Assembly: GCA_937916515.1 (NCBI GenBank)
Contig: CALFSX010000266.1
Span: 1-49,893, forward strand
Length of the DNA stretch: 49,893 nucleotides
Source: an uncultured Planctomycetaceae bacterium
Lineage (GTDB): Bacteria; Planctomycetota; Planctomycetia; Planctomycetales; Planctomycetaceae
Direction of reading: 5' to 3'
Under the pieces are notes generated by a model, which worked only from the letters and a program-made list of their open reading frames with translations, made no database searches and had not been told where the DNA came from. Made by a program: the position numbers and the translations under genes. Below, piece after piece: positions 1-49,893 of this stretch (within the stretch, counting starts at the first letter, position 1; the number at the start of each line of letters is the position of its first letter).

Positions 1-204
1 GGGTTTCGCCAACGGACTGGTCACAAGGATCTTGTGCGCTTCTTCGTGGTGCGCTGTCTCATGAGTAGTTTCTTCGCCGTAAGTCTGTGACTGGCTTTCG
101 TCGTGGTGGTTGCCTTCCAGGTGAGCTTCCAGCTTTTGATAAGCGGGAATCGAAACCAGAGCCAACGACATCATGGCAATTGCCGGGATCGGTCGGACTT
201 GCAT
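1..204 (-). CDS. Probable RND-efflux periplasmic adaptor, N-terminal fragment
   Basis: The gene runs off the left edge; only the first 68 residues are visible. The start is the ATG complementary to 202-204. The protein opens with a short hydrophobic stretch (residues 4-20, IPAIAMMSLALVSIPAY) that could be a signal or anchor. A His/Glu-rich linker of about 35 residues follows, then HKILVTSPLAKP. A KI(L/V)VTSP entry strand after a low-complexity linker is what I would expect at the start of the beta-barrel/lipoyl part of HlyD-type membrane-fusion subunits of tripartite efflux pumps in planctomycetes. This is family impression, not a domain match. It could be another exported protein. The upstream 268 bases to the next gene would hold its promoter. 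Confidence 0.45.
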   Translation of the reverse strand, partial: MQVRPIPAIAMMSLALVSIPAYQKLEAHLEGNHHDESQSQTYGEETTHETAHHEEAHKILVTSPLAKP

Positions 205-472
205 TTCTTAGTTCCTTGTCGTTCAGGTCGAACCCCGCATCAACTCGCCGAGATTGGGGTTTTGAGTATAAGAGTCATGGCTGTCTGCAAAAACTTGCCG
301 GGCCTGCAAGAACTTGCATGGCCACTGAGCCGAGTTTCAGGAAAAATACGGCTGGTTTTGGCACTTGGAGATGCAACGTTCTGCAGGAAAAGGCCATGCT
401 TCATACGAAACGCAAGTCGCGTGCCAATTCGTTGAGTGAGAACGACGCAGGCCGAATTCTGGCAGGCAGGCA
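205..472. other. Intergenic, presumed promoter region of the left-edge gene
   Basis: There is no convincing coding sequence. Short open frames here lack family signatures and overlap in several frames. The stretch lies between the end of the cytidylate-kinase-like gene and the start of the left-edge gene, both on the minus strand. I see no clear terminator hairpin with a T-tract. Confidence 0.5.
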
Positions 473-1279
473 CTAAACGCTGACGGCCAGAGGCGCGGTC
501 ACACCAGTGTCATGCATCCAGTTATGCACTGCGTCGACAATCAATTCAGCCGCATCTTCTCGACTCAGCTTTTCGACATTGATGACCAGGTCATACATGT
601 GAGCGTCGTCTGCAGCGTGGTGAAAATGCTCTTTAATATATAGAGCCTGCTGACGATCCATTTTGTCGATCAGAGTTCGCGCGGCCTTTGTGGTAACTCC
701 TTTGTCTTGAGCCATTTGCTCGACGCGGAAAGACACAGGAGCCAGAATCCGGATACTCAGACCGCGTTCCGGCGGAAGAATATAGCGAGCTCCGCGACCG
801 ACTATGATCACGTTGCCATGATGAGCAGCCAGCATCAGCAGGTGATGCAAACGGTGCACATATTTTGCAGAAGTCCATTGCTGCCCGCCAAAGTTTCCTG
901 TGAGCATCTCTTCAATCCAGCCGATGTGTCGTTCATCTGCAAACTCCACCAGGTGCCGCGGACTGCCATATCGTTCAGCCAGATAGTCGACGATTTCCTG
1001 GTCGAGCACGTCCCATGCGAGCTTTGCTCCAGCCATTCGGGCAATCTCACTTCCGCCTGCTCCCGCTTCTCGCGAAATCGTGACGTATGGGCCCAATGCC
1101 TTCTTGCGATCGTCCTGCGACAATCTTTCACGAACATGTTCTGCCTGCACCCATTTGCGAATGTTCTTCTCTGCAAGATTTTGCACGGATGAATTTTGTT
1201 GCGAGACGATTGAACTCCTGAAGTGGCTTGAAGACTGCAACTGCCGCAGAATGACAGCAGTCGATTTCCGTAACAGCAA
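473..1279 (-). CDS. Cytidylate kinase-like family protein
   Basis: A cytosolic nucleotide kinase-like protein of the cytidylate-kinase-like family (AAK/Cytidylate_kin2 type). The P-loop region reads GPYVTISREAGAGGSEIA near residues 63-78. It is followed by a WDVLDQEIVDYLAERYG segment, a GRGARYIL strand near the middle, and an R-x-x-x-x-K-x-D (LIDKMDRQQ) lid-like region. These are the usual landmarks of this family, whose real substrate is generally not known. The longest reading frame starts at a TTG (1277-1279). The first 31 residues are Ser/Gln-rich and may not be translated; a GTG at 1184-1186 would give about 237 residues. The gene stands alone on the minus strand. The family call is firm and the substrate is unknown. 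Confidence 0.85.
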   Translation of the reverse strand: MLLRKSTAVILRQLQSSSHFRSSIVSQQNSSVQNLAEKNIRKWVQAEHVRERLSQDDRKKALGPYVTISREAGAGGSEIARMAGAKLAWDVLDQEIVDYLAERYGSPRHLVEFADERHIGWIEEMLTGNFGGQQWTSAKYVHRLHHLLMLAAHHGNVIIVGRGARYILPPERGLSIRILAPVSFRVEQMAQDKGVTTKAARTLIDKMDRQQALYIKEHFHHAADDAHMYDLVINVEKLSREDAAELIVDAVHNWMHDTGVTAPLAVSV

Positions 1280-2009
1280 ACCACGTACCGCTGCTCGACA
1301 GACGAAACGCCAAAAGTTGCAAACCGAAATTCAGCATTCAACGTTGCATGAAGTGCAGTGCCACACAAGTTGCTGGACAGCTGGGCAGCGTTCATGTTTG
1401 CCGCGAGCCAGAACCGTCTGCAACTTTTCGTAGGTTGCTCAATAAGCTGCGGAAATACGTCATTGCGTATCTGCTGCTGTGTGCGGCACCGTTTTTCGGG
1501 TAGCTATAGTTGCCAGACTTCAGCTTGCGACGGGAATCACACCTTAGCTTTGGCGAGTCCTGCTTCGGCCGCCCTGGATGCTTACCATTTGGCCATGCAC
1601 TTGTGGCTGTCGTTTCTGATCTCTGGAAACAGCGTATGGCACCAGACGCCGCTTGATCGCGCTGAAACTGGCGATCGAATCACAGACGCGAAGTGTTGAA
1701 TTCCGTGAGGCTATCAAGAACGCCGGTCGAGGGATTGAGCCTGCTTGCGTCCACGACGTAGCTGCCGTCGCAAGAGGTGACGACTCGCCATGATTCGCGG
1801 CCTGCGAGCATCCACAGTTTGCCATGAGTAGCCCACGGTTCACACCGAGCCGCATGTGCCACGAAATTCGCTCACCGATCAGTCGCTATCGGGCGTTGAA
1901 TTCAATGCGGCAGCGTAGAAGGGCTGACGATTCTGTCCAGCAGCCAGGCTGCAGCACTGGTGTGAGTCTGGCAATTTACACTTCGAACGAGCGTTATATC
2001 GACAGGTCT
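1280..2009. other. 730-base gap without a supported gene
   Basis: Open frames up to about 110 codons exist on both strands but overlap each other and show no family signature or clear ribosome-binding site. A minus-strand frame at 1680-1862 has a protein-like segment (GKLWMLAGRESWRVV) that could be a gene remnant. I could not identify it. No tRNA, terminator or repeat was recognised. Confidence 0.5.
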
Positions 2010-2828
2010 TTAGTTCAGCGAGCGAACTGGGTCCCATGCGGCGACGTTTGAGGTCTGCGGAACGATGTACAGTTCAACTCGACGATTGCGTTGGCGAGTT
2101 GGTTCGTCGGTTGTTGTTCCCAGAGGTTGATACTTGCTGTATCCCATGGCAGCGATTCGTTCCGGAGGCACGCCTAGACGCTCAAGTTCCATAATGACCT
2201 GATCAGATCTGTCCGTAGATAGATGCCAGTTTGTGGGATGCTTGACGTTGGTTGAGCCTCTTGTGATCGGCTGATCGTCTGTGTGCCCGACAACCAGAAC
2301 TCGCATACCTTCGTTGCTTCCGGAAAGAATCTGATTGGCGAACTCTTTAATGACCGGATACGACTCTGATCGCAGTTCCGCACTTCCCAGGTCAAAGTGA
2401 ATATCTTCAGGGAACTTATTCAGGCCCGTTAGCTCATCATATTTGAAACCGGGAACCTGAGCTGTCATGGGGCCGCCGGCGATTATCGGATCCGACGTCG
2501 CGTCCTTCAGCAGGTTGGCATAGCGATCTTTAATTTCACCACGTTCCACCAGCAGGTTGTCCAGCCGGGTGTTGGCGGTTCCCAATTGAGATTCTGTTTG
2601 TACCAATTGCTGCGACAGCATTTGTCGCTCTTGTTCAAGAGCGCCAATCGTTTGCTGGGCATTTTGCTGAGCCAACATCAATTGCTCATTTTCCGCAAAC
2701 AGCTCCTGAGACCTGAGCTGGCTTGCAGCAAGTTTTCCGTGATGAGCGCGTGGCCCAATAAGGCAGCAACCGCTAAGTCCGCAGCAAACAACTGCAATGG
2801 CGACTGAATTTAGAATGGCTTTTGGCAT
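2010..2828 (-). CDS. OmpA-family lipoprotein with periplasmic coiled coil
   Basis: An outer-membrane-associated peptidoglycan-binding lipoprotein of 272 residues. The ATG at 2826-2828 is chosen because it places a hydrophobic signal (AILNSVAIAVVCCG) directly before a lipobox LSGC. A longer frame from 2909 would add 27 non-signal residues. After the lipobox comes a Gln/Glu-rich coiled coil (about residues 30-100), then an OmpA C-terminal domain (about 150-260). Its motifs are IHFDLGSAEL, VVGHTDDQP, LSTDRSDQVIMELERLGV, GYSKYQP and RNRRVELYI. The D...R pair that binds diaminopimelate in this fold appears to be in TDD and the RNRRVE region. This layout resembles the OmpA/MotB-like lipoproteins common in Gram-negative and planctomycete cells. 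It is a single gene with no partner nearby. Confidence 0.9.
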   Translation of the reverse strand: MPKAILNSVAIAVVCCGLSGCCLIGPRAHHGKLAASQLRSQELFAENEQLMLAQQNAQQTIGALEQERQMLSQQLVQTESQLGTANTRLDNLLVERGEIKDRYANLLKDATSDPIIAGGPMTAQVPGFKYDELTGLNKFPEDIHFDLGSAELRSESYPVIKEFANQILSGSNEGMRVLVVGHTDDQPITRGSTNVKHPTNWHLSTDRSDQVIMELERLGVPPERIAAMGYSKYQPLGTTTDEPTRQRNRRVELYIVPQTSNVAAWDPVRSLN

Positions 2829-3214
2829 GGCAGACTGCTTTGGCAGAACTGATTGAAAGGAGAGATTGTTGAACTGTAAGAGTTCTTCAATGTCTGTTTG
2901 TTTTCGCACGCGAACTGCGTTGGCAGCGGCACGCTTGAAGGAGGGGCCGTATTTTTACGATGCAGGCGGCCCTGAGCCTACACTCCTTTAGCCTGTTTTG
3001 AGTATGCAAGGCACGGTTGTGACACTGGCCGTCGCGTGAAATGGCGTTTCACTGCAGTTCCTGCCGATTGCAGGGGGCGCAAATGCAGGTTTCGCATGCC
3101 TGTGTTTCGAAGAATCGGCAGATTCTGCTGTGGGCGTTTGGTCCGCAGGTTTTGATGATCGCTGCGCACACTTCCGCTCCGTCGCAAAGCTTTCGTCGCT
3201 GATGCGGGGCTTTC
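2829..3214. other. Intergenic region between ompA-like gene and comEC
   Basis: The region has about 386 bases. A 69-codon minus-strand frame at 2978-3187 has no recognisable features and an Arg-rich, shadow-like composition. The stretch should contain the promoter of the OmpA-like gene. I see no clear rho-independent terminator for comEC. Confidence 0.45.
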
Positions 3215-5734
3215 TCAGGGCAGTTTCAGCGTGTGATGGGTTCGAATCTGAATTGGCGCTGTTTTTGAAAGCGTGGTTTCAATGGCCCCGCATTCTGATG
3301 TGAAATACACGGCGTCGCTGGTGGAATAAACTTGTTCCAGGCGTTCTCGCTGGCTGGTATCACGCGAACTTACAACGACAAACTGCGGCTGAATGGCTTG
3401 TGCAACGGCTTCATTGTTGGATGCTTTTGAGCCGTGATGTGGGCTGATCAGAACGTCGGCGTGGTTTAGTTGAGGCAAAATTACTTCTGCTCCCAAACCT
3501 TCGAGATCACCAGTCAGCACGATGCTTTTTTCGTTTGCGTCAATTCGCACGACCAGCGAGCGTTCGTTGTCTTCTGCATCGTGCGGCAAGCTGCTTGGTT
3601 CTGCGTGAAGTATGGAGATGTTGGCACCGTCAACCGTTGTTGTGTCCAAGTGGTGGATTTCATGTACTGCTACGCCAAGTTGATCTGCTCGAGCCAGTAA
3701 CGCTTTTACGGAATACGATTCAGATTGCAAAACGTCACAGGACGTAAGGATTTCAGCAACAGGAATTCTTGTCAGTATTTCGCCGATGGCGTTGTAGTGA
3801 TCAAGGTCTGCATGAGAAATGAAGATGCCGTCGATTCTATTGTGTCCCCGTGTCCACAGGTATCGAGTCACAACATCTGCTGTACGGCTGCCGCGATTCA
3901 TCGCTCCTGCATCGATCAGATACACGCGTCCTCCACCCGTTTCGACGACCACCGCGTTGCCATGGCCCACTGCCAGAATCGTACACGTTAACTGATTTTG
4001 CTTTGATTCTATGGCAGGAATCCAGCCTCCTGATGTTAGGCAGATCAGCATCCCGCAAATCGCCAGGTTTCTGCGTGGTCCTTTAAACGCCAGCAAAGAT
4101 GCCGTCAGGAACAGGTAGTAGCAGGGGATGAACCATGGTGGCAAATCGGGCAGGTAAAGATGTCCTCCACGAAATTCTGCAGCCGTTTCGACAATCCAAA
4201 CCAACCATTTTAGTGACATTGAAAACAGTGAGCCGGGAATAGATGCCAAGGATGGCCACTGCGGCATCAGCATCCCAACAAATAATGTAATGAAACCTAT
4301 GCACAACGCCACCGCAGTGGCGGGAATCAGCAGGATGTTAACGATGAGTCCAATGGGTGATACAACATGAAACGATGAAACAACCAAGGGCGTGGTGAAG
4401 GCCAGTATGAAGATCATGCGACGATAGCTGTTCGACGTCCACCTCCACACAAAGGCTGTGGCCGATCTTAGTTTTTCAGCTGGCGAAATCGCGTCGGTCG
4501 GCACTTCCGAGTGTTCTGATTCCTGAGCTGATTTGGTGGTGATGCTGCCTACCCACCCCAGTGCTGCGACGGACAGAAAGGAAAGCCACGCACCCGTTTC
4601 GAAGATAAGGTTGGGATTGCATGCCACCATCAGCAACACGGTGACTGCAATCAATGCGGATGTTCTTTGGTTTCGTCCCAGTAACTGACCACAAACAAAG
4701 ATTGAGAAGAAAACCGCAGCTCGCACAACAGAAGGTCGCAAATCTGTGACCGTCGCGTAAGTCCAGCAGACTGCTGCGGTCAGCAACAATGCTCTGTTTC
4801 GCGGGACCAGCAGCAGGTTCATAATCTGCAGTAGAAAAACGCAAAGAATGCCGACGTGCAGTCCGGAGATCGCCAACAGATGCATCGTTCCGCTGGCGAT
4901 AAATGCTTCTTCTGTTTCCGTTGCCAGTTCGTTTCGATTGCCCAGTAGTAGTGCCAGTGCAATCGGCTGAACTTCTCGATCAATGCTTGCGAGAATCGCC
5001 GCACGAGCGGTCTGGCGAAGTCGGGTTATGAACCATCCAACGCTTAATCGCGTGGCTGGCTTTATGGTCTGAATCGCTTCGGGATGTTTCACGAATAGCA
5101 GTCCCGCGATCTGCTGCCGCATCAGAAAGGTTTGATAATCGAACTCACCCGGATTTGCGGGCGCTTCTGGCCAGTTTAGCTTTCCGGTAAGTTGAATGTA
5201 GTCTCCGGCAGAGAGCTTCGTTCCGACATCGCCATCAACATAGACCTGACATCGGCCAGCCAGCGGTCGCTGATTTTGATCAGCCACAACTTCGCTGACG
5301 TTTGCGATAAACCGCGTTTGTTCAGGATCGCCGTATAGCCGAGGCGAGAATTCTGAAGATGGTCGCACGCTTACGACCGGTACGGATTCAATGGTGGCTC
5401 GCAACTGCACAGTCGATGGATTTGTTATTGCGAGCTCTTTTAACGTTGCTCGCTGATAGTTCTCGTTAGCCACCTGCCAGTGGCAGATTCCGAGGCAAAC
5501 GATAGACAGTCCGATGGCAAGTGACGCCATGTGCTGTTTTCTTGAACGATGAAACCAGATGGCGGCACATAGCCAGATGAACAGTGCCAGCAGATATGGA
5601 GAAATCGCCATCGGCAACAGTGATCCGATGAAGACTCCAGTAACCAGGGCCACAGCTGCGTAGACGGATGCCGGCACCGACCTGGCGTGCCGGTTGGAAG
5701 TGGGCGAGGATTGAGCTGTTGGAGTCGCTGGCAT
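3215..5734 (-). CDS. comEC: ComEC/Rec2-type DNA uptake channel
   Basis: A polytopic inner-membrane protein (839 residues) that in naturally competent bacteria passes single-stranded DNA into the cytoplasm. The N-terminus has several membrane segments (about residues 22-90). It is followed by an OB-like soluble part containing RCQVYVDGDVG. The competence membrane domain (about 250-530) includes AISGLHVGIL. The C-terminal metallo-beta-lactamase-like domain (about 565-810) has AVGHGNAVVVET, LIDAGAMNRGS, HADLDHYN, VLTGDLEG and ISPHHGSKASN, so the metal-binding HxDxDH signature is intact (HADLDH). The length fits full ComEC proteins with the nuclease-like domain. The start ATG (5732-5734) lies 84 bases after nrdR's stop. 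No other competence genes are in the window, so transformation ability is inferred only from the family. Confidence 0.94.
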   Translation of the reverse strand: MPATPTAQSSPTSNRHARSVPASVYAAVALVTGVFIGSLLPMAISPYLLALFIWLCAAIWFHRSRKQHMASLAIGLSIVCLGICHWQVANENYQRATLKELAITNPSTVQLRATIESVPVVSVRPSSEFSPRLYGDPEQTRFIANVSEVVADQNQRPLAGRCQVYVDGDVGTKLSAGDYIQLTGKLNWPEAPANPGEFDYQTFLMRQQIAGLLFVKHPEAIQTIKPATRLSVGWFITRLRQTARAAILASIDREVQPIALALLLGNRNELATETEEAFIASGTMHLLAISGLHVGILCVFLLQIMNLLLVPRNRALLLTAAVCWTYATVTDLRPSVVRAAVFFSIFVCGQLLGRNQRTSALIAVTVLLMVACNPNLIFETGAWLSFLSVAALGWVGSITTKSAQESEHSEVPTDAISPAEKLRSATAFVWRWTSNSYRRMIFILAFTTPLVVSSFHVVSPIGLIVNILLIPATAVALCIGFITLFVGMLMPQWPSLASIPGSLFSMSLKWLVWIVETAAEFRGGHLYLPDLPPWFIPCYYLFLTASLLAFKGPRRNLAICGMLICLTSGGWIPAIESKQNQLTCTILAVGHGNAVVVETGGGRVYLIDAGAMNRGSRTADVVTRYLWTRGHNRIDGIFISHADLDHYNAIGEILTRIPVAEILTSCDVLQSESYSVKALLARADQLGVAVHEIHHLDTTTVDGANISILHAEPSSLPHDAEDNERSLVVRIDANEKSIVLTGDLEGLGAEVILPQLNHADVLISPHHGSKASNNEAVAQAIQPQFVVVSSRDTSQRERLEQVYSTSDAVYFTSECGAIETTLSKTAPIQIRTHHTLKLP

Positions 5735-5818
5735 TTCCGCGAAAATGGTGGTGTCAGAAGTCTGACTGCTGTGTCTCGTCAGTATTAAGCGGGCAGGCCA
5801 AAAGTGAGGTCGTTGTGA

Positions 5819-6280
5819 TCAGGTTCTGGGACGACCGTCGAGCATTGGCTGCAGTTCGTCCACGAAGTCGTTGACGTCGGTAAATTCACGATACACTGAC
5901 GCGAATCTTACAAACGCCACTTTATCCAGATCGCGAAGGGCGTTGAAAACGAGTTCACCGATTTGCCGTGAAGGAAGTTCGCGAAGTCCTTCTTCATAGA
6001 TCGAAGCTTCCACACCAGCGACAAGTTGGTCAATTTGTTCGTTGCTGATAGGGCGTTTGTAGCACGCTTTTTCGATGCCTGAGCGAATTCGATTTCTGTC
6101 GAACGGAACTCGCGTGCCATCCTTTTTAATCACCTTGATGGGTGATTCTTCAATGCGTTCGTATGTGGTGAATCTACGAGTACACTCCAGGCATTCACGA
6201 CGTCGCCGAATCGAATAGTCCTGACTATTGCGAGAGTCGATGACCTTTGTTTCTTCGTGTTTACAGAAGGGGCAACGCAT
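5819..6280 (-). CDS. nrdR: Transcriptional repressor NrdR
   Basis: A zinc-ribbon/ATP-cone repressor of ribonucleotide reductase genes that senses ATP/dATP. The start is the ATG at 6278-6280, giving the canonical [13 protein letters not shown] opening. A GGAGGG ribosome-binding site sits about 8 bases upstream, and the longer frame to 6346 is not needed. The zinc ribbon has CPFC at residues 3-6 and CLEC near 31-34. The ATP-cone (about 48-138) contains [23 protein letters not shown] and ends in [13 protein letters not shown], all typical. The 153-residue length matches the family. No nrd genes are nearby, so its targets are elsewhere. It lies upstream of comEC on the same strand with an 84-base gap, so co-transcription is possible. 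Confidence 0.97.
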
Positions 6281-6679
6281 AACGAACGCCCTCCACCAGA
6301 GTTTATTGCACAGACGGAAATTCCCGTCAGGGATTAGAAACGCCATTGCGTACTGAACCCGGATTGTAACACTAAGACGTTCACAACACTGCCGGATACC
6401 GAAAACTTAACAAGTTCGGCTCAATAAATATGCAATTTCGGCCTGGTCTGGCGGTCGTGGAACGGCGACGGAATTGGCCTGAATAAGGTACCGCTGGAAA
6501 AAGTCAGAATTCGGTGTCAACCAGCACTGATCAGCAGGCTTTGAAATCAGTCTTGGGGGTCTCATGTGAACGACAGGCGGCTGTGGCATCGCTCGACAAA
6601 ATAAAGGGCGTTGATGCTTGTGCCCTGCCCTTGTGCCAGAAGTCTTGAGTTCGCAGGTTCTGCAAACGGCTTCGTGTGC
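6281..6679. other. Intergenic region upstream of nrdR
   Basis: This is about 400 bases between the stop of the CAP-domain gene and the start of nrdR, both on the minus strand. Short frames (for example 6407-6589 minus) show no family features. The nrdR promoter should be here. I did not find a convincing NrdR box pair, which needs a motif search. Confidence 0.45.
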
Positions 6680-7993
6680 CTATTGTTCGTTCCCGAAAAC
6701 CTGGGTCCAGTAGTAATTGTAGTTGATGTTTCCGGTGTCGTTTTCGAGGTATTGGAAGCCGACACCAATTTCTGTGAAGACAGGGTTCAGGATATTTGCC
6801 AAATGGCTGGGGCTATCGACCCATGCCTGCACGACTTCGGCGGCAGTTAACTGACCTGCGGCGATGTTTTCACCGATCGCTTGATAGTTGTAGCCAGCGT
6901 TCAGGGCGCGGTCCCACGGTTGCAGTCCGTCGAGCCCCGTATGGTTGAAGAAATCCAGAAATGCCAGGTTCTGCGATTGGGTCTGAGCGGCTTGTTGTAG
7001 TTTTAGATTCACCGTCAGCGGATTCAATCCGTATTGTGCTCGCACCTCGTTTGTCAGACGGGTCACTTCTGAAAGAAAGTCGGGTTCCTGATACGATGGG
7101 GCTTCAGTTGTTGAGCCTGTTGTTTCAGTCTCAGCGGGGGGGATAAATGCGTCGTTGGTTTGCGAAGCTTCGGCTTCAGGCCGAGCTTCATCGGCACTCG
7201 GTTCGCCACCGAAACCGCCCGAATTTGACGCGGGAAATGACGTGTCTTGCGGAATTTGCGCAGCGTCCAGGTTCAGGATCTGGTCGTTAAAGTGGATACG
7301 TTCCACGTTGTGGAGTTCGTTGACTACCTGTTGTCCGTTGAGACCGTTCCCGATTAGCTGAGTATTTCCGTTTTCAAGGCGGACAATTTGATAGTCGGAC
7401 AGATTGCCTTCATAGACAACCAGTGTATCGATTCCATTGCCGCCATCGATGAAGTTGTGTCCGATTGGTGCATAGATGTTGTCGTCGCCATCTGCTGCGT
7501 TGATTGTGTCGTTGCCGTCTGTGCCTGAGATCCAGTCGCTGCTGTTTGTTCCCGTGATGTTGTTGCTGGGGGAGATAGGCGTTGATTGTATTTCGGTAGC
7601 AGGTTCAGGAACGCTTGCAGTAGAAGTATTTAGTGCAATCGTTCCGTCGTTAAAGACGATGCGTTCAATGTTCTGAAGTGTGTTGACGACCGTGCTGCCA
7701 TCTAATCCTCGACCAGTAAGCAGATATCCACCGTTTGCCAACTGTTGAAGTGAATAGTCAGCCTGATCGCCTTCGTAAATCACGAGTGCGTCGTCTCCGG
7801 AACCACCGTCAATCGTGTTGGTTCCGAGTGGTGCGTAGATTTCGTCGTTGCCACCGCCTGCAAAAATGCTGTTGTCGTTGTGGTCACCCGATATCCATTC
7901 GCTGGCGTTAGTTCCGTTAATAACGGTTGCAGACAGCAGCAGCATGGGTTCGATGGATTCAATCTGATATCCGCGAATAGAGATTCGAGACAT
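6680..7993 (-). CDS. Secreted CAP (SCP/PR1)-domain protein with RTX-like repeats
   Basis: An extracellular protein of 437 residues. The N-terminus has no classic signal peptide but carries IESIEPMLLLSA (about residues 11-22), a variant of the LEPR-XLL motif seen at the start of many large exported planctomycete proteins. Two tandem modules of about 110 residues follow. Each has Gly/Asp-rich calcium-binding-like turns (ISGDHNDNSIFAGGGNDEIYAP; ISGTDGNDTINAADGDDNIYAP) and then a conserved IDGGxGxDxLVVYEG strand region and an ERIHFND-type end. After a Pro/Glu/Thr-rich linker, residues about 305-437 form a CAP domain: LTNEVRAQYGLNPL, FFNHTGLDGLQPWDRA, GENIAAG, VQAWVDSPSHLANIL, YYWTQVFG. The His/Glu positions of the CAP cavity look present (FNHTG, GENIA, SPSHLANIL). 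The function of bacterial CAP proteins is mostly unknown. Confidence 0.9.
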   Translation of the reverse strand: MSRISIRGYQIESIEPMLLLSATVINGTNASEWISGDHNDNSIFAGGGNDEIYAPLGTNTIDGGSGDDALVIYEGDQADYSLQQLANGGYLLTGRGLDGSTVVNTLQNIERIVFNDGTIALNTSTASVPEPATEIQSTPISPSNNITGTNSSDWISGTDGNDTINAADGDDNIYAPIGHNFIDGGNGIDTLVVYEGNLSDYQIVRLENGNTQLIGNGLNGQQVVNELHNVERIHFNDQILNLDAAQIPQDTSFPASNSGGFGGEPSADEARPEAEASQTNDAFIPPAETETTGSTTEAPSYQEPDFLSEVTRLTNEVRAQYGLNPLTVNLKLQQAAQTQSQNLAFLDFFNHTGLDGLQPWDRALNAGYNYQAIGENIAAGQLTAAEVVQAWVDSPSHLANILNPVFTEIGVGFQYLENDTGNINYNYYWTQVFGNEQ

Positions 7994-8871
7994 GTTGGTG
8001 GTCTATCTTTGGAGTGGGGAGACTCTGACTGCGTGAAGAGGGGTCGCAGTGCAATTTACCGACACTCACGTTACAGACCTAAGACAGTTCCAGTCACGAC
8101 GCAATGTTGCAGAATCGCGACGTGTCGTGTGCGCACGATCGGTTGTGGCGAATTTGCAGAGATGGTGCCAGAAAGCAACGCGTCGATGTAAAGATCGCTT
8201 GTCATCAACTTTGCTTGTTTGGTTCTTGCATTGTCGCTGAGACGGACGGCCGATTGATGTGACGTTTAAGCAAGAGTAGCCGTTGAACCAACAGAGGTGC
8301 ACTGTGGTTCTGGGCAGGTCTGAGATAGCTGCGAACACTTTGTGAGTAAGGAGCAGCATCGAGTTCAAATTTGCAGTTGACGGCTTGGCTCAAAGTGCGG
8401 CAGGAAATACCAGTTTTCAGCTTATAAACGCCATTATTGCAAAATTTTCCTGTGGTGTCTTAGGTCGCAAAAATGGCCCGAAAAATCGTGATTTGGGACG
8501 TGATGGTCATTGTTCCCTGTGTTTTTTGGGTATTTGCCATTGCTGGCTGCCGAATGTGGCCGTTTCGTCGTGAATTATTTCTGCAAATCATTCTTACGTG
8601 AAGGGGCAGGAGGTATTGCTATTACAGACGCGTGAGGGTAGCGTCAGCAAAATCTGAGTTTGATACTGGCTCGATTTGAGTCATTTGGACCAATTGGTGT
8701 GGGTCTTGGCATTCTGAAGACGAATACTTCGGCTCTAGAGTTCTCCTGCAGCAAACATCTTTTTGATGGAAATTCGGATGGAATTCGAGTTTTCAAATTC
8801 AGCGTTTCAGAGGCTGCCGCTGTGGCAGCAACATGGGTGTTTTTGTAGTTGTAGAGTTCAAGGGTTTCGTG
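7994..8871. other. Long intergenic region upstream of the RRM gene
   Basis: This is about 880 bases between divergent genes (the CAP-domain gene on minus, the RRM gene on plus). Apart from the tentative 42-residue frame listed separately, I see no supported gene. It must hold both promoters. The distance allows a long 5' leader for the RNA-binding protein gene, as is common for cold-responsive RNA-binding proteins, but no defined riboswitch fold was recognised. Confidence 0.5.
8473..8601 (+). CDS. Tentative 42-residue lipoprotein-like small ORF
   Basis: The frame opens with an ATG at 8473, preceded by AGGT eight to ten bases upstream. It encodes a basic N-terminus (MARKI), a hydrophobic stretch (VMVIVPCVFWVFAIAGC) and a short basic/hydrophobic tail ending at 8601. 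AIAGC resembles a lipobox, so a tiny membrane-anchored lipoprotein is conceivable. No homologue is recognised and the region is otherwise non-coding, so this could be chance. Confidence 0.2.
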   Translation: MARKIVIWDVMVIVPCVFWVFAIAGCRMWPFRRELFLQIILT

Positions 8872-9246
8872 ATGAGTAAGAACATTTTTGTTGGTAGCCT
8901 GGCATGGGGCACAACCTCAGAAGGCCTGGAGCAAGCATTTGCCCAGTACGGTGTTGTGACTTCAGCAAAGGTAATCAACGACCGTGAGACAGGGCGATCC
9001 AAAGGATTCGCGTTCGTCGAAATGGAGACTGGTGGCGACGAAGCTATCCAGGCTCTGAACGGTTCAGACCTTGACGGCCGACAGATCGTGGTCAACGAAG
9101 CTCGCCCTCGTGAAGAACGTGGCGGCGGCGGCGGTGGTCGTGGTGGATACGGCGGCGGTGGTGGTGGCGGTTACGGCGGCGGCGGCGGTGGTCGTGGCGG
9201 CGGTGGCGGCTACGGTGGTGGCGGTGGCGGTCGAGATCGCTACTAA
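8872..9246 (+). CDS. RRM-domain RNA-binding protein with Gly-rich tail
   Basis: A small single-RRM RNA-binding protein (124 residues), of the type found in cyanobacteria and planctomycetes and related in layout to eukaryotic Gly-rich RNA-binding proteins. The start at 8872 gives the canonical MSKNIFVGSL opening (RNP2 = IFVGSL). RNP1 is KGFAFVEM near residues 44-51 and contains the two ring residues (F, F) that stack on RNA. The RRM ends near residue 78. The remaining 45 residues are almost pure Gly with Tyr and Arg (GYGGG, GRGGG), likely disordered and possibly phase-separating or RNA-annealing. The gene is followed 67 bases later by a strong terminator, so it is probably monocistronic. Related bacterial proteins are often cold-inducible; that is family knowledge, not visible here. 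Confidence 0.95.
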   Translation: MSKNIFVGSLAWGTTSEGLEQAFAQYGVVTSAKVINDRETGRSKGFAFVEMETGGDEAIQALNGSDLDGRQIVVNEARPREERGGGGGGRGGYGGGGGGGYGGGGGGRGGGGGYGGGGGGRDRY

Positions 9247-9312
9247 CAGAATTACCAGCAAAAGGTACCAACGACTAATTCTGCTCCAGAAACTGTCGTG
9301 AATACAAGAAGG

Positions 9313-9342
9313 CGGTAAGCATTATGCTTACCGTCTTTTTTT
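9313..9342 (+). terminator. Rho-independent terminator after the RRM gene
   Basis: A perfect 9-bp stem (CGGTAAGCA / TGCTTACCG) with a 3-base TTA loop at 9313-9333 is followed by TC and seven T residues. It lies 67 bases after the RRM gene stop on the plus strand. Confidence 0.93.
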
Positions 9343-9669
9343 ACGTACTGATGTTTCAAATTCAATGGCCGCCAAAATTTGCCGCCACAAACTCAATCGG
9401 CATCAGTGCGTCACGCTTGGCTCCGAACTGGATTGGATTAGTTCAGAGCAAAAGTCAATTCGCGGACGTGGCCGGGATGCGTTCGAAAATGGCAATATTT
9501 TTCAGACAAATTCATGCACTGCCACGATCATTCTTTTGACGCGACGTTATTGAATATTGTGGCTTTGGAATGAGTCCACACCGCAAATTTGGAATGCTGC
9601 AGCGATGATGCTGAGTTCGAGGCAGTAGCCTGTCCGATAGGCGTTTGTCTTTAAATTACAGGATGCAAT
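9343..9669. other. Intergenic region, no gene seen
   Basis: This is about 327 bases between the RRM terminator and the next plus-strand gene. Short overlapping frames have no recognisable features. It presumably carries the promoter of the membrane protein gene at 9670. Confidence 0.5.
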
Positions 9670-10209
9670 ATGGAATATCTCTCAAATAATCCATGGCCGC
9701 TGATGGTGATGTTTGCCGGCATTGCCATCGTCGCGTTTCTTTCCGGAGTTTCCGCCGGGCGACGAATTGCCGCCGTTTGCATCGCGTTGATGGTGGGTGT
9801 GTATTTTCTGGAACAGTATCTGATATCGCCTCAGGAAATGGTGGAATCTGAACTGCACACCATGCTGTCGCATTTCAAGAATCGCGACGTACCGGCCATT
9901 TCAAAGCAGATCTCAAGTCAAAGTCCGGATCTTGCTACGATTGCGGAACAGGGGCTGGAACTTGTGGACATCAGCGAGTCGTTCCATATCAACAGCATTC
10001 ACGTAGAAATGCAGGACGACGGTTCAGCAACTGCCACGGTGCGTGCGAACGGAGATGTTACGTTGCGCCGAAACGGTGGTGGAACTCACGCCATACCAAA
10101 TTACTGGAAGACCGAATGGAAACAGGAATCAGATCAGTGGCGGCTATTTAAGGTGGTTCGCCTGAACCCGGTTAACGGAACTGAAATGGGTTACTTTTCA
10201 GCTCAGTAG
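9670..10209 (+). CDS. Two-TM membrane protein with NTF2-like soluble domain (hypothetical)
   Basis: A 179-residue protein I do not recognise by name. Two hydrophobic segments occupy about residues 9-27 (PLMVMFAGIAIVAFLSG) and 32-51 (RIAAVCIALMVGVYFLEQYL). A soluble domain follows: a helical part (SPQEMVESELHTMLSHFKNRDVPAISKQIS) and then alternating beta strands (INSIHVEMQDDGSATATVRANGDVTLRRNGG, KTEWKQESDQWRLFKVVRLNP). This alternation resembles the cystatin/NTF2 (SnoaL-like) fold, which is an inference from pattern only. The start ATG follows AGGATG-like sequence. The protein is probably anchored in the inner membrane with the domain on one side. Role unknown. Confidence 0.75.
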   Translation: MEYLSNNPWPLMVMFAGIAIVAFLSGVSAGRRIAAVCIALMVGVYFLEQYLISPQEMVESELHTMLSHFKNRDVPAISKQISSQSPDLATIAEQGLELVDISESFHINSIHVEMQDDGSATATVRANGDVTLRRNGGGTHAIPNYWKTEWKQESDQWRLFKVVRLNPVNGTEMGYFSAQ

Positions 10210-10313
10210 ACAGCGGCTGATTCTGGTTGACTTGTTATGTCTTCAACATTCGATGGTTGTCTTATCCGGGCGTTGCAAGGCATTCTATTCCTGCGGCACT
10301 TCTTGTGTTCAGT

Positions 10314-10363
10314 GAAAGCGAAAACGCTTTGAATGTCGCATTATCCGCGGCATCCAAAGCGTT
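10314..10363 (-). terminator. Probable rho-independent terminator of nagB-PIG-L
   Basis: On the minus strand, a 9-bp stem (AACGCTTTG at 10355-10363 with CAAAGCGTT at 10323-10331) continues inward as an imperfect second stem (GATGcCGC / GCGaCATT) around a 7-base loop. TTTTCGCTTTC follows. It lies 46 bases past the stop of the deaminase gene. The T-tract is interrupted, so efficiency is uncertain. Confidence 0.65.
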
Positions 10364-10408
10364 GTTCGTTGAGTCTGGTAATAGCAGACAGCCTAATCCC
10401 TGTTTGAC

Positions 10409-12346
10409 TTAGTCGTCCAGGCCCCAGACGCCGTCCCAGTGCACGAAGCCTTCAATGGCTTCGTATTCTGCCAGGCCCAGTGCATCATAGTCTCGAGCTG
10501 TTTTTGCATTGCGAGCTTCTGCGCGTTGCCAGAATTCTCGCATGTCAGGTCCAGGAAACAAAGCGCGGTCTTTTTGCGATTCGTGCTTAAAGATTGCCTG
10601 ACGTTTTCGTTCCACTTCGACGGGGCTAAGCGGGACGGCGACTTCAATCTGATGAATTGGCCATTCCTGCCACGCACCTCGATACAGCAGTACTCGACAT
10701 TCGCTGAACCAGTCGTCGTTACGGCAAACATCGCAGGCTTCGATGATGGCTTTCAAGCAGGTCCGGTGTGTTCCGTGAGGATCTGACAGATCCCCTGCAG
10801 CGTAAATCTGATGCGGCTTGATGTCTCGCAAAAGGTCCACAATGATCTTAATGTCTTCTTCACCGATCGGCTTCTTTTTAACTCGCCCAGTTTCATAGAA
10901 GGGCATGTCCAGGAAGTGGAGCTTTTCGTTGGGAACGCCGCAGCAGCGAGCTCCTGCACGGGCTTCGCCTCGACGGATGATGCCCTTGAGCTTCTGAACT
11001 TCGTCGCTATCAACCTGACCGGGGCTCTTCTTCTTCAGGAACTCGTCAATATGGCCTTCGAGAGATCGGACGGTTTCTGTGGCGATATCGAACGTTGTAC
11101 AGAATTCCGCTGCGAATTCGGCGAAGCGAATCGCGTCTTCATCGAAGACGGCAATATTGCCGGAAGTCTGGTACGCGATATGAACGTCGTGTCCCTGATC
11201 GGCCAGGCGAATCAGCGTGCCTCCCATTGAGATCACGTCGTCGTCCGGGTGTGGTGAGAAACAGATCACACGTTTGGGAAAAATGTGGTCGAATTTGCCA
11301 GGCCGGTCGCCGATTCGCTTGGCGTGATCGGGCTTACCACCGGGCCAGCCAGTTAACGTTGACTGCAGGTGGCGGAAGACTTCAAGGTTGATTTCGTAGG
11401 CAGAACCATATTCTGCCAGCAGTCCCTGCAGTCCTTCTTCGTTGTAATCGGCGTCTGTAAGTTTCAGGAGGGCCTTCTGCATTTTTTCGGCAAGCCAAAT
11501 AACAGCTCGACGAATCAATGCGGGCGTCCATTCAACGGATTCCACCAGCCATGGGAACGTTGAACGAGTCAGGCCACTGCCAGCGGCCTGGTCCAACAAC
11601 ACTTCCACGTTTCGGTGACGTTGCAGGTAAGTCGCTGGAACGGACGGGCTTTGTTCGCCTTCCACGGTGCGAGCGACAATGGGGGCCTTGTTTTCGCCGA
11701 ATGCCAGAATGAAGATCTTCCAGGCGTTCAGAATGGTGCCCACCCCCATCGTGATCGCTCGCCGAGGCACATTTTCTGCACCAAAGAAGTCGCTGGCGGC
11801 GTCTGTTCGAGTGACCGAGTCCAGGGTAATCAGGCGTGTGCGTGATGTTTCGTCAGAACCAGGTTCGTTAAATCCGATGTGGCCTGTTCGGCCAATCCCC
11901 AGCAACTGAATGTCAATTCCGCCAGCTGCTGTGATTTTTGCTTCATATTCCTGGCAGAAATCGTTGACAGCTTCTGGTGGAAGCGTGCCATCCGGGATGT
12001 TGACGTTTTCTTTGGGGATATCGATATGATCGAACAGGTGTTCGTTCATAAACCGCACGTAACTCTGCAGTTCCAGCGGTTGCATCGGAAAATATTCGTC
12101 CAGGTTGAAGGTCACTACGTTTTGGAAAGACAAGCCTTCCTCGCGGTGCATCCGAACCAATTCTGCGTAGATGCCGATCGGGGTTGAGCCGGTCGCCAGG
12201 CCCAAAACACACGATTTTTGTTTTTCAGCACGAGCTCGAATCAGCTCGGCAATCTGAGTAGCGACGTACTTTGAAGCGGCGACAGCATTGGGGAACACTT
12301 CGCATGGCAGACGTTCCAGCTTGCTGAGATCTTGAATGGCAGTCAT
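10409..12346 (-). CDS. nagB: Glucosamine-6-phosphate deaminase fused to PIG-L deacetylase-like domain
   Basis: A 645-residue two-domain enzyme. Residues about 15-275 are the NagB/SugI isomerase-deaminase fold that converts glucosamine-6-phosphate to fructose-6-phosphate and ammonia: GLATGSTPIGIY phosphate loop, FNLDEYF with the general-base Asp, and GIGRTGHIGFNEPGS with the catalytic His and Glu. The residue matching E. coli Asp141 (GNDGH) reads Thr here (GRTGH), which I believe is usual for the long fused class. Residues about 370-560 are a PIG-L/LmbE zinc-hydrolase domain, with SPHPDDDVISMGGTL and GDLSDPHGTHRTC supplying metal ligands. The combination suggests deacetylation and deamination of amino sugars in one polypeptide. 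Similar fusions occur in Bacteroidetes and planctomycetes. The gene stands alone, with a probable terminator downstream. Confidence 0.93.
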   Translation of the reverse strand: MTAIQDLSKLERLPCEVFPNAVAASKYVATQIAELIRARAEKQKSCVLGLATGSTPIGIYAELVRMHREEGLSFQNVVTFNLDEYFPMQPLELQSYVRFMNEHLFDHIDIPKENVNIPDGTLPPEAVNDFCQEYEAKITAAGGIDIQLLGIGRTGHIGFNEPGSDETSRTRLITLDSVTRTDAASDFFGAENVPRRAITMGVGTILNAWKIFILAFGENKAPIVARTVEGEQSPSVPATYLQRHRNVEVLLDQAAGSGLTRSTFPWLVESVEWTPALIRRAVIWLAEKMQKALLKLTDADYNEEGLQGLLAEYGSAYEINLEVFRHLQSTLTGWPGGKPDHAKRIGDRPGKFDHIFPKRVICFSPHPDDDVISMGGTLIRLADQGHDVHIAYQTSGNIAVFDEDAIRFAEFAAEFCTTFDIATETVRSLEGHIDEFLKKKSPGQVDSDEVQKLKGIIRRGEARAGARCCGVPNEKLHFLDMPFYETGRVKKKPIGEEDIKIIVDLLRDIKPHQIYAAGDLSDPHGTHRTCLKAIIEACDVCRNDDWFSECRVLLYRGAWQEWPIHQIEVAVPLSPVEVERKRQAIFKHESQKDRALFPGPDMREFWQRAEARNAKTARDYDALGLAEYEAIEGFVHWDGVWGLDD

Positions 12347-12802
12347 TGGTGGGATTCGTTGAGTTAAGATTTAAGTCTTACCCAAAAAAGATGCGACGGG
12401 CACGGTTCGCATCCTGGTCTGGGCGACAACGGAACGTTTTCGAGCGTCTGCTCGATTTCGGCCAACAGGCAGGGCCCGTATCCAAAAGGCCTCGGAAGCA
12501 CCAGATTCTACTCAATCCGTCGCACGATTCGATCTTGACCGTCATCATTCGCAAATATTGACAGATTCGCGGCCCGATGGAGCATTCAGGGGGCCGAACC
12601 GTTGCACCGCGCAGTCGACAAGTTTTGAGACAGGGTTTTCGAGTAGATTTGTCCTCTATTGACAACTACGATTCTGCTGTGGTTTACCGAAAGAGCTTGT
12701 TCCAGAGGGTGTGGCAAGCTAGGTTAGGCTGCATGCGGATGTGACACTTCTTTGTGTCCATCAGTGTTGAAGTCAAAGATATCGTCAGCAGGTGAGTGCC
12801 AA
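12347..12802. other. Divergent intergenic region nagB / STAS gene
   Basis: The region has about 456 bases. It must hold promoters for both divergent genes. A short hairpin (AGCTTG at 12694-12699 with CAAGCT at 12715-12720) lies about 80 bases before the STAS gene start. No gene is supported; frames at 12346-12561 and 12378-12665 look like chance. Confidence 0.45.
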
Positions 12803-13306
12803 ATGTCGTCAGCGAAAGCAGTGTTCGAATTCGAGAGATCCGGTAATTTGTTAATCGTTATACCTACCGGAAGCCTGATGGAGTTCCGCGACAGCGATGT
12901 AAGAAACGCTTACAACGAAACATACCGGTTGCTTAACGAACCAGACGTGATGCATCTGCTGGTCGATTTTAGCCAGCTAAACTACTTCGCTTCGACCTTT
13001 GTTGGCATGTTGATTCGGCTTGCCAGGAAAGCACGACAGGGCGGAGGCCAGGCCGTTTTGTGCAATTTGTCGGACAACATGAAGCAGATGATGAAGTCGC
13101 TGATGTTGTTGGAAAATACAAAGACAGACTTCTATTGGGTCGCATTTCCGTCGCGAGATGAAGCAATTGCTGCTTTGCCAATTGCCGCAGAAAATGGACC
13201 GTCTCAGGCTCACAAAGATCCACAGCCAACATCTGAAACGCCTGCTTCTTCAGCCGACAACACCGATGCAACTGCAGGCGGCGGATGGTCTCGCTACACC
13301 AAATAA
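12803..13306 (+). CDS. STAS-domain anti-sigma factor antagonist-like protein
   Basis: A cytosolic 167-residue protein of the SpoIIAA/RsbV type. The start ATG at 12803 is preferred over an upstream one because the STAS fold begins directly after it (AVFEFERSGNLLIVIPTGSLMEF). The conserved strand-loop LLVDFSQLNYFASTFVGMLIRLARKA (about residues 54-79) is where these proteins carry the phosphorylated Ser. In place of the usual D-S-S-G this protein has A-S-T-F, so Thr or Ser could be the phosphosite, or regulation may be lost. Residues about 130-167 form a low-complexity Ser/Pro/Ala tail. No anti-sigma kinase or sigma factor is adjacent, so partners must be elsewhere. It converges with the giant surface-protein gene, separated by hairpins. 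Confidence 0.85.
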   Translation: MSSAKAVFEFERSGNLLIVIPTGSLMEFRDSDVRNAYNETYRLLNEPDVMHLLVDFSQLNYFASTFVGMLIRLARKARQGGGQAVLCNLSDNMKQMMKSLMLLENTKTDFYWVAFPSRDEAIAALPIAAENGPSQAHKDPQPTSETPASSADNTDATAGGGWSRYTK

Positions 13307-13340
13307 AAATGGCCGCAACAGAACAATCTGTTACGGCCAT
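13303..13340 (-). terminator. Terminator-like hairpin between converging genes
   Basis: Arms 13309-13321 and 13328-13340 (ATGGCCG-c-AACAG / CTGTT-a-CGGCCAT) form a 12-bp stem with one mismatch and a 6-base loop. On the minus strand it is followed by TTTTTATTT (complement of 13301-13308), so it can end transcripts from the giant surface-protein gene. On the plus strand it overlaps the end of the STAS gene but lacks a T-tract. Confidence 0.7.
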
Positions 13341-13382
13341 CGATGTGAGTCGCACTTAGCCGGACAATGCCAAGTCTCTACC

Positions 13383-13449
13383 AGCCGCAAGGCGTTAGCC
13401 TCGGTTTTTTCCCCTGATTCGCAGAAACCGGGGCTAATGCCCTGCGGCT
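13383..13449. repeat. Long imperfect inverted repeat (intergenic)
   Basis: Left arm 13383-13408 (AGCCGCAAGGCGTTAGCCTC and on) and right arm 13424-13449 match in about 21 of 26 positions when one is reverse-complemented, around a 15-base loop. A GCCGC..GGC.TTAGCC..GGTTT hairpin of this kind resembles an interspersed palindromic repeat I associate with planctomycete intergenic regions (unverified memory). Only one copy was seen in this window. Confidence 0.75.
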
Positions 13450-13498
13450 CAGGTGGATCAAAGAAAACTGACGTTTCATCAAAACTGGTGCTCTCCAG

Positions 13499-16400
13499 TT
13501 AGATGCTGTCCAGAATCCTGCCGATGTCGGAGAAGACCACGAAATCGTCGTCGGCTGGTACTGATGTGAACCCATCTGCTCTAAGGCCTGACTGGCTTGC
13601 GGAAGCCTGCGAATCCACTGTCATGACCGTATCCGATGTGATTGATGTCACCTGCAGAGCTCGCCCGCTGATTTGAATGACGTCTCCTACCAGCAGTTCC
13701 GAAGTAAAGCTTGTGCCGTTGCCTGTAATCGTAGTGCTGTTTGCTGTGAGATTGACGGTGCCTGTCAGCTGAGTCAACGGCGAAGTTACTAGTGGCGTTT
13801 CTCCCAACGCGGACTGATTCAGCATCAGGCTGAGGTCAAATACCGGCAACTGATTGATGGCGTCAACGACGGACATTCCATTGCCCAGCACGCGTCCGAA
13901 TACGGTGTGTCCAACGGCTGGATTAGACGAAATTGCAGTGTCCAGGCCCGTGTTATTGGCAATGTTGATGAACCACTGACTTGTTCCACTGCTCGGCTGA
14001 CCTCCAATGAGTGCCATTGACAGAGTGCCGCGGAAGTTGGAATTACCCGCAAGCGAAGATTCGTTTGTGATTCCTCCTTTGGTTGGCACGTTTGAAGCAG
14101 CACTGTTGTTAACAGTAAATCCACCACCCTGAATCACAAAGTTAAATGGCGATCGGTGGACGATCAGATTCTGATAACTGCCGTCATCCACGTAAGACAG
14201 GAAGTTGGCAACTGTAATTGGAGCATCATCGTCCAGCAGTTCGACGTCGTAGAAGTCGTTTGTGCCGTCGTTGTTCAGGTCCTGATTGATTCCAAAGCGG
14301 ACGACTGTTCCCAGAGCAAGCTGGACTTCGAATGGCGATGATACGGTGTCAACACTTTCGGCAACGATCAGAGAACGAACCTGAACATAGTTTCGTCCTT
14401 CATTGTCGCTGTCGTTGGCCAGAGTCACTGTGACTGAGTAGTTACCAGAAGCATCGGCTGTGGTCGCCCCTTCGTCAAACGCACTGTCGCCGTTTGTGTC
14501 GACTTGTACGGTCGCGTTGGGGGCGGTTTGTCCGGTGATTGTGAAGGACGCATTCTTAGTGATAATCGCCCCAACTGTTTCTGCCACAGTGTTCGACGAT
14601 GTGTCGACCGTCAGCGAAAGGTTTTCATCGTTGGTTACGCCAATGTTCGCCATCACATCTGCGTGACCTGTTGCGGAAGCGGTCACAGTGGCAAGCGCGT
14701 TGGCTGCATAAAGACTGTTGTCAATGATATCCAGCGAAACGTTTGCCGTTGTCTCACCGGCGATAAATGTGACAGTGGCCGGGCCTGTCACAAGTGCCGG
14801 GTTTGAATATGCCAGATTGACTGTTTCGTCTGCGGCTGAGTTGTTTCGAGTTAACGTCAACGATGCACCACCAATACCGGCAGTTTCACTGACGGACAGC
14901 GCAGATGGTGTTAACGTAATTGTGGCAACGTCGTCGTTCGTTACAGTCACGCTGGTGGTGGCGGTGAAGAACCCGGAAGCTGCCGCAGAAACAATTGCCG
15001 TTCCATTTGCGGGAGATTCAACGATATTGTTGTCGACGGTGTCAAAGGTCACATTTACAGAAGCCTGGCCAGCCGGAATTGTGACAGACGTTGGTACCGC
15101 AAGACGGGTGTCACCGGTTCGAGTCAGTGTTACGACGACATCGGTTGAAGTGTCGACCGTGTTGCGCGAAATCACTGCGGAAACTGCCGCAGTGCCCGCA
15201 TTTTCTGCAACCACGTCAGATCCGGACAAAGCGATCGTCAATGCTGGATTGTCGTCGTCTGCTGCCACGATGGTTTCGGATCCGGAGCTGAATCCCGTTG
15301 CAGAGGCAATAACCGCCACCGTCAAGTCTCCGTCATCGATGTTTTCCTCAACGCCGGATACCTGCACCGTTGCTGAAGAGCTGCCGGCAGGAATGACGAC
15401 TGTGGTTGACGCATTTCCGGCAAACGTCACGCTGTCAGGATCCTGTGATGTGAGTGTGACAGTGAGTTCAGACGTCGTCGCTGAGTTTCTGCTGACTGTG
15501 ATGGTTGCCGTACTGTCGCTGCCGGTTTCCGTTATTGTTGGCGCTGAGAAGGCAACGGAAAGCTGTTCACTGTCATTATCAAGCACAACAACTGAGGTGT
15601 TGCCAGACGCAAGACCGGTTGCGGTGGCAGTAAGAGTAAACGTAACATCGCTGCCGACGGTTGTGTTACCAATTGTCGGAATACTAATTGTGGCGGATGA
15701 GTTTCCAGCCGCAATTGTCGCGGTGGCTGGAACCGTGAAGACTCCAGATGGAGAGCCTGTCAGGTTAACCACCAACGCTTCAGTCGTACTTCCTGTGCGA
15801 GTAATCGTGAAGTCTACGCTGTTGGATGTGCCAACCGTTGATGGGCCGCCTGTGTCTTCTTCGATTGTGCTGACATTTGCGGATACCGAAAGTGATTCCG
15901 CATCGTCGTCTGTGACTGTCAGTTCGATTGTCCTGGCGTTCAACCCGTTTGCTGTGGCAGTAATCGTAACCACTTCAGTGTTACCGACTGTCGTGTCGTT
16001 GACGGCGTTAAGTTGCACGGTGACCGATGTTTGTCCGGCTGGAATTGTAACCGTACTTTGGGCCAGCGTGAGTCTTGACGTGTTGGATGACGTTAGCTGA
16101 ACTTCCAGAGCTGTGTCTGAAGCCGATTCTCGCGATACTGTTAAAGTTGCTGCTCCATTTCCAGCGGCTTCCGAGATCGAAGTTGTGTTCAGAGCAAGCG
16201 ACAGTTGGGGATCAAATGCCAGAACGGCTGCTTCAGCAATCGCAATGGCCCCGGTGACAGCGTTGTTAATTCGAGACTCAATGGCCGCTGCATCGGCAAT
16301 TCGTCCGGAGAAGCTGGAACGTTTCAGTCCATCGAACGTAACGGTCGATGCGGTTTCGAGATTGTCTCGCCCGCCACCACCATAGGTTCGAAGACGATCA

Positions 16401-17239
16401 TAGAACGTGCTGGAACCTGTAATTTGAATGTTATCGCGACCGCCGCCGCCGAAGATGAAGCTTTTGTCTCCTACGTCTGACGAGTCAAAAACGATGATGT
16501 CGTTTCCGCCGTGTCCGGCAATTGTGATGTCGTCTACGAAAACTGAGTCGCGTAGTACGATGTTGTCTTCACCGCCAAGACCAACGATCGTGGTGTCTCG
16601 TCCGATACGAGAATTGTCAACGACGATATTGTCATTGTTGGAGCCACCTGAAACATAAAGGTCTCGACCGATTGTTGCCGAGCTAACGATCAAAGTGTCT
16701 GCTCCGCGAGCACCCAATATTGTCGCGTTTCGGCCAACAGTGGAATTCTGCAGACTGATTGTATCTGCACCTGAATTTCCATTGATGTGCAGGTTTCCGC
16801 TGATCGTGGATGAACCCATCACCGCAATCTGATCATTACCCGAACCACCGGAAATGAATGCGTTTCCGGGCAGCGTTACACCGTCGATGGTGAAGGTGTC
16901 ATTGCCATTATCAAGTGATGCGTACAGACTTCCCGGTATCGATGTTGAACCTGTGGCAAGTACAAAGTCGTTACTGCTGCCGTTGATTGTAGTGCCATCC
17001 GCTCCCCGAACGACGACATTTCCGCCATCCACAAGAATCTGCACTGAGTTATCAGCAGCGTCGCCGTTGATGAAGGCGGTCTGGCCGACTAACTGTGCTG
17101 TAACATTCCCTGCCAACAATGCTCGTTCTTCCAGTCGTTCCAGGCGGGCGACGGGAAGTGTTCCGGGAAGCCCCTGACTACGGCGGCCTTGAAATCGTTT
17201 GGCTGGCTTGGAAAGGTTGAAGAGACGGCGAAAGTTCAT
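13499..17239 (-). CDS. Giant exported Calx-beta protein with cyclophilin-type peptidyl-prolyl isomerase domain
   Basis: An extracellular protein of 1246 residues. The start ATG at 17237-17239 is preceded by AGGAAG. The basic N-terminus has no classic signal but carries LERLEERALLAG (residues 33-44), the LEER/LEDR-xLLA motif that opens many planctomycete surface proteins. Residues about 50-300 repeat short IxGxxxIxGxGGxDxI strands, like a right-handed beta-helix/RTX-type stack. From about 343 to 870 there are five Calx-beta-type modules, each with S(V/I)xE...A...TVSR...T(V)TIPAGxxxxxV and ending in DDD/NDD. An Ig-like segment (ASFTITGQTAPNATVQVD) follows. A cyclophilin domain (about 976-1130) contains ITVANFLSYVDDGSY, IVHRSPFNFVIQGGGF, RGTLSMAL and SQWFIN. 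A C-terminal beta domain follows. It likely mediates surface adhesion plus protein folding; the activity is inferred. Confidence 0.9.
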   Translation of the reverse strand: MNFRRLFNLSKPAKRFQGRRSQGLPGTLPVARLERLEERALLAGNVTAQLVGQTAFINGDAADNSVQILVDGGNVVVRGADGTTINGSSNDFVLATGSTSIPGSLYASLDNGNDTFTIDGVTLPGNAFISGGSGNDQIAVMGSSTISGNLHINGNSGADTISLQNSTVGRNATILGARGADTLIVSSATIGRDLYVSGGSNNDNIVVDNSRIGRDTTIVGLGGEDNIVLRDSVFVDDITIAGHGGNDIIVFDSSDVGDKSFIFGGGGRDNIQITGSSTFYDRLRTYGGGGRDNLETASTVTFDGLKRSSFSGRIADAAAIESRINNAVTGAIAIAEAAVLAFDPQLSLALNTTSISEAAGNGAATLTVSRESASDTALEVQLTSSNTSRLTLAQSTVTIPAGQTSVTVQLNAVNDTTVGNTEVVTITATANGLNARTIELTVTDDDAESLSVSANVSTIEEDTGGPSTVGTSNSVDFTITRTGSTTEALVVNLTGSPSGVFTVPATATIAAGNSSATISIPTIGNTTVGSDVTFTLTATATGLASGNTSVVVLDNDSEQLSVAFSAPTITETGSDSTATITVSRNSATTSELTVTLTSQDPDSVTFAGNASTTVVIPAGSSSATVQVSGVEENIDDGDLTVAVIASATGFSSGSETIVAADDDNPALTIALSGSDVVAENAGTAAVSAVISRNTVDTSTDVVVTLTRTGDTRLAVPTSVTIPAGQASVNVTFDTVDNNIVESPANGTAIVSAAASGFFTATTSVTVTNDDVATITLTPSALSVSETAGIGGASLTLTRNNSAADETVNLAYSNPALVTGPATVTFIAGETTANVSLDIIDNSLYAANALATVTASATGHADVMANIGVTNDENLSLTVDTSSNTVAETVGAIITKNASFTITGQTAPNATVQVDTNGDSAFDEGATTADASGNYSVTVTLANDSDNEGRNYVQVRSLIVAESVDTVSSPFEVQLALGTVVRFGINQDLNNDGTNDFYDVELLDDDAPITVANFLSYVDDGSYQNLIVHRSPFNFVIQGGGFTVNNSAASNVPTKGGITNESSLAGNSNFRGTLSMALIGGQPSSGTSQWFINIANNTGLDTAISSNPAVGHTVFGRVLGNGMSVVDAINQLPVFDLSLMLNQSALGETPLVTSPLTQLTGTVNLTANSTTITGNGTSFTSELLVGDVIQISGRALQVTSITSDTVMTVDSQASASQSGLRADGFTSVPADDDFVVFSDIGRILDSI

Positions 17240-17666
17240 TTGTCTTCCTGAGAGCTCGGTTGTGTGCGTCAACGATTCAAGTAGCAGATGAAATACTGCC
17301 ACAGACTGAAAATACAGGGTTCTGAGTAGTTTCGACGTCTCATCGCTCCGAATCTAACCCGTTCACACCGCGTGGGCGACTTTTACGAATACGCAGTATG
17401 AATAGAATGGAGGTAATGGATGAGTCGCGCGTGCGGTTTGTGCAGTTTACCTGTATTGACTCGTTGAGCCATGGCTCCTGTTCGAAAATACGCATGGAAG
17501 CCCGATTTTTTGGGCGTCTTTCAGGAAATGCGCGAAACGAATCAGCTTTCGAAAAGCTGAATTCTGAACAGGTGCTGGCGAATGTGGGTTTTGCGGGATT
17601 CAGCCCGGAACTTGCAACGGACTGTGAATCATCGGAGCCCCGGACCTTTCTGCGCGAGGCACCCCG
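17240..17666. other. Intergenic region upstream of the giant surface-protein gene
   Basis: The region has about 427 bases. It contains a short perfect hairpin near 17543-17559 (CAGCTTT/AAAGCTG with a CGA loop) without a T-tract. A plus-strand frame at 17398-17682 has no family features. The promoter of the surface-protein gene should lie here. Confidence 0.45.
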
Positions 17667-18644
17667 CTATTCAGCGACGTGAACTTCGTGGCGTCCGGTG
17701 GAATCTGCGGCCGCTCTGGACATGCCACCGGTGTTGAATTGCATGGTGATTTCGCCCGCCGCAGACACAGCGATGATGCCTCCACTGATTCGTCGTTCTT
17801 TATCGTTCAGCAGATTCTGGACGGAATCATTTAGGCTGCTTCCTGCATATTCCATTTGAGCGGAAACATTGAATGCGATGGAGTTGCGGATAAAGTCCTC
17901 ACCGACTCCCGTACAGCTGACTCCACAAGTGCGATTGTCGGCGAACGTGCCAGCACCAATGATCGGTGAGTCGCCGATTCGCCCAAACTTCTTATTGGTT
18001 AATCCGCCTGTGGAAGTTGCGGCAGCAATATTCCCATCTAAGTCAAGTGCCACGCACCCGACAGTTCCAATGCAAAATTCTGTGGGCATGGGAACAACGG
18101 CTTGAGCTTCACGCAGGTTCTTTCTTGCTTTATCTGTGGTGAACCAGGAATTTGGAACGCGCTGAATGTTTTCAGGGCCCAGCTGATCAGCAAAGGTTTC
18201 AGCACCGTCGGTGGCCAGCAGCACGTGTCGGGTGTCTGTCATAACGTGCCGCGCCAGTGTGATTGGATGTCGAACCGTCTTGACGCCGGCGACCCCGCCA
18301 CAGGCGCGTGTTTTGCCGTCCATAATCGACGCGTCAAGTTCGTGTTGTTCGGCAGCATTCAGAACAGCTCCTCGTCCCGCATTAAACTCCGGTGCATCCT
18401 CCAGAATTCGAACAACTTCCTCAACGACCTGCAAACTGGATTTGCCTTCTTTAAGCAGTGTTTCACCGTGAGAAAGTGCGTGGGCCAGAACTTTCTGTCG
18501 CTGCGTGCGATGATCAGCGTCAGTGGAAATACGCCCTGCTCCACCGTGAATCACGATGGCGTATTTCGCATTTGTGGCGACGTCGTGTCCGAGCGAGCAC
18601 TGGGGCAGCAGAGTGAGTACGATCAGCAGAATGCATCTGTTCAT
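17667..18644 (-). CDS. Isoaspartyl peptidase / plant-type L-asparaginase, exported
   Basis: An Ntn-hydrolase of the type-2 asparaginase family, which cleaves isoaspartyl dipeptides or asparagine after autocleavage into two chains. The ATG at 18642-18644 is chosen because it starts a signal peptide (NRCILLIVLTLLPQCSLG). Upstream in-frame codons give a basic, non-signal extension. Landmarks: YAIVIHGGAG near residue 27, FNAGRGAVLN, LDASIMDG, and GTVGCVALD near residue 185. The Thr there is the expected nucleophile exposed by autocleavage. Then come STGGLTNKKFGRIGDSPIIGAGTFAD and GVGE. The total of 325 residues fits the family. The export signal suggests degradation of peptides outside the cytoplasm. 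Confidence 0.92.
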   Translation of the reverse strand: MNRCILLIVLTLLPQCSLGHDVATNAKYAIVIHGGAGRISTDADHRTQRQKVLAHALSHGETLLKEGKSSLQVVEEVVRILEDAPEFNAGRGAVLNAAEQHELDASIMDGKTRACGGVAGVKTVRHPITLARHVMTDTRHVLLATDGAETFADQLGPENIQRVPNSWFTTDKARKNLREAQAVVPMPTEFCIGTVGCVALDLDGNIAAATSTGGLTNKKFGRIGDSPIIGAGTFADNRTCGVSCTGVGEDFIRNSIAFNVSAQMEYAGSSLNDSVQNLLNDKERRISGGIIAVSAAGEITMQFNTGGMSRAAADSTGRHEVHVAE

Positions 18645-18894
18645 CTTGTTTTGTTGTCCCTTAAATGATCCTGCATCGCCTGACAATGACTTCGCCCTTG
18701 CCCTGTGGCGTGGCCTGCGACAGAACGTGGAAAGGTTTAATCGCCGAGCCGCTCCGTTGTCGCTAAGAAAATGATGGGTCTCGTGCACGCATGCTTTTGA
18801 GATGAGATTCTAAACAGCAATTCGGGTGAAAAGTTTAAAACCAGCAAACGGAACTTCAGCATTGAGCCTCAAGTTCTGTTCTGTGCCTGAGGTT

Positions 18895-19722
18895 CTAACT
18901 TTTCGCTGAACTGTTGGCGGCTTGTTTTGCCATTAGTTTTTTCTGGAATTTGCCCTGGACAATATCAACGACGACCAACACCGCTAGTACAAAGTAGAAA
19001 GTGCTTTTTGCCATTGGTTCAACCAGGTAACCGAAAAGTTTCAGGTGTGCCAGATGGCCACCCTCTGAAACCAGCATGATTCCGACGATGAATAGAATGA
19101 ACAGGCCCAGTACTTCATAAAGTCGATTCTTCTTTAGAAAGTCACTGACTCGATCTGCCAGCCACATCATCATTATTCCACTTAGCACAATCGCCAGCGA
19201 CATCACGACCATATTGGCGGAACTGATTGTTCTGACGTGTGTTTCCGGATCGGTGGAAGATGCCAGCGCGATCGCACTCAGGATCGAATCGAAGCTGAAA
19301 ACCAAATTCATGATGACGATCCAGAAAATGGTGGCGGTGACTGATCGTTTGGGTTCATTGCTGTCTTCGCTTAACGCGTCGTCAGCCAGCATGTGTGAAA
19401 TTTCTTTAATTGCCGTATAGATGATGAAGGCTCCACCAACCAGGACGATAAACGCGTGTACGTTCATGCTGAAGTCGACGGCTGTGGAGTGCAACGCGAC
19501 AAACGGATCCTGAAAGTGTTCAATAGCGGCGGTGATGACGATCAGCAGGACAATTCGCAGCGCGATTGCCAGACCAATTCCCCATTTCCTGACGACTGCC
19601 TGCTTGTCATCGGCCACTCGTTTTGATTCGATGGAAATGTAAAGCAGGTTGTCGAAGCCCAGAACGGCTTGTAGCAACGTCAACATCAACAGTGTCATGA
19701 CGTGCTGAACAATCATGTCCAT
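18895..19722 (-). CDS. TerC-family integral membrane protein
   Basis: A polytopic inner-membrane protein of 275 residues. About seven hydrophobic segments are visible, including the two acidic intramembrane motifs diagnostic of TerC/YkoY-type proteins: VLGFDNLLYIS near residues 21-31 and MNLVFSFDSILSAIA near 137-151. The family has been linked to tellurite resistance and, in newer work, to metal (for example manganese) export to exported metalloenzymes. Which ion is used here is not visible. The start ATG (19720-19722) has AAAGGA about nine bases upstream. The gene is divergent from nadC. The basic C-terminus (KFQKKLMAKQ) fits the positive-inside rule for a cytosolic tail. Confidence 0.92.
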   Translation of the reverse strand: MDMIVQHVMTLLMLTLLQAVLGFDNLLYISIESKRVADDKQAVVRKWGIGLAIALRIVLLIVITAAIEHFQDPFVALHSTAVDFSMNVHAFIVLVGGAFIIYTAIKEISHMLADDALSEDSNEPKRSVTATIFWIVIMNLVFSFDSILSAIALASSTDPETHVRTISSANMVVMSLAIVLSGIMMMWLADRVSDFLKKNRLYEVLGLFILFIVGIMLVSEGGHLAHLKLFGYLVEPMAKSTFYFVLAVLVVVDIVQGKFQKKLMAKQAANSSAKS

Positions 19723-20001
19723 TTCAAAAATCCTTTTCCAACGTCGCGTGATCTGTCCGATATCTGCACAGTACCATCAGACTGAACGATTGAATGCATT
19801 CTGTTTTTCGGCCCCTTTGTTGCCGAAGGCAGGACTTTACTTCAAACACGTCACCGGTTTGTAGTCTGATAACCATTTTCATGGTTGAATACTTTTGCTT
19901 CAAATACACATCAGTACGCATTTTCGCCGCTTAGAAGCTTCGTCGACAAATCCGTCCAAATCCAAATCCAAAGTTTTCTCCGATAACGTGGCAGTGGTTT
20001 T

Positions 20002-20907
20002 ATGAATACAGTCACCATCTCTAAACAGGCACTTCAATCAGCGGATGTCATTATTGGCCTCGCTCTTGATGAAGATCTGCAGGATCTGGGAGATCTCACA
20101 AGTCAGGCAACGGTACCGATTGACGCCGTCGCCGAGGTGAACATTGTGGCCAGAGAAGCGGGCGTGTTAAGCGGTGGAGTATTAATTGCACCGGTGTATG
20201 ACGCACTCTGCCATCGCAACAATGTGGCTGGCGATCGTGTGTCTGTTGACGTTCACATTAACGATAGCAGTCCGCTTCAACCGGGAGATCACGTCGCGAC
20301 GGTCAAGGGCCCGGTTCAGTTGCTGCTGACCGGCGAACGTGTTGCTCTGAATTTTCTGATTCACTTAAGTGGCATTGCTTCGAAGACTGCAGAATTTGTC
20401 AGCAGGGTGGAAGGCAGCAATACCGTCATACTTGATACTCGGAAGACGCTTCCCGGCTATCGATTGCTGCATAAGTACGCCGTCAAATGTGGAGGCGGAA
20501 CCAACCATCGGATGGGACTGTACGATGGGATGCTGATCAAGGACAATCACCTTGCAGCCCGTGGAAATCTGTCTGTGGCTGATGCTGTCAGCACGGCCCG
20601 CACGTATTTGCAGAAAAAGTCGTTGCAGCTTCCTGTGGAAGTTGAAGTGGACACCTTACAGCAGTTGAAGGATGCACTGGCTTCAAAGCCGGAAATCGTG
20701 CTTCTGGACAATATGAATCCACCGCAATTGCAACAGGCGGTGGCGATTCGCGACGAGCTTTCTGCCAGTACTTTGCTGGAAGCTTCTGGCGGAGTGAATC
20801 TGGAAACCGTCGGATGCATCGCCGGGACCGGCGTAGATCGCATCAGTATCGGTGGCCTGACACATTCCGCTGCAGCGTTAGACCTTGGCTATGACTGGCC
20901 CTGGTAA
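20002..20907 (+). CDS. nadC: Nicotinate-nucleotide pyrophosphorylase (carboxylating)
   Basis: Quinolinate phosphoribosyltransferase, which makes nicotinate mononucleotide from quinolinate and PRPP in de novo NAD synthesis; a cytosolic homodimer. The 301 residues match the usual length. The N-terminal domain contains ALDEDLQDLGDLTSQA. The catalytic barrel has ERVALNFLIHLSGIASKTAEFV, ILDTRKTLPGYRLLHKYAVKCGGGTNHRMGL, DGMLIKDNH, VEVEVDTLQQL, ILLDNM-type (IVLLDNMNPPQL), and ASGGVNLETV with GVDRISIGGLTHS for phosphate binding. All these segments are intact. No other NAD-synthesis genes are adjacent. The promoter lies in the 280-base divergent gap with terC. Confidence 0.96.
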   Translation: MNTVTISKQALQSADVIIGLALDEDLQDLGDLTSQATVPIDAVAEVNIVAREAGVLSGGVLIAPVYDALCHRNNVAGDRVSVDVHINDSSPLQPGDHVATVKGPVQLLLTGERVALNFLIHLSGIASKTAEFVSRVEGSNTVILDTRKTLPGYRLLHKYAVKCGGGTNHRMGLYDGMLIKDNHLAARGNLSVADAVSTARTYLQKKSLQLPVEVEVDTLQQLKDALASKPEIVLLDNMNPPQLQQAVAIRDELSASTLLEASGGVNLETVGCIAGTGVDRISIGGLTHSAAALDLGYDWPW

Positions 20908-21161
20908 AAGTACCTGAGTGCGCGCAGCATCTTGCTGACAGTTGATCCGATTTGAATGATTGCAGGAATATTTTTGACTGTAACTGTTGGTGCATGTGGG
21001 GCTTCACTAACCGGATAACCCTTCTTTCATTGGCGTATGTTAAGTCGTAGTCGATTTTCGGTCGTTGTAAACAACACTGCACCCCGAATCTGTGATGTAG
21101 CCTTTCGCAACTCTGTTCCTGAACGCCGGATACCGAACGTTTGCGACGGGCACCAACACCA

Positions 21162-21689
21162 ATGACTCGACACCTTGCTTCTATCGCCTGCCTGACTATT
21201 GCTGCGCTGTTTTCACAAACAGACGCATGCGCTCAAAGTTCGGACGCAAACTACACCGTTCACATCCCGCCATTTATGGCATTGGATGCTTTGCGCGGTC
21301 CGCAGTATCGCATGCATCCCGGTACATCATCAGACATTCTGATGACGAATTCACTTTGGTGGGCCAGAACGGCGTCGGGGACAGGTTCTACGGTTACGTT
21401 CTCCACAGACCATCCGTTTCAAAATACAGGCAATTCGGACTACGAACGCGACGTCCGACTTCGTATTCCCAATATGTTTGTCAGCCCTGGATCCGGTTGG
21501 GCGTTTGACACGGCGACTGACCAAACCAACTATGCGGCCGGTGACGACGTCGCAACCGTTCAGGTGTCTTCTGACACGGCTGGTGTTGCGTTAATTGTGC
21601 TGCACGTGACCTTTATCACCGGCGATCCCGCCACGCTTGCGGGCGGAGAGTATGAGGTCACGGTTACGGGAACGATCTCTGAGAATTGA
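21162..21689 (+). CDS. Exported beta-rich hypothetical protein
   Basis: I do not recognise this 175-residue protein. The ATG at 21162 begins a clear signal peptide (MTRHLASIACLTIAALFSQTDACAQ, cleavage likely after ACA or CAQ). The mature part is rich in Thr, Ser, Asp and short strands (TVTFSTDHPF, RDVRLRIPN, DVATVQVSSDTAGVALIVLHVTF, EYEVTVTGTISE). This suggests a small beta-sandwich, perhaps a periplasmic or surface subunit comparable to spore-coat-U or pilin-like domains; that comparison is speculative. It converges with the large hydrolase-like gene at 21782, separated by 92 bases. Confidence 0.7.
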   Translation: MTRHLASIACLTIAALFSQTDACAQSSDANYTVHIPPFMALDALRGPQYRMHPGTSSDILMTNSLWWARTASGTGSTVTFSTDHPFQNTGNSDYERDVRLRIPNMFVSPGSGWAFDTATDQTNYAAGDDVATVQVSSDTAGVALIVLHVTFITGDPATLAGGEYEVTVTGTISEN

Positions 21690-21781
21690 CGGCGTCAGTT
21701 TCCGGATTTGCGGCGAAGTTGATTCGCTGCTTTGGCATTCCCGACACCCAATTGTGTGATTGGTTTTAGCCGTTGGCTCTT

Positions 21782-24142
21782 CTACCTTGAGATCGGGATT
21801 CTCATGTAACACAAACGCATGCGGTCTCTGTAAACGCGAAAATCGTCCAGCAGGTCGCGTACCGAAGGTTCGAATTCGTACTTTTCAGATCCACTGCCAA
21901 TTCGAACGGTGAATGGGCTTTCCAGGTCCAATTCCGGCATTTCGGGAGAGATCCGGATGAATCCGCTCTCCGGCAATGATGTGATTCGAATGAGATTCCT
22001 GCCAATGGTGCCACTCACCTTTGTTTGAGCGACCGGCCGGGAATCCGGCGTGTTGGCATCGTCCATGCTGCAGAAGCGAGAAGGCACTCCATCAAGAGTA
22101 ATCCAGGACCAGTCTGTGTCTGTGCTTCGAATAAGGGTGGCGTCGATGTCTGCTGGAAACGCAGTACGCTTTTGAAGTGCCATCCAACGATAAATATTTT
22201 GCTGCTCTTCCGGGTAGGATTCAAACCCGCGTTCCGGATAGCGGACCAGTAGTGCGTCGCAGTATTCTCGCGAATCAATTGACCTTTGCAAAAGTTTTCG
22301 CAACAACAATTCCATGCGCGAATAATAAAACGGCTGTTTGGTTCCGACAACGACATACCACGGCACAGAGGTCGAATTATGTGCCGTCCACTGGATATGT
22401 TTGCGTCCGAGTCCGCCGATGGAAATGATACCGGCGATTAAATCCGGATGGGCGGTTCCCATGTCCATAGCAGCCTCGGCTCCAATATCGTGGCCTGCAA
22501 GGAATATTCGATCGTCATCGATACTGATGCTGCTTTTTAAGTGTCGCAACAGGTTTACAAACTTAATGTGCTGTTCTGCAGTCGCATCATAATTGCCGTC
22601 GGTTGCCGAATAGAGTTCCGGGACAACCAGCACGTAGCCATTACGATTTGCCTGCTGGGACCACCATTCCAGAGTCGCCTCAGAATCCGCTCCACCGCGA
22701 GAAAACGCGACAATCATGGGGTAACGACGCGTGTCTGAATACTCGTCAGGAAGCTGGCCAATACACGCGGCGGAGCGATCGGTTTCGTCCAGGGAAAACT
22801 GCTGCAGGCCCGATGATGCCGTTGAAACGCTGACTGGGTTTGTTGGAGGCTGTTGTCTGATCAGCAGTGCCAGACGCTCAATGCTGAACCCTTCCAGAGT
22901 TCGGATCGTATCCAGCAGATGGTTACGTTCTTTTTCGTTGTCATCCCGCGTTTGAAGGAAGTCAGACACTGCATAACGAATCTGCAGCAAACCAGCCGCT
23001 TCGGGAAAACTGTCGAACGAATTGTCGGGGCCAAGCAGCCAACCGGATGTCGCAATAGCGATTTTTGCTTCCGGCGAAAGAGCGTCATCAACCGAAAATA
23101 ATTCAAATGGGGCGAAGCGATTTAACGTGTGCGTGGACAATTCGCGTTGAATTTCAATGACCAGCTGCATGGCTTCTCGGCGGACCTGTTCGTCGTCAAT
23201 TTTGGCAATCAGGTCGTTTAGAGTCTGCTTGATGTTATTGATGCGAAGAACTTCGTCATCCATTTCCTGCACAAACGACTTTGCTCTGACTCGTATCGCT
23301 GGCGCCAGCTTGTCTTCTGGCCACAGGCGAGCATATCGGCGGGCAGCTTCAAACTTGCCGGTTTCGCGGTAGACGGTGAGTTCATTAAGCACATGCTGAC
23401 CAACCACATCATTCCATGAATCTGTCAGTCCAACGCATCGGGCTTCCAGTTCGGGAAATTCTTCTGCCGTATCCCGAATAAGCAACTGCGCAGCGGTGTA
23501 CTTTTCGGCTTCAATCAGCATCTTGATCATGTTTAGGCGAGTGTCGCCGTTGTCGAAATCTTTTGCCTTGGCAAGCAGGCTGGGTTGATCTTTTCCTGCA
23601 TACAGGACTCCATCTGCGAGTTGAGAGGTCGATATGGCAAACTGCCAGTCGTGAGTGAGTCCATCAACAGTGCAGTACACCGAGTTAATTGAAGTGATGC
23701 CAACTTCAATCTCCATTGTTTGTTCGCTGGCCAACAGCAGTTCGATGCTCGACTTTCCATCTGCGTCGTATGGCGTTTGTCTATGCAGTCCAATGGTGTA
23801 ATTCAGCGGACGCCGGGAAACACGACGTTGGCGAATCGGAAATTCCTGATTCGGAATGGCTCTGTTATCAATTGAAACGGGCTCGCTTTTTCTTGTTGAT
23901 ACAGCGTAGTTGCGAAACTGCTGATCAACAATTCGTAATTCAAGTCCCTGATTCTTTGACATCAGCGGCGGGTCAATGGAATTGGCAGTACTGCAAAGAC
24001 CCGAAAGCACCAAACCGTTCTTTAGAACGATAGATCCCGGTTTAGGCCGTTCTTTGCCAACCTGTGCGTGCACGTGTGAACCAGGCAGCGATGCCGCAAA
24101 TATCACTGCGAAAACGAAAATGATTTGGCGAAATTGGTGCAT
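21782..24142 (-). CDS. Exported protein with probably inactive alpha/beta-hydrolase domain
   Basis: A 786-residue exported protein. It has a signal peptide (FRQIIFVFAVIFAASLPGSHVHAQ) followed by a beta-rich segment opening with GSIVLKNGLVLSGLC (about 36-50). A helical middle (about 200-430) and a dienelactone/PHB-depolymerase-like alpha/beta-hydrolase domain (about 450-670) follow. Hydrolase landmarks are YPMIVAFSRGG, YVLVVPEL, DDDRIFLAGHDIGAEAAMD, VPWYVVVGTKQPFY and YPERGFESYPEE. The nucleophile-elbow position holds Asp (GHDIG, not GxSxG), the acid-loop position has Gln (GTKQPF, often GTxDP), and the histidine position reads GFE instead of GHE. All three triad sites therefore look altered, which suggests a non-catalytic binding role. 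The C-terminal about 110 residues are beta-rich. No operon partner is seen. Confidence 0.8.
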   Translation of the reverse strand: MHQFRQIIFVFAVIFAASLPGSHVHAQVGKERPKPGSIVLKNGLVLSGLCSTANSIDPPLMSKNQGLELRIVDQQFRNYAVSTRKSEPVSIDNRAIPNQEFPIRQRRVSRRPLNYTIGLHRQTPYDADGKSSIELLLASEQTMEIEVGITSINSVYCTVDGLTHDWQFAISTSQLADGVLYAGKDQPSLLAKAKDFDNGDTRLNMIKMLIEAEKYTAAQLLIRDTAEEFPELEARCVGLTDSWNDVVGQHVLNELTVYRETGKFEAARRYARLWPEDKLAPAIRVRAKSFVQEMDDEVLRINNIKQTLNDLIAKIDDEQVRREAMQLVIEIQRELSTHTLNRFAPFELFSVDDALSPEAKIAIATSGWLLGPDNSFDSFPEAAGLLQIRYAVSDFLQTRDDNEKERNHLLDTIRTLEGFSIERLALLIRQQPPTNPVSVSTASSGLQQFSLDETDRSAACIGQLPDEYSDTRRYPMIVAFSRGGADSEATLEWWSQQANRNGYVLVVPELYSATDGNYDATAEQHIKFVNLLRHLKSSISIDDDRIFLAGHDIGAEAAMDMGTAHPDLIAGIISIGGLGRKHIQWTAHNSTSVPWYVVVGTKQPFYYSRMELLLRKLLQRSIDSREYCDALLVRYPERGFESYPEEQQNIYRWMALQKRTAFPADIDATLIRSTDTDWSWITLDGVPSRFCSMDDANTPDSRPVAQTKVSGTIGRNLIRITSLPESGFIRISPEMPELDLESPFTVRIGSGSEKYEFEPSVRDLLDDFRVYRDRMRLCYMRIPISR

Positions 24143-24491
24143 GCGTTCTATTTCGGTCTACGGTAAAGCTGAATGGGTGGTTCCTTCACGGTGACACAAT
24201 TTGCTGCGATGACAGTAATTCTACATGCTGTGGGGTCACGCACAAAGCGGATTGTTGCCGTCTATTTCGGCGGTATTGGCTGAAGATCGCGGTGTTGTAA
24301 CAGATTGTTTTTCCTGCCGCTTACGCGCTCCTGATAACGCCGTTGACCCGGAATTCCACGGTCTCGTAAGTTAATGCTCCCATCGGCCCGTGCCGTTGAG
24401 AGCTGCTGGACCAACCAATTGTGTTCACGGCTGTTGGTCGCTCGATACGGCGACTGATTCGTTCAGGTTCCCTTTCAGTGAAAGTTCTGCC
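24143..24491. other. Divergent intergenic region upstream of glmS
   Basis: This is 349 bases between the minus-strand hydrolase-like gene and glmS. I looked for a glmS ribozyme and did not see its conserved core. A frame continues upstream of glmS to 24390 but lacks conservation, so the region is treated as leader plus promoters. Confidence 0.55.
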
Positions 24492-26354
24492 ATGTGTGGC
24501 ATCGTCGGCTACGTGGGCTTCCGTGACGTTTCAGATTTTCTGCTGGAAGGTCTGCATCGCCTTGAATATCGCGGCTACGATAGCGCCGGAATCGCGGTAA
24601 TGTCGGGCGACGAGATTGTCGTGCGCAAACGCGCGGGACGCGTTGGTGAACTTTCGCAGTTTGTCAAAGACAACCCCGTCAAGGGAAAGATCGGAATCGG
24701 CCACACTCGCTGGGCAACTCATGGTGCAACCACGGATGAAAATTCGCATCCGCATTACGGTGGCAATGGCGAAGTTGCGATTGTGCATAACGGAGTGATT
24801 GAGAACTACGATTCATTGCGTCGGAAGCTGCAGCAGCTGGGCTATGTATTTAAGTCACAGACTGACACCGAAGTTATTGCTCATATGATTGCCCACCATC
24901 TGGCTGAGCAGATGAAGCTGGAAGAAAGTGAGCCCAGTGTTGAATCGTGTCTGCGCGCCGTCAACCTTACGATCGATCGCCTGAAGGGCACGTTTGGGCT
25001 TTGCGTGCTGTTTCGTGATTGTCCGGATACCGTCATTGCAGCTCGGTCCGGAAGTCCGCTGGTGATTGGAGTGGGTAAGGATGAATATTTTCTGGCCAGC
25101 GACGCCAGTCCGCTAATTGGTTACACAAAAGACGTTGTGTACCTGGCAGACAACGAGGTTGTTGTTCTGCAGCCAACTGGAATGAAGATCGCTCATCGAA
25201 CGACTGGCAGTGTGCGGCCTTCGATTCAGACTCTGGATCAGGTTTCCGCAGACATCGACCTGGGCGACTATCCGCATTACATGTTGAAGGAAATTTTCGA
25301 ACAGCCGACCACCATTGAAAACGCCTTGCGAGGTCGACTTGACGAAGAAGAAGCAACAGCGGTTTTTGGCGGACTTAACATCACAGCACAGCAACTGCGG
25401 ACGATCGATCGCGTTGTCCTGACCGCCTGCGGAACCAGCTGGCACGCAGGACTTGTGGGGGAATATCTGCTGGAAGAATTTGCCCGTATTCCAACCGAAG
25501 TTGAGTACGCCAGCGAACTGCGTTACCGCAATCCTCCCATGGGCGATCGCACGCTCGTGTTTTCGATCACTCAGAGTGGCGAGACTGCAGATACACTGGC
25601 AGCAATGCGAGAATGTAAACGTAAGGGCCACCCTACTCTGTCGATCTGCAATGTGGTTGGGTCGACGATTGCCAGAGAAGCAGATGGCGGAATTTATCTG
25701 CATGCCGGGCCGGAAATTGGAGTGGCATCGACGAAAGCTTTCACTTCGCAGGTGACCGTGTTGACCCTTCTGGCCTTGTTTCTTGGACGCATGCGACATC
25801 TTTCGTATCCCGCCGGCAAGCGGATTATTAAGCAATTGAAGGCGATGCCGGAGAAGATCGAAGAAGCTCTGAAGTGTCACGATCGGATTCAGGAAATTGC
25901 CGCCAAGTACTGTGGCTTTGACAACTTTCTGTACCTTGGCCGGTTGTACAACTTCCCGGTTGCATTGGAAGGTGCATTGAAGCTGAAGGAAATCAGCTAT
26001 GTACACGCCGAAGGTTATCCGGCTGCAGAAATGAAGCACGGTCCGATTGCCCTGGTTGATGAGAAAACACCCAGCTTCTTTATTGTGCCTCGTGGTGGAA
26101 TTCAGCCGAAGGTGATCAGCAACATGGAAGAAGTGAAGGCTCGGAAGGGAGCCGTTATTGCGGTTGCCTGTGAGGGCGACGAAGAGGTGGCTCGGATTGC
26201 TGACGATGTCGTCTTCGTGCCTGATGTTGAAGAATATCTTCAGCCGCTTGTGTGTGCGATTCCTCTGCAGCTGTTCAGCTATCACGTCGCACTCATGCGT
26301 GGTTGCAATGTGGACCGTCCACGGAATCTGGCAAAGAGTGTAACGGTTGAATAG
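24492..26354 (+). CDS. glmS: Glutamine--fructose-6-phosphate aminotransferase (isomerizing)
   Basis: Makes glucosamine-6-phosphate from fructose-6-phosphate and glutamine, the first step toward UDP-GlcNAc; a cytosolic dimer. The start at 24492 is fixed by the obligatory Cys nucleophile, which must be residue 2 (MCGIVGYVG) after Met removal. The glutaminase domain (1-about 235) shows LEYRGYDSAGIA, GHTRWATHG, HNGVIENY and SDTEV-like (SQTDTEVIAH). Two SIS domains follow, with ACGTSWHAGL, ITQSGETADT, EIGVASTKAFTSQ, EGALKLKEISYVHAEGYPAAEMKHGP and RPRNLAKSVTVE at the C-terminus. At 620 residues it is near the family norm of about 610. Planctomycetes need this both for cell-wall and surface glycans. 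Confidence 0.98.
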   Translation: MCGIVGYVGFRDVSDFLLEGLHRLEYRGYDSAGIAVMSGDEIVVRKRAGRVGELSQFVKDNPVKGKIGIGHTRWATHGATTDENSHPHYGGNGEVAIVHNGVIENYDSLRRKLQQLGYVFKSQTDTEVIAHMIAHHLAEQMKLEESEPSVESCLRAVNLTIDRLKGTFGLCVLFRDCPDTVIAARSGSPLVIGVGKDEYFLASDASPLIGYTKDVVYLADNEVVVLQPTGMKIAHRTTGSVRPSIQTLDQVSADIDLGDYPHYMLKEIFEQPTTIENALRGRLDEEEATAVFGGLNITAQQLRTIDRVVLTACGTSWHAGLVGEYLLEEFARIPTEVEYASELRYRNPPMGDRTLVFSITQSGETADTLAAMRECKRKGHPTLSICNVVGSTIAREADGGIYLHAGPEIGVASTKAFTSQVTVLTLLALFLGRMRHLSYPAGKRIIKQLKAMPEKIEEALKCHDRIQEIAAKYCGFDNFLYLGRLYNFPVALEGALKLKEISYVHAEGYPAAEMKHGPIALVDEKTPSFFIVPRGGIQPKVISNMEEVKARKGAVIAVACEGDEEVARIADDVVFVPDVEEYLQPLVCAIPLQLFSYHVALMRGCNVDRPRNLAKSVTVE

Positions 26355-26378
26355 TCAGCGTGATCGTCGCTGCAGAAG

Positions 26379-27650
26379 CTACTGTTTCTCGATGCGATAC
26401 AGGTGAGTTTCGTTGCGAAGCAGAATTGCACTATCAACGAAAGCAAACGACGCAAATGTCCGGTTTTTGCCATCGCCGAGTTGGTTGGTGGCGATTTTTT
26501 CGAACTGCGTTCCGGGTTTGATAACCGTAGTTTCACCCGTTTCGTTTTGGAAATAAATGACTCCGTCAGCAAGAACGGGAGACGCAGAAAATCCGCCGGG
26601 CAATCGTTCCTGCCAATGCAGTTCGCCTGTGATTGCATTCAGGCAACTTGCAATGCCGCGGTCGTCAACCATGTACAGTTCTTTGTCGACAACAAGCACT
26701 GATGGTGACTTGGGGACACCCTTTTTTGTTTTCCATTTTACGTGTGTATCTGTGACATCGCCGGAGCCGTTGGGATCGATGGCAAATAACTGGCTGTCTC
26801 CAAATCCACTGCAGACGTAGATCATGTCATTGGCAACGACCGGACGCGGCACCACTGAATATCCTTCGCCATAGGAAACTCGCCACAACTGTTCGCCGGT
26901 TTCTGCGTCATAAGACCAAACGCCACCACTACCTGGACAGATCGCCTGAATTCGGCCTTCAATGGTGATTAACGTTGGCGTGCAAAAACTGAAACCACGC
27001 GATGGTTTCAACTCTCGTTCGGTTCTCCACGCTTGCTTACCTGTATGCTTGTTCAATGCCACGACATATCTTTGATCTTTTCCATCACAGCAAATGATCA
27101 GGTGGTCGTTTGCTAATGCCGGGCAGCCGCCATTGCCGTGCTGCGGCTCATACTTTAGTTCTTCATTTTTCCAGAGTACTGCGCCGTCTGTTGTCAGGCA
27201 GGCTGTTCCGTGCGGGCCAAAGTGGACATACAAGTGTTCGCCATCAATAATTGGTGTTGGGCTGGCGTGACTATTCTTTTCATGGATTTCAACATTTTCA
27301 CCATCGTGGTGAAACGCCTCGACGTCCCAAAGCGTTGCTCCATCACCTGCCGCCAGACAGACAACGCGAAGAGACTGCCCTTTGGATGAATCTTCCCTGT
27401 CTGGAACAGACGTTGTTAGATAGATACGGCCATTGGCGACCACTGGCGACGACCATCCACTGGCGAGTTCAACTCTCCATTTTATGTTCTCTGTTTCGCT
27501 CCAGCTTCGTGGAAGATTTGTCGCATCCGAGTGCCCCTGTCCCTGTGGTCCTCGAAATTCGGTCCATTCAGAGGCCTGGCAGCAGCTGGCGACACTGAGT
27601 ATCACGGTGACGGCGAAATTCATCAGTTGAGTCTTGATGGTCGTGTTCAT
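26379..27650 (-). CDS. Exported PQQ-like beta-propeller protein
   Basis: A periplasmic or surface beta-propeller (423 residues) of the BamB/PQQ-repeat type very common in planctomycetes. The ATG at 27648-27650 is used. It gives MNTTIKTQLMNFAVTVILSVASCCQAS, a signal peptide, whereas the longer frame begins at TTG. The mature start EWTEFRGPQGQGHS is a frequent opening in this group. Repeats of the form W-x-V...GR(I/L)Y...CLxxxxGxxLW recur about every 45-60 residues (LAAGDGATLWDVE, LNKHTGKQAWRTE, YDAETGEQLWRV, LNAITGELHWQE), enough for a 7-8-bladed propeller. No catalytic quinoprotein domain is visible, so a scaffold or binding role is likely. It converges with glmS, 24 bases apart. Confidence 0.88.
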   Translation of the reverse strand: MNTTIKTQLMNFAVTVILSVASCCQASEWTEFRGPQGQGHSDATNLPRSWSETENIKWRVELASGWSSPVVANGRIYLTTSVPDREDSSKGQSLRVVCLAAGDGATLWDVEAFHHDGENVEIHEKNSHASPTPIIDGEHLYVHFGPHGTACLTTDGAVLWKNEELKYEPQHGNGGCPALANDHLIICCDGKDQRYVVALNKHTGKQAWRTERELKPSRGFSFCTPTLITIEGRIQAICPGSGGVWSYDAETGEQLWRVSYGEGYSVVPRPVVANDMIYVCSGFGDSQLFAIDPNGSGDVTDTHVKWKTKKGVPKSPSVLVVDKELYMVDDRGIASCLNAITGELHWQERLPGGFSASPVLADGVIYFQNETGETTVIKPGTQFEKIATNQLGDGKNRTFASFAFVDSAILLRNETHLYRIEKQ

Positions 27651-28238
27651 AGGACTATTCAACGTGGCGATTGGGTTGGCTTGTCGTTGCGGCGAGTGGC
27701 ACGCAATAAGTGTATCGATGTTTTTGTCGATCGCTACACGTCAGGCAGTGATACAGTCCTGTGTTTTTCTTGAATTGACGTTCCAGGCCATTGAATCTTC
27801 CGCGTCATGGCATTTCGGGCGGCGAGAAATGCCTTTGGCGGCCGGTTGCCTGCCGGTGGCATAGCCTAAGATATGCTGGTTCACTTCCACTAATGCGACA
27901 CATCAGGTCTGCGATTTCGCTGTCGACTTTCAGCGAAATCGTCGTGAATTGGATTCGATCACGGTGCAACTGGTCGTCTGATTTATGTCGGCGGACCTGC
28001 GCTGCCCTGTGTTGGACAGTTCAACAGCATTGCAAACGGCCACTGAATCAAAGCGACTGAGCACCGCATTTGATTTCGGTGAACAAGGCGATCTTGTGTC
28101 AGGGGGATCCATAGACGAGTGATGTCGTGAAGGCGATTCAGCATGGCGGCATGGAAATCTAATTGCCGAAACCAGTTTAAATCGGCGACGCCATATTCCT
28201 CAGAGGCTGAGTTCTATGCAACGTTCTGCCATGGGGTG
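27651..28238. other. 588-base intergenic region
   Basis: No supported gene. The region follows the methionine aminopeptidase stop and precedes the PQQ gene start on the minus strand. It contains the perfect inverted repeat listed at 27912-27941 and a smaller hairpin near 27812-27834 (GCATTTC/GAAATGC). Neither is followed by a T-tract. Confidence 0.5.
27912..27941. repeat. Perfect 11-bp inverted repeat
   Basis: CGATTTCGCTG at 27912-27922 and its exact reverse complement at 27931-27941 flank an 8-base spacer. There is no T-tract on either side, so it is not a standard terminator. An operator for the PQQ gene or an RNA processing hairpin is possible. Confidence 0.7.
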
Positions 28239-29066
28239 TTATGCCAGAGTGTCACCTTCTTGGGGGCCATCCTGTGTGATGGTCAGGATCTCGGGGCCGG
28301 ACTCTGTCATCAGGATTGTGTGCTCGAACTGTGCTGACAGAGACTTGTCCATGGTACGTACAGTCCAGCCGTCGCCTTTGTCCAGCTTTGTTTTCCAACC
28401 ACCTATATTCAGCATGGGCTCGACTGTGAAGCAGGTGCCCGGATGCAGAAGGTCACGCTTCGAAGTGAGTGTTGGAAAGTGAGGAATGCCCGGATCCTGA
28501 TGAAACGCCTGTCCGATACCGTGACCCTGATATTCTCGAACGACGGAGTAGCCGGTTTCGTGGGCCATGTTTTGTATGGCTCGACCAATTAAAGTTACCG
28601 GTCCGCCTGGTTTGCAGGCACGAATTCCGACGAACAGTGAATCGAAAGTTGTTTGCACCAACTGGCGTGCTGCATCACTGACTTCACCAATCATGAACGT
28701 TTCAGACTGGTCTCCGTACCAACCGTCGACGATGGTTGTGATATCGACGTTGATGATGTCGCCTGAAACCAATGGTGTATCGTTGGGAATGCCGTGGCAC
28801 ACAACTTCGTTGACACTGGTGCAGATTGTTTTGGGATAGCCGTGGTAGCCAAGGCAGGCCGGAGTGTGGCCATGGTCCAGCGTATATTCGTTGGCCAGCT
28901 TGTCCAGCTGGTCTGTAGTGGTTCCTTCTTTGACGTGCGGTCGCAGAAAGTCCATGAGTCTGGCATTGAAGCGGCTGGCAGCCTTTAATCGTTCAATCTG
29001 CTCAGGCTTCGTGTATAACGGGATTTTTTTTCGCAACGGCGACAACGCTTCTCTCCGGATCGTCAC
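28239..29066 (-). CDS. map: Methionine aminopeptidase, type I
   Basis: Removes the initiator methionine from nascent proteins; a cytosolic dinuclear-metal enzyme. Of 275 residues, about 25 precede the usual start of the pita-bread fold ([19 protein letters not shown]). Landmarks in order: [25 protein letters not shown] (active-site His region), [22 protein letters not shown] (two metal Asp ligands), [19 protein letters not shown] (metal His), CFTVEPML (metal Glu), and [17 protein letters not shown] (last metal Glu). The expected five ligands are all present. The start is taken as GTG (29064-29066). No ATG occurs before residue 38, which would cut into the fold. It is separated from the secreted transglutaminase-like gene upstream by 175 bases. 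Confidence 0.96.
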
Positions 29067-29241
29067 CTGAAAACGAGAACGACCTTCAAAGGATAAATGT
29101 GAAGCTGGAATTATTGCCCGCAGAACCGCAGTGTCAATCAGCTTCGAAACCGCAGTTCCACTTTGCCACTTTGTCTGGGGCGGAATCGGGATTTATCGAC
29201 GTTTTAGCGGCTTTGTTCGCCAGATTCATTGATGCAAGAGC

Positions 29242-31326
29242 TCATTCGATCGCCTGGATGCGTACAAAAGAGTCTTTTACAGAATTTCCCGTGGGGACAT
29301 GGATCGTTTTTGAATCTGTCTTTGCCGGCAGAACAGTATGGTGTGTTTTCAGTTGGCCTTCCTCCAACCAGCCGAATTCGACATTGACGCGTCCAGCGTC
29401 AGCCGCCTTGTGGATGCCGTAAAGTTGAGCATCGATTAACGCGGCCTGACGCCCCGGCATGTGCATGTGAACTCGCACCAGTGCCTGATGAATTCCAGCA
29501 GCAGAAACGTCTGCTTCCGCCGCGAGCCAGCCGCTGGAAAATTCATTGTCTGCAGGGATCTTTGCTGTTGCGAAGTCTGACCAGCTTTTGCCATCGTCTG
29601 TTGAAACTGCCAGTCGAACGTCGCAGCCTTTCGTTGGTGGAACCGGGACCTGGTACCGCACTGCTGCTTTCACCGTTGTCAGTTGAGTGGGGGCTATGAC
29701 CTTGAACGCTATTTGGGCGGGTTCGCTGTCTGTTGCCTGATAGGCCAGGCGATTCTTTGTTGAACGCGGCTTGTACTGGATGTTGCTGGAGCGAAATCTG
29801 GTGTCTTCGATATTTGTTATCTGCGATTCCGTAAGCCCAAAATTTGGTAGTACGGCGACTACAGCTTTTTGTTGCGAAGTGTATGTCACGTCGCAACCGT
29901 TGGTCGTAAGTTGCGGATAGATGGCCTGATTGACCTGTGATGTTGTCGTGAACGTTAATTCGTCCAATCCTGAATCACCGGTCCAAGAAAATCGAATCTG
30001 CCAGCCGTATCGACCTTTGACGTGTTCCGTAAGGTCGTAGCGGAACGCATTGGCAGTGGCTGATGAGTCTGAACCATCGTTCACTGATGGTTCGAATGGT
30101 GTCCAGCTTTGGCCTTCGTCAGCAGAAACTTCGCACAATATTTTGCCAACAAGCCTACCTTCCACAATTAGTCCGTGGCTGGCATTGCCGGACATGGGGT
30201 TTGTGTCGTCGACTGGATCGCCACATATTACGTATGGCGAAAAATGTCGAAACGTTACGGAGGCATGTTTCTGGTCGGCGCTGAATAGTCTCGGACTTTG
30301 TTCCCGATGCCCAACGTTGTCTGACAGGTTGTTCATGCCTTCTTTGCATGAAAGCGAATTCAAAAGGGGTGAGTAAACGAATTCTGCGTTGCAATAAGTC
30401 GCCTGTCCGCGAGAGTTTGATTCTGTTCCTGTATGCTGAGGGGGGCCATTGTTGAAGAAAGTCCAGCTGCGACTGGGGCCACCCGGTTGGTTCTGCCAGA
30501 AGCGACGCTTCGTTGGGCCTCCAAAGTGATCTCGATCAAACCATCGAGTAAATGTTTCACCGGGCCTGAGAGAAACGATGCCTGGATGAGCCGCGTAGCC
30601 GCCATTGTAAAGCTTGTACCAGGATTTGCGTTTTGCCACTTCCTGCCAGCCAGCTTTCATGGTGTTGAAATCTTCCGGCCAGGCAAACGGATAGTGGGGC
30701 ACGGGAGCTTTTACCGAATCTGCCAAACTGGGATCCAGTTGCAGGTCGTCATATCCGGCCACTATTCCGTCTGTTCGGAACAGAAGTCCGGCCATGTCGG
30801 TGTCGAAGGTGTGCCACTGGTTGTTGTAGAAAATTTCGCTGTTGATGTGTTGCGGAAACTCTCTTCGGCGCGCCGGAAAGCCTGCCGCTTCCCAGTAAAC
30901 TTCGTTCCATGCATGGACGGTACCGCAGAGGCCGTATCCGTAAGAAAATCGTGCTCGATTGGCGTCAAACACAACCGTTTCATAATCCCCTGCATCAGCA
31001 GAATCGGGAGTTCTTCCGGGGACGCTCCATTCCATGGGCGACATCAGATGCCACTGGTGGCTTAAGAACCACAGGTACATTGCGATCGCTTTGTCCTGTG
31101 GCTTCGTAGTGCCGCGAGTTGCAAACTGAACGCAGTCTTCAGGAGTCTGAAATGCTCCTTCGCCTGCATATTGTGGATGGTCTGTCCTGATCGTTACGTC
31201 GCCAACTCCAGCAAACGAATCTGCTGGCAGGCAAAATAGAATCGAGAATGTCGTGAATAGAAATGTAATGCCGCCAACAGCAGAACCATCAAGCCTTCGT
31301 TGCGAGTTCGTTATGTAAGTGAACAA
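29242..31326 (-). CDS. Exported transglutaminase-like protein
   Basis: A 694-residue exported protein. The start is a TTG at 31324-31326 with GAGTGAG upstream, which gives a signal peptide ending near DSFAG. Residues about 40-260 look like a transglutaminase-like cysteine protease fold. Candidate triad residues are Cys in YGYGLCGTVHAWNEVYWEAAG, His in EFPQHINSEIFYNNQWH, and Asp in HTFDTDM. The spacing and the GLCGT...H...FDTD order match that fold, but the residue choice is my reading. The C-terminal two thirds are beta-rich with sialidase/exo-alpha-type lines such as CEVSADEGQSWTPF and RLAVSTDDGKSW, suggesting carbohydrate- or matrix-binding modules. Planctomycetes carry many such secreted proteins; substrate unknown. 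Confidence 0.78.
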   Translation of the reverse strand: MFTYITNSQRRLDGSAVGGITFLFTTFSILFCLPADSFAGVGDVTIRTDHPQYAGEGAFQTPEDCVQFATRGTTKPQDKAIAMYLWFLSHQWHLMSPMEWSVPGRTPDSADAGDYETVVFDANRARFSYGYGLCGTVHAWNEVYWEAAGFPARRREFPQHINSEIFYNNQWHTFDTDMAGLLFRTDGIVAGYDDLQLDPSLADSVKAPVPHYPFAWPEDFNTMKAGWQEVAKRKSWYKLYNGGYAAHPGIVSLRPGETFTRWFDRDHFGGPTKRRFWQNQPGGPSRSWTFFNNGPPQHTGTESNSRGQATYCNAEFVYSPLLNSLSCKEGMNNLSDNVGHREQSPRLFSADQKHASVTFRHFSPYVICGDPVDDTNPMSGNASHGLIVEGRLVGKILCEVSADEGQSWTPFEPSVNDGSDSSATANAFRYDLTEHVKGRYGWQIRFSWTGDSGLDELTFTTTSQVNQAIYPQLTTNGCDVTYTSQQKAVVAVLPNFGLTESQITNIEDTRFRSSNIQYKPRSTKNRLAYQATDSEPAQIAFKVIAPTQLTTVKAAVRYQVPVPPTKGCDVRLAVSTDDGKSWSDFATAKIPADNEFSSGWLAAEADVSAAGIHQALVRVHMHMPGRQAALIDAQLYGIHKAADAGRVNVEFGWLEEGQLKTHHTVLPAKTDSKTIHVPTGNSVKDSFVRIQAIE

Positions 31327-31406
31327 TGGTTTCTCACTCTTCGATTGCGTCTGGAGGTTTGTGCTTGTGAGTTGGCAGCATTCAACTCAATCTGGGTGGT
31401 GACAGT

Positions 31407-32624
31407 CTAAAATTCACCTTCGTTGGTCACAATTTTGCACTCGGGAAGTTTCTGCTTCAACGCGGCGGCTCCCTGTGCTGAGCAGCTTGTGTGGTATAGG
31501 TTAAGCACGCGAAGTGTCTTCAGGCCAATCAGGTTGATGAGCCCTTGATCAGTGATTCCTTTTTGGTTTCCCAGATTCAGTGTTTCCAGCGTCCGGTGCC
31601 CTTTGAAGAATACTTCCAGACCGGCGTTGGTGATGGCGTTGGATCCGGCGTTTAGTGTCTTAAGATTAGGGAAAGAGCGGAATACGTTGCAACTTTTGTG
31701 TTCTACCAGGCCACTGCGATAGACGTTTAGATCTTCCAGCGATCGCATTCCTTTGATTGCCACAAAGCCATCAATTCCGAATGGAGTTTCACCGACGCTT
31801 AACACCTTCAGGTTCATCTTGCTGGCTCCTTTGAATGCGGAGCCTGTGACTGATGTGAAGGAAACGTTGAGTGATTCCATCGTCGACATGTTTATGATCG
31901 TGGGCAGCGAAGCATCCGTAATTCGCGTCTTAGAGAGATTGAGCTCACGAATTGGCAGCGATGCCAGAGCCTGTACAACGGAATCGTCGACTTGCGTGTT
32001 TTGCAGGTCGATCACTTCCAGTTTGTTCATTCGCGCCAATGCGGCCGCCGAAGCTGGGGAAATGGCAGTTGCAGCAACATTTAGCGATTCCAGGTTGGGA
32101 AGTGCGGCAAGCTGTTCCATGACAGTGTCGTTGACTTTTGTGGCATTCAGCTGAATCGATGTCAGCGATGGAATCTGTGCCAGAACGGAAAGTTGTTCCG
32201 CCACGATGGCGGCTCCAGGTATTGCCAGCGACTTCAGGTTTTTCATTGCCTGCAACTGAGACAGCCCGTTGCCGGTGAAGCCCTGTCCCGTGCGAATTTC
32301 CAGTTCTGTAATTTCAGCGGCAGCTTCGGGCGACGCGACCAGCGTGGCGATGGCTGAGTCGGTTATCTCAGATGGCTTCAGCTTGCGGAAGTCTGCGACC
32401 AACTGTTCCGGAGTCGGACCGTTGGTGGCAGGTGGCTGCGGTGCGGCTGCAGGGACTGCTTCTGGTGGCGTCGTTGTTTCAGGAGTTTCTTTGGCATCTC
32501 CAGACACCGTTGACTTAACATCATCAACGACAGAACCAACCTGATCGCATCCCGACAGAACGAACGCCAGCACCAGGGGTATTGAGAGTCCGCAACAGCG
32601 GACGGCGGATTTTACGCACCGCAT
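31407..32624 (-). CDS. Leucine-rich-repeat lipoprotein
   Basis: An exported lipoprotein of 405 residues. The ATG at 32622-32624 is preferred because AAGAAGGA lies eight bases upstream. It gives MRCVKSAVRCCGLSIPLVLAFVLSGC with lipobox LSGC. After the lipid-anchored Cys comes a Pro/Thr/Ala-rich linker (about 35-75). About 12 leucine-rich repeats follow, of the 22-26-residue bacterial type (LESLNVAATAISPASAAALARMNKLEVIDLQNTQV is split here over two units). They form a solenoid for protein binding. The gene lies 87 bases downstream of the split-ATPase cluster on the same strand, so it could share its transcript, but nothing else links it to DNA processing. LRR lipoproteins are very common in planctomycetes. 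Confidence 0.88.
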   Translation of the reverse strand: MRCVKSAVRCCGLSIPLVLAFVLSGCDQVGSVVDDVKSTVSGDAKETPETTTPPEAVPAAAPQPPATNGPTPEQLVADFRKLKPSEITDSAIATLVASPEAAAEITELEIRTGQGFTGNGLSQLQAMKNLKSLAIPGAAIVAEQLSVLAQIPSLTSIQLNATKVNDTVMEQLAALPNLESLNVAATAISPASAAALARMNKLEVIDLQNTQVDDSVVQALASLPIRELNLSKTRITDASLPTIINMSTMESLNVSFTSVTGSAFKGASKMNLKVLSVGETPFGIDGFVAIKGMRSLEDLNVYRSGLVEHKSCNVFRSFPNLKTLNAGSNAITNAGLEVFFKGHRTLETLNLGNQKGITDQGLINLIGLKTLRVLNLYHTSCSAQGAAALKQKLPECKIVTNEGEF

Positions 32625-32711
32625 GAGCTTCATCCTTCTTGAGTGAACTATAAAAAATGGAAAGAAAAGATATGTGCCATTCTGTTCACTCCACATCAAT
32701 TCATCAAGTCC

Positions 32712-33458
32712 CTAAGGTTCTTGATCAGCGGTCATCGCGATTTCGTCCGATGTGATTTCTGCAATTTTCACGCCTTCACCGTTATCAGTGCTCAGTCGAT
32801 AGACCCGATCGGCATATCGCAGGAAGTTTCCGACATCGTGGTGGCTGATCATCAGAACCTGGAAACCAAGTGCTGTACCCGCTTCGTGAACAATTTTGAC
32901 CAGTCGAGGCACAAGGTCGGGATGCAACCAACAATCCTGCTCATCCAACACCAAAAAACGGCGGTGGCGTTTGGGGTCGAGCCCCGTTACGGCAAACATT
33001 CTAAGTCCCACAGATACAACATTCGCGACGGAACCGCCTTGCCCCTTCATGATGTCTTCTGAATTCCCATTGCGTTCGATGGAGAAGTCAACATGAGCCG
33101 CGTCTCTGCGGAATTCAGCTTTGGCTTTGAATTCAATCGGTTGATCAAGAACCTCCTGTAATGCTTTCGTGATCGTCGTTTCGATCGTTCGCAGTTCTTT
33201 TTCAAACAGATCGTGACTCAGCGTTTCCAGTGCCTCGGTCACCTGGTCTGCAATGCTTAGAAAGTTTTGTATCTCATTTAATTCCTGCAGTTGCTTTTTC
33301 TGCAGGCGTTGAAGTTCCAGTCGTTTCCCCTGCAGCCGTTCAAAGCGAATTCTTGCCTGGTGTGGCGAAACTGCCATGACACCAACGTTGTCAGCTTGCT
33401 CGTTATTTGCGGCCGTATCATGTTGTGTGACGGCATTGGATTCGGGCGAGGATGACAT
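32712..33458 (-). CDS. SMC/Rad50-like ATPase, C-terminal half as a separate protein
   Basis: This 248-residue protein has the C-terminal elements of an SbcC/Rad50-type ATPase but no Walker A. Residues 1-35 are disordered. About 36-110 is a coiled coil (IRFERLQGKRLELQRLQKKQLQELNE, LSHDLFEKELRTIETTITKALQEVL). Then come the ABC-signature-like GQGGSVANVVSVGLRM, Walker B with catalytic Glu (RRFLVLDEQD), D-loop CWLHPD and the H-loop/switch (VLMISHHDVGNF). The matching Walker A half is encoded three genes upstream at 35067-36560. I infer that the two chains assemble into one composite ATP site with the phosphoesterase at 33850. The start ATG (33456-33458) is 102 bases after the small coiled-coil gene. 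It is not a fragment of a broken gene: both halves have clean starts and stops. Confidence 0.85.
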   Translation of the reverse strand: MSSSPESNAVTQHDTAANNEQADNVGVMAVSPHQARIRFERLQGKRLELQRLQKKQLQELNEIQNFLSIADQVTEALETLSHDLFEKELRTIETTITKALQEVLDQPIEFKAKAEFRRDAAHVDFSIERNGNSEDIMKGQGGSVANVVSVGLRMFAVTGLDPKRHRRFLVLDEQDCWLHPDLVPRLVKIVHEAGTALGFQVLMISHHDVGNFLRYADRVYRLSTDNGEGVKIAEITSDEIAMTADQEP

Positions 33459-33560
33459 TAAGGATGCTTGTTTGGGGAATGCTTGTCTGAATGTAGAACG
33501 GAGATTCCGTCTTCAGTTTTTGACGACCATGTAATTGATGGCGGAATTGCGAATGCGATT

Positions 33561-33869
33561 TTATGACTGTTCGTTGCTGGCTTCGATCTTTTCGAGATCG
33601 TTAACGATTCCTTCCAGCAGCGTTTGGTACGTTGAGCGTCGTTGCTCGTTTTCCGCCTCCATTTGTTTCAGCTTTTCTTCCAGCTCCGCAATGTCGTGGG
33701 TCCCGAACCTTTCAGTGGCTTCAGCCTGCAGTTTTTGCAGCTCTTTTTCAGCGTTACTGAGGTCGCTTTCGGCTCGGATTTTCTGAGTGTTAAGCTGTTC
33801 GTATTGCTTTTGTAAATCTTCAATTGTCTGCACGTCGCCGGGCGTAGTTTTACTTTGCTGTTTGGCCAT
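33561..33869 (-). CDS. Small coiled-coil protein of the split Rad50/Mre11-like cluster
   Basis: A 102-residue, highly charged protein predicted by eye to be almost entirely coiled coil: heptad-like IEDLQKQYEQLNTQKIRAESDL, NAEKELQKLQAEA, then a break at ERFGTHDIAE, then LEEKLKQMEAENEQRR and YQTLLEGIVNDLEKIE. The break could be a hairpin turn, making a two-helix antiparallel rod. The start ATG (33867-33869) has GAGGT six bases upstream and overlaps the end of the phosphoesterase gene by 20 bases, indicating translational coupling. No catalytic motif is visible. Given its place between the two ATPase halves, it may complete or bridge the short C-terminal arm of the split ATPase; that is inference. 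Confidence 0.8.
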   Translation of the reverse strand: MAKQQSKTTPGDVQTIEDLQKQYEQLNTQKIRAESDLSNAEKELQKLQAEATERFGTHDIAELEEKLKQMEAENEQRRSTYQTLLEGIVNDLEKIEASNEQS

Positions 33870-35070
33870 TGATTACCTCTTCCGCCAATCGACGCACTTC
33901 AGCGGCGACTGGTTCATCATAGTTTTGTAAATGCGATTGCAGGTAAGACATTAAACCGGCTCCCGTTTCGGTGCGTCTTGCGGTTAATTCTTTCAGGTCC
34001 GCAATAAAGCCGGAACCTCCGGGAGTGGTTTGGTCATCACCTTGTACCTGCTGGTGAAACACTTCTTCAAATGGTTTGTGAGGGACCGTAATCCATTCTG
34101 CCAGCCACTGTTGTCCGTTTTGAAGATCCAGTCGCAGTCGGTCAGTTCTGGATTCATCCGCAGTGTCGTCGCTGGCTGATCTGACGTCTGCAAGCGACAG
34201 GTTTGCGACTGGTGGGCGTAGCACAAGCACGCTGGGGCGATGTTCTCTGGAAGCATCGCTTCGACTTCGTCGTGAAATGTTCCCGGGTGTGAACCAGTGC
34301 GTGTTTTCTTTAACGACGGTTGTCAGCCTTCGATGAATGTGCCCGTTAATGATGACATCTATCCCCGGAATTGCTTTGGGTCGGATTCGTCCCCCCTCTT
34401 CGTATCCCGGAATCAAAATGTCGTGATGAGTCATCCAGACAACAAGGTCGGGGTTGTTACCGTTCGCTTCCAGTGATTTCGGAAGTCTGTTTCCCCAATC
34501 AGAGCCACCCACGATGACTCGCCGGCCAGCGACTGTCGCCACCCAGACAGATGTTTCTTCAATGCGTTTTAGATGCCCCGATCGAAACAGTACGTTGATG
34601 GAATCGTTGGACTTCAGAAAGTTCTCGCGAACATCGTGATTGCCATAAATAGCCGGAAGCGGCTCGTCGATGCAATCAATGATTTCCGCCAAAAGCCAGT
34701 TGGGATTGTCCTGAGGCAGTTGGAACACATCACCCAGGAGGAATGGTTGCAGGTTGTTGGATTTAGCATAGTTCAGGCACCAGCGAAGTTTATTCAGAAC
34801 AACTTCAGGGTAGTTGTCGCAACGAAAACCGGGCACTCGAGCTTCAAGATGTGGATCGCCGATAAACAGCAGTCCCGCAACTTCTTTGCTGGGTTGCAGC
34901 TTTTTTGCCAGTTGAACACTGGCATTTGTTTTAACAATTTCCGATGGCAATGCTTCAGCTGCCTGATGTTCAGCAGGCTCGCCGATGGTGTCTGCGCCGT
35001 CGCAATCTTTGACTGCTGAATTTTTGTCTTCAAGTTCCTCATCAGGGGTATCCGGAAACAGCAGATTCAT
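33850..35070 (-). CDS. Mre11/SbcD-like metallophosphoesterase (putative nuclease)
   Basis: A 406-residue protein of the calcineurin-like phosphoesterase fold. A non-conserved acidic N-terminus (about 1-62) is followed by the five metal-site motifs in order: LLFIGDPHLE (DxH, near 68-77), FLLGDVFQ (GD), AIYGNHDVRE (GNHD), VWMTHHDI (His) and VIINGHIHRR (GHxH). All ligands expected for a two-metal phosphodiesterase are present. The C-terminal about 120 residues are helical and may bind the ATPase, as the C-terminal regions of Mre11 and SbcD do. The ATG overlaps the stop of the N-terminal ATPase half by 4 bases (ATGA), so the two are translationally coupled. I infer a DNA-end nuclease partnered with the split ATPase. 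An RNA or nucleotide substrate cannot be excluded. Confidence 0.85.
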   Translation of the reverse strand: MNLLFPDTPDEELEDKNSAVKDCDGADTIGEPAEHQAAEALPSEIVKTNASVQLAKKLQPSKEVAGLLFIGDPHLEARVPGFRCDNYPEVVLNKLRWCLNYAKSNNLQPFLLGDVFQLPQDNPNWLLAEIIDCIDEPLPAIYGNHDVRENFLKSNDSINVLFRSGHLKRIEETSVWVATVAGRRVIVGGSDWGNRLPKSLEANGNNPDLVVWMTHHDILIPGYEEGGRIRPKAIPGIDVIINGHIHRRLTTVVKENTHWFTPGNISRRSRSDASREHRPSVLVLRPPVANLSLADVRSASDDTADESRTDRLRLDLQNGQQWLAEWITVPHKPFEEVFHQQVQGDDQTTPGGSGFIADLKELTARRTETGAGLMSYLQSHLQNYDEPVAAEVRRLAEEVINGQTAK

Positions 35071-36560
35071 GTCGATTCTCCCATCCTGGATGCTGAATCG
35101 TGGACGTGCATGCCAATTCCAGAACCTGCTGCGAGCACTCTGTTGGCGTCAAGCTTTGCTCCACAAGTGGGGCAATCCGGACTTCCGGCGACAAATTCCT
35201 GAACGGTCAGTTTGAAGTCATTCAAAGACTGAACGGAGACGGTCAGATGCTTTTCGAAATTTGCCACGTTGATGACGGAGGCTTTGATCGCCTGTAATGT
35301 ATCGGCAACTCCGGCACAGTTGTGCAATTCCGGTACACTTGTCAGTGTGCGAAAACTTTTTAGCCGGGCCTGTTGTTGCACTGTCTGAGTCGCTCGATTT
35401 CTTAGCTGTTTAATGAGCTCTGAAAGTTCACTGGTCGGTGTTTGGGGTTCTTGCACTTGAAGCCGCTTCAATGCGCGAACTTGAAGAGTGAGCTGTTGTT
35501 GCCTGGCGTTGACGGTAGGAAGTTCCTGAATGATTGCTGCCAGTCGTTCAGTAGGTGTGATTGGTGGTGGTGTTTCCAGTCGGGAAGTCACCGTGGTTCG
35601 TTGCTGTGCGTCCTGCTTCTTCAAATCTGTTTGCCGAAGCTGATTCAGTACTTCGTTACATTCTACGGCCGGATGTTGTTCCGGCGGTGGTTGCAGCAGC
35701 CTGCAAACAGACGAAATGCTGGACGCGTGAACCTGCCCTGCCAGCGTTTCTTTAAGGCTGAAGATCAGCTTGCCGGCAGAAACGACATCATGCTGTGTGG
35801 GAGGTTGTTGCAGCTGATTCAGTGCCAATGAAGACGCTGAAAGCTGGTTAACACGAAGCTGCAATTGGCCAATGCTGCGAATTAACAATTGAATTGATTT
35901 GATGGCGTCTGCAGCGGCTTCAACAGCAGCGAAGCTTTCTTCGGCGCGATCCAATTGCTGCTGGACTTCATCCATTGTTGCGAATGGCTCAAGATCCGTA
36001 GCTGTGGCAGTGGATGCAGCCGTCAGTTTCTTGAAATCTCGCTTCTGCTCAGCGACTCGCTGACGATGCCGATGCTGCATTGTTATCAAATGCGTTGCAT
36101 CAGAAGAAGATGCAAAAAACGAAGCCGCACGACTTCCCGGATCACCAAGCAGAAAAATGGGTGACTTTTGTTCGCCGAAGTGAATATCGTAGTTGCCAGC
36201 GGACTTCCCGGCTTCCGTTTCAACAGTCGGCAGCTTTAGAAGCGTTTGCAATTCCGCTGGCACTTCACTGCGCCCGAGTCGATGTACGTCTTCACCGTTC
36301 AGGGTGTAGCTGATTTTTCCGCGTTTACGATTCCAGCAGAGAACATGGCCATCGTCCGTTTCGGCTGTGATGGTGCATTCTTTTTCTCCATGCCGCACAA
36401 CGTGAGTCGATGTTGAGTTCGTCGCTAAAATCTGCAGTGCAGCCACAATTGCCGACTTGCCACAGTTGTTGGGGCCGGTCAGCACCGTCAGCCCTTCCGA
36501 CAATTCAATGACGGTGTGCTTATGCGACATGAAGTTTTGCAGCGTAATCCGTCGCAGCAT
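35067..36560 (-). CDS. SMC/Rad50-like ATPase, N-terminal half ending in a zinc-hook-like motif
   Basis: A 497-residue protein. It opens MLRRITLQNFMSHKHTVIELSEGLTVLTGPNNCGKSAIV, the N-terminal ATPase lobe with Walker A GPNNCGKSA (about 29-37). A Q-loop-like FGEQKSPIFLLGDPGS lies near 130-145. From about residue 160 an extended helical region begins. Between about 250 and 440 it is built from roughly 40-residue units, most starting RL..PP or similar (LQQPPTQ, LLQPPPEQ, LETPPPITP, QVQEPQTP). It ends with SPDCPTCGAKLD (about 459-470), a CxxC zinc-hook-like motif, and then a short tail. Signature and Walker B elements are absent and are found in the protein at 32712-33458. The natural end soon after the hook means the return arm is a separate chain. 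It is the first gene of the cluster. Confidence 0.87.
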   Translation of the reverse strand: MLRRITLQNFMSHKHTVIELSEGLTVLTGPNNCGKSAIVAALQILATNSTSTHVVRHGEKECTITAETDDGHVLCWNRKRGKISYTLNGEDVHRLGRSEVPAELQTLLKLPTVETEAGKSAGNYDIHFGEQKSPIFLLGDPGSRAASFFASSSDATHLITMQHRHRQRVAEQKRDFKKLTAASTATATDLEPFATMDEVQQQLDRAEESFAAVEAAADAIKSIQLLIRSIGQLQLRVNQLSASSLALNQLQQPPTQHDVVSAGKLIFSLKETLAGQVHASSISSVCRLLQPPPEQHPAVECNEVLNQLRQTDLKKQDAQQRTTVTSRLETPPPITPTERLAAIIQELPTVNARQQQLTLQVRALKRLQVQEPQTPTSELSELIKQLRNRATQTVQQQARLKSFRTLTSVPELHNCAGVADTLQAIKASVINVANFEKHLTVSVQSLNDFKLTVQEFVAGSPDCPTCGAKLDANRVLAAGSGIGMHVHDSASRMGEST

Positions 36561-36726
36561 TGTTGAACTTTGAATATCCTGAATTTGCGGGGCAAAGACT
36601 TGTTGTCAACGCGGCCCAGGCAATTCCCCGCAACCGTTTTACTAAGCCGTTTTAGTTATTCATTGCGTGTCGAAGCTGAAGTTGATGAGAACATTCATTG
36701 CTTCTGAACGCAGTAAAGTGAGCTGA

Positions 36727-37314
36727 TTATTTTGACTTGGCACGATCGTAGGTCATTGTCATCACATGAAACTCCTTGTCGTCAGTCCCGTCGAAGACGA
36801 CGACTTCAAACTTGTTCTCGTTGATGTACTTTTCTTCGGCACGGTAAGTTCGGCCTGCGGGAGACATGGCGTCCTTCATGATTCCATGGTATTCAATAAT
36901 TCCGTCTTTTCGAAGCTTACCAGTCATGGGGTACGTTCCGGTGTACATACTGTTGAAGTTGGTCACCGAATATTCTTTGCTTAGAGTATCGAAGCCGAAG
37001 ATCCCCAATGTTGTGATCGGCGTTCCCATCATGGGCGTCTGTCCTTCGGACATCAAGAACTTGCCATTCATAATGAGCTTCATAGTGCACGTACCAATCT
37101 CTTCCATCCCGCCAAATGCTGCTGCGTATTTTGTCGTGACTTTCCAATTTCCAACGCGGGATGCAAGTTGTTTGTGCTCGTCGCCCGTTTCTTTCTGCAA
37201 TGCGTCGTTCTTTGCATAGTCTGCAGGCAGTCCCTGTGCGGCTTCGTCATTACCGTTGGCCGTGTTTGTCATGATTACGCACCCGATCAGTATTAAGTGG
37301 ATAGGTTTCAGCAT
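36727..37314 (-). CDS. DUF1579-family exported protein
   Basis: A 195-residue protein with an N-terminal signal (LKPIHLILIGCVIMTNTANG). Residues about 45-190 match the DUF1579 pattern: HKQLASRVGNWKVTTKY, a strand series with CTMKLIMNGKFLMSEGQ, TLGIFGFDTLSKEYSVTNFNSMYTGTYPMTGKL and ending FHVMTMTYDRAK. The family adopts a lipocalin-like beta-barrel related to the THAP4/nitrobindin group, but its ligand is not established. It stands alone, 166 bases upstream (in gene order) of the split-ATPase cluster on the same strand. I see no terminator between them, so read-through is possible. Confidence 0.85.
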   Translation of the reverse strand: MLKPIHLILIGCVIMTNTANGNDEAAQGLPADYAKNDALQKETGDEHKQLASRVGNWKVTTKYAAAFGGMEEIGTCTMKLIMNGKFLMSEGQTPMMGTPITTLGIFGFDTLSKEYSVTNFNSMYTGTYPMTGKLRKDGIIEYHGIMKDAMSPAGRTYRAEEKYINENKFEVVVFDGTDDKEFHVMTMTYDRAKSK

Positions 37315-37559
37315 GGCGATATCTTTCGTTTGGACTTCGGCTGCAAATTCGTGACTTGTGAACGCTTGCGGCCCATCAGTCGATTTCGTGACGCCACAAT
37401 GTTCAGTCGCCCTCTACGGTTTTTTGATGAGTGGGTGTATCATCCTCAAACAATAGAGCTGGCTTAAACGCGGCTGCAATTAACTGGCGAACTGCGTTTG
37501 CAGTATGTGTTCTTTGCCCGCGAATTCAAATCATCACACTTCCTGAAGCCTTCACGAAT

Positions 37560-38102
37560 ATGAATATTTTGATTCCCGGGCTCGGCGGATCGTCCGAAAC
37601 GCATTGGCAGTCGTTGTGGGAACTGCAACGTCCCGAATCGTTTCTGCGTGTCTCACAGGAAGACTGGAACAAGCCTGATTGCACTGTCTGGGTGGACAAA
37701 ATTCAAACCGTCCTGGAATCGCTGCCGCTGGAACAGCTTGTACTTATTGGGCACAGCGTGGGATGCGCGGCTGTTGTGCACTGGCTTCAGAAGTATCGAC
37801 ATGCAATCAAAGGCGTCCTGTTGGTCGCTCCCAGTGATGTCGAACGGGCTGACTATCCAACTTATATTACCGGTTTTGTTCCACTGCCGCTTTCTAAGTT
37901 GGCGTGTCCCGGGATCGTGGTGGCCAGCAGCAACGATCACGTCGTTGATCCCATTCTAGCCCGGTACTTTGCAGAATGTTGGGGGTGCGAGTACGTCGAA
38001 GTTCAGAACGCTGGTCATTTTGAACCATCCGCCGGGTTTGGAGAATGGCCGTTTGGATTAACGTTGCTTGATCGCCTTATTCAAACTGCTTCGGACGATT
38101 GA
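37560..38102 (+). CDS. RBBP9/YdeN-type serine hydrolase
   Basis: A small cytosolic alpha/beta-hydrolase of 180 residues, the usual length for the RBBP9/YdeN (DUF1234-like) family. The ATG at 37560 is selected because MNILIPGLGGSSETHWQ is the canonical opening; an in-frame extension to 37431 is unrelated. The triad is visible: Ser in LIGHSVGCAA (about residue 66), Asp in SSNDHVVDP, and His in NAGHFEPSAGFGEWPFG. The typical trailing G-EWP after the His is present. The physiological substrate is unknown. The last 26 bases overlap, in convergent orientation, the end of the HEFAH gene on the other strand. Confidence 0.93.
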   Translation: MNILIPGLGGSSETHWQSLWELQRPESFLRVSQEDWNKPDCTVWVDKIQTVLESLPLEQLVLIGHSVGCAAVVHWLQKYRHAIKGVLLVAPSDVERADYPTYITGFVPLPLSKLACPGIVVASSNDHVVDPILARYFAECWGCEYVEVQNAGHFEPSAGFGEWPFGLTLLDRLIQTASDD

Positions 38103-38466
38103 ATCCCCATGAAGCAGCCAGTGCATCTGCGGCTTCTTCAATGTCGGTGATGTCTCCCCAGCCGCCGTTTCTAAGAATCGCGTGAGCAAATTCGTGAGCA
38201 ATAACGTAGAGGGCGAACCGTTCTGAGCAATCATTCAGCTTCGGACGCAAGACGACTCGACGACTACCCTGTCCCGGTGGACCGGGTGTGGGCATGAAAA
38301 GGGTCCATCCAATTCCTGGCTCGTAGTTGTCAATAGCCGTGCCAAAACGCGGGTCGTCCAGAAAATCACGCTGCGCTTCCACGGGAAGTTGTGTCAGCAC
38401 ATGCAGTACTCGCTGTTGCAATATCGGATATGCGGCAAAGGGAGCGACATAGTCTGAAAAGTCCAT
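38077..38466 (-). CDS. Small putative zinc metallopeptidase-like protein (HEFAH)
   Basis: A 129-residue protein. The central motif VIAHEFAHAIL (about residues 87-97) is a gluzincin-type HExxH. EEAADALAASWGF, some 20 residues later, could supply the third ligand (Glu), as in ImmA/IrrE-like peptidases. The N-terminal half (residues 1-60) is short for a full protease domain, so it may be a minimal or regulatory form. The ATG is at 38464-38466. Its 3' end overlaps the hydrolase gene at 37560-38102 by 26 bases tail to tail, which could allow antisense pairing of the two mRNAs. No partner repressor is adjacent. It is real by composition and motif but its function is unknown. Confidence 0.75.
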   Translation of the reverse strand: MDFSDYVAPFAAYPILQQRVLHVLTQLPVEAQRDFLDDPRFGTAIDNYEPGIGWTLFMPTPGPPGQGSRRVVLRPKLNDCSERFALYVIAHEFAHAILRNGGWGDITDIEEAADALAASWGFNRPKQFE

Positions 38467-38590
38467 CTTGTGCCTTTGAATTCAGACCGATGCCGCCAAA
38501 CGCCAGCAAGAGTGACGACTAAATCAAGCTGCAGTCGCACTCAGTGTGCCGTTAGGCCAGTGTTGCGGGAAAGGTATGCTGTTGCTTGTG

Positions 38591-38626
38591 AAATAATAAA
38601 AGCCCGGCATCTTGCAATGCCGGGCT
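38591..38626 (-). terminator. Rho-independent terminator of groEL
   Basis: A perfect 10-bp stem (AGCCCGGCAT at 38601-38610 with ATGCCGGGCT at 38617-38626) and a 6-base loop. On the minus strand it is followed by TTTATTATTT (complement of 38591-38600). It lies about 100 bases past the groEL stop. A smaller GAGG/CCTC hairpin near 38642-38668 precedes it. Confidence 0.93.
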
Positions 38627-38729
38627 TCTGTTGTGATCCAGGAGGTTGAGGTAATCCTCAGGCCTCCATTGTGCTAATTAGGAGGTGAATCAAACAGCAT
38701 TTAACTGCGATTCGATGTCACTATCTTTC

Positions 38730-40349
38730 TTAGTACATATCTTCGTCGTGGTCGTGACCGCCACCCTTCTTATCTGCTTTTGGAGCTTCAGCGATCAGAG
38801 CATCGCTTGTCAGCAGCAGAATAGAAACGCTGGCTGCGTTCTGCAGGGCGGTACGAGTAACCTTGGTTGGGTCGATAACTCCACCCTTGACCATGTCTTC
38901 GTACTTATCAGTTGCAGCGTTGTAGCCAAAGTTGCCTTCAAGGTTTGAAACTTTTTCGCAAACAACAGCACCGTCAACGCCGGCGTTGTCCGCGATCTGA
39001 GTCAGTGGAGCCTTGCATGCTCGAACGATAATGTCGTAACCGACCTTTTCGTCGTGAGAAAGCTTGGATGGCTTAACAGCAGTTGAAGCTCGCAGCAATG
39101 CGACGCCACCACCAGGAAGAATTCCTTCTTCAACGGCAGCACGAGTTGCGTGCAGAGCGTCTTCGACTCGAGCCTTCTTTTCCTTCATTTCGCTTTCGGT
39201 GGCTGCACCGACGTTTACCTGAGCAACACCACCAGCCAGCTTTGCGATTCGTTCTTCCAGCTTTTCGCGATCGTAATCGCTGGTGCTGTTTTCCATTTCG
39301 CGACGAATCTGTTCGATTCGAGCTGTGATGTCCGCTTTCTTGCCGCCACCTTCGATAACTGTGCAGTTATCTTTGTCGATGACAAGCTTCTTGGCCTGAC
39401 CCAGATCGGCCAGTTCAATGTTTTCCAGCTTAATGCCCAGGTCTTCAAAGATGGCCTGACCGCCAACCATGATGGCGATGTCCTGCAGCATAGCCTTGCG
39501 GCGATCTCCGTAACCGGGAGCTTTAACTGCTGCGATTTTGAACGTGCCACGAAGCTTGTTGATAACCAATGTGGCCAATGCTTCGCCTTCGACATCTTCT
39601 GCAATGATCAGCAGAGGCTTGCCAGCGTTAACGACCTTTTCCAGAACAGGAACCAGATCTTTGATGTTGCTGATCTTCTTTTCGTGGATCAGAACATAGG
39701 CGTCTTCAAGAACGCATTCCATGCTTTCTGAATCGGTTACGAAGTAAGGCGACAGGTAACCGCGATCGAACTGCAGCCCTTCGACTACGTCAAAGTTGGT
39801 TTCAAGGCTTTTGCCTTCTTCGACGGTGATGACCCCGTCTTTGCCAACCTGTTCCATTGCGTCAGCAAGAATGTTGCCGATTTCCGAATCGTTGTTTGCA
39901 GCAACGGTTCCCACCTGAGCGATGGCCTTTTTGGTGCGACATTCTGTCGCCATGCTCTTCAGCTGAGTTGTGATTTCTTCAACCGCTTTGTCCATGCCAC
40001 GCTTCATTTCAAGCGGGCTGACTCCGGCCACAACAGCCTTCAGACCTTCTTTATAGATGGCTTCTGCCATAACTGTCGCGGTTGTTGTACCGTCTCCGGC
40101 AACGTCGGAAGTCTTGCTGGCGACCTCGCGAACCATGCGGGCTCCCATGTCTTCGAACTTGTCAGCAAGTTCGATTTCACGAGCAACGGTAACACCGTCT
40201 TTGGTGACAGTTGGAGAGCCAAAGCTCTTTTCAATAATGACGTTGCGACCGCGTGGGCCAAGTGTCACTTTTACAGCACGTGCCAGCTTCGTGACGCCAC
40301 GACGCATAGCTTCCTGAGCTTCCTGATCGAAGGCAATAATTTTTGCCAT
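38730..40349 (-). CDS. groEL: Chaperonin GroEL (60 kDa)
   Basis: A cytosolic double-ring folding chaperone working with GroES and ATP. The 539 residues are normal. Landmarks: [45 protein letters not shown] (ATP/Mg site), [21 protein letters not shown]-like [27 protein letters not shown], and [15 protein letters not shown]. The C-terminus is [13 protein letters not shown] rather than the GGM repeats of E. coli, so cavity-tail function may differ; several planctomycete paralogues vary here. The start ATG (40347-40349) has GGAG 13 bases upstream. It is 202 bases downstream of groES on the same strand and probably co-transcribed, with a terminator at 38591-38626. Confidence 0.98.
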
Positions 40350-40551
40350 GGGGGAGTTTCTCCGGTTCAGATGAATTGTTTTTTAGAACTGAAATAACCG
40401 TCTGAGTAATTCTGTGAAACGTTATGCAGTACAAGGACCAACACGGTCGTCAAGCGGCATACACGCCGAAATTGGCTCAGACATTCGATTGATCGACTGT
40501 TGAATCAATCGTCGCTTTGTGAAGATGTTCACTCACAAAGACAGCGGCAAC

Positions 40552-40863
40552 TTACAAAGTTGCCAGGATGTCGCTTTCGCGAAGCAACAGGTAGTCGTTG
40601 TCTCCAACGCTGATTTCGTCGCCAGCGTAAGAACTGAAGATGACCTTGTCGCCTTCTTTAACTGTCAGGGGAACTCGTTCACCCTTGTCGTTGACATGAC
40701 CATCGCCAATTGCGATGACTTCGCCCTGTTGAGGACGGCCTTTGGCAGAATCAGGCAGAACGATACCGCCCGCTGTTGTTGATTCTGCTTCGGCTCGCTT
40801 CAGCACGACTCGATCGCCCAAAGGCACGATGCGAGTGCCGCTTGTTGAAGCCTTCTTTGCCAT
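40552..40863 (-). CDS. groES: Co-chaperonin GroES (10 kDa)
   Basis: The lid of the GroEL chamber, a cytosolic heptamer. The 103 residues include a short N-terminal extension (MAKKASTSGTR) before the usual start IVPLGDRVVLKRAEAE. The mobile loop that docks to GroEL is ESTTAGGIVLPDSAKGRPQQG (about 27-47). It is followed by GEVIAIGDG, KEGDKVIFSSYAG and YLLLRESDILATL. The ATG at 40861-40863 is preceded by AGGAGA six bases upstream. Two inverted repeats sit 25-100 bases upstream and are candidates for heat-shock control; no standard CIRCE element was found. Confidence 0.97.
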   Translation of the reverse strand: MAKKASTSGTRIVPLGDRVVLKRAEAESTTAGGIVLPDSAKGRPQQGEVIAIGDGHVNDKGERVPLTVKEGDKVIFSSYAGDEISVGDNDYLLLRESDILATL

Positions 40864-40887
40864 TACTCTCTCCTGACCAGATTGTTA

Positions 40888-40962
40888 ATTGCAACGTCGC
40901 GCCAATGGAGGCTCTTAAAAACGTCGTTGCAATAGTTGATGAGCGACCGATCATCCGGTCGC
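40888..40962 (-). promoter_or_regulatory. Two inverted repeats upstream of groES
   Basis: Repeat A: ATTGCAACG at 40888-40896 and its exact reverse complement CGTTGCAAT at 40925-40933, 28 bases apart. Repeat B: GCGACCG at 40943-40949 and CGGTCGC at 40956-40962 with a 6-base loop. Both lie between the ribosome-binding site of groES and the terminator at 41275. They do not match the CIRCE consensus (TTAGCACTC-N9-GAGTGCTAA). They may be operator sites or 5' leader hairpins; the assignment is inference. Confidence 0.55.
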
Positions 40963-41274
40963 TGCACATCATCATCAGTCAATTCAGCAATATGCTGTAT
41001 TTGGCAGACTCTGATGTGCTGGTCCTTCAAAGCGAATGGCGTGCCAGTTGTTTTTTTAGAGGCGCAAGTCGTTTTTCTGTTAGAGTTTGTGGCAAGTCGG
41101 TGATCTTCCGGCGGCTGGCTGACTGCCGTTTTGACAATTTGGCACGAATTGGTTTCGCACGCACTCCGTCCATGTTGTCGTTGATTTCCGGGCCCCCAAG
41201 TGCCGAAGTCGACAGCTTCACAAGGACTTTTCCCTTGTGCCACAACTAAAACAACATGCAGGTTTGAAGAGTGC

Positions 41275-41308
41275 AAAAAAAGAACGCCTCAGGAAACCTG
41301 AGGCGTTC
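41275..41308 (-). terminator. Strong rho-independent terminator with no upstream gene
   Basis: A perfect 12-bp stem (GAACGCCTCAGG at 41282-41293 with CCTGAGGCGTTC at 41297-41308) closes a 3-base loop. On the minus strand it is followed by seven T residues (complement of 41275-41281). It insulates groES from transcription coming from the right. The nearest gene to the right is on the opposite strand. Confidence 0.93.
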
Positions 41309-41420
41309 AATGCCAGGACAACAAGGCGGGCCATTGCTTGCCAATCCCGAGCGAACGTTAGCAATTGCACGCTGCGTGCCAAATGTCTGAAAATGTCATT
41401 CCACGCTGCTATACAAGTGT
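41275..41420 (-). ncRNA. Candidate small RNA ending in a strong terminator
   Basis: No gene lies upstream of the strong minus-strand terminator at 41275-41308, so it may end a non-coding transcript. Just before it on the minus strand there are two more potential hairpins: GCACG/CGTGC around a CAG loop at 41367-41379, and ATTGCT/AGCAAT arms at 41333-41338 and 41360-41365. Three successive stems with a terminal U-tract are typical of bacterial sRNAs. The 5' end is a guess. It does not resemble SRP RNA, and I could not match it to 6S, tmRNA or RNase P. Confidence 0.4.
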
Positions 41421-41891
41421 CGTTGAGGAAGGGGTAGATTGACAGCAATATCATGTTGCATGATTTCGCTTCACTCTCCGGCAGTGGGGCTGTTCAACTT
41501 TGCAATAGGTGTACGTTTGCTCTCACTGTGGCAGGATGCCATTCGGGAATTTTGGCCGGGGCTAACTATGTAACTTGCATGTCGCGAGAACGTTTCTGGT
41601 CGCAAGACAAGGGGATATGTTCTTACCGCGTTCCTGTAGGTCGTGAATTTTTAATGTGCGGATTCTTAATTTCGATTCACAAGATTCCTCGCGTTTGAAA
41701 GCTTCACTTCCAGCCCATTCTGTTGCGATTGGTCAACTGGATTTGATTTTTCGGATCGCTACCAAAGGCATTGCGGTTCGTTGTAGAATTGGCGGCTTCA
41801 TGCAGCCAGCCGAGGAATGGTTCGATCCATTTCTCTGAATAGCACTTCAATTTCCCGTCCCACGTCCGGTTATCCAAGCTCATTCACTTTC
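41421..41891. other. Intergenic region upstream of the PrpE-like gene
   Basis: No convincing gene. Plus-strand frames at 41453-41698 and 41656-41838 lack family features. The region should hold the promoter for the phosphatase-uvrA pair (plus) and possibly that of the candidate small RNA (minus). An in-frame ATG at 41817 would extend the phosphatase by 25 unconserved residues. Confidence 0.45.
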
Positions 41892-42833
41892 ATGTACGAC
41901 ATTATTGGAGACATTCACGGTCACGCTGACGAACTTGTTGAGTTGCTGACAAAGCTTGGTTATTCGCAGACAGCGGAGTGTTTTCGTCATCCGCAGTCGC
42001 GAAAGGTTGTGTTTTGCGGTGACTTTATTGATCGCGGCCCGCATATTCCCGATGTTGTGCGAATTGCAAAAGCCATGGTGGAAGGCGACGCGGCATTGGC
42101 GGTGATGGGAAATCATGAATTCAACGCTCTGGCATTTCACACTCGTGATCCCGCGTCGCCGGGCAATTATTTGCGAGTTCACAATAAGAAGAACGTTCAG
42201 CAGCACAGTCACACGCAGAATCAGTTTTCGGCGGAAGAGCTTGAGGAATCGCTCAACTGGTTCAGAACTCTGCCAGCGGCCATTGATTTGGGAGAGCTGC
42301 GAGTTGTTCATGCCTGCTGGCATTCCGCCGACATCCAGGCGATCGAAGATTACAGCGAAAAATGTGGTGCCTTTACGCCCGCATTTTTGAAGCATGCAAC
42401 AACCAAGGGATCAACGTTGTTTAATGCGATTGAGCGAGTGATGAAAGGCCCGGAACTTCCGTTGCCCGATGGGATGACAGTTGAAGACAAGGAAGGCAAC
42501 ACTCGCCATCGAATTCGCATTCGCTGGTTTGATTCACCCAATCGTCATACATGGGCAACGTATTCGTTGCCAATAAAAAGCCACTTGCCACAGACGCCCA
42601 TTCCCACGAATGCGCCGGCTGTGCCCTATGCCGACGACGCGCCGCCTTTGTTTGTAGGGCACTATTGGTTGCCTGACAACGAACCAGCCCCGCTGAAGTC
42701 GAACATCGCCTGCCTGGACTACAGCGTCGCCAGGCATGGAATGATGTGCGCCTATCGATTTGACGGAGGAACGTCGTTGTCGAAAGACCGATTCGTCACC
42801 GTGAAAAGTCACGACCGTGGAGACACAGCGTGA
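41892..42833 (+). CDS. PrpE/Ap4A-phosphatase-like metallophosphoesterase
   Basis: A cytosolic metallophosphoesterase of the PPP/PrpE (diadenosine tetraphosphatase-like) type, 313 residues. The ATG at 41892 gives the canonical MYDIIGDIHGHADEL. Metal motifs are complete: GDIHGH (near residues 6-11), VVFCGDFIDRGP, VMGNHEFNA, VVHACWHS and LFVGHYW. The C-terminal half (SPNRHTWATYSLP and onward) has extra segments relative to minimal PrpE. Such enzymes hydrolyse Ap4A or protein phosphoesters; the substrate here is not visible. Its stop overlaps the GTG start of the UvrA gene by 4 bases (GTGA), so the two proteins are translationally coupled and probably made together. Confidence 0.88.
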   Translation: MYDIIGDIHGHADELVELLTKLGYSQTAECFRHPQSRKVVFCGDFIDRGPHIPDVVRIAKAMVEGDAALAVMGNHEFNALAFHTRDPASPGNYLRVHNKKNVQQHSHTQNQFSAEELEESLNWFRTLPAAIDLGELRVVHACWHSADIQAIEDYSEKCGAFTPAFLKHATTKGSTLFNAIERVMKGPELPLPDGMTVEDKEGNTRHRIRIRWFDSPNRHTWATYSLPIKSHLPQTPIPTNAPAVPYADDAPPLFVGHYWLPDNEPAPLKSNIACLDYSVARHGMMCAYRFDGGTSLSKDRFVTVKSHDRGDTA

Positions 42834-45472
42834 CGGGGATTGCAGTCGATTCGATTCGCGTGCGAGGAGCACGAACTCACAATCTTCAAAACGTTGACGT
42901 TGATATTCCGTTGGGGCAATTGATTGTCGTCAGTGGCGTTAGCGGAAGTGGTAAAAGTTCGCTGGCTTTCGACACGATTTTTGCGGAAGGCCAGCGACGC
43001 TATCTGGAAAGCGTTTCCGTTCATACGCGAACGCTGTTAAAGCAGTTGCCTCGCCCTGAAGTTGACGAAGTCAGTTGTCTGCCTCCAACCGTTAGCGTGG
43101 ATCAAAGAGTCACAACAGCGCCCGCTCGCAGCACTCTTGCTGTGACCACTGAAATCTACGACTACCTGCGACTACTGTTTGCAAGAGCTGGCTTAGCGCA
43201 TTGCACCGGGTGTGGAAAGCCCGTGGAAAGTCAGTCAGTTGATCAAATTGTGGCTCAAGTACTGCAGCGGCCCGATCGTACCAAGCTGATGATTCTGTCG
43301 CCGATGGTGCGAGCTCGCAAAGGTGGTCACAAGGATGTGCTGGAACGAATTGGCCGCAACGGTTTTGTGCGAGCTCGAGTAGATGGCGAACTGCTGGATC
43401 TTGCCGATGTTCCGGAATTGAAGCAGAGCAGCAATCACAATATCGACGCAGTGATCGATCGAATTATTCTCAAGGACGGCATTGAACAACGTTTGCGAGA
43501 ATCGGTCGAACTGGCGGTTCGTGAAAGTGATGGCACGTGCATTGTTTGTGAGTTGGATGATGATCAGTGGGTCGATCAGCTGTTCAGCACGCGATTCAAC
43601 TGTGCAGATTGCAACCTGAGTTTTCCAACTCCGGAACCGCGAACTTTTAGCTTCAACAGCGTGTGGGGGGCGTGTCCTGTTTGCGAAGGCTTCGGCATTA
43701 AGGGGCTGGCTGAAGAAATTGACGACGTTACCGTGTTTCGTAACGCAGCCTGCGATGCTTGCGGTGGATCGAGATTGCAGCCGTTTGCGGCCGGTGTAAC
43801 GTTTCTTGGTTCCACGATTACAGATTTTGCACGATGCAGTGTTGACGGTGCGTTGCGCCTGGTGAATGCCTGGACGTCGGCGTTCGGCGGGGTTGAGGAC
43901 GATTCTGCGGTTGCGGAACTTATCGCTCTCTTGCCTGCGGAAGCCGTTTTAGTGGCGCGTCGCACGTTGCCGGATATCAGGCAACGTCTGGAATGCCTGC
44001 AGCAGGTGGGCGTCGGTTATTTGACATTGGATCGCGCCACGCGAACATTGTCTGGTGGCGAATTTCAGCGATCGCGACTGGCCGCGTGTTTGGGCACCGG
44101 GTTGCATGGAGCGTGTTTTGTTCTGGATGAACCAACAGCTGGTCTGCACCCACGGGATACTCAGCGGCTGCTGAAAACCTTGCTGGCGATTCGCGATACC
44201 GGGGCCACAGTTATTGTGGTGGAACATGATGGAGACATCATTCGAGCAGCCGATTGTCTGCTTGATCTTGGTCCGGGAGCGGGTGTTGAAGGCGGGCAGC
44301 TGGTCTTTACGGGGCCGCCCATGGACTCGGTTTTATGTCTGGATAGCCAGACTGGCAAATACCTGAACGGCGAATTTGAAAGTGTTGCGTCTGCTGCATC
44401 GTCCACCGCAACTCAAGAATTACCTGCGTCTGAAGTTGCGTCCGCAGCGGTAAAGTTGAGTATTAAAAACGCTCGGCGTAACAACCTGAAAAATGTTTCA
44501 GTGGAAATCCCGCTGCAGAAGCTGGTTTGTATTTCCGGAGTTAGTGGGTCCGGCAAGAGTTCGTTGATTATGGAAACGTTGCTGCCAGTGGTGCAAAAGC
44601 ATTGCAGCGTGAATGCCGGACGCCGCAGCGTGTCGGTCGATAGCAGCGAAGTGAAGTTTGCATTGGCCGATGCCGAATGTGACGCAATCGAAGGGTTGGA
44701 AAGTATTCGTCGAGTTGTCGCTGTTGATAACAGTCCGTTAGGTCGCAATCGTCGATCGTGTATCGCCACTTACAGCAAGTTGTGGGATGACGTAAGGAAA
44801 GTCTTTGCGAAGAATCGGGACGCGCGGGCGAAAGGATACGATGCTCGACAATTCAGCTTTAATACGGGGGACGGACGTTGCGAAGGCTGCAAAGGCACCG
44901 GACTGAAGGACGTTCGCATGACGTTTCTTCCCGATGCGACCGTGCCCTGCCCCGATTGCCGCGGTCAGCGTTTTAACAGGGCGACTCTGGCGGTGCGTTT
45001 TTCCGGAAAGAATGTCGCCGATGTGCTGGCAATGCGAGTCGACGAGGCGGCTGATTTTTTTGGCGAACTGGACACTCTTCACCATTTGATGGAGACATTT
45101 CGTCGAGTCGGACTTGGATACCTGACGCTGGGGCAGCCCGCCTCAACTTTTTCCGGTGGAGAAGCTCAGCGTGTGAAATTAGCCACGGAACTGGCATCCA
45201 GCCGATCGAATGCAACCCTGTATATTTTGGATGAGCCAACCAGCGGCCTGCATCCGGCGGATGTTGTCCACCTGAATCGCTTGCTGCGTGATTTGGTAAC
45301 TGCCGGAAATAGTGTGCTGGTCGTCGAACACAACACAGATGTCATGCGAAACAGCGACTGGATGATCGATATTGGGCCGGAAAGTGCGGCACAAGGCGGT
45401 CGGGTTATTGCGGAGGGAAGCCCGGAAACGATTGCCTTGGCGCCTGAAAGTTTGACCGGCCGGTACCTTTAA
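42830..45472 (+). CDS. UvrA-family excinuclease ATPase (880 residues)
   Basis: A DNA-damage-sensing ABC ATPase. Two ATPase cassettes are intact. The first has Walker A GVSGSGKSSL near 36, signature LSGGEFQR near 406 and Walker B VLDEPTAGLHP near 430. The second has Walker A GVSGSGKSSL near 570, signature FSGGEAQR near 773 and Walker B ILDEPTSGLHP near 799. Zinc-finger CxxC pairs are seen (CTGC, CADC...CPVC, CDAC, CEGC...CPDC). A segment at about 130-245, where UvrA proteins carry the UvrB-binding domain, is retained, unlike in class-II UvrA. At 880 residues it is shorter than typical UvrA (about 940), so it may be a second UvrA rather than the main repair enzyme. The start is GTG at 42830, overlapping the phosphatase stop. 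Confidence 0.93.
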   Translation: MTGIAVDSIRVRGARTHNLQNVDVDIPLGQLIVVSGVSGSGKSSLAFDTIFAEGQRRYLESVSVHTRTLLKQLPRPEVDEVSCLPPTVSVDQRVTTAPARSTLAVTTEIYDYLRLLFARAGLAHCTGCGKPVESQSVDQIVAQVLQRPDRTKLMILSPMVRARKGGHKDVLERIGRNGFVRARVDGELLDLADVPELKQSSNHNIDAVIDRIILKDGIEQRLRESVELAVRESDGTCIVCELDDDQWVDQLFSTRFNCADCNLSFPTPEPRTFSFNSVWGACPVCEGFGIKGLAEEIDDVTVFRNAACDACGGSRLQPFAAGVTFLGSTITDFARCSVDGALRLVNAWTSAFGGVEDDSAVAELIALLPAEAVLVARRTLPDIRQRLECLQQVGVGYLTLDRATRTLSGGEFQRSRLAACLGTGLHGACFVLDEPTAGLHPRDTQRLLKTLLAIRDTGATVIVVEHDGDIIRAADCLLDLGPGAGVEGGQLVFTGPPMDSVLCLDSQTGKYLNGEFESVASAASSTATQELPASEVASAAVKLSIKNARRNNLKNVSVEIPLQKLVCISGVSGSGKSSLIMETLLPVVQKHCSVNAGRRSVSVDSSEVKFALADAECDAIEGLESIRRVVAVDNSPLGRNRRSCIATYSKLWDDVRKVFAKNRDARAKGYDARQFSFNTGDGRCEGCKGTGLKDVRMTFLPDATVPCPDCRGQRFNRATLAVRFSGKNVADVLAMRVDEAADFFGELDTLHHLMETFRRVGLGYLTLGQPASTFSGGEAQRVKLATELASSRSNATLYILDEPTSGLHPADVVHLNRLLRDLVTAGNSVLVVEHNTDVMRNSDWMIDIGPESAAQGGRVIAEGSPETIALAPESLTGRYL

Positions 45473-45673
45473 TGTGGCATTTCCTGCCGATTGATGCAAA
45501 GAATTTTCAAAACCATCCGAAGTAACGCAAATTTTCTGGTAGCAGACTCTGGAAACGGAAACGAAACCTCGCTACACTCCTCGTCCGCGTGACTCCGGGA
45601 ACCGAATAGTTCCAGAGTTGCGAGTCGAATCAAACAAGCTTCGGTGGGTTTGGTTCGGTAAAACCGCTGGAAT

Positions 45674-45748
45674 CGGGGCGTAGCTCAGCCTGGCTAGAGC
45701 GCTGCGTTTGGGACGCAGAAGTCGCATGTTCGAATCATGTCGCCCCGA
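45674..45748 (+). tRNA. tRNA-Pro (anticodon UGG)
   Basis: A complete cloverleaf: acceptor CGGGGCG / CGCCCCG, D-stem GCTC/GAGC, anticodon stem CTGCG/CGCAG with loop TTTGGGA (anticodon TGG), T-stem GCATG/CATGT with TTCGAAT loop, and discriminator A at 45748. CCA is not encoded. A T-rich run follows. The decayed integrase begins about 270 bases downstream, so this tRNA gene is the probable attachment site of the element. Confidence 0.97.
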
Positions 45749-45763
45749 CTTTTTAACTTCTTT

Positions 45764-45837
45764 GGTATCAACCACTTACGTCAACCCGACGGTGATACCT
45801 TTCGGCCAGTTTGGTCGGAGATACCTTTGGTGATACC
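45764..45837. repeat. Cluster of GGTGATACC-like repeats next to tRNA-Pro
   Basis: Direct copies GGTGATACC (45791-45799), GGAGATACC (45817-45825) and GGTGATACC (45829-45837), plus an inverted relative GGTATCAACC (45764-45773; reverse complement GGTTGATACC). They lie within 90 bases of the 3' end of the tRNA. Their spacing and position suit recombinase or excisionase arm sites, but this is inference. Confidence 0.5.
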
Positions 45838-46017
45838 CTCCTGCGGTCCTTTGGGAGCACGAGAGGGAAAAATCACGGCTTGCGAAGGTCCTCGTCACGA
45901 AAGACGAGTGAAGTGTGGCCGCGGGCTTTGAACTGCTTCCAGCTGAGGCTGTCGAGCTCCCCGTTAATTCGCATCACACAGTCGCTTCCTTGTTCTGGTC
46001 CCCTGTCAGTCAAACAC
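45838..46017. other. Sequence between repeats and recognisable integrase remnant
   Basis: About 180 bases where an integrase N-terminus would be expected. I cannot recover a conserved reading frame here. The in-frame translation becomes integrase-like only from about 46018. It may be decayed or a leader. Confidence 0.35.
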
Positions 46018-46569
46018 TGCTCCAGTCACATCGGCGAACTTAAACGTTTGTTTACATGGCTGCACACCACTCAGGAGTTTGCCTAGAGGCGGCCTGCCGA
46101 TGTCGATTTGATCGTGGCGAATTTGAAGCGATTTCCTTCCGATCGAAGGTCGATTAGAGATATCGACATCAAGACGTTCACCGTCGATCACCTCAAGCTC
46201 CTGTACAAGCACGCCTCGCCTGCCCAACGGCTGAAACTCGTTTGGTGTTTGAATTGTTCTCACGGTGCGGCGGAAATTGGCCGGGTGGTGGTTGTGGCCT
46301 GAGACAATCCAATTGGTTCAGTGGTGGAAAGCCGATCTTGAGCAAAGGCTCAAGCGGGAACTGAAGTCCTCCGAGCGAATGCTGCTGACGGACAAGGGCA
46401 CCAGCCTCTACCGGGATTCTTCACGGAACGCCCAGACATCGTTTGCCAACGAATGGAGTCGTCTGCGGGGTCGCGTTGCCAAGACAGAAGGTAAGGACGC
46501 GATACCAAGGCTTCCCTTCGGTACGCTCCGGGATCAGCTGAGCAACTGGCTCGGTAGCAATCAGAACCT
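46018..46569 (+). pseudogene. Decayed tyrosine-type site-specific recombinase (integrase)
   Basis: Pieces of a planctomycete phage-type integrase are readable in two frames. Frame 1 reads HIGELKRLFTWLHTTQEFA, then a TAG at 46084-46086 where Trp is expected, then RRPADVDLIVANLKRFPSDRR, FTVDHLKLLYKHASP and CLNCSHGAAEIGRV. At about 46280-46290 the frame changes and roughly 30-40 codons appear missing, joining at a GGGTGGTGG stretch. The second frame then gives GWWLWPETIQLVQWWKADLEQRL, LLTDKGTSLYRDSSRNAQTSFANEWSRLRGR and PRLPFGTLRDQLSNWLGS. The C-terminus with the catalytic Tyr is absent; an unrelated AAA+ fragment on the opposite strand abuts it. The gene is dead. It marks an old integration at tRNA-Pro. 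Confidence 0.85.
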
Positions 46570-46737
46570 CTTTTTCAGCAATGTGTCAATCGCTTCTTGG
46601 CCAAAATCTTCGCCTCCAGATTTGGCGAGCGTGTAGGCTTCATCAATGAACAGCACGCCGTCTGTAGCTTTGGCAATCGCTTCATTCGTTTTGATCGCAG
46701 TTTGCCCGACGTAACCACCGACCATTGTTGCCCTGCA
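46561..46737 (-). pseudogene. Fragment of a CbxX/SpoVK-type AAA+ ATPase
   Basis: Reading leftward from 46737: [54 protein letters not shown], then a stop at 46561-46563. This is the segment around Walker B (VLFIDEA) of CbxX/CfxQ or SpoVK-like AAA+ proteins, normally about 300 residues. Walker A and the entire C-terminal lid are missing. Similarity begins directly after the stop codon of the DUF5684 gene and ends at the integrase junction, so it is a captured internal piece. It has an internal ATG (46723-46725) that could start a 54-residue peptide, but no function is expected. Confidence 0.8.
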
Positions 46738-47385
46738 CTAACCGTAGACGACAGCGTTGGGGAGTGCCTGTTTAAGTTGGCGGACGCCTTCGCGTGACAG
46801 TCGTGCTGCCGTGAGATCGAGGATCCGAAGGGAAGTCATTTGCGAGAAGTACTGGATCGACTGGTCTGTAAGTGACGTGCGGCTGAGATATGCTTCTTCA
46901 AGCCCGAGAGGGACCAGCTGCTCGACGTTATGGTCGGACAGGTTACTTCCACGGCCGATGGCAACGCGACGCTGCTCGACTCCGTAATCCGATTTCAAGG
47001 CAACTCCGAGATCACGGTACCGACTTGAAATCTCTGCTCCAAAACGCGTGGACGTGTCTCCGTGGTACTGCGACTCACCGAAGCCCAGGACCGGAAAGCC
47101 GATCCACCCGAACAGATAAAGCAGCCACCCATATGCCGGAGATCGCCGGAATGCCCGTGCAACGTCGAAGCAGACCATTGCGACAACAACGATGTTGACG
47201 ACAGGAATGAAAAACAGAACCGTCCACCACGCAGGCCTGTTCGCGAGTCGCAGCAGTACGACGATGTTGTACACAGGAATGAAGGCTGCCAGCCACGGCT
47301 GATTTGCTTTCGCAAACGTCTTTGCCAAACCGATTATGGACAGAACCCCGACTCCGATTGCCAGCCATTGTAAAAGAGTGTGCAT
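46738..47385 (-). CDS. DUF5684-type membrane protein with leucine-rich C-terminus
   Basis: A 215-residue protein. Residues 1-105 contain three to four membrane segments in the DUF5684 pattern: LLQWLAIGVGVLSIIGLAKTFAKANQPWLAAFIPVYNIVVLLRLANRPAWWTVLFFIPVVNIVVVAMVC is the region, followed by DVARAFRRSPAYGWLLYLFGWIGFPVLGFGESQY. After a linker, residues about 145-213 are two to three leucine-rich repeats (LEEAYLSRTSLTDQSIQYFSQM, LRILDLTAARLSREGVRQLKQALP). The family is a small membrane module often placed before signal-peptidase-like or other domains; here it carries an LRR tail on the cytosolic or periplasmic side. Its stop codon is the boundary of the AAA+ fragment. The gene itself looks intact, and its role is unknown. 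Confidence 0.75.
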   Translation of the reverse strand: MHTLLQWLAIGVGVLSIIGLAKTFAKANQPWLAAFIPVYNIVVLLRLANRPAWWTVLFFIPVVNIVVVAMVCFDVARAFRRSPAYGWLLYLFGWIGFPVLGFGESQYHGDTSTRFGAEISSRYRDLGVALKSDYGVEQRRVAIGRGSNLSDHNVEQLVPLGLEEAYLSRTSLTDQSIQYFSQMTSLRILDLTAARLSREGVRQLKQALPNAVVYG

Positions 47386-47817
47386 AGAGAACTCCGATGT
47401 AAACAGATGAACACGTCATGGGATTGAAAGAACGTCGATTGAGTTTTAAACTCATTCCCGAAGGGCTTGCTGCTTGCCGCCACGCAAGGTCTGTAAACAC
47501 CTTGCCCCGAAGATAGCAAGACTCGGGCGTGAATGCGATGGTGCCACGTCATCGTGAATTAATTTAACGAGCACATTGCTCAGGACGCTGTCTTGAAAAA
47601 TTCGAAATCCGAGTTAACGCTCAGCCGCTGCACGCCAACTGCACCCTTTTAGGGAGCAGTTTATCTCCAAGCACTTGGATTTGAACGAATGGAACGAACA
47701 GCATCCTGATGATCAGGAAATATTCTTGGGGTTCGCTTCAGGCCCCCGGAAAAGGTTGCACGGCGGTAGTGTAGACTTTTACGGCAACTTTAGAAAACGA
47801 CATCGTGGACACTGGCA
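47386..47817. other. Intergenic region in the island
   Basis: The region has about 432 bases. It holds the presumed divergent promoters of the DUF5684 gene and the GKYKG-type gene. No gene, tRNA or convincing terminator was seen. Confidence 0.45.
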
Positions 47818-48364
47818 ATGGCTGACAGCACATTCCATTTCGGCAAGTACAAAGGAACACCGCTGGCTGACATACCGGAAGCTTATTTGGAATGGGTGAT
47901 CATAAACCACGGCGACAACAACGCGATCAGAGCAGCACAGACCGAGTTGGAAAAGCGTGGACGAGACATCATCGTTGGCGGAAAGGACAAGAAGCCCGTT
48001 GCAGGTCAACTGTTCGAACCCGGAGAAGCTGAACGAGCAATCCCGAGTGGCAAGCATAAGGGGAAATTGCTCAGTGATTTGAGCGATGCTGCGGTACAGG
48101 GAATGTGGTCATCATGGAACGGGATCATGGAACGGTATCAACAAACTGAAGGTGACAGCTTTCTTCGCCGAAATCGAGGCCGAAAAAGAACGCCGGAACA
48201 TCAAACCCGGTACGAAGGGTGTTAGTTCAAAGGCCAAGGTGGCAAAACCTAAGCCCAAGGCTGAGGACCAACACTATATTTGGAAAGACGCAAAGGGCAC
48301 TGAACACATGATCCCAAATGCTGTGAGTATGGAAGGGCGGGAAAACGAGGAAGCCACGTTCTGA
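47818..48364 (+). pseudogene. GKYKG-type (DUF3820-like) gene broken by a 13-bp tandem duplication
   Basis: Frame 1 begins MADSTFHFGKYKGTPLADIPEAYLEWVI and carries a second related motif IPSGKHKGKLLSDL. It then loses sense after 48123. The correct continuation is in another frame (NKLKVTAFFAEIEAEKERRNIKPGTKG ... EATF, stop at 48364). At 48111-48136 the 13-mer ATCATGGAACGG(G/T) is present twice in tandem. Deleting one copy restores a single 177-residue frame with WSSWNGINKLKVTAFF. GKYKG domains of this kind are found in DUF3820 proteins and at the C-termini of exonuclease-X-like proteins and may bind nucleic acid. The C-terminal Lys-rich region (KAKVAKPKPKAE) is linker-like. Whether this is a fixed mutation or phase variation is open. 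Confidence 0.8.
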
Positions 48365-48565
48365 ACGCCGCAATGAGGGCCTATGAGAGTAGTTCAGCAG
48401 AGCCAATTCAGTTTGAAATTTTTTAGTTTGCTCAGCAGACCTTGCCCCTCCGAAGGCAGGATGGATGTTGCCCATCTGGAAGATAAAATGCCGGTGGGTA
48501 CCCTTACAGTGCGTCTTGTGCGTTCAGTGCGGCTCCAGTCGATCAGATATCGAACTCGTTACTGG

Positions 48566-48988
48566 TCAGTTCTTCTTTTGCTCAGCCGGTACAGAGCCAA
48601 GTGTCTTGAGCAAAGTTGCCAGGCTGTTCCGTGTCTCTGTGGGCAAGCTCGCCAGTTGAGACGCCAAAGCCAGCAAATCAGAGGGTAATTCAGGAGTATG
48701 GTCCCCGATTTGGTCCCCTGTTTCCGAGGGTGTCTCTGAAACCCCTCTATTTACAGTGTTTTCGTCGTCCGTTTCACTCCTCTCCAGAGCAGTGTGTTGT
48801 TTGTTGCCAAGACCGTTTTGTTTTTCCGCCTTCGGTACTGACAACTCCACAGGACACGAAAAAATCATGACGTCCAGTCTCCGGAAACTATCTCGTTCTT
48901 CGAGCCAACGCCGATAGTCGCGACTTCGGTTTTCGGCCTTAGTTGTGGTAGGCGACAGACGCTTCCGTTGATGTTCAATGCAGACCAT
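48566..48988 (-). CDS. Hypothetical island protein downstream of the DUF1580 gene
   Basis: A 140-residue hydrophilic protein I do not recognise. Residues 1-45 are basic and could bind DNA (EHQRKRLSPTTTKAENRSRDYRRWLEERDSFRRLDV). The middle is acidic and disordered (Glu/Asp/Thr/Ser). The C-terminal stretch DLLALASQLASLPTETRNSLATLLKTLG is an amphipathic helical pair. It begins 24 bases after the stop of the DUF1580 gene, same strand, so they likely form a two-gene unit. Such gene pairs near integrases suggest accessory functions of an integrative element. Confidence that it is translated is moderate. Confidence 0.6.
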   Translation of the reverse strand: MVCIEHQRKRLSPTTTKAENRSRDYRRWLEERDSFRRLDVMIFSCPVELSVPKAEKQNGLGNKQHTALERSETDDENTVNRGVSETPSETGDQIGDHTPELPSDLLALASQLASLPTETRNSLATLLKTLGSVPAEQKKN

Positions 48989-49012
48989 GCGTTCAGCCGC
49001 GGAGATCGGCGA

Positions 49013-49309
49013 TTAGACGCCGAATTGATCGAGCACAGCTTTTGCCCGTCGCAACGAATCGCTTCGGTTGTGTTTCTTTCGAGTATTGGGGGAGGCATCG
49101 TTGGCACTGGCTTCGATGAATCTTGAACAGGCTTCCACGGATGTGTAGCGTCGGCCGCCGATTCGGATCGATTCCAACACAACACCCCGCGTGCCTTTGA
49201 GCATCCAACGCCATACCGTAGGCATTGAGACCGGAGTCGGGAAAGCCTCGCATGCTTGTTTGGCAGTCAGCAATTGTTCGACATCTGTATTGATTGGTGA
49301 ATTCGCCAT
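49013..49309 (-). CDS. DUF1580 putative DNA-binding (excisionase-like) protein
   Basis: A 98-residue protein. Residues about 12-66 match the DUF1580 pattern: LLTAKQACEAFP, MPTVWRWMLKGTRGVVLESIRIGGRRYTSVEACSRFIEA. The middle, xTVWRWxxxGxRGVxLExxRxGGRRYTSxEA, is a winged-helix/MerR-like helix-turn-helix similar to AlpA/Xis excisionases. The C-terminus is basic. In planctomycetes these proteins sit with integrases, so a role in excision or control of the element is inferred. The ATG at 49307-49309 is used. It forms a probable operon with the gene at 48566. The integrase remnant lies 2.5 kb away, so it may now serve another element. Confidence 0.85.
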   Translation of the reverse strand: MANSPINTDVEQLLTAKQACEAFPTPVSMPTVWRWMLKGTRGVVLESIRIGGRRYTSVEACSRFIEASANDASPNTRKKHNRSDSLRRAKAVLDQFGV

Positions 49310-49658
49310 TGCTCAGCCCTCCATTTCTAGTGAAGTGGAATGAGCATGCTGGACGTGTTGAGCTAAAGAGGTCGGACGGAAAAGTAGTCCGTGGAGTGCG
49401 ATCTCTCTTCGAGATGGAGCCGGGGCGTATTGGCTCTCTGGTTTGGTCATCTTGAAAACCCTGAAACAAGTGGTGTCTCAACCCACTCGTTGGGCCTTCC
49501 TTGCGGAACTTAAAACAATTCCCTTGTGGAATTGACCAATCTAAGGCCACAGGTTAACATTAGTCGCAAAGGTCGTCAAGGACCTCCGGGTCTTTTTCGG
49601 TCTCACAAAGGCGAATACTATCCATGCAGTCGCGAAACGCGACAGGAATGAACATGCC
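49310..49658. other. Divergent intergenic region DUF1580 / RHH-like gene
   Basis: The region has about 349 bases and no supported gene. It contains a small hairpin with T-tract at 49579-49597 in front of the plus-strand gene (listed separately). Confidence 0.45.
49579..49597 (+). terminator. Possible attenuator-like hairpin before the RHH-like gene
   Basis: Stem AGGACC (49579-49584) with GGTCTT (49589-49594; one G-T pair), tetraloop TCCG, then a T run to 49597. There is no plus-strand gene upstream of it within the previous kilobase. It could attenuate the leader of the gene at 49659. The stem is short, so it may be chance. Confidence 0.35.
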
Positions 49659-49868
49659 ATGAGCAAGAAGAAAATGCCTAACGATGCGTCAGCCAACAAG
49701 CCATTCACGAAACAAATGAAAGTGTTCCTAACGATACCGGAACATGCCGTCGTTACAGCGGCAGCCAACATGAAGAACATGAACATCGGCGATTACATGA
49801 AGTTGGTCGTGATCACCCAGGCAAAACAAGACGCAAAAGAAATGAACAAGATCATCGACTCGATCTGA
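49659..49868 (+). CDS. Small ribbon-helix-helix-like protein
   Basis: A 69-residue basic protein starting at ATG 49659. After a Lys-rich leader, residues 20-55 read MKVFLTIPEHAVVTAAANMKNMNIGDYMKLVVITQA. One short beta strand followed by two helices is the ribbon-helix-helix pattern of antitoxins and MobC-like plasmid proteins (compare the R(L)TxEExxxLxxxAxxxGxSxSEYVR form). A toxin or relaxase gene would be expected downstream but the window ends 25 bases after its stop. It may be an antitoxin, a transcriptional repressor or an element mobilisation accessory protein; I cannot decide. Confidence 0.6.
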   Translation: MSKKKMPNDASANKPFTKQMKVFLTIPEHAVVTAAANMKNMNIGDYMKLVVITQAKQDAKEMNKIIDSI

Positions 49869-49893
49869 ATCGCTCTAAATTCCGGAATTTAGA

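Follow-up and report, generated by a model that had tools for sequence, protein, structure and literature searches.

Four genes, each with an ATG start, lie together on the minus strand of the window (the whole 49,893-nucleotide stretch of DNA analyzed here), and all features described below are on that strand. They encode the N-terminal half of a Rad50/SMC-type ATPase (N-half; 497 aa; 35067..36560), an Mre11/SbcD-like phosphoesterase of the calcineurin fold (406 aa as called; 33850..35070), a small coiled-coil subunit (102 aa; 33561..33869), and the corresponding C-half (248 aa; 32712..33458). The N-half and phosphoesterase genes overlap by 4 nt, the phosphoesterase and coiled-coil genes overlap by 20 nt, and a gap of 102 bases separates the coiled-coil gene from the C gene. 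When open reading frames (ORFs) and motifs were re-read from the DNA, the coordinates, overlaps, and motifs that a preliminary description had given for this four-gene cluster were all confirmed. Walker A, the ABC signature, Walker B, and the H-loop are all present, shared out over two chains. Among 13 close pairs of loci, dN/dS is 0.010 to 0.385 for each gene with a finite dS, a range that leaves aside three values with saturated dS from one pair (L069/L076).

The N-half comprises a Rad50/SMC-type N-lobe (with Walker A and the Q-loop region), a long helix (residues 155 to 248), a modular arm, and a CPTCG hook near the C terminus. In Walker A (GPNNCGKS; 36453..36476), residues G29, N31, N32, G34, K35, and S36 are invariant across 38 aligned rows, as are H127, Q131, and P134 of HFGEQKSPIFL (36150..36182), a probable Q-loop region. 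The CxxC motif at the end of the arm (CPTC; 35163..35174) is a putative zinc hook, recognized by its motif; C463 and C466 are invariant in the same 38 rows, an alignment that omits two hookless N-halves (L052 and L063). The motif occurs in 48 of 50 N-halves bearing Walker A and, where both are present, sits 19 to 46 residues before the C-terminal end. Pfam assigns the N-half to AAA_15 (E=1.8e-13) and AAA_23 (E=2.3e-13), and the NCBIfam SbcC/Rad50 cutoffs are not reached, the best score being 43.6 bits against a cutoff of 1000 (Rad50_Sulf). Its structural model (pTM 0.31) matches 1f2u_C, 5h66_A, and 9a9j_A, with a cohesin head as the best match. The arm itself (35184..35816) is a string of ~39-residue units with proline linkers, as seen in the model helices, the spacing of PP pairs, and the re-read DNA. 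Helices are modeled at residues 259 to 287, 298 to 325, 339 to 345 plus 347 to 365, 377 to 405, and 416 to 459, and several of the linkers have a pLDDT below 50. The modules end at the CxxC hook, and the C-half has no return strand of equal length. Across N-halves, the distance from Walker A to the hook ranges from 311 to 630 residues; the arm of one relative (L083), compared by sequence with solved structures, gave no match at E values up to 1.

The C-half consists of a single helix of 73 residues (32 to 104) followed by the C-lobe, in which the signature-like GQGGS (33030..33044; G139, G141, G142, and S143), Walker B with both acidic residues retained (FLVLDE; 32940..32957; D172 and E173), and the H-loop (SHH; 32838..32846; S205, H206, and H207) are invariant at the residues given in 38 aligned rows. 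No Pfam model scores over its cutoff for the C-half or the coiled-coil protein, and the structural model of the C-half matches 1f2u_B, 5h66_B, and 9a9j_B. The small protein has an FGT-like break in its middle, and a match to its profile adjoins C in 65 of 80 loci; judged by these sequence comparisons, its gene is a conserved third member of the set. Plasmids carry this subunit as a separate gene, and the profile has no match among the Alteromonas, Brevibacillus, and phage vB_BboS-125 proteins compared.

The phosphoesterase matches Pfam Metallophos (E=5.6e-7; 30.6 bits versus a cutoff of 21.5), and the SbcD model TIGR00619 does not match it at E values up to 1. GDPH (34849..34860) and NGHIH (34333..34347), together with GDVF, GNHD, and THHD, make five metallophosphoesterase motifs. 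Of the 16 phosphoesterases aligned, 14, among them that of the window, retain GDPH, GNHD, and NGHxH, and the THHD position is variable (AHHD, AHHN, or THLD). The metal motifs are lost in the two others, from Alteromonas and Aeromonas plasmids, with the gene still in place, which suggests that nuclease activity is not required in every relative. Because the first ~60 residues are missing from the aligned relatives, the real start of the protein may lie further in than the called one.

The genes follow one another as N, phosphoesterase, small coiled coil, C on one strand in 60 of the 80 loci retained, bearing out the expectation that the four genes would be neighbors in related genomes; of the other 20, 5 are interrupted by contig ends and 15 have C alone. 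In a sample of 244 genomes from the phylum, C occurs in 16 genomes and N in 17. Every C carrier also has N, and in all 16, the window's own genome included, the four genes stand in order; 9 of these are single-contig genomes. These carriers fall in 6 genera and some contigs are common to both sets, so the loci and the phylum sample are not independent. The one genome with N and without C (G214) has phage-like neighbors around it. C is unlinked in 13 of the 80 loci, and in 11 of those 13 genomes N lies elsewhere, with the phosphoesterase adjoining it in 10 of 11 and the small gene in 7 of 11. N was not found in the remaining two (G039 and G042), nor in G052 and G053, where C sits at a contig end. 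Evolutionary distances computed from one gene track those from another (Mantel r of 0.64 to 0.85 over 50 loci; maxima over 300 permutations of ≤0.18), as would also be expected from plain joint inheritance. The impression that similar sets exist in other phyla held up as well: record titles place relatives in Planctomycetota, Thermodesulfobacteriota, Myxococcota, Pseudomonadota, Poribacteria, Sumerlaeota, and Bacillota, mostly as metagenome bins with some isolates (e.g., two of Desulfacinum), and relatives occur in phages too. Planctomycete isolates from the environment that carry the set include Thalassoglobus neptunius (L059) and Rhodopirellula rubra (L039). As for genomic surroundings, 88 mechanically called ORFs flanking 50 full loci (the set of 60 less ten closely related ones) include no Pfam family more than three times and no recurrent repair genes.

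The same parts also occur in plasmids and phages. In four plasmids whose ORFs were read, the fusion is reversed, with the C-lobe before the N-lobe within one ORF, and C immediately precedes N by coordinates in all 16 plasmid records that match both profiles (N matches 17 records, and C matches 21). In a Brevibacillus plasmid protein (L006), the phosphoesterase is joined to a Rad50 N-lobe. Microcystis phage Mvi-JY20 has RecA and primase-like genes followed by the same order as in the window, and in Bacillus phage vB_BboS-125 the two halves lie close to genes for a helicase and a Holliday junction resolvase. Among six vB_BboS-125 proteins searched, gp32 (annotated exonuclease) matches the N profile (E of 2.6e-32), gp35 (annotated ATPase) matches the C profile (E of 5.3e-15), and none matches the phosphoesterase or small-subunit profile; an AP2 gene lies between the halves. 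The window's halves separately match PHROG families 16465 (exonuclease) and 15167 (ATPase). A scan of viral contigs with two alignments found no relatives, and Tunturi_5 gp23, suspected of being an N-half, was rejected.

In total, these observations lead us to regard the cluster, with considerable confidence, as an Mre11-Rad50-type complex with a Rad50 ATPase made from two genes, one that would serve DNA-end processing or recombination. That the two halves come from one ATPase family is borne out by their models, which hit complementary chains in one set of Rad50/SMC entries (1f2u, 9a9j, and 5h66) within the wider Rad50/SMC/RecF/RecN group, and by plasmid ORFs that hold both lobes. Because phages and other bacteria share the split arrangement, the likeliest outcome is that the two pieces join into a single motor, and comparative genomics strongly supports the view that they would do so in the cell as one complex. 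In the mechanism we propose, the N-half would bring the N-lobe, arm, and hook, the C-half would bring the C-lobe, and the chains would fold together post-translationally into one ABC head. As in Rad50, a pair of these heads is predicted to hold two ATPs, each between the Walker A of one head and the signature of its partner. The 73-residue C-half helix would pair with the start of the 94-residue N-half helix in a short neck, beyond which the arm of ~39-residue, mostly one-helix modules would run up to a CxxC hook that could dimerize via zinc. We posit that the phosphoesterase would be the nuclease, and that the small coiled-coil protein would be a third subunit, probably bracing the neck or arm. 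Such a complex could clamp and trim DNA ends during recombination or repair.

The preliminary description proposed a role either in DNA-end processing or in defense. An antiphage or antiplasmid complex, Lamassu- or Wadjet-like in role, in which the split Rad50 would sense DNA ends or hairpins and the phosphoesterase would attack, would suit the patchy occurrence of the set (16 of 244 genomes). It would also suit the PADLOC results, in which the N-half matches AriA, LmuB, GajA, mad3, and many more (best 25 of 95 families) and the C-half matches mad3 best (8e-11), so that mad3 is common to both; the Rad50-like LmuB is a known defense protein (PMC10586767). However, PADLOC models pick up generic ABC lobes (an ABC transporter neighbor matches mad3 at 1.4e-26), phages place these genes near replication-recombination genes, and the Walker B glutamate is retained where LmuB generally has Gln (PMC10586767). 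The neighbor genes lend little support to a defense island, each PADLOC family listed for the 88 immediate neighbors (best 25 of 49), Cas1 models included, matching one member only. We therefore consider a defense role unlikely. Less probable still is a structural DNA tether or clamp in place of a nuclease, with the phosphoesterase mainly architectural; the Alteromonas and Aeromonas plasmids that keep the gene despite losing its metal motifs speak for it, and the intact GDPH, GNHD, and NGHxH in the other 14 of 16 speak against it.

Could the halves not make one head at all, the C-half being a separate regulator or the partner of another ATPase? The unlinked C genes (13 of 80 loci, two of the genomes concerned yielding no N) would fit, but the one-ORF lobes of the plasmid homologues, the complementary fold matches, and the co-occurrence of N and C make this highly improbable. 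Decay or a frameshift in sbcC, or a misassembly, is scarcely credible. SbcC/Rad50 is normally a single chain, and an internal stop was flagged in 5 of the 16 C matches of the 244-genome sample; these five matches, however, overrun the gene end, and the C frames are open across the whole domain with all motifs present. Recurrence of this layout in 60 of 80 loci, in 9 single-contig genomes, and in a Microcystis phage, together with dN/dS below 1, likewise argues against decay or error.

Rad50/SbcC is a widely conserved DNA repair machine, usually described as a single folded-back chain. The window's set resembles SbcC-SbcD and Rad50-Mre11 in its ABC lobes, CxxC hook, calcineurin-fold partner gene, and operon. 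It differs in having two ATPase chains instead of one, an additional small coiled-coil subunit, and a hook near the C terminus of the N-half instead of mid-chain; in SbcC and Rad50 the coiled coil folds back at the hook and joins the lobes, whereas here a modular arm has no equal return strand in the C-half. In the Pyrococcus furiosus Rad50 ATPase crystals 1F2T/1F2U, different 1f2u chains match the N- and C-halves of the window; those chains are presumably separately expressed N and C fragments, a laboratory split, whereas the one here is natural. Mre11/Rad50 fusion proteins have been described in Mimivirus, plasmids, and Bacillus phage 0305phi8-36 (Yoshida et al. 2011, PMC3175470), and, like the Brevibacillus plasmid protein, they join a phosphoesterase to a Rad50 N-lobe. 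The available part of that paper does not describe a separate C-lobe gene, reversal, or arm modules, nor does the word "split" occur in its main text; it does remark on a missing NTPase segment in one phage and one bacterium. Lamassu LmuB is likewise a Rad50-like ABC protein, often hooked, but it is a single chain with different partners and a generally replaced Walker B glutamate (PMC10586767). The best LmuB match spans model positions 5 to 344 of 611 and involves the N-half only, and neither LmuA nor LmuC is among the PADLOC matches listed for the four proteins (N-half: best 25 of 95 families). Among the literature matches listed, no title or abstract dealt with a split or permuted Rad50.

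Why might such a head be divisible at all? We speculate that, because nothing must return from the hook, the head can be divided into two genes that may separate in the genome or join in reverse. More broadly, and with the balance tipping only slightly in favor, we propose a distinct Mre11-Rad50 branch whose arm is built within a single chain from consecutive ~39-residue helical modules, has the hook at its tip, varies in length by whole modules, and lacks a matching return strand. Its head would thus be cut into two genes that are moved apart or joined in reverse in bacteria, phages, and large plasmids. The neck would have a small coiled-coil subunit devoted to its support, and broken-looking Rad50 proteins elsewhere may be half of such a pair. 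If so, the split, the reversed fusion, and the modular hook-ended arm would together mean that Rad50 can do without the return strand, and the natural arm-length variants would be material for testing the role of the arm. The split could also explain half-ATPases annotated as truncated, and with them the NTPase segment that PMC3175470 reports as missing.

Replacement of canonical SbcCD by the four-gene set was considered and dropped: SbcD is over its cutoff in 19 of 244 genomes and in 0 of 16 carriers, where ~1 would be expected by chance, so the comparison is no test of replacement. The window's own genome has one SbcD match below the cutoff (25.5 versus 77.65 bits), a threshold that just 8 of 14 controls exceed, and nothing over the cutoff of the SbcC model TIGR00618, which only 1 of 14 controls passes. 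Four of its 10 AAA_23 matches were examined: one is the window's N-half, one (C81) is SMC, one (C301) is an AAA_27 protein beside an SbcD-like ORF, and one (C62) appears, judged by eye, to be YhaN-like. PDDEXK_1 matches in long frames of the same genome may represent an AddAB-like enzyme.

Four minus-strand genes encode an N-half with the N-lobe of a Rad50/SMC-type ATPase, its arm and hook (35067-36560), a phosphoesterase (33850-35070), a small coiled-coil protein (33561-33869) and a C-half with the C-lobe (32712-33458). The preliminary description read them as a split Rad50/SbcC-like ATPase with an Mre11-like phosphoesterase, and its four ORFs, the 4-nt and 20-nt overlaps and the motifs are all borne out by the DNA (Walker A and a CPTC hook in the N-half; GQGGS, FLVLDE and SHH in the C-half). 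Pfam matches back the assignments of N-lobe and phosphoesterase, and the C-half and the small protein fall below every Pfam cut-off. The window is the entire contig, from a genome of 8.3 Mb that is 99% complete; its closest relatives by C-half are one Planctomycetaceae bin and three Fuerstiella records. A few genes away, a small protein (38077-38466) has a sub-threshold SprT-like metallopeptidase match.

AlphaFold models of the halves were built from 38-row alignments. The C-half model (pLDDT 87.5, pTM 0.68) comprises a single helix (residues 32-104) followed by the C-lobe; the N-half model has a mean pLDDT of 76.6 but a pTM of 0.31. In Foldseek, the N-half matches 1f2u_C, 5h66_A and 9a9j_A among heads of Rad50, SMC, RecF and RecN proteins, where cohesin supplies the top hit, and the C-half matches 1f2u_B, 5h66_B and 9a9j_B, the other chains of the same entries. 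From these models we infer that the two halves would form one Rad50-type head in two chains.

That the lobes belong together is also argued by natural fusions that link them. On Bosea, Variovorax, Alteromonas and Aeromonas plasmids, a single ORF of 576-656 aa carries the C-lobe match ahead of the N-lobe match and a CxxC close to its C-end, with a small gene upstream in all four (matched by the small-subunit profile in three, and only by eye in Alteromonas). Among plasmid records (N in 17, C in 21), C lies directly ahead of N by coordinates in all 16 that match both, the ORF having been read in 4 and several records being near-identical. On a Brevibacillus plasmid, the N-lobe is fused to the phosphoesterase and the C-lobe is separate.

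The four-gene set is a variant of the Mre11-Rad50 kind, and we place it outside the standard SbcCD family because the ATPase of that family is one chain, whereas here the N and C lobes are encoded by separate genes. Fused Mre11-Rad50 proteins are already known, and two of them lack an NTPase segment, according to the excerpted text of PMC3175470; the split-lobe pattern may explain that missing segment. A literature search, mostly at title and abstract depth, turned up no paper in which Rad50 is described as split or permuted.

A scan of genome contigs with the pattern LDE[QAP]DCW[LI] gave 190 stretches, of which 183 are relatives. Among the best 80 of the 183, the conserved gene order anticipated from the window holds in 60, with N-half, phosphoesterase, coiled coil and C-half on one strand; 5 loci are interrupted by contig ends and 15 have C alone, 2 of these at contig ends. 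For the other 13, N lies elsewhere in the genome in 11, adjoined by the phosphoesterase in 10 and by the small gene in 7, and was not found in 2 (the genomes are mostly bins, possibly incomplete). Parsimony on a quick tree gives 4 linkage changes, or 3 if the two genomes without N are left out. In the phylum sample (244 genomes, E up to 1e-15), C occurs in 16 genomes, including the window's own, and N in 17; all 16 C carriers have N and keep the four genes in order (the window, G011, G169, G071 and 12 more), 9 of them as single-contig genomes, and these carriers represent 6 genera and overlap with the pattern-scan loci, so that they are not 16 independent events. Five C matches were flagged with an internal stop, but this stop is simply where the gene finishes; the C frames are open and all motifs are present. 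The 17th N genome, G214, has the phosphoesterase, with no C detected at E up to 1e-15. On its contig C21 (locus L142), the N-half and phosphoesterase sit amid genes of phage-like appearance, judged by eye (RecA-like, HNH-like); perhaps the contig is of phage origin and ended up in a MAG during binning. Across 50 loci, the distances computed for different genes correlate with one another (Mantel r 0.64-0.85), and dN/dS is 0.010-0.385 (13 close pairs, where dS is finite).

Phages carry versions of the set. In Microcystis phage Mvi-JY20, the order of the window recurs as N, phosphoesterase, a gene for a 94-aa protein, and C (E 7.1e-21, 5.4e-11, 6.8e-6 and 2.2e-10, respectively, from a search without filters that was confined to these four proteins and in which the C profile also matched the 94-aa protein at 6e-4). 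Pfam independently assigns AAA_23, Metallophos and AAA_21 to the set, and it places RecA and Toprim/DnaG-type domains in genes immediately upstream; by eye, the phosphoesterase motifs are partly changed (GQHD, GDTHAG). In Bacillus phage vB_BboS-125, N (gp32) and C (gp35) are separated by an AP2 gene and by one for a 78-aa protein, and in an uncultured 485 kb phage the N, phosphoesterase and C genes span about 8 kb. The jumbo-phage review PMC7824862, in its excerpted text, describes SbcCD as practically universal in such phages and makes no mention of a split SbcC.

The arm appears to be built of repeated units. Of 50 N-halves having Walker A, 48 carry a CxxC near the C-end, at Walker A-hook distances that cluster at 311-317, 348-356, 387-392, 430-431, 467-480 and 627-630; the values 441 (twice) and 507 fall between clusters. 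The best period of the 25 distinct distances is 39.75, a strength reached by none of 1000 uniform draws (indicative, since the loci are related). In 51 sequences, the window's added, 100 of 120 PP spacings in the arm fall at 38-42, as against a mean of 0.69 of 17.0 in shuffled arms, and the autocorrelation of the letters has its peaks at lags of 39 and 78. Most units of the N-half model consist of a single helix (28-29 residues) and a linker; one unit is broken, and the last helix has 44. Judged by length, an equal return strand for the longer arms seems to be provided neither by the C-half helix (73 residues) nor by the small subunit (about 100). Two N-halves without a hook (L063:3401-5665 and L052:450-1889) share by eye another C-terminal segment, and L063 also has, by eye, a likely membrane helix.

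Based on the Mre11/Rad50 anatomy and the phage gene context, we posit by analogy that the split complex would clamp and process DNA ends in recombination. Beyond close relatives, the bacterial loci show no recurrent neighbour family, and thus the set acts as a stand-alone cassette. A role in defence is possible: the spread is patchy, there is kinship with LmuB, the Rad50-like Lamassu protein described in the excerpted text of PMC10586767, and both halves match the PADLOC model mad3, although an ABC transporter matches mad3 better. In the Alteromonas and Aeromonas plasmids, the phosphoesterase has lost its metal motifs and the gene is still in place (L002:6056-6832 and L001:6320-7093), which allows a tether role there.

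In both Desulfacinum genomes, large ORFs of one similarity cluster lie immediately downstream of the set (L111:7663-10533 and L113:7808-10573). Elsewhere in the window's own genome, a large AAA_27-type ATPase adjoins an ORF that is SbcD-like by profile (L033, contig C301), and an ATPase and its neighbour on contig C62 (L129) resemble that pair by eye only.
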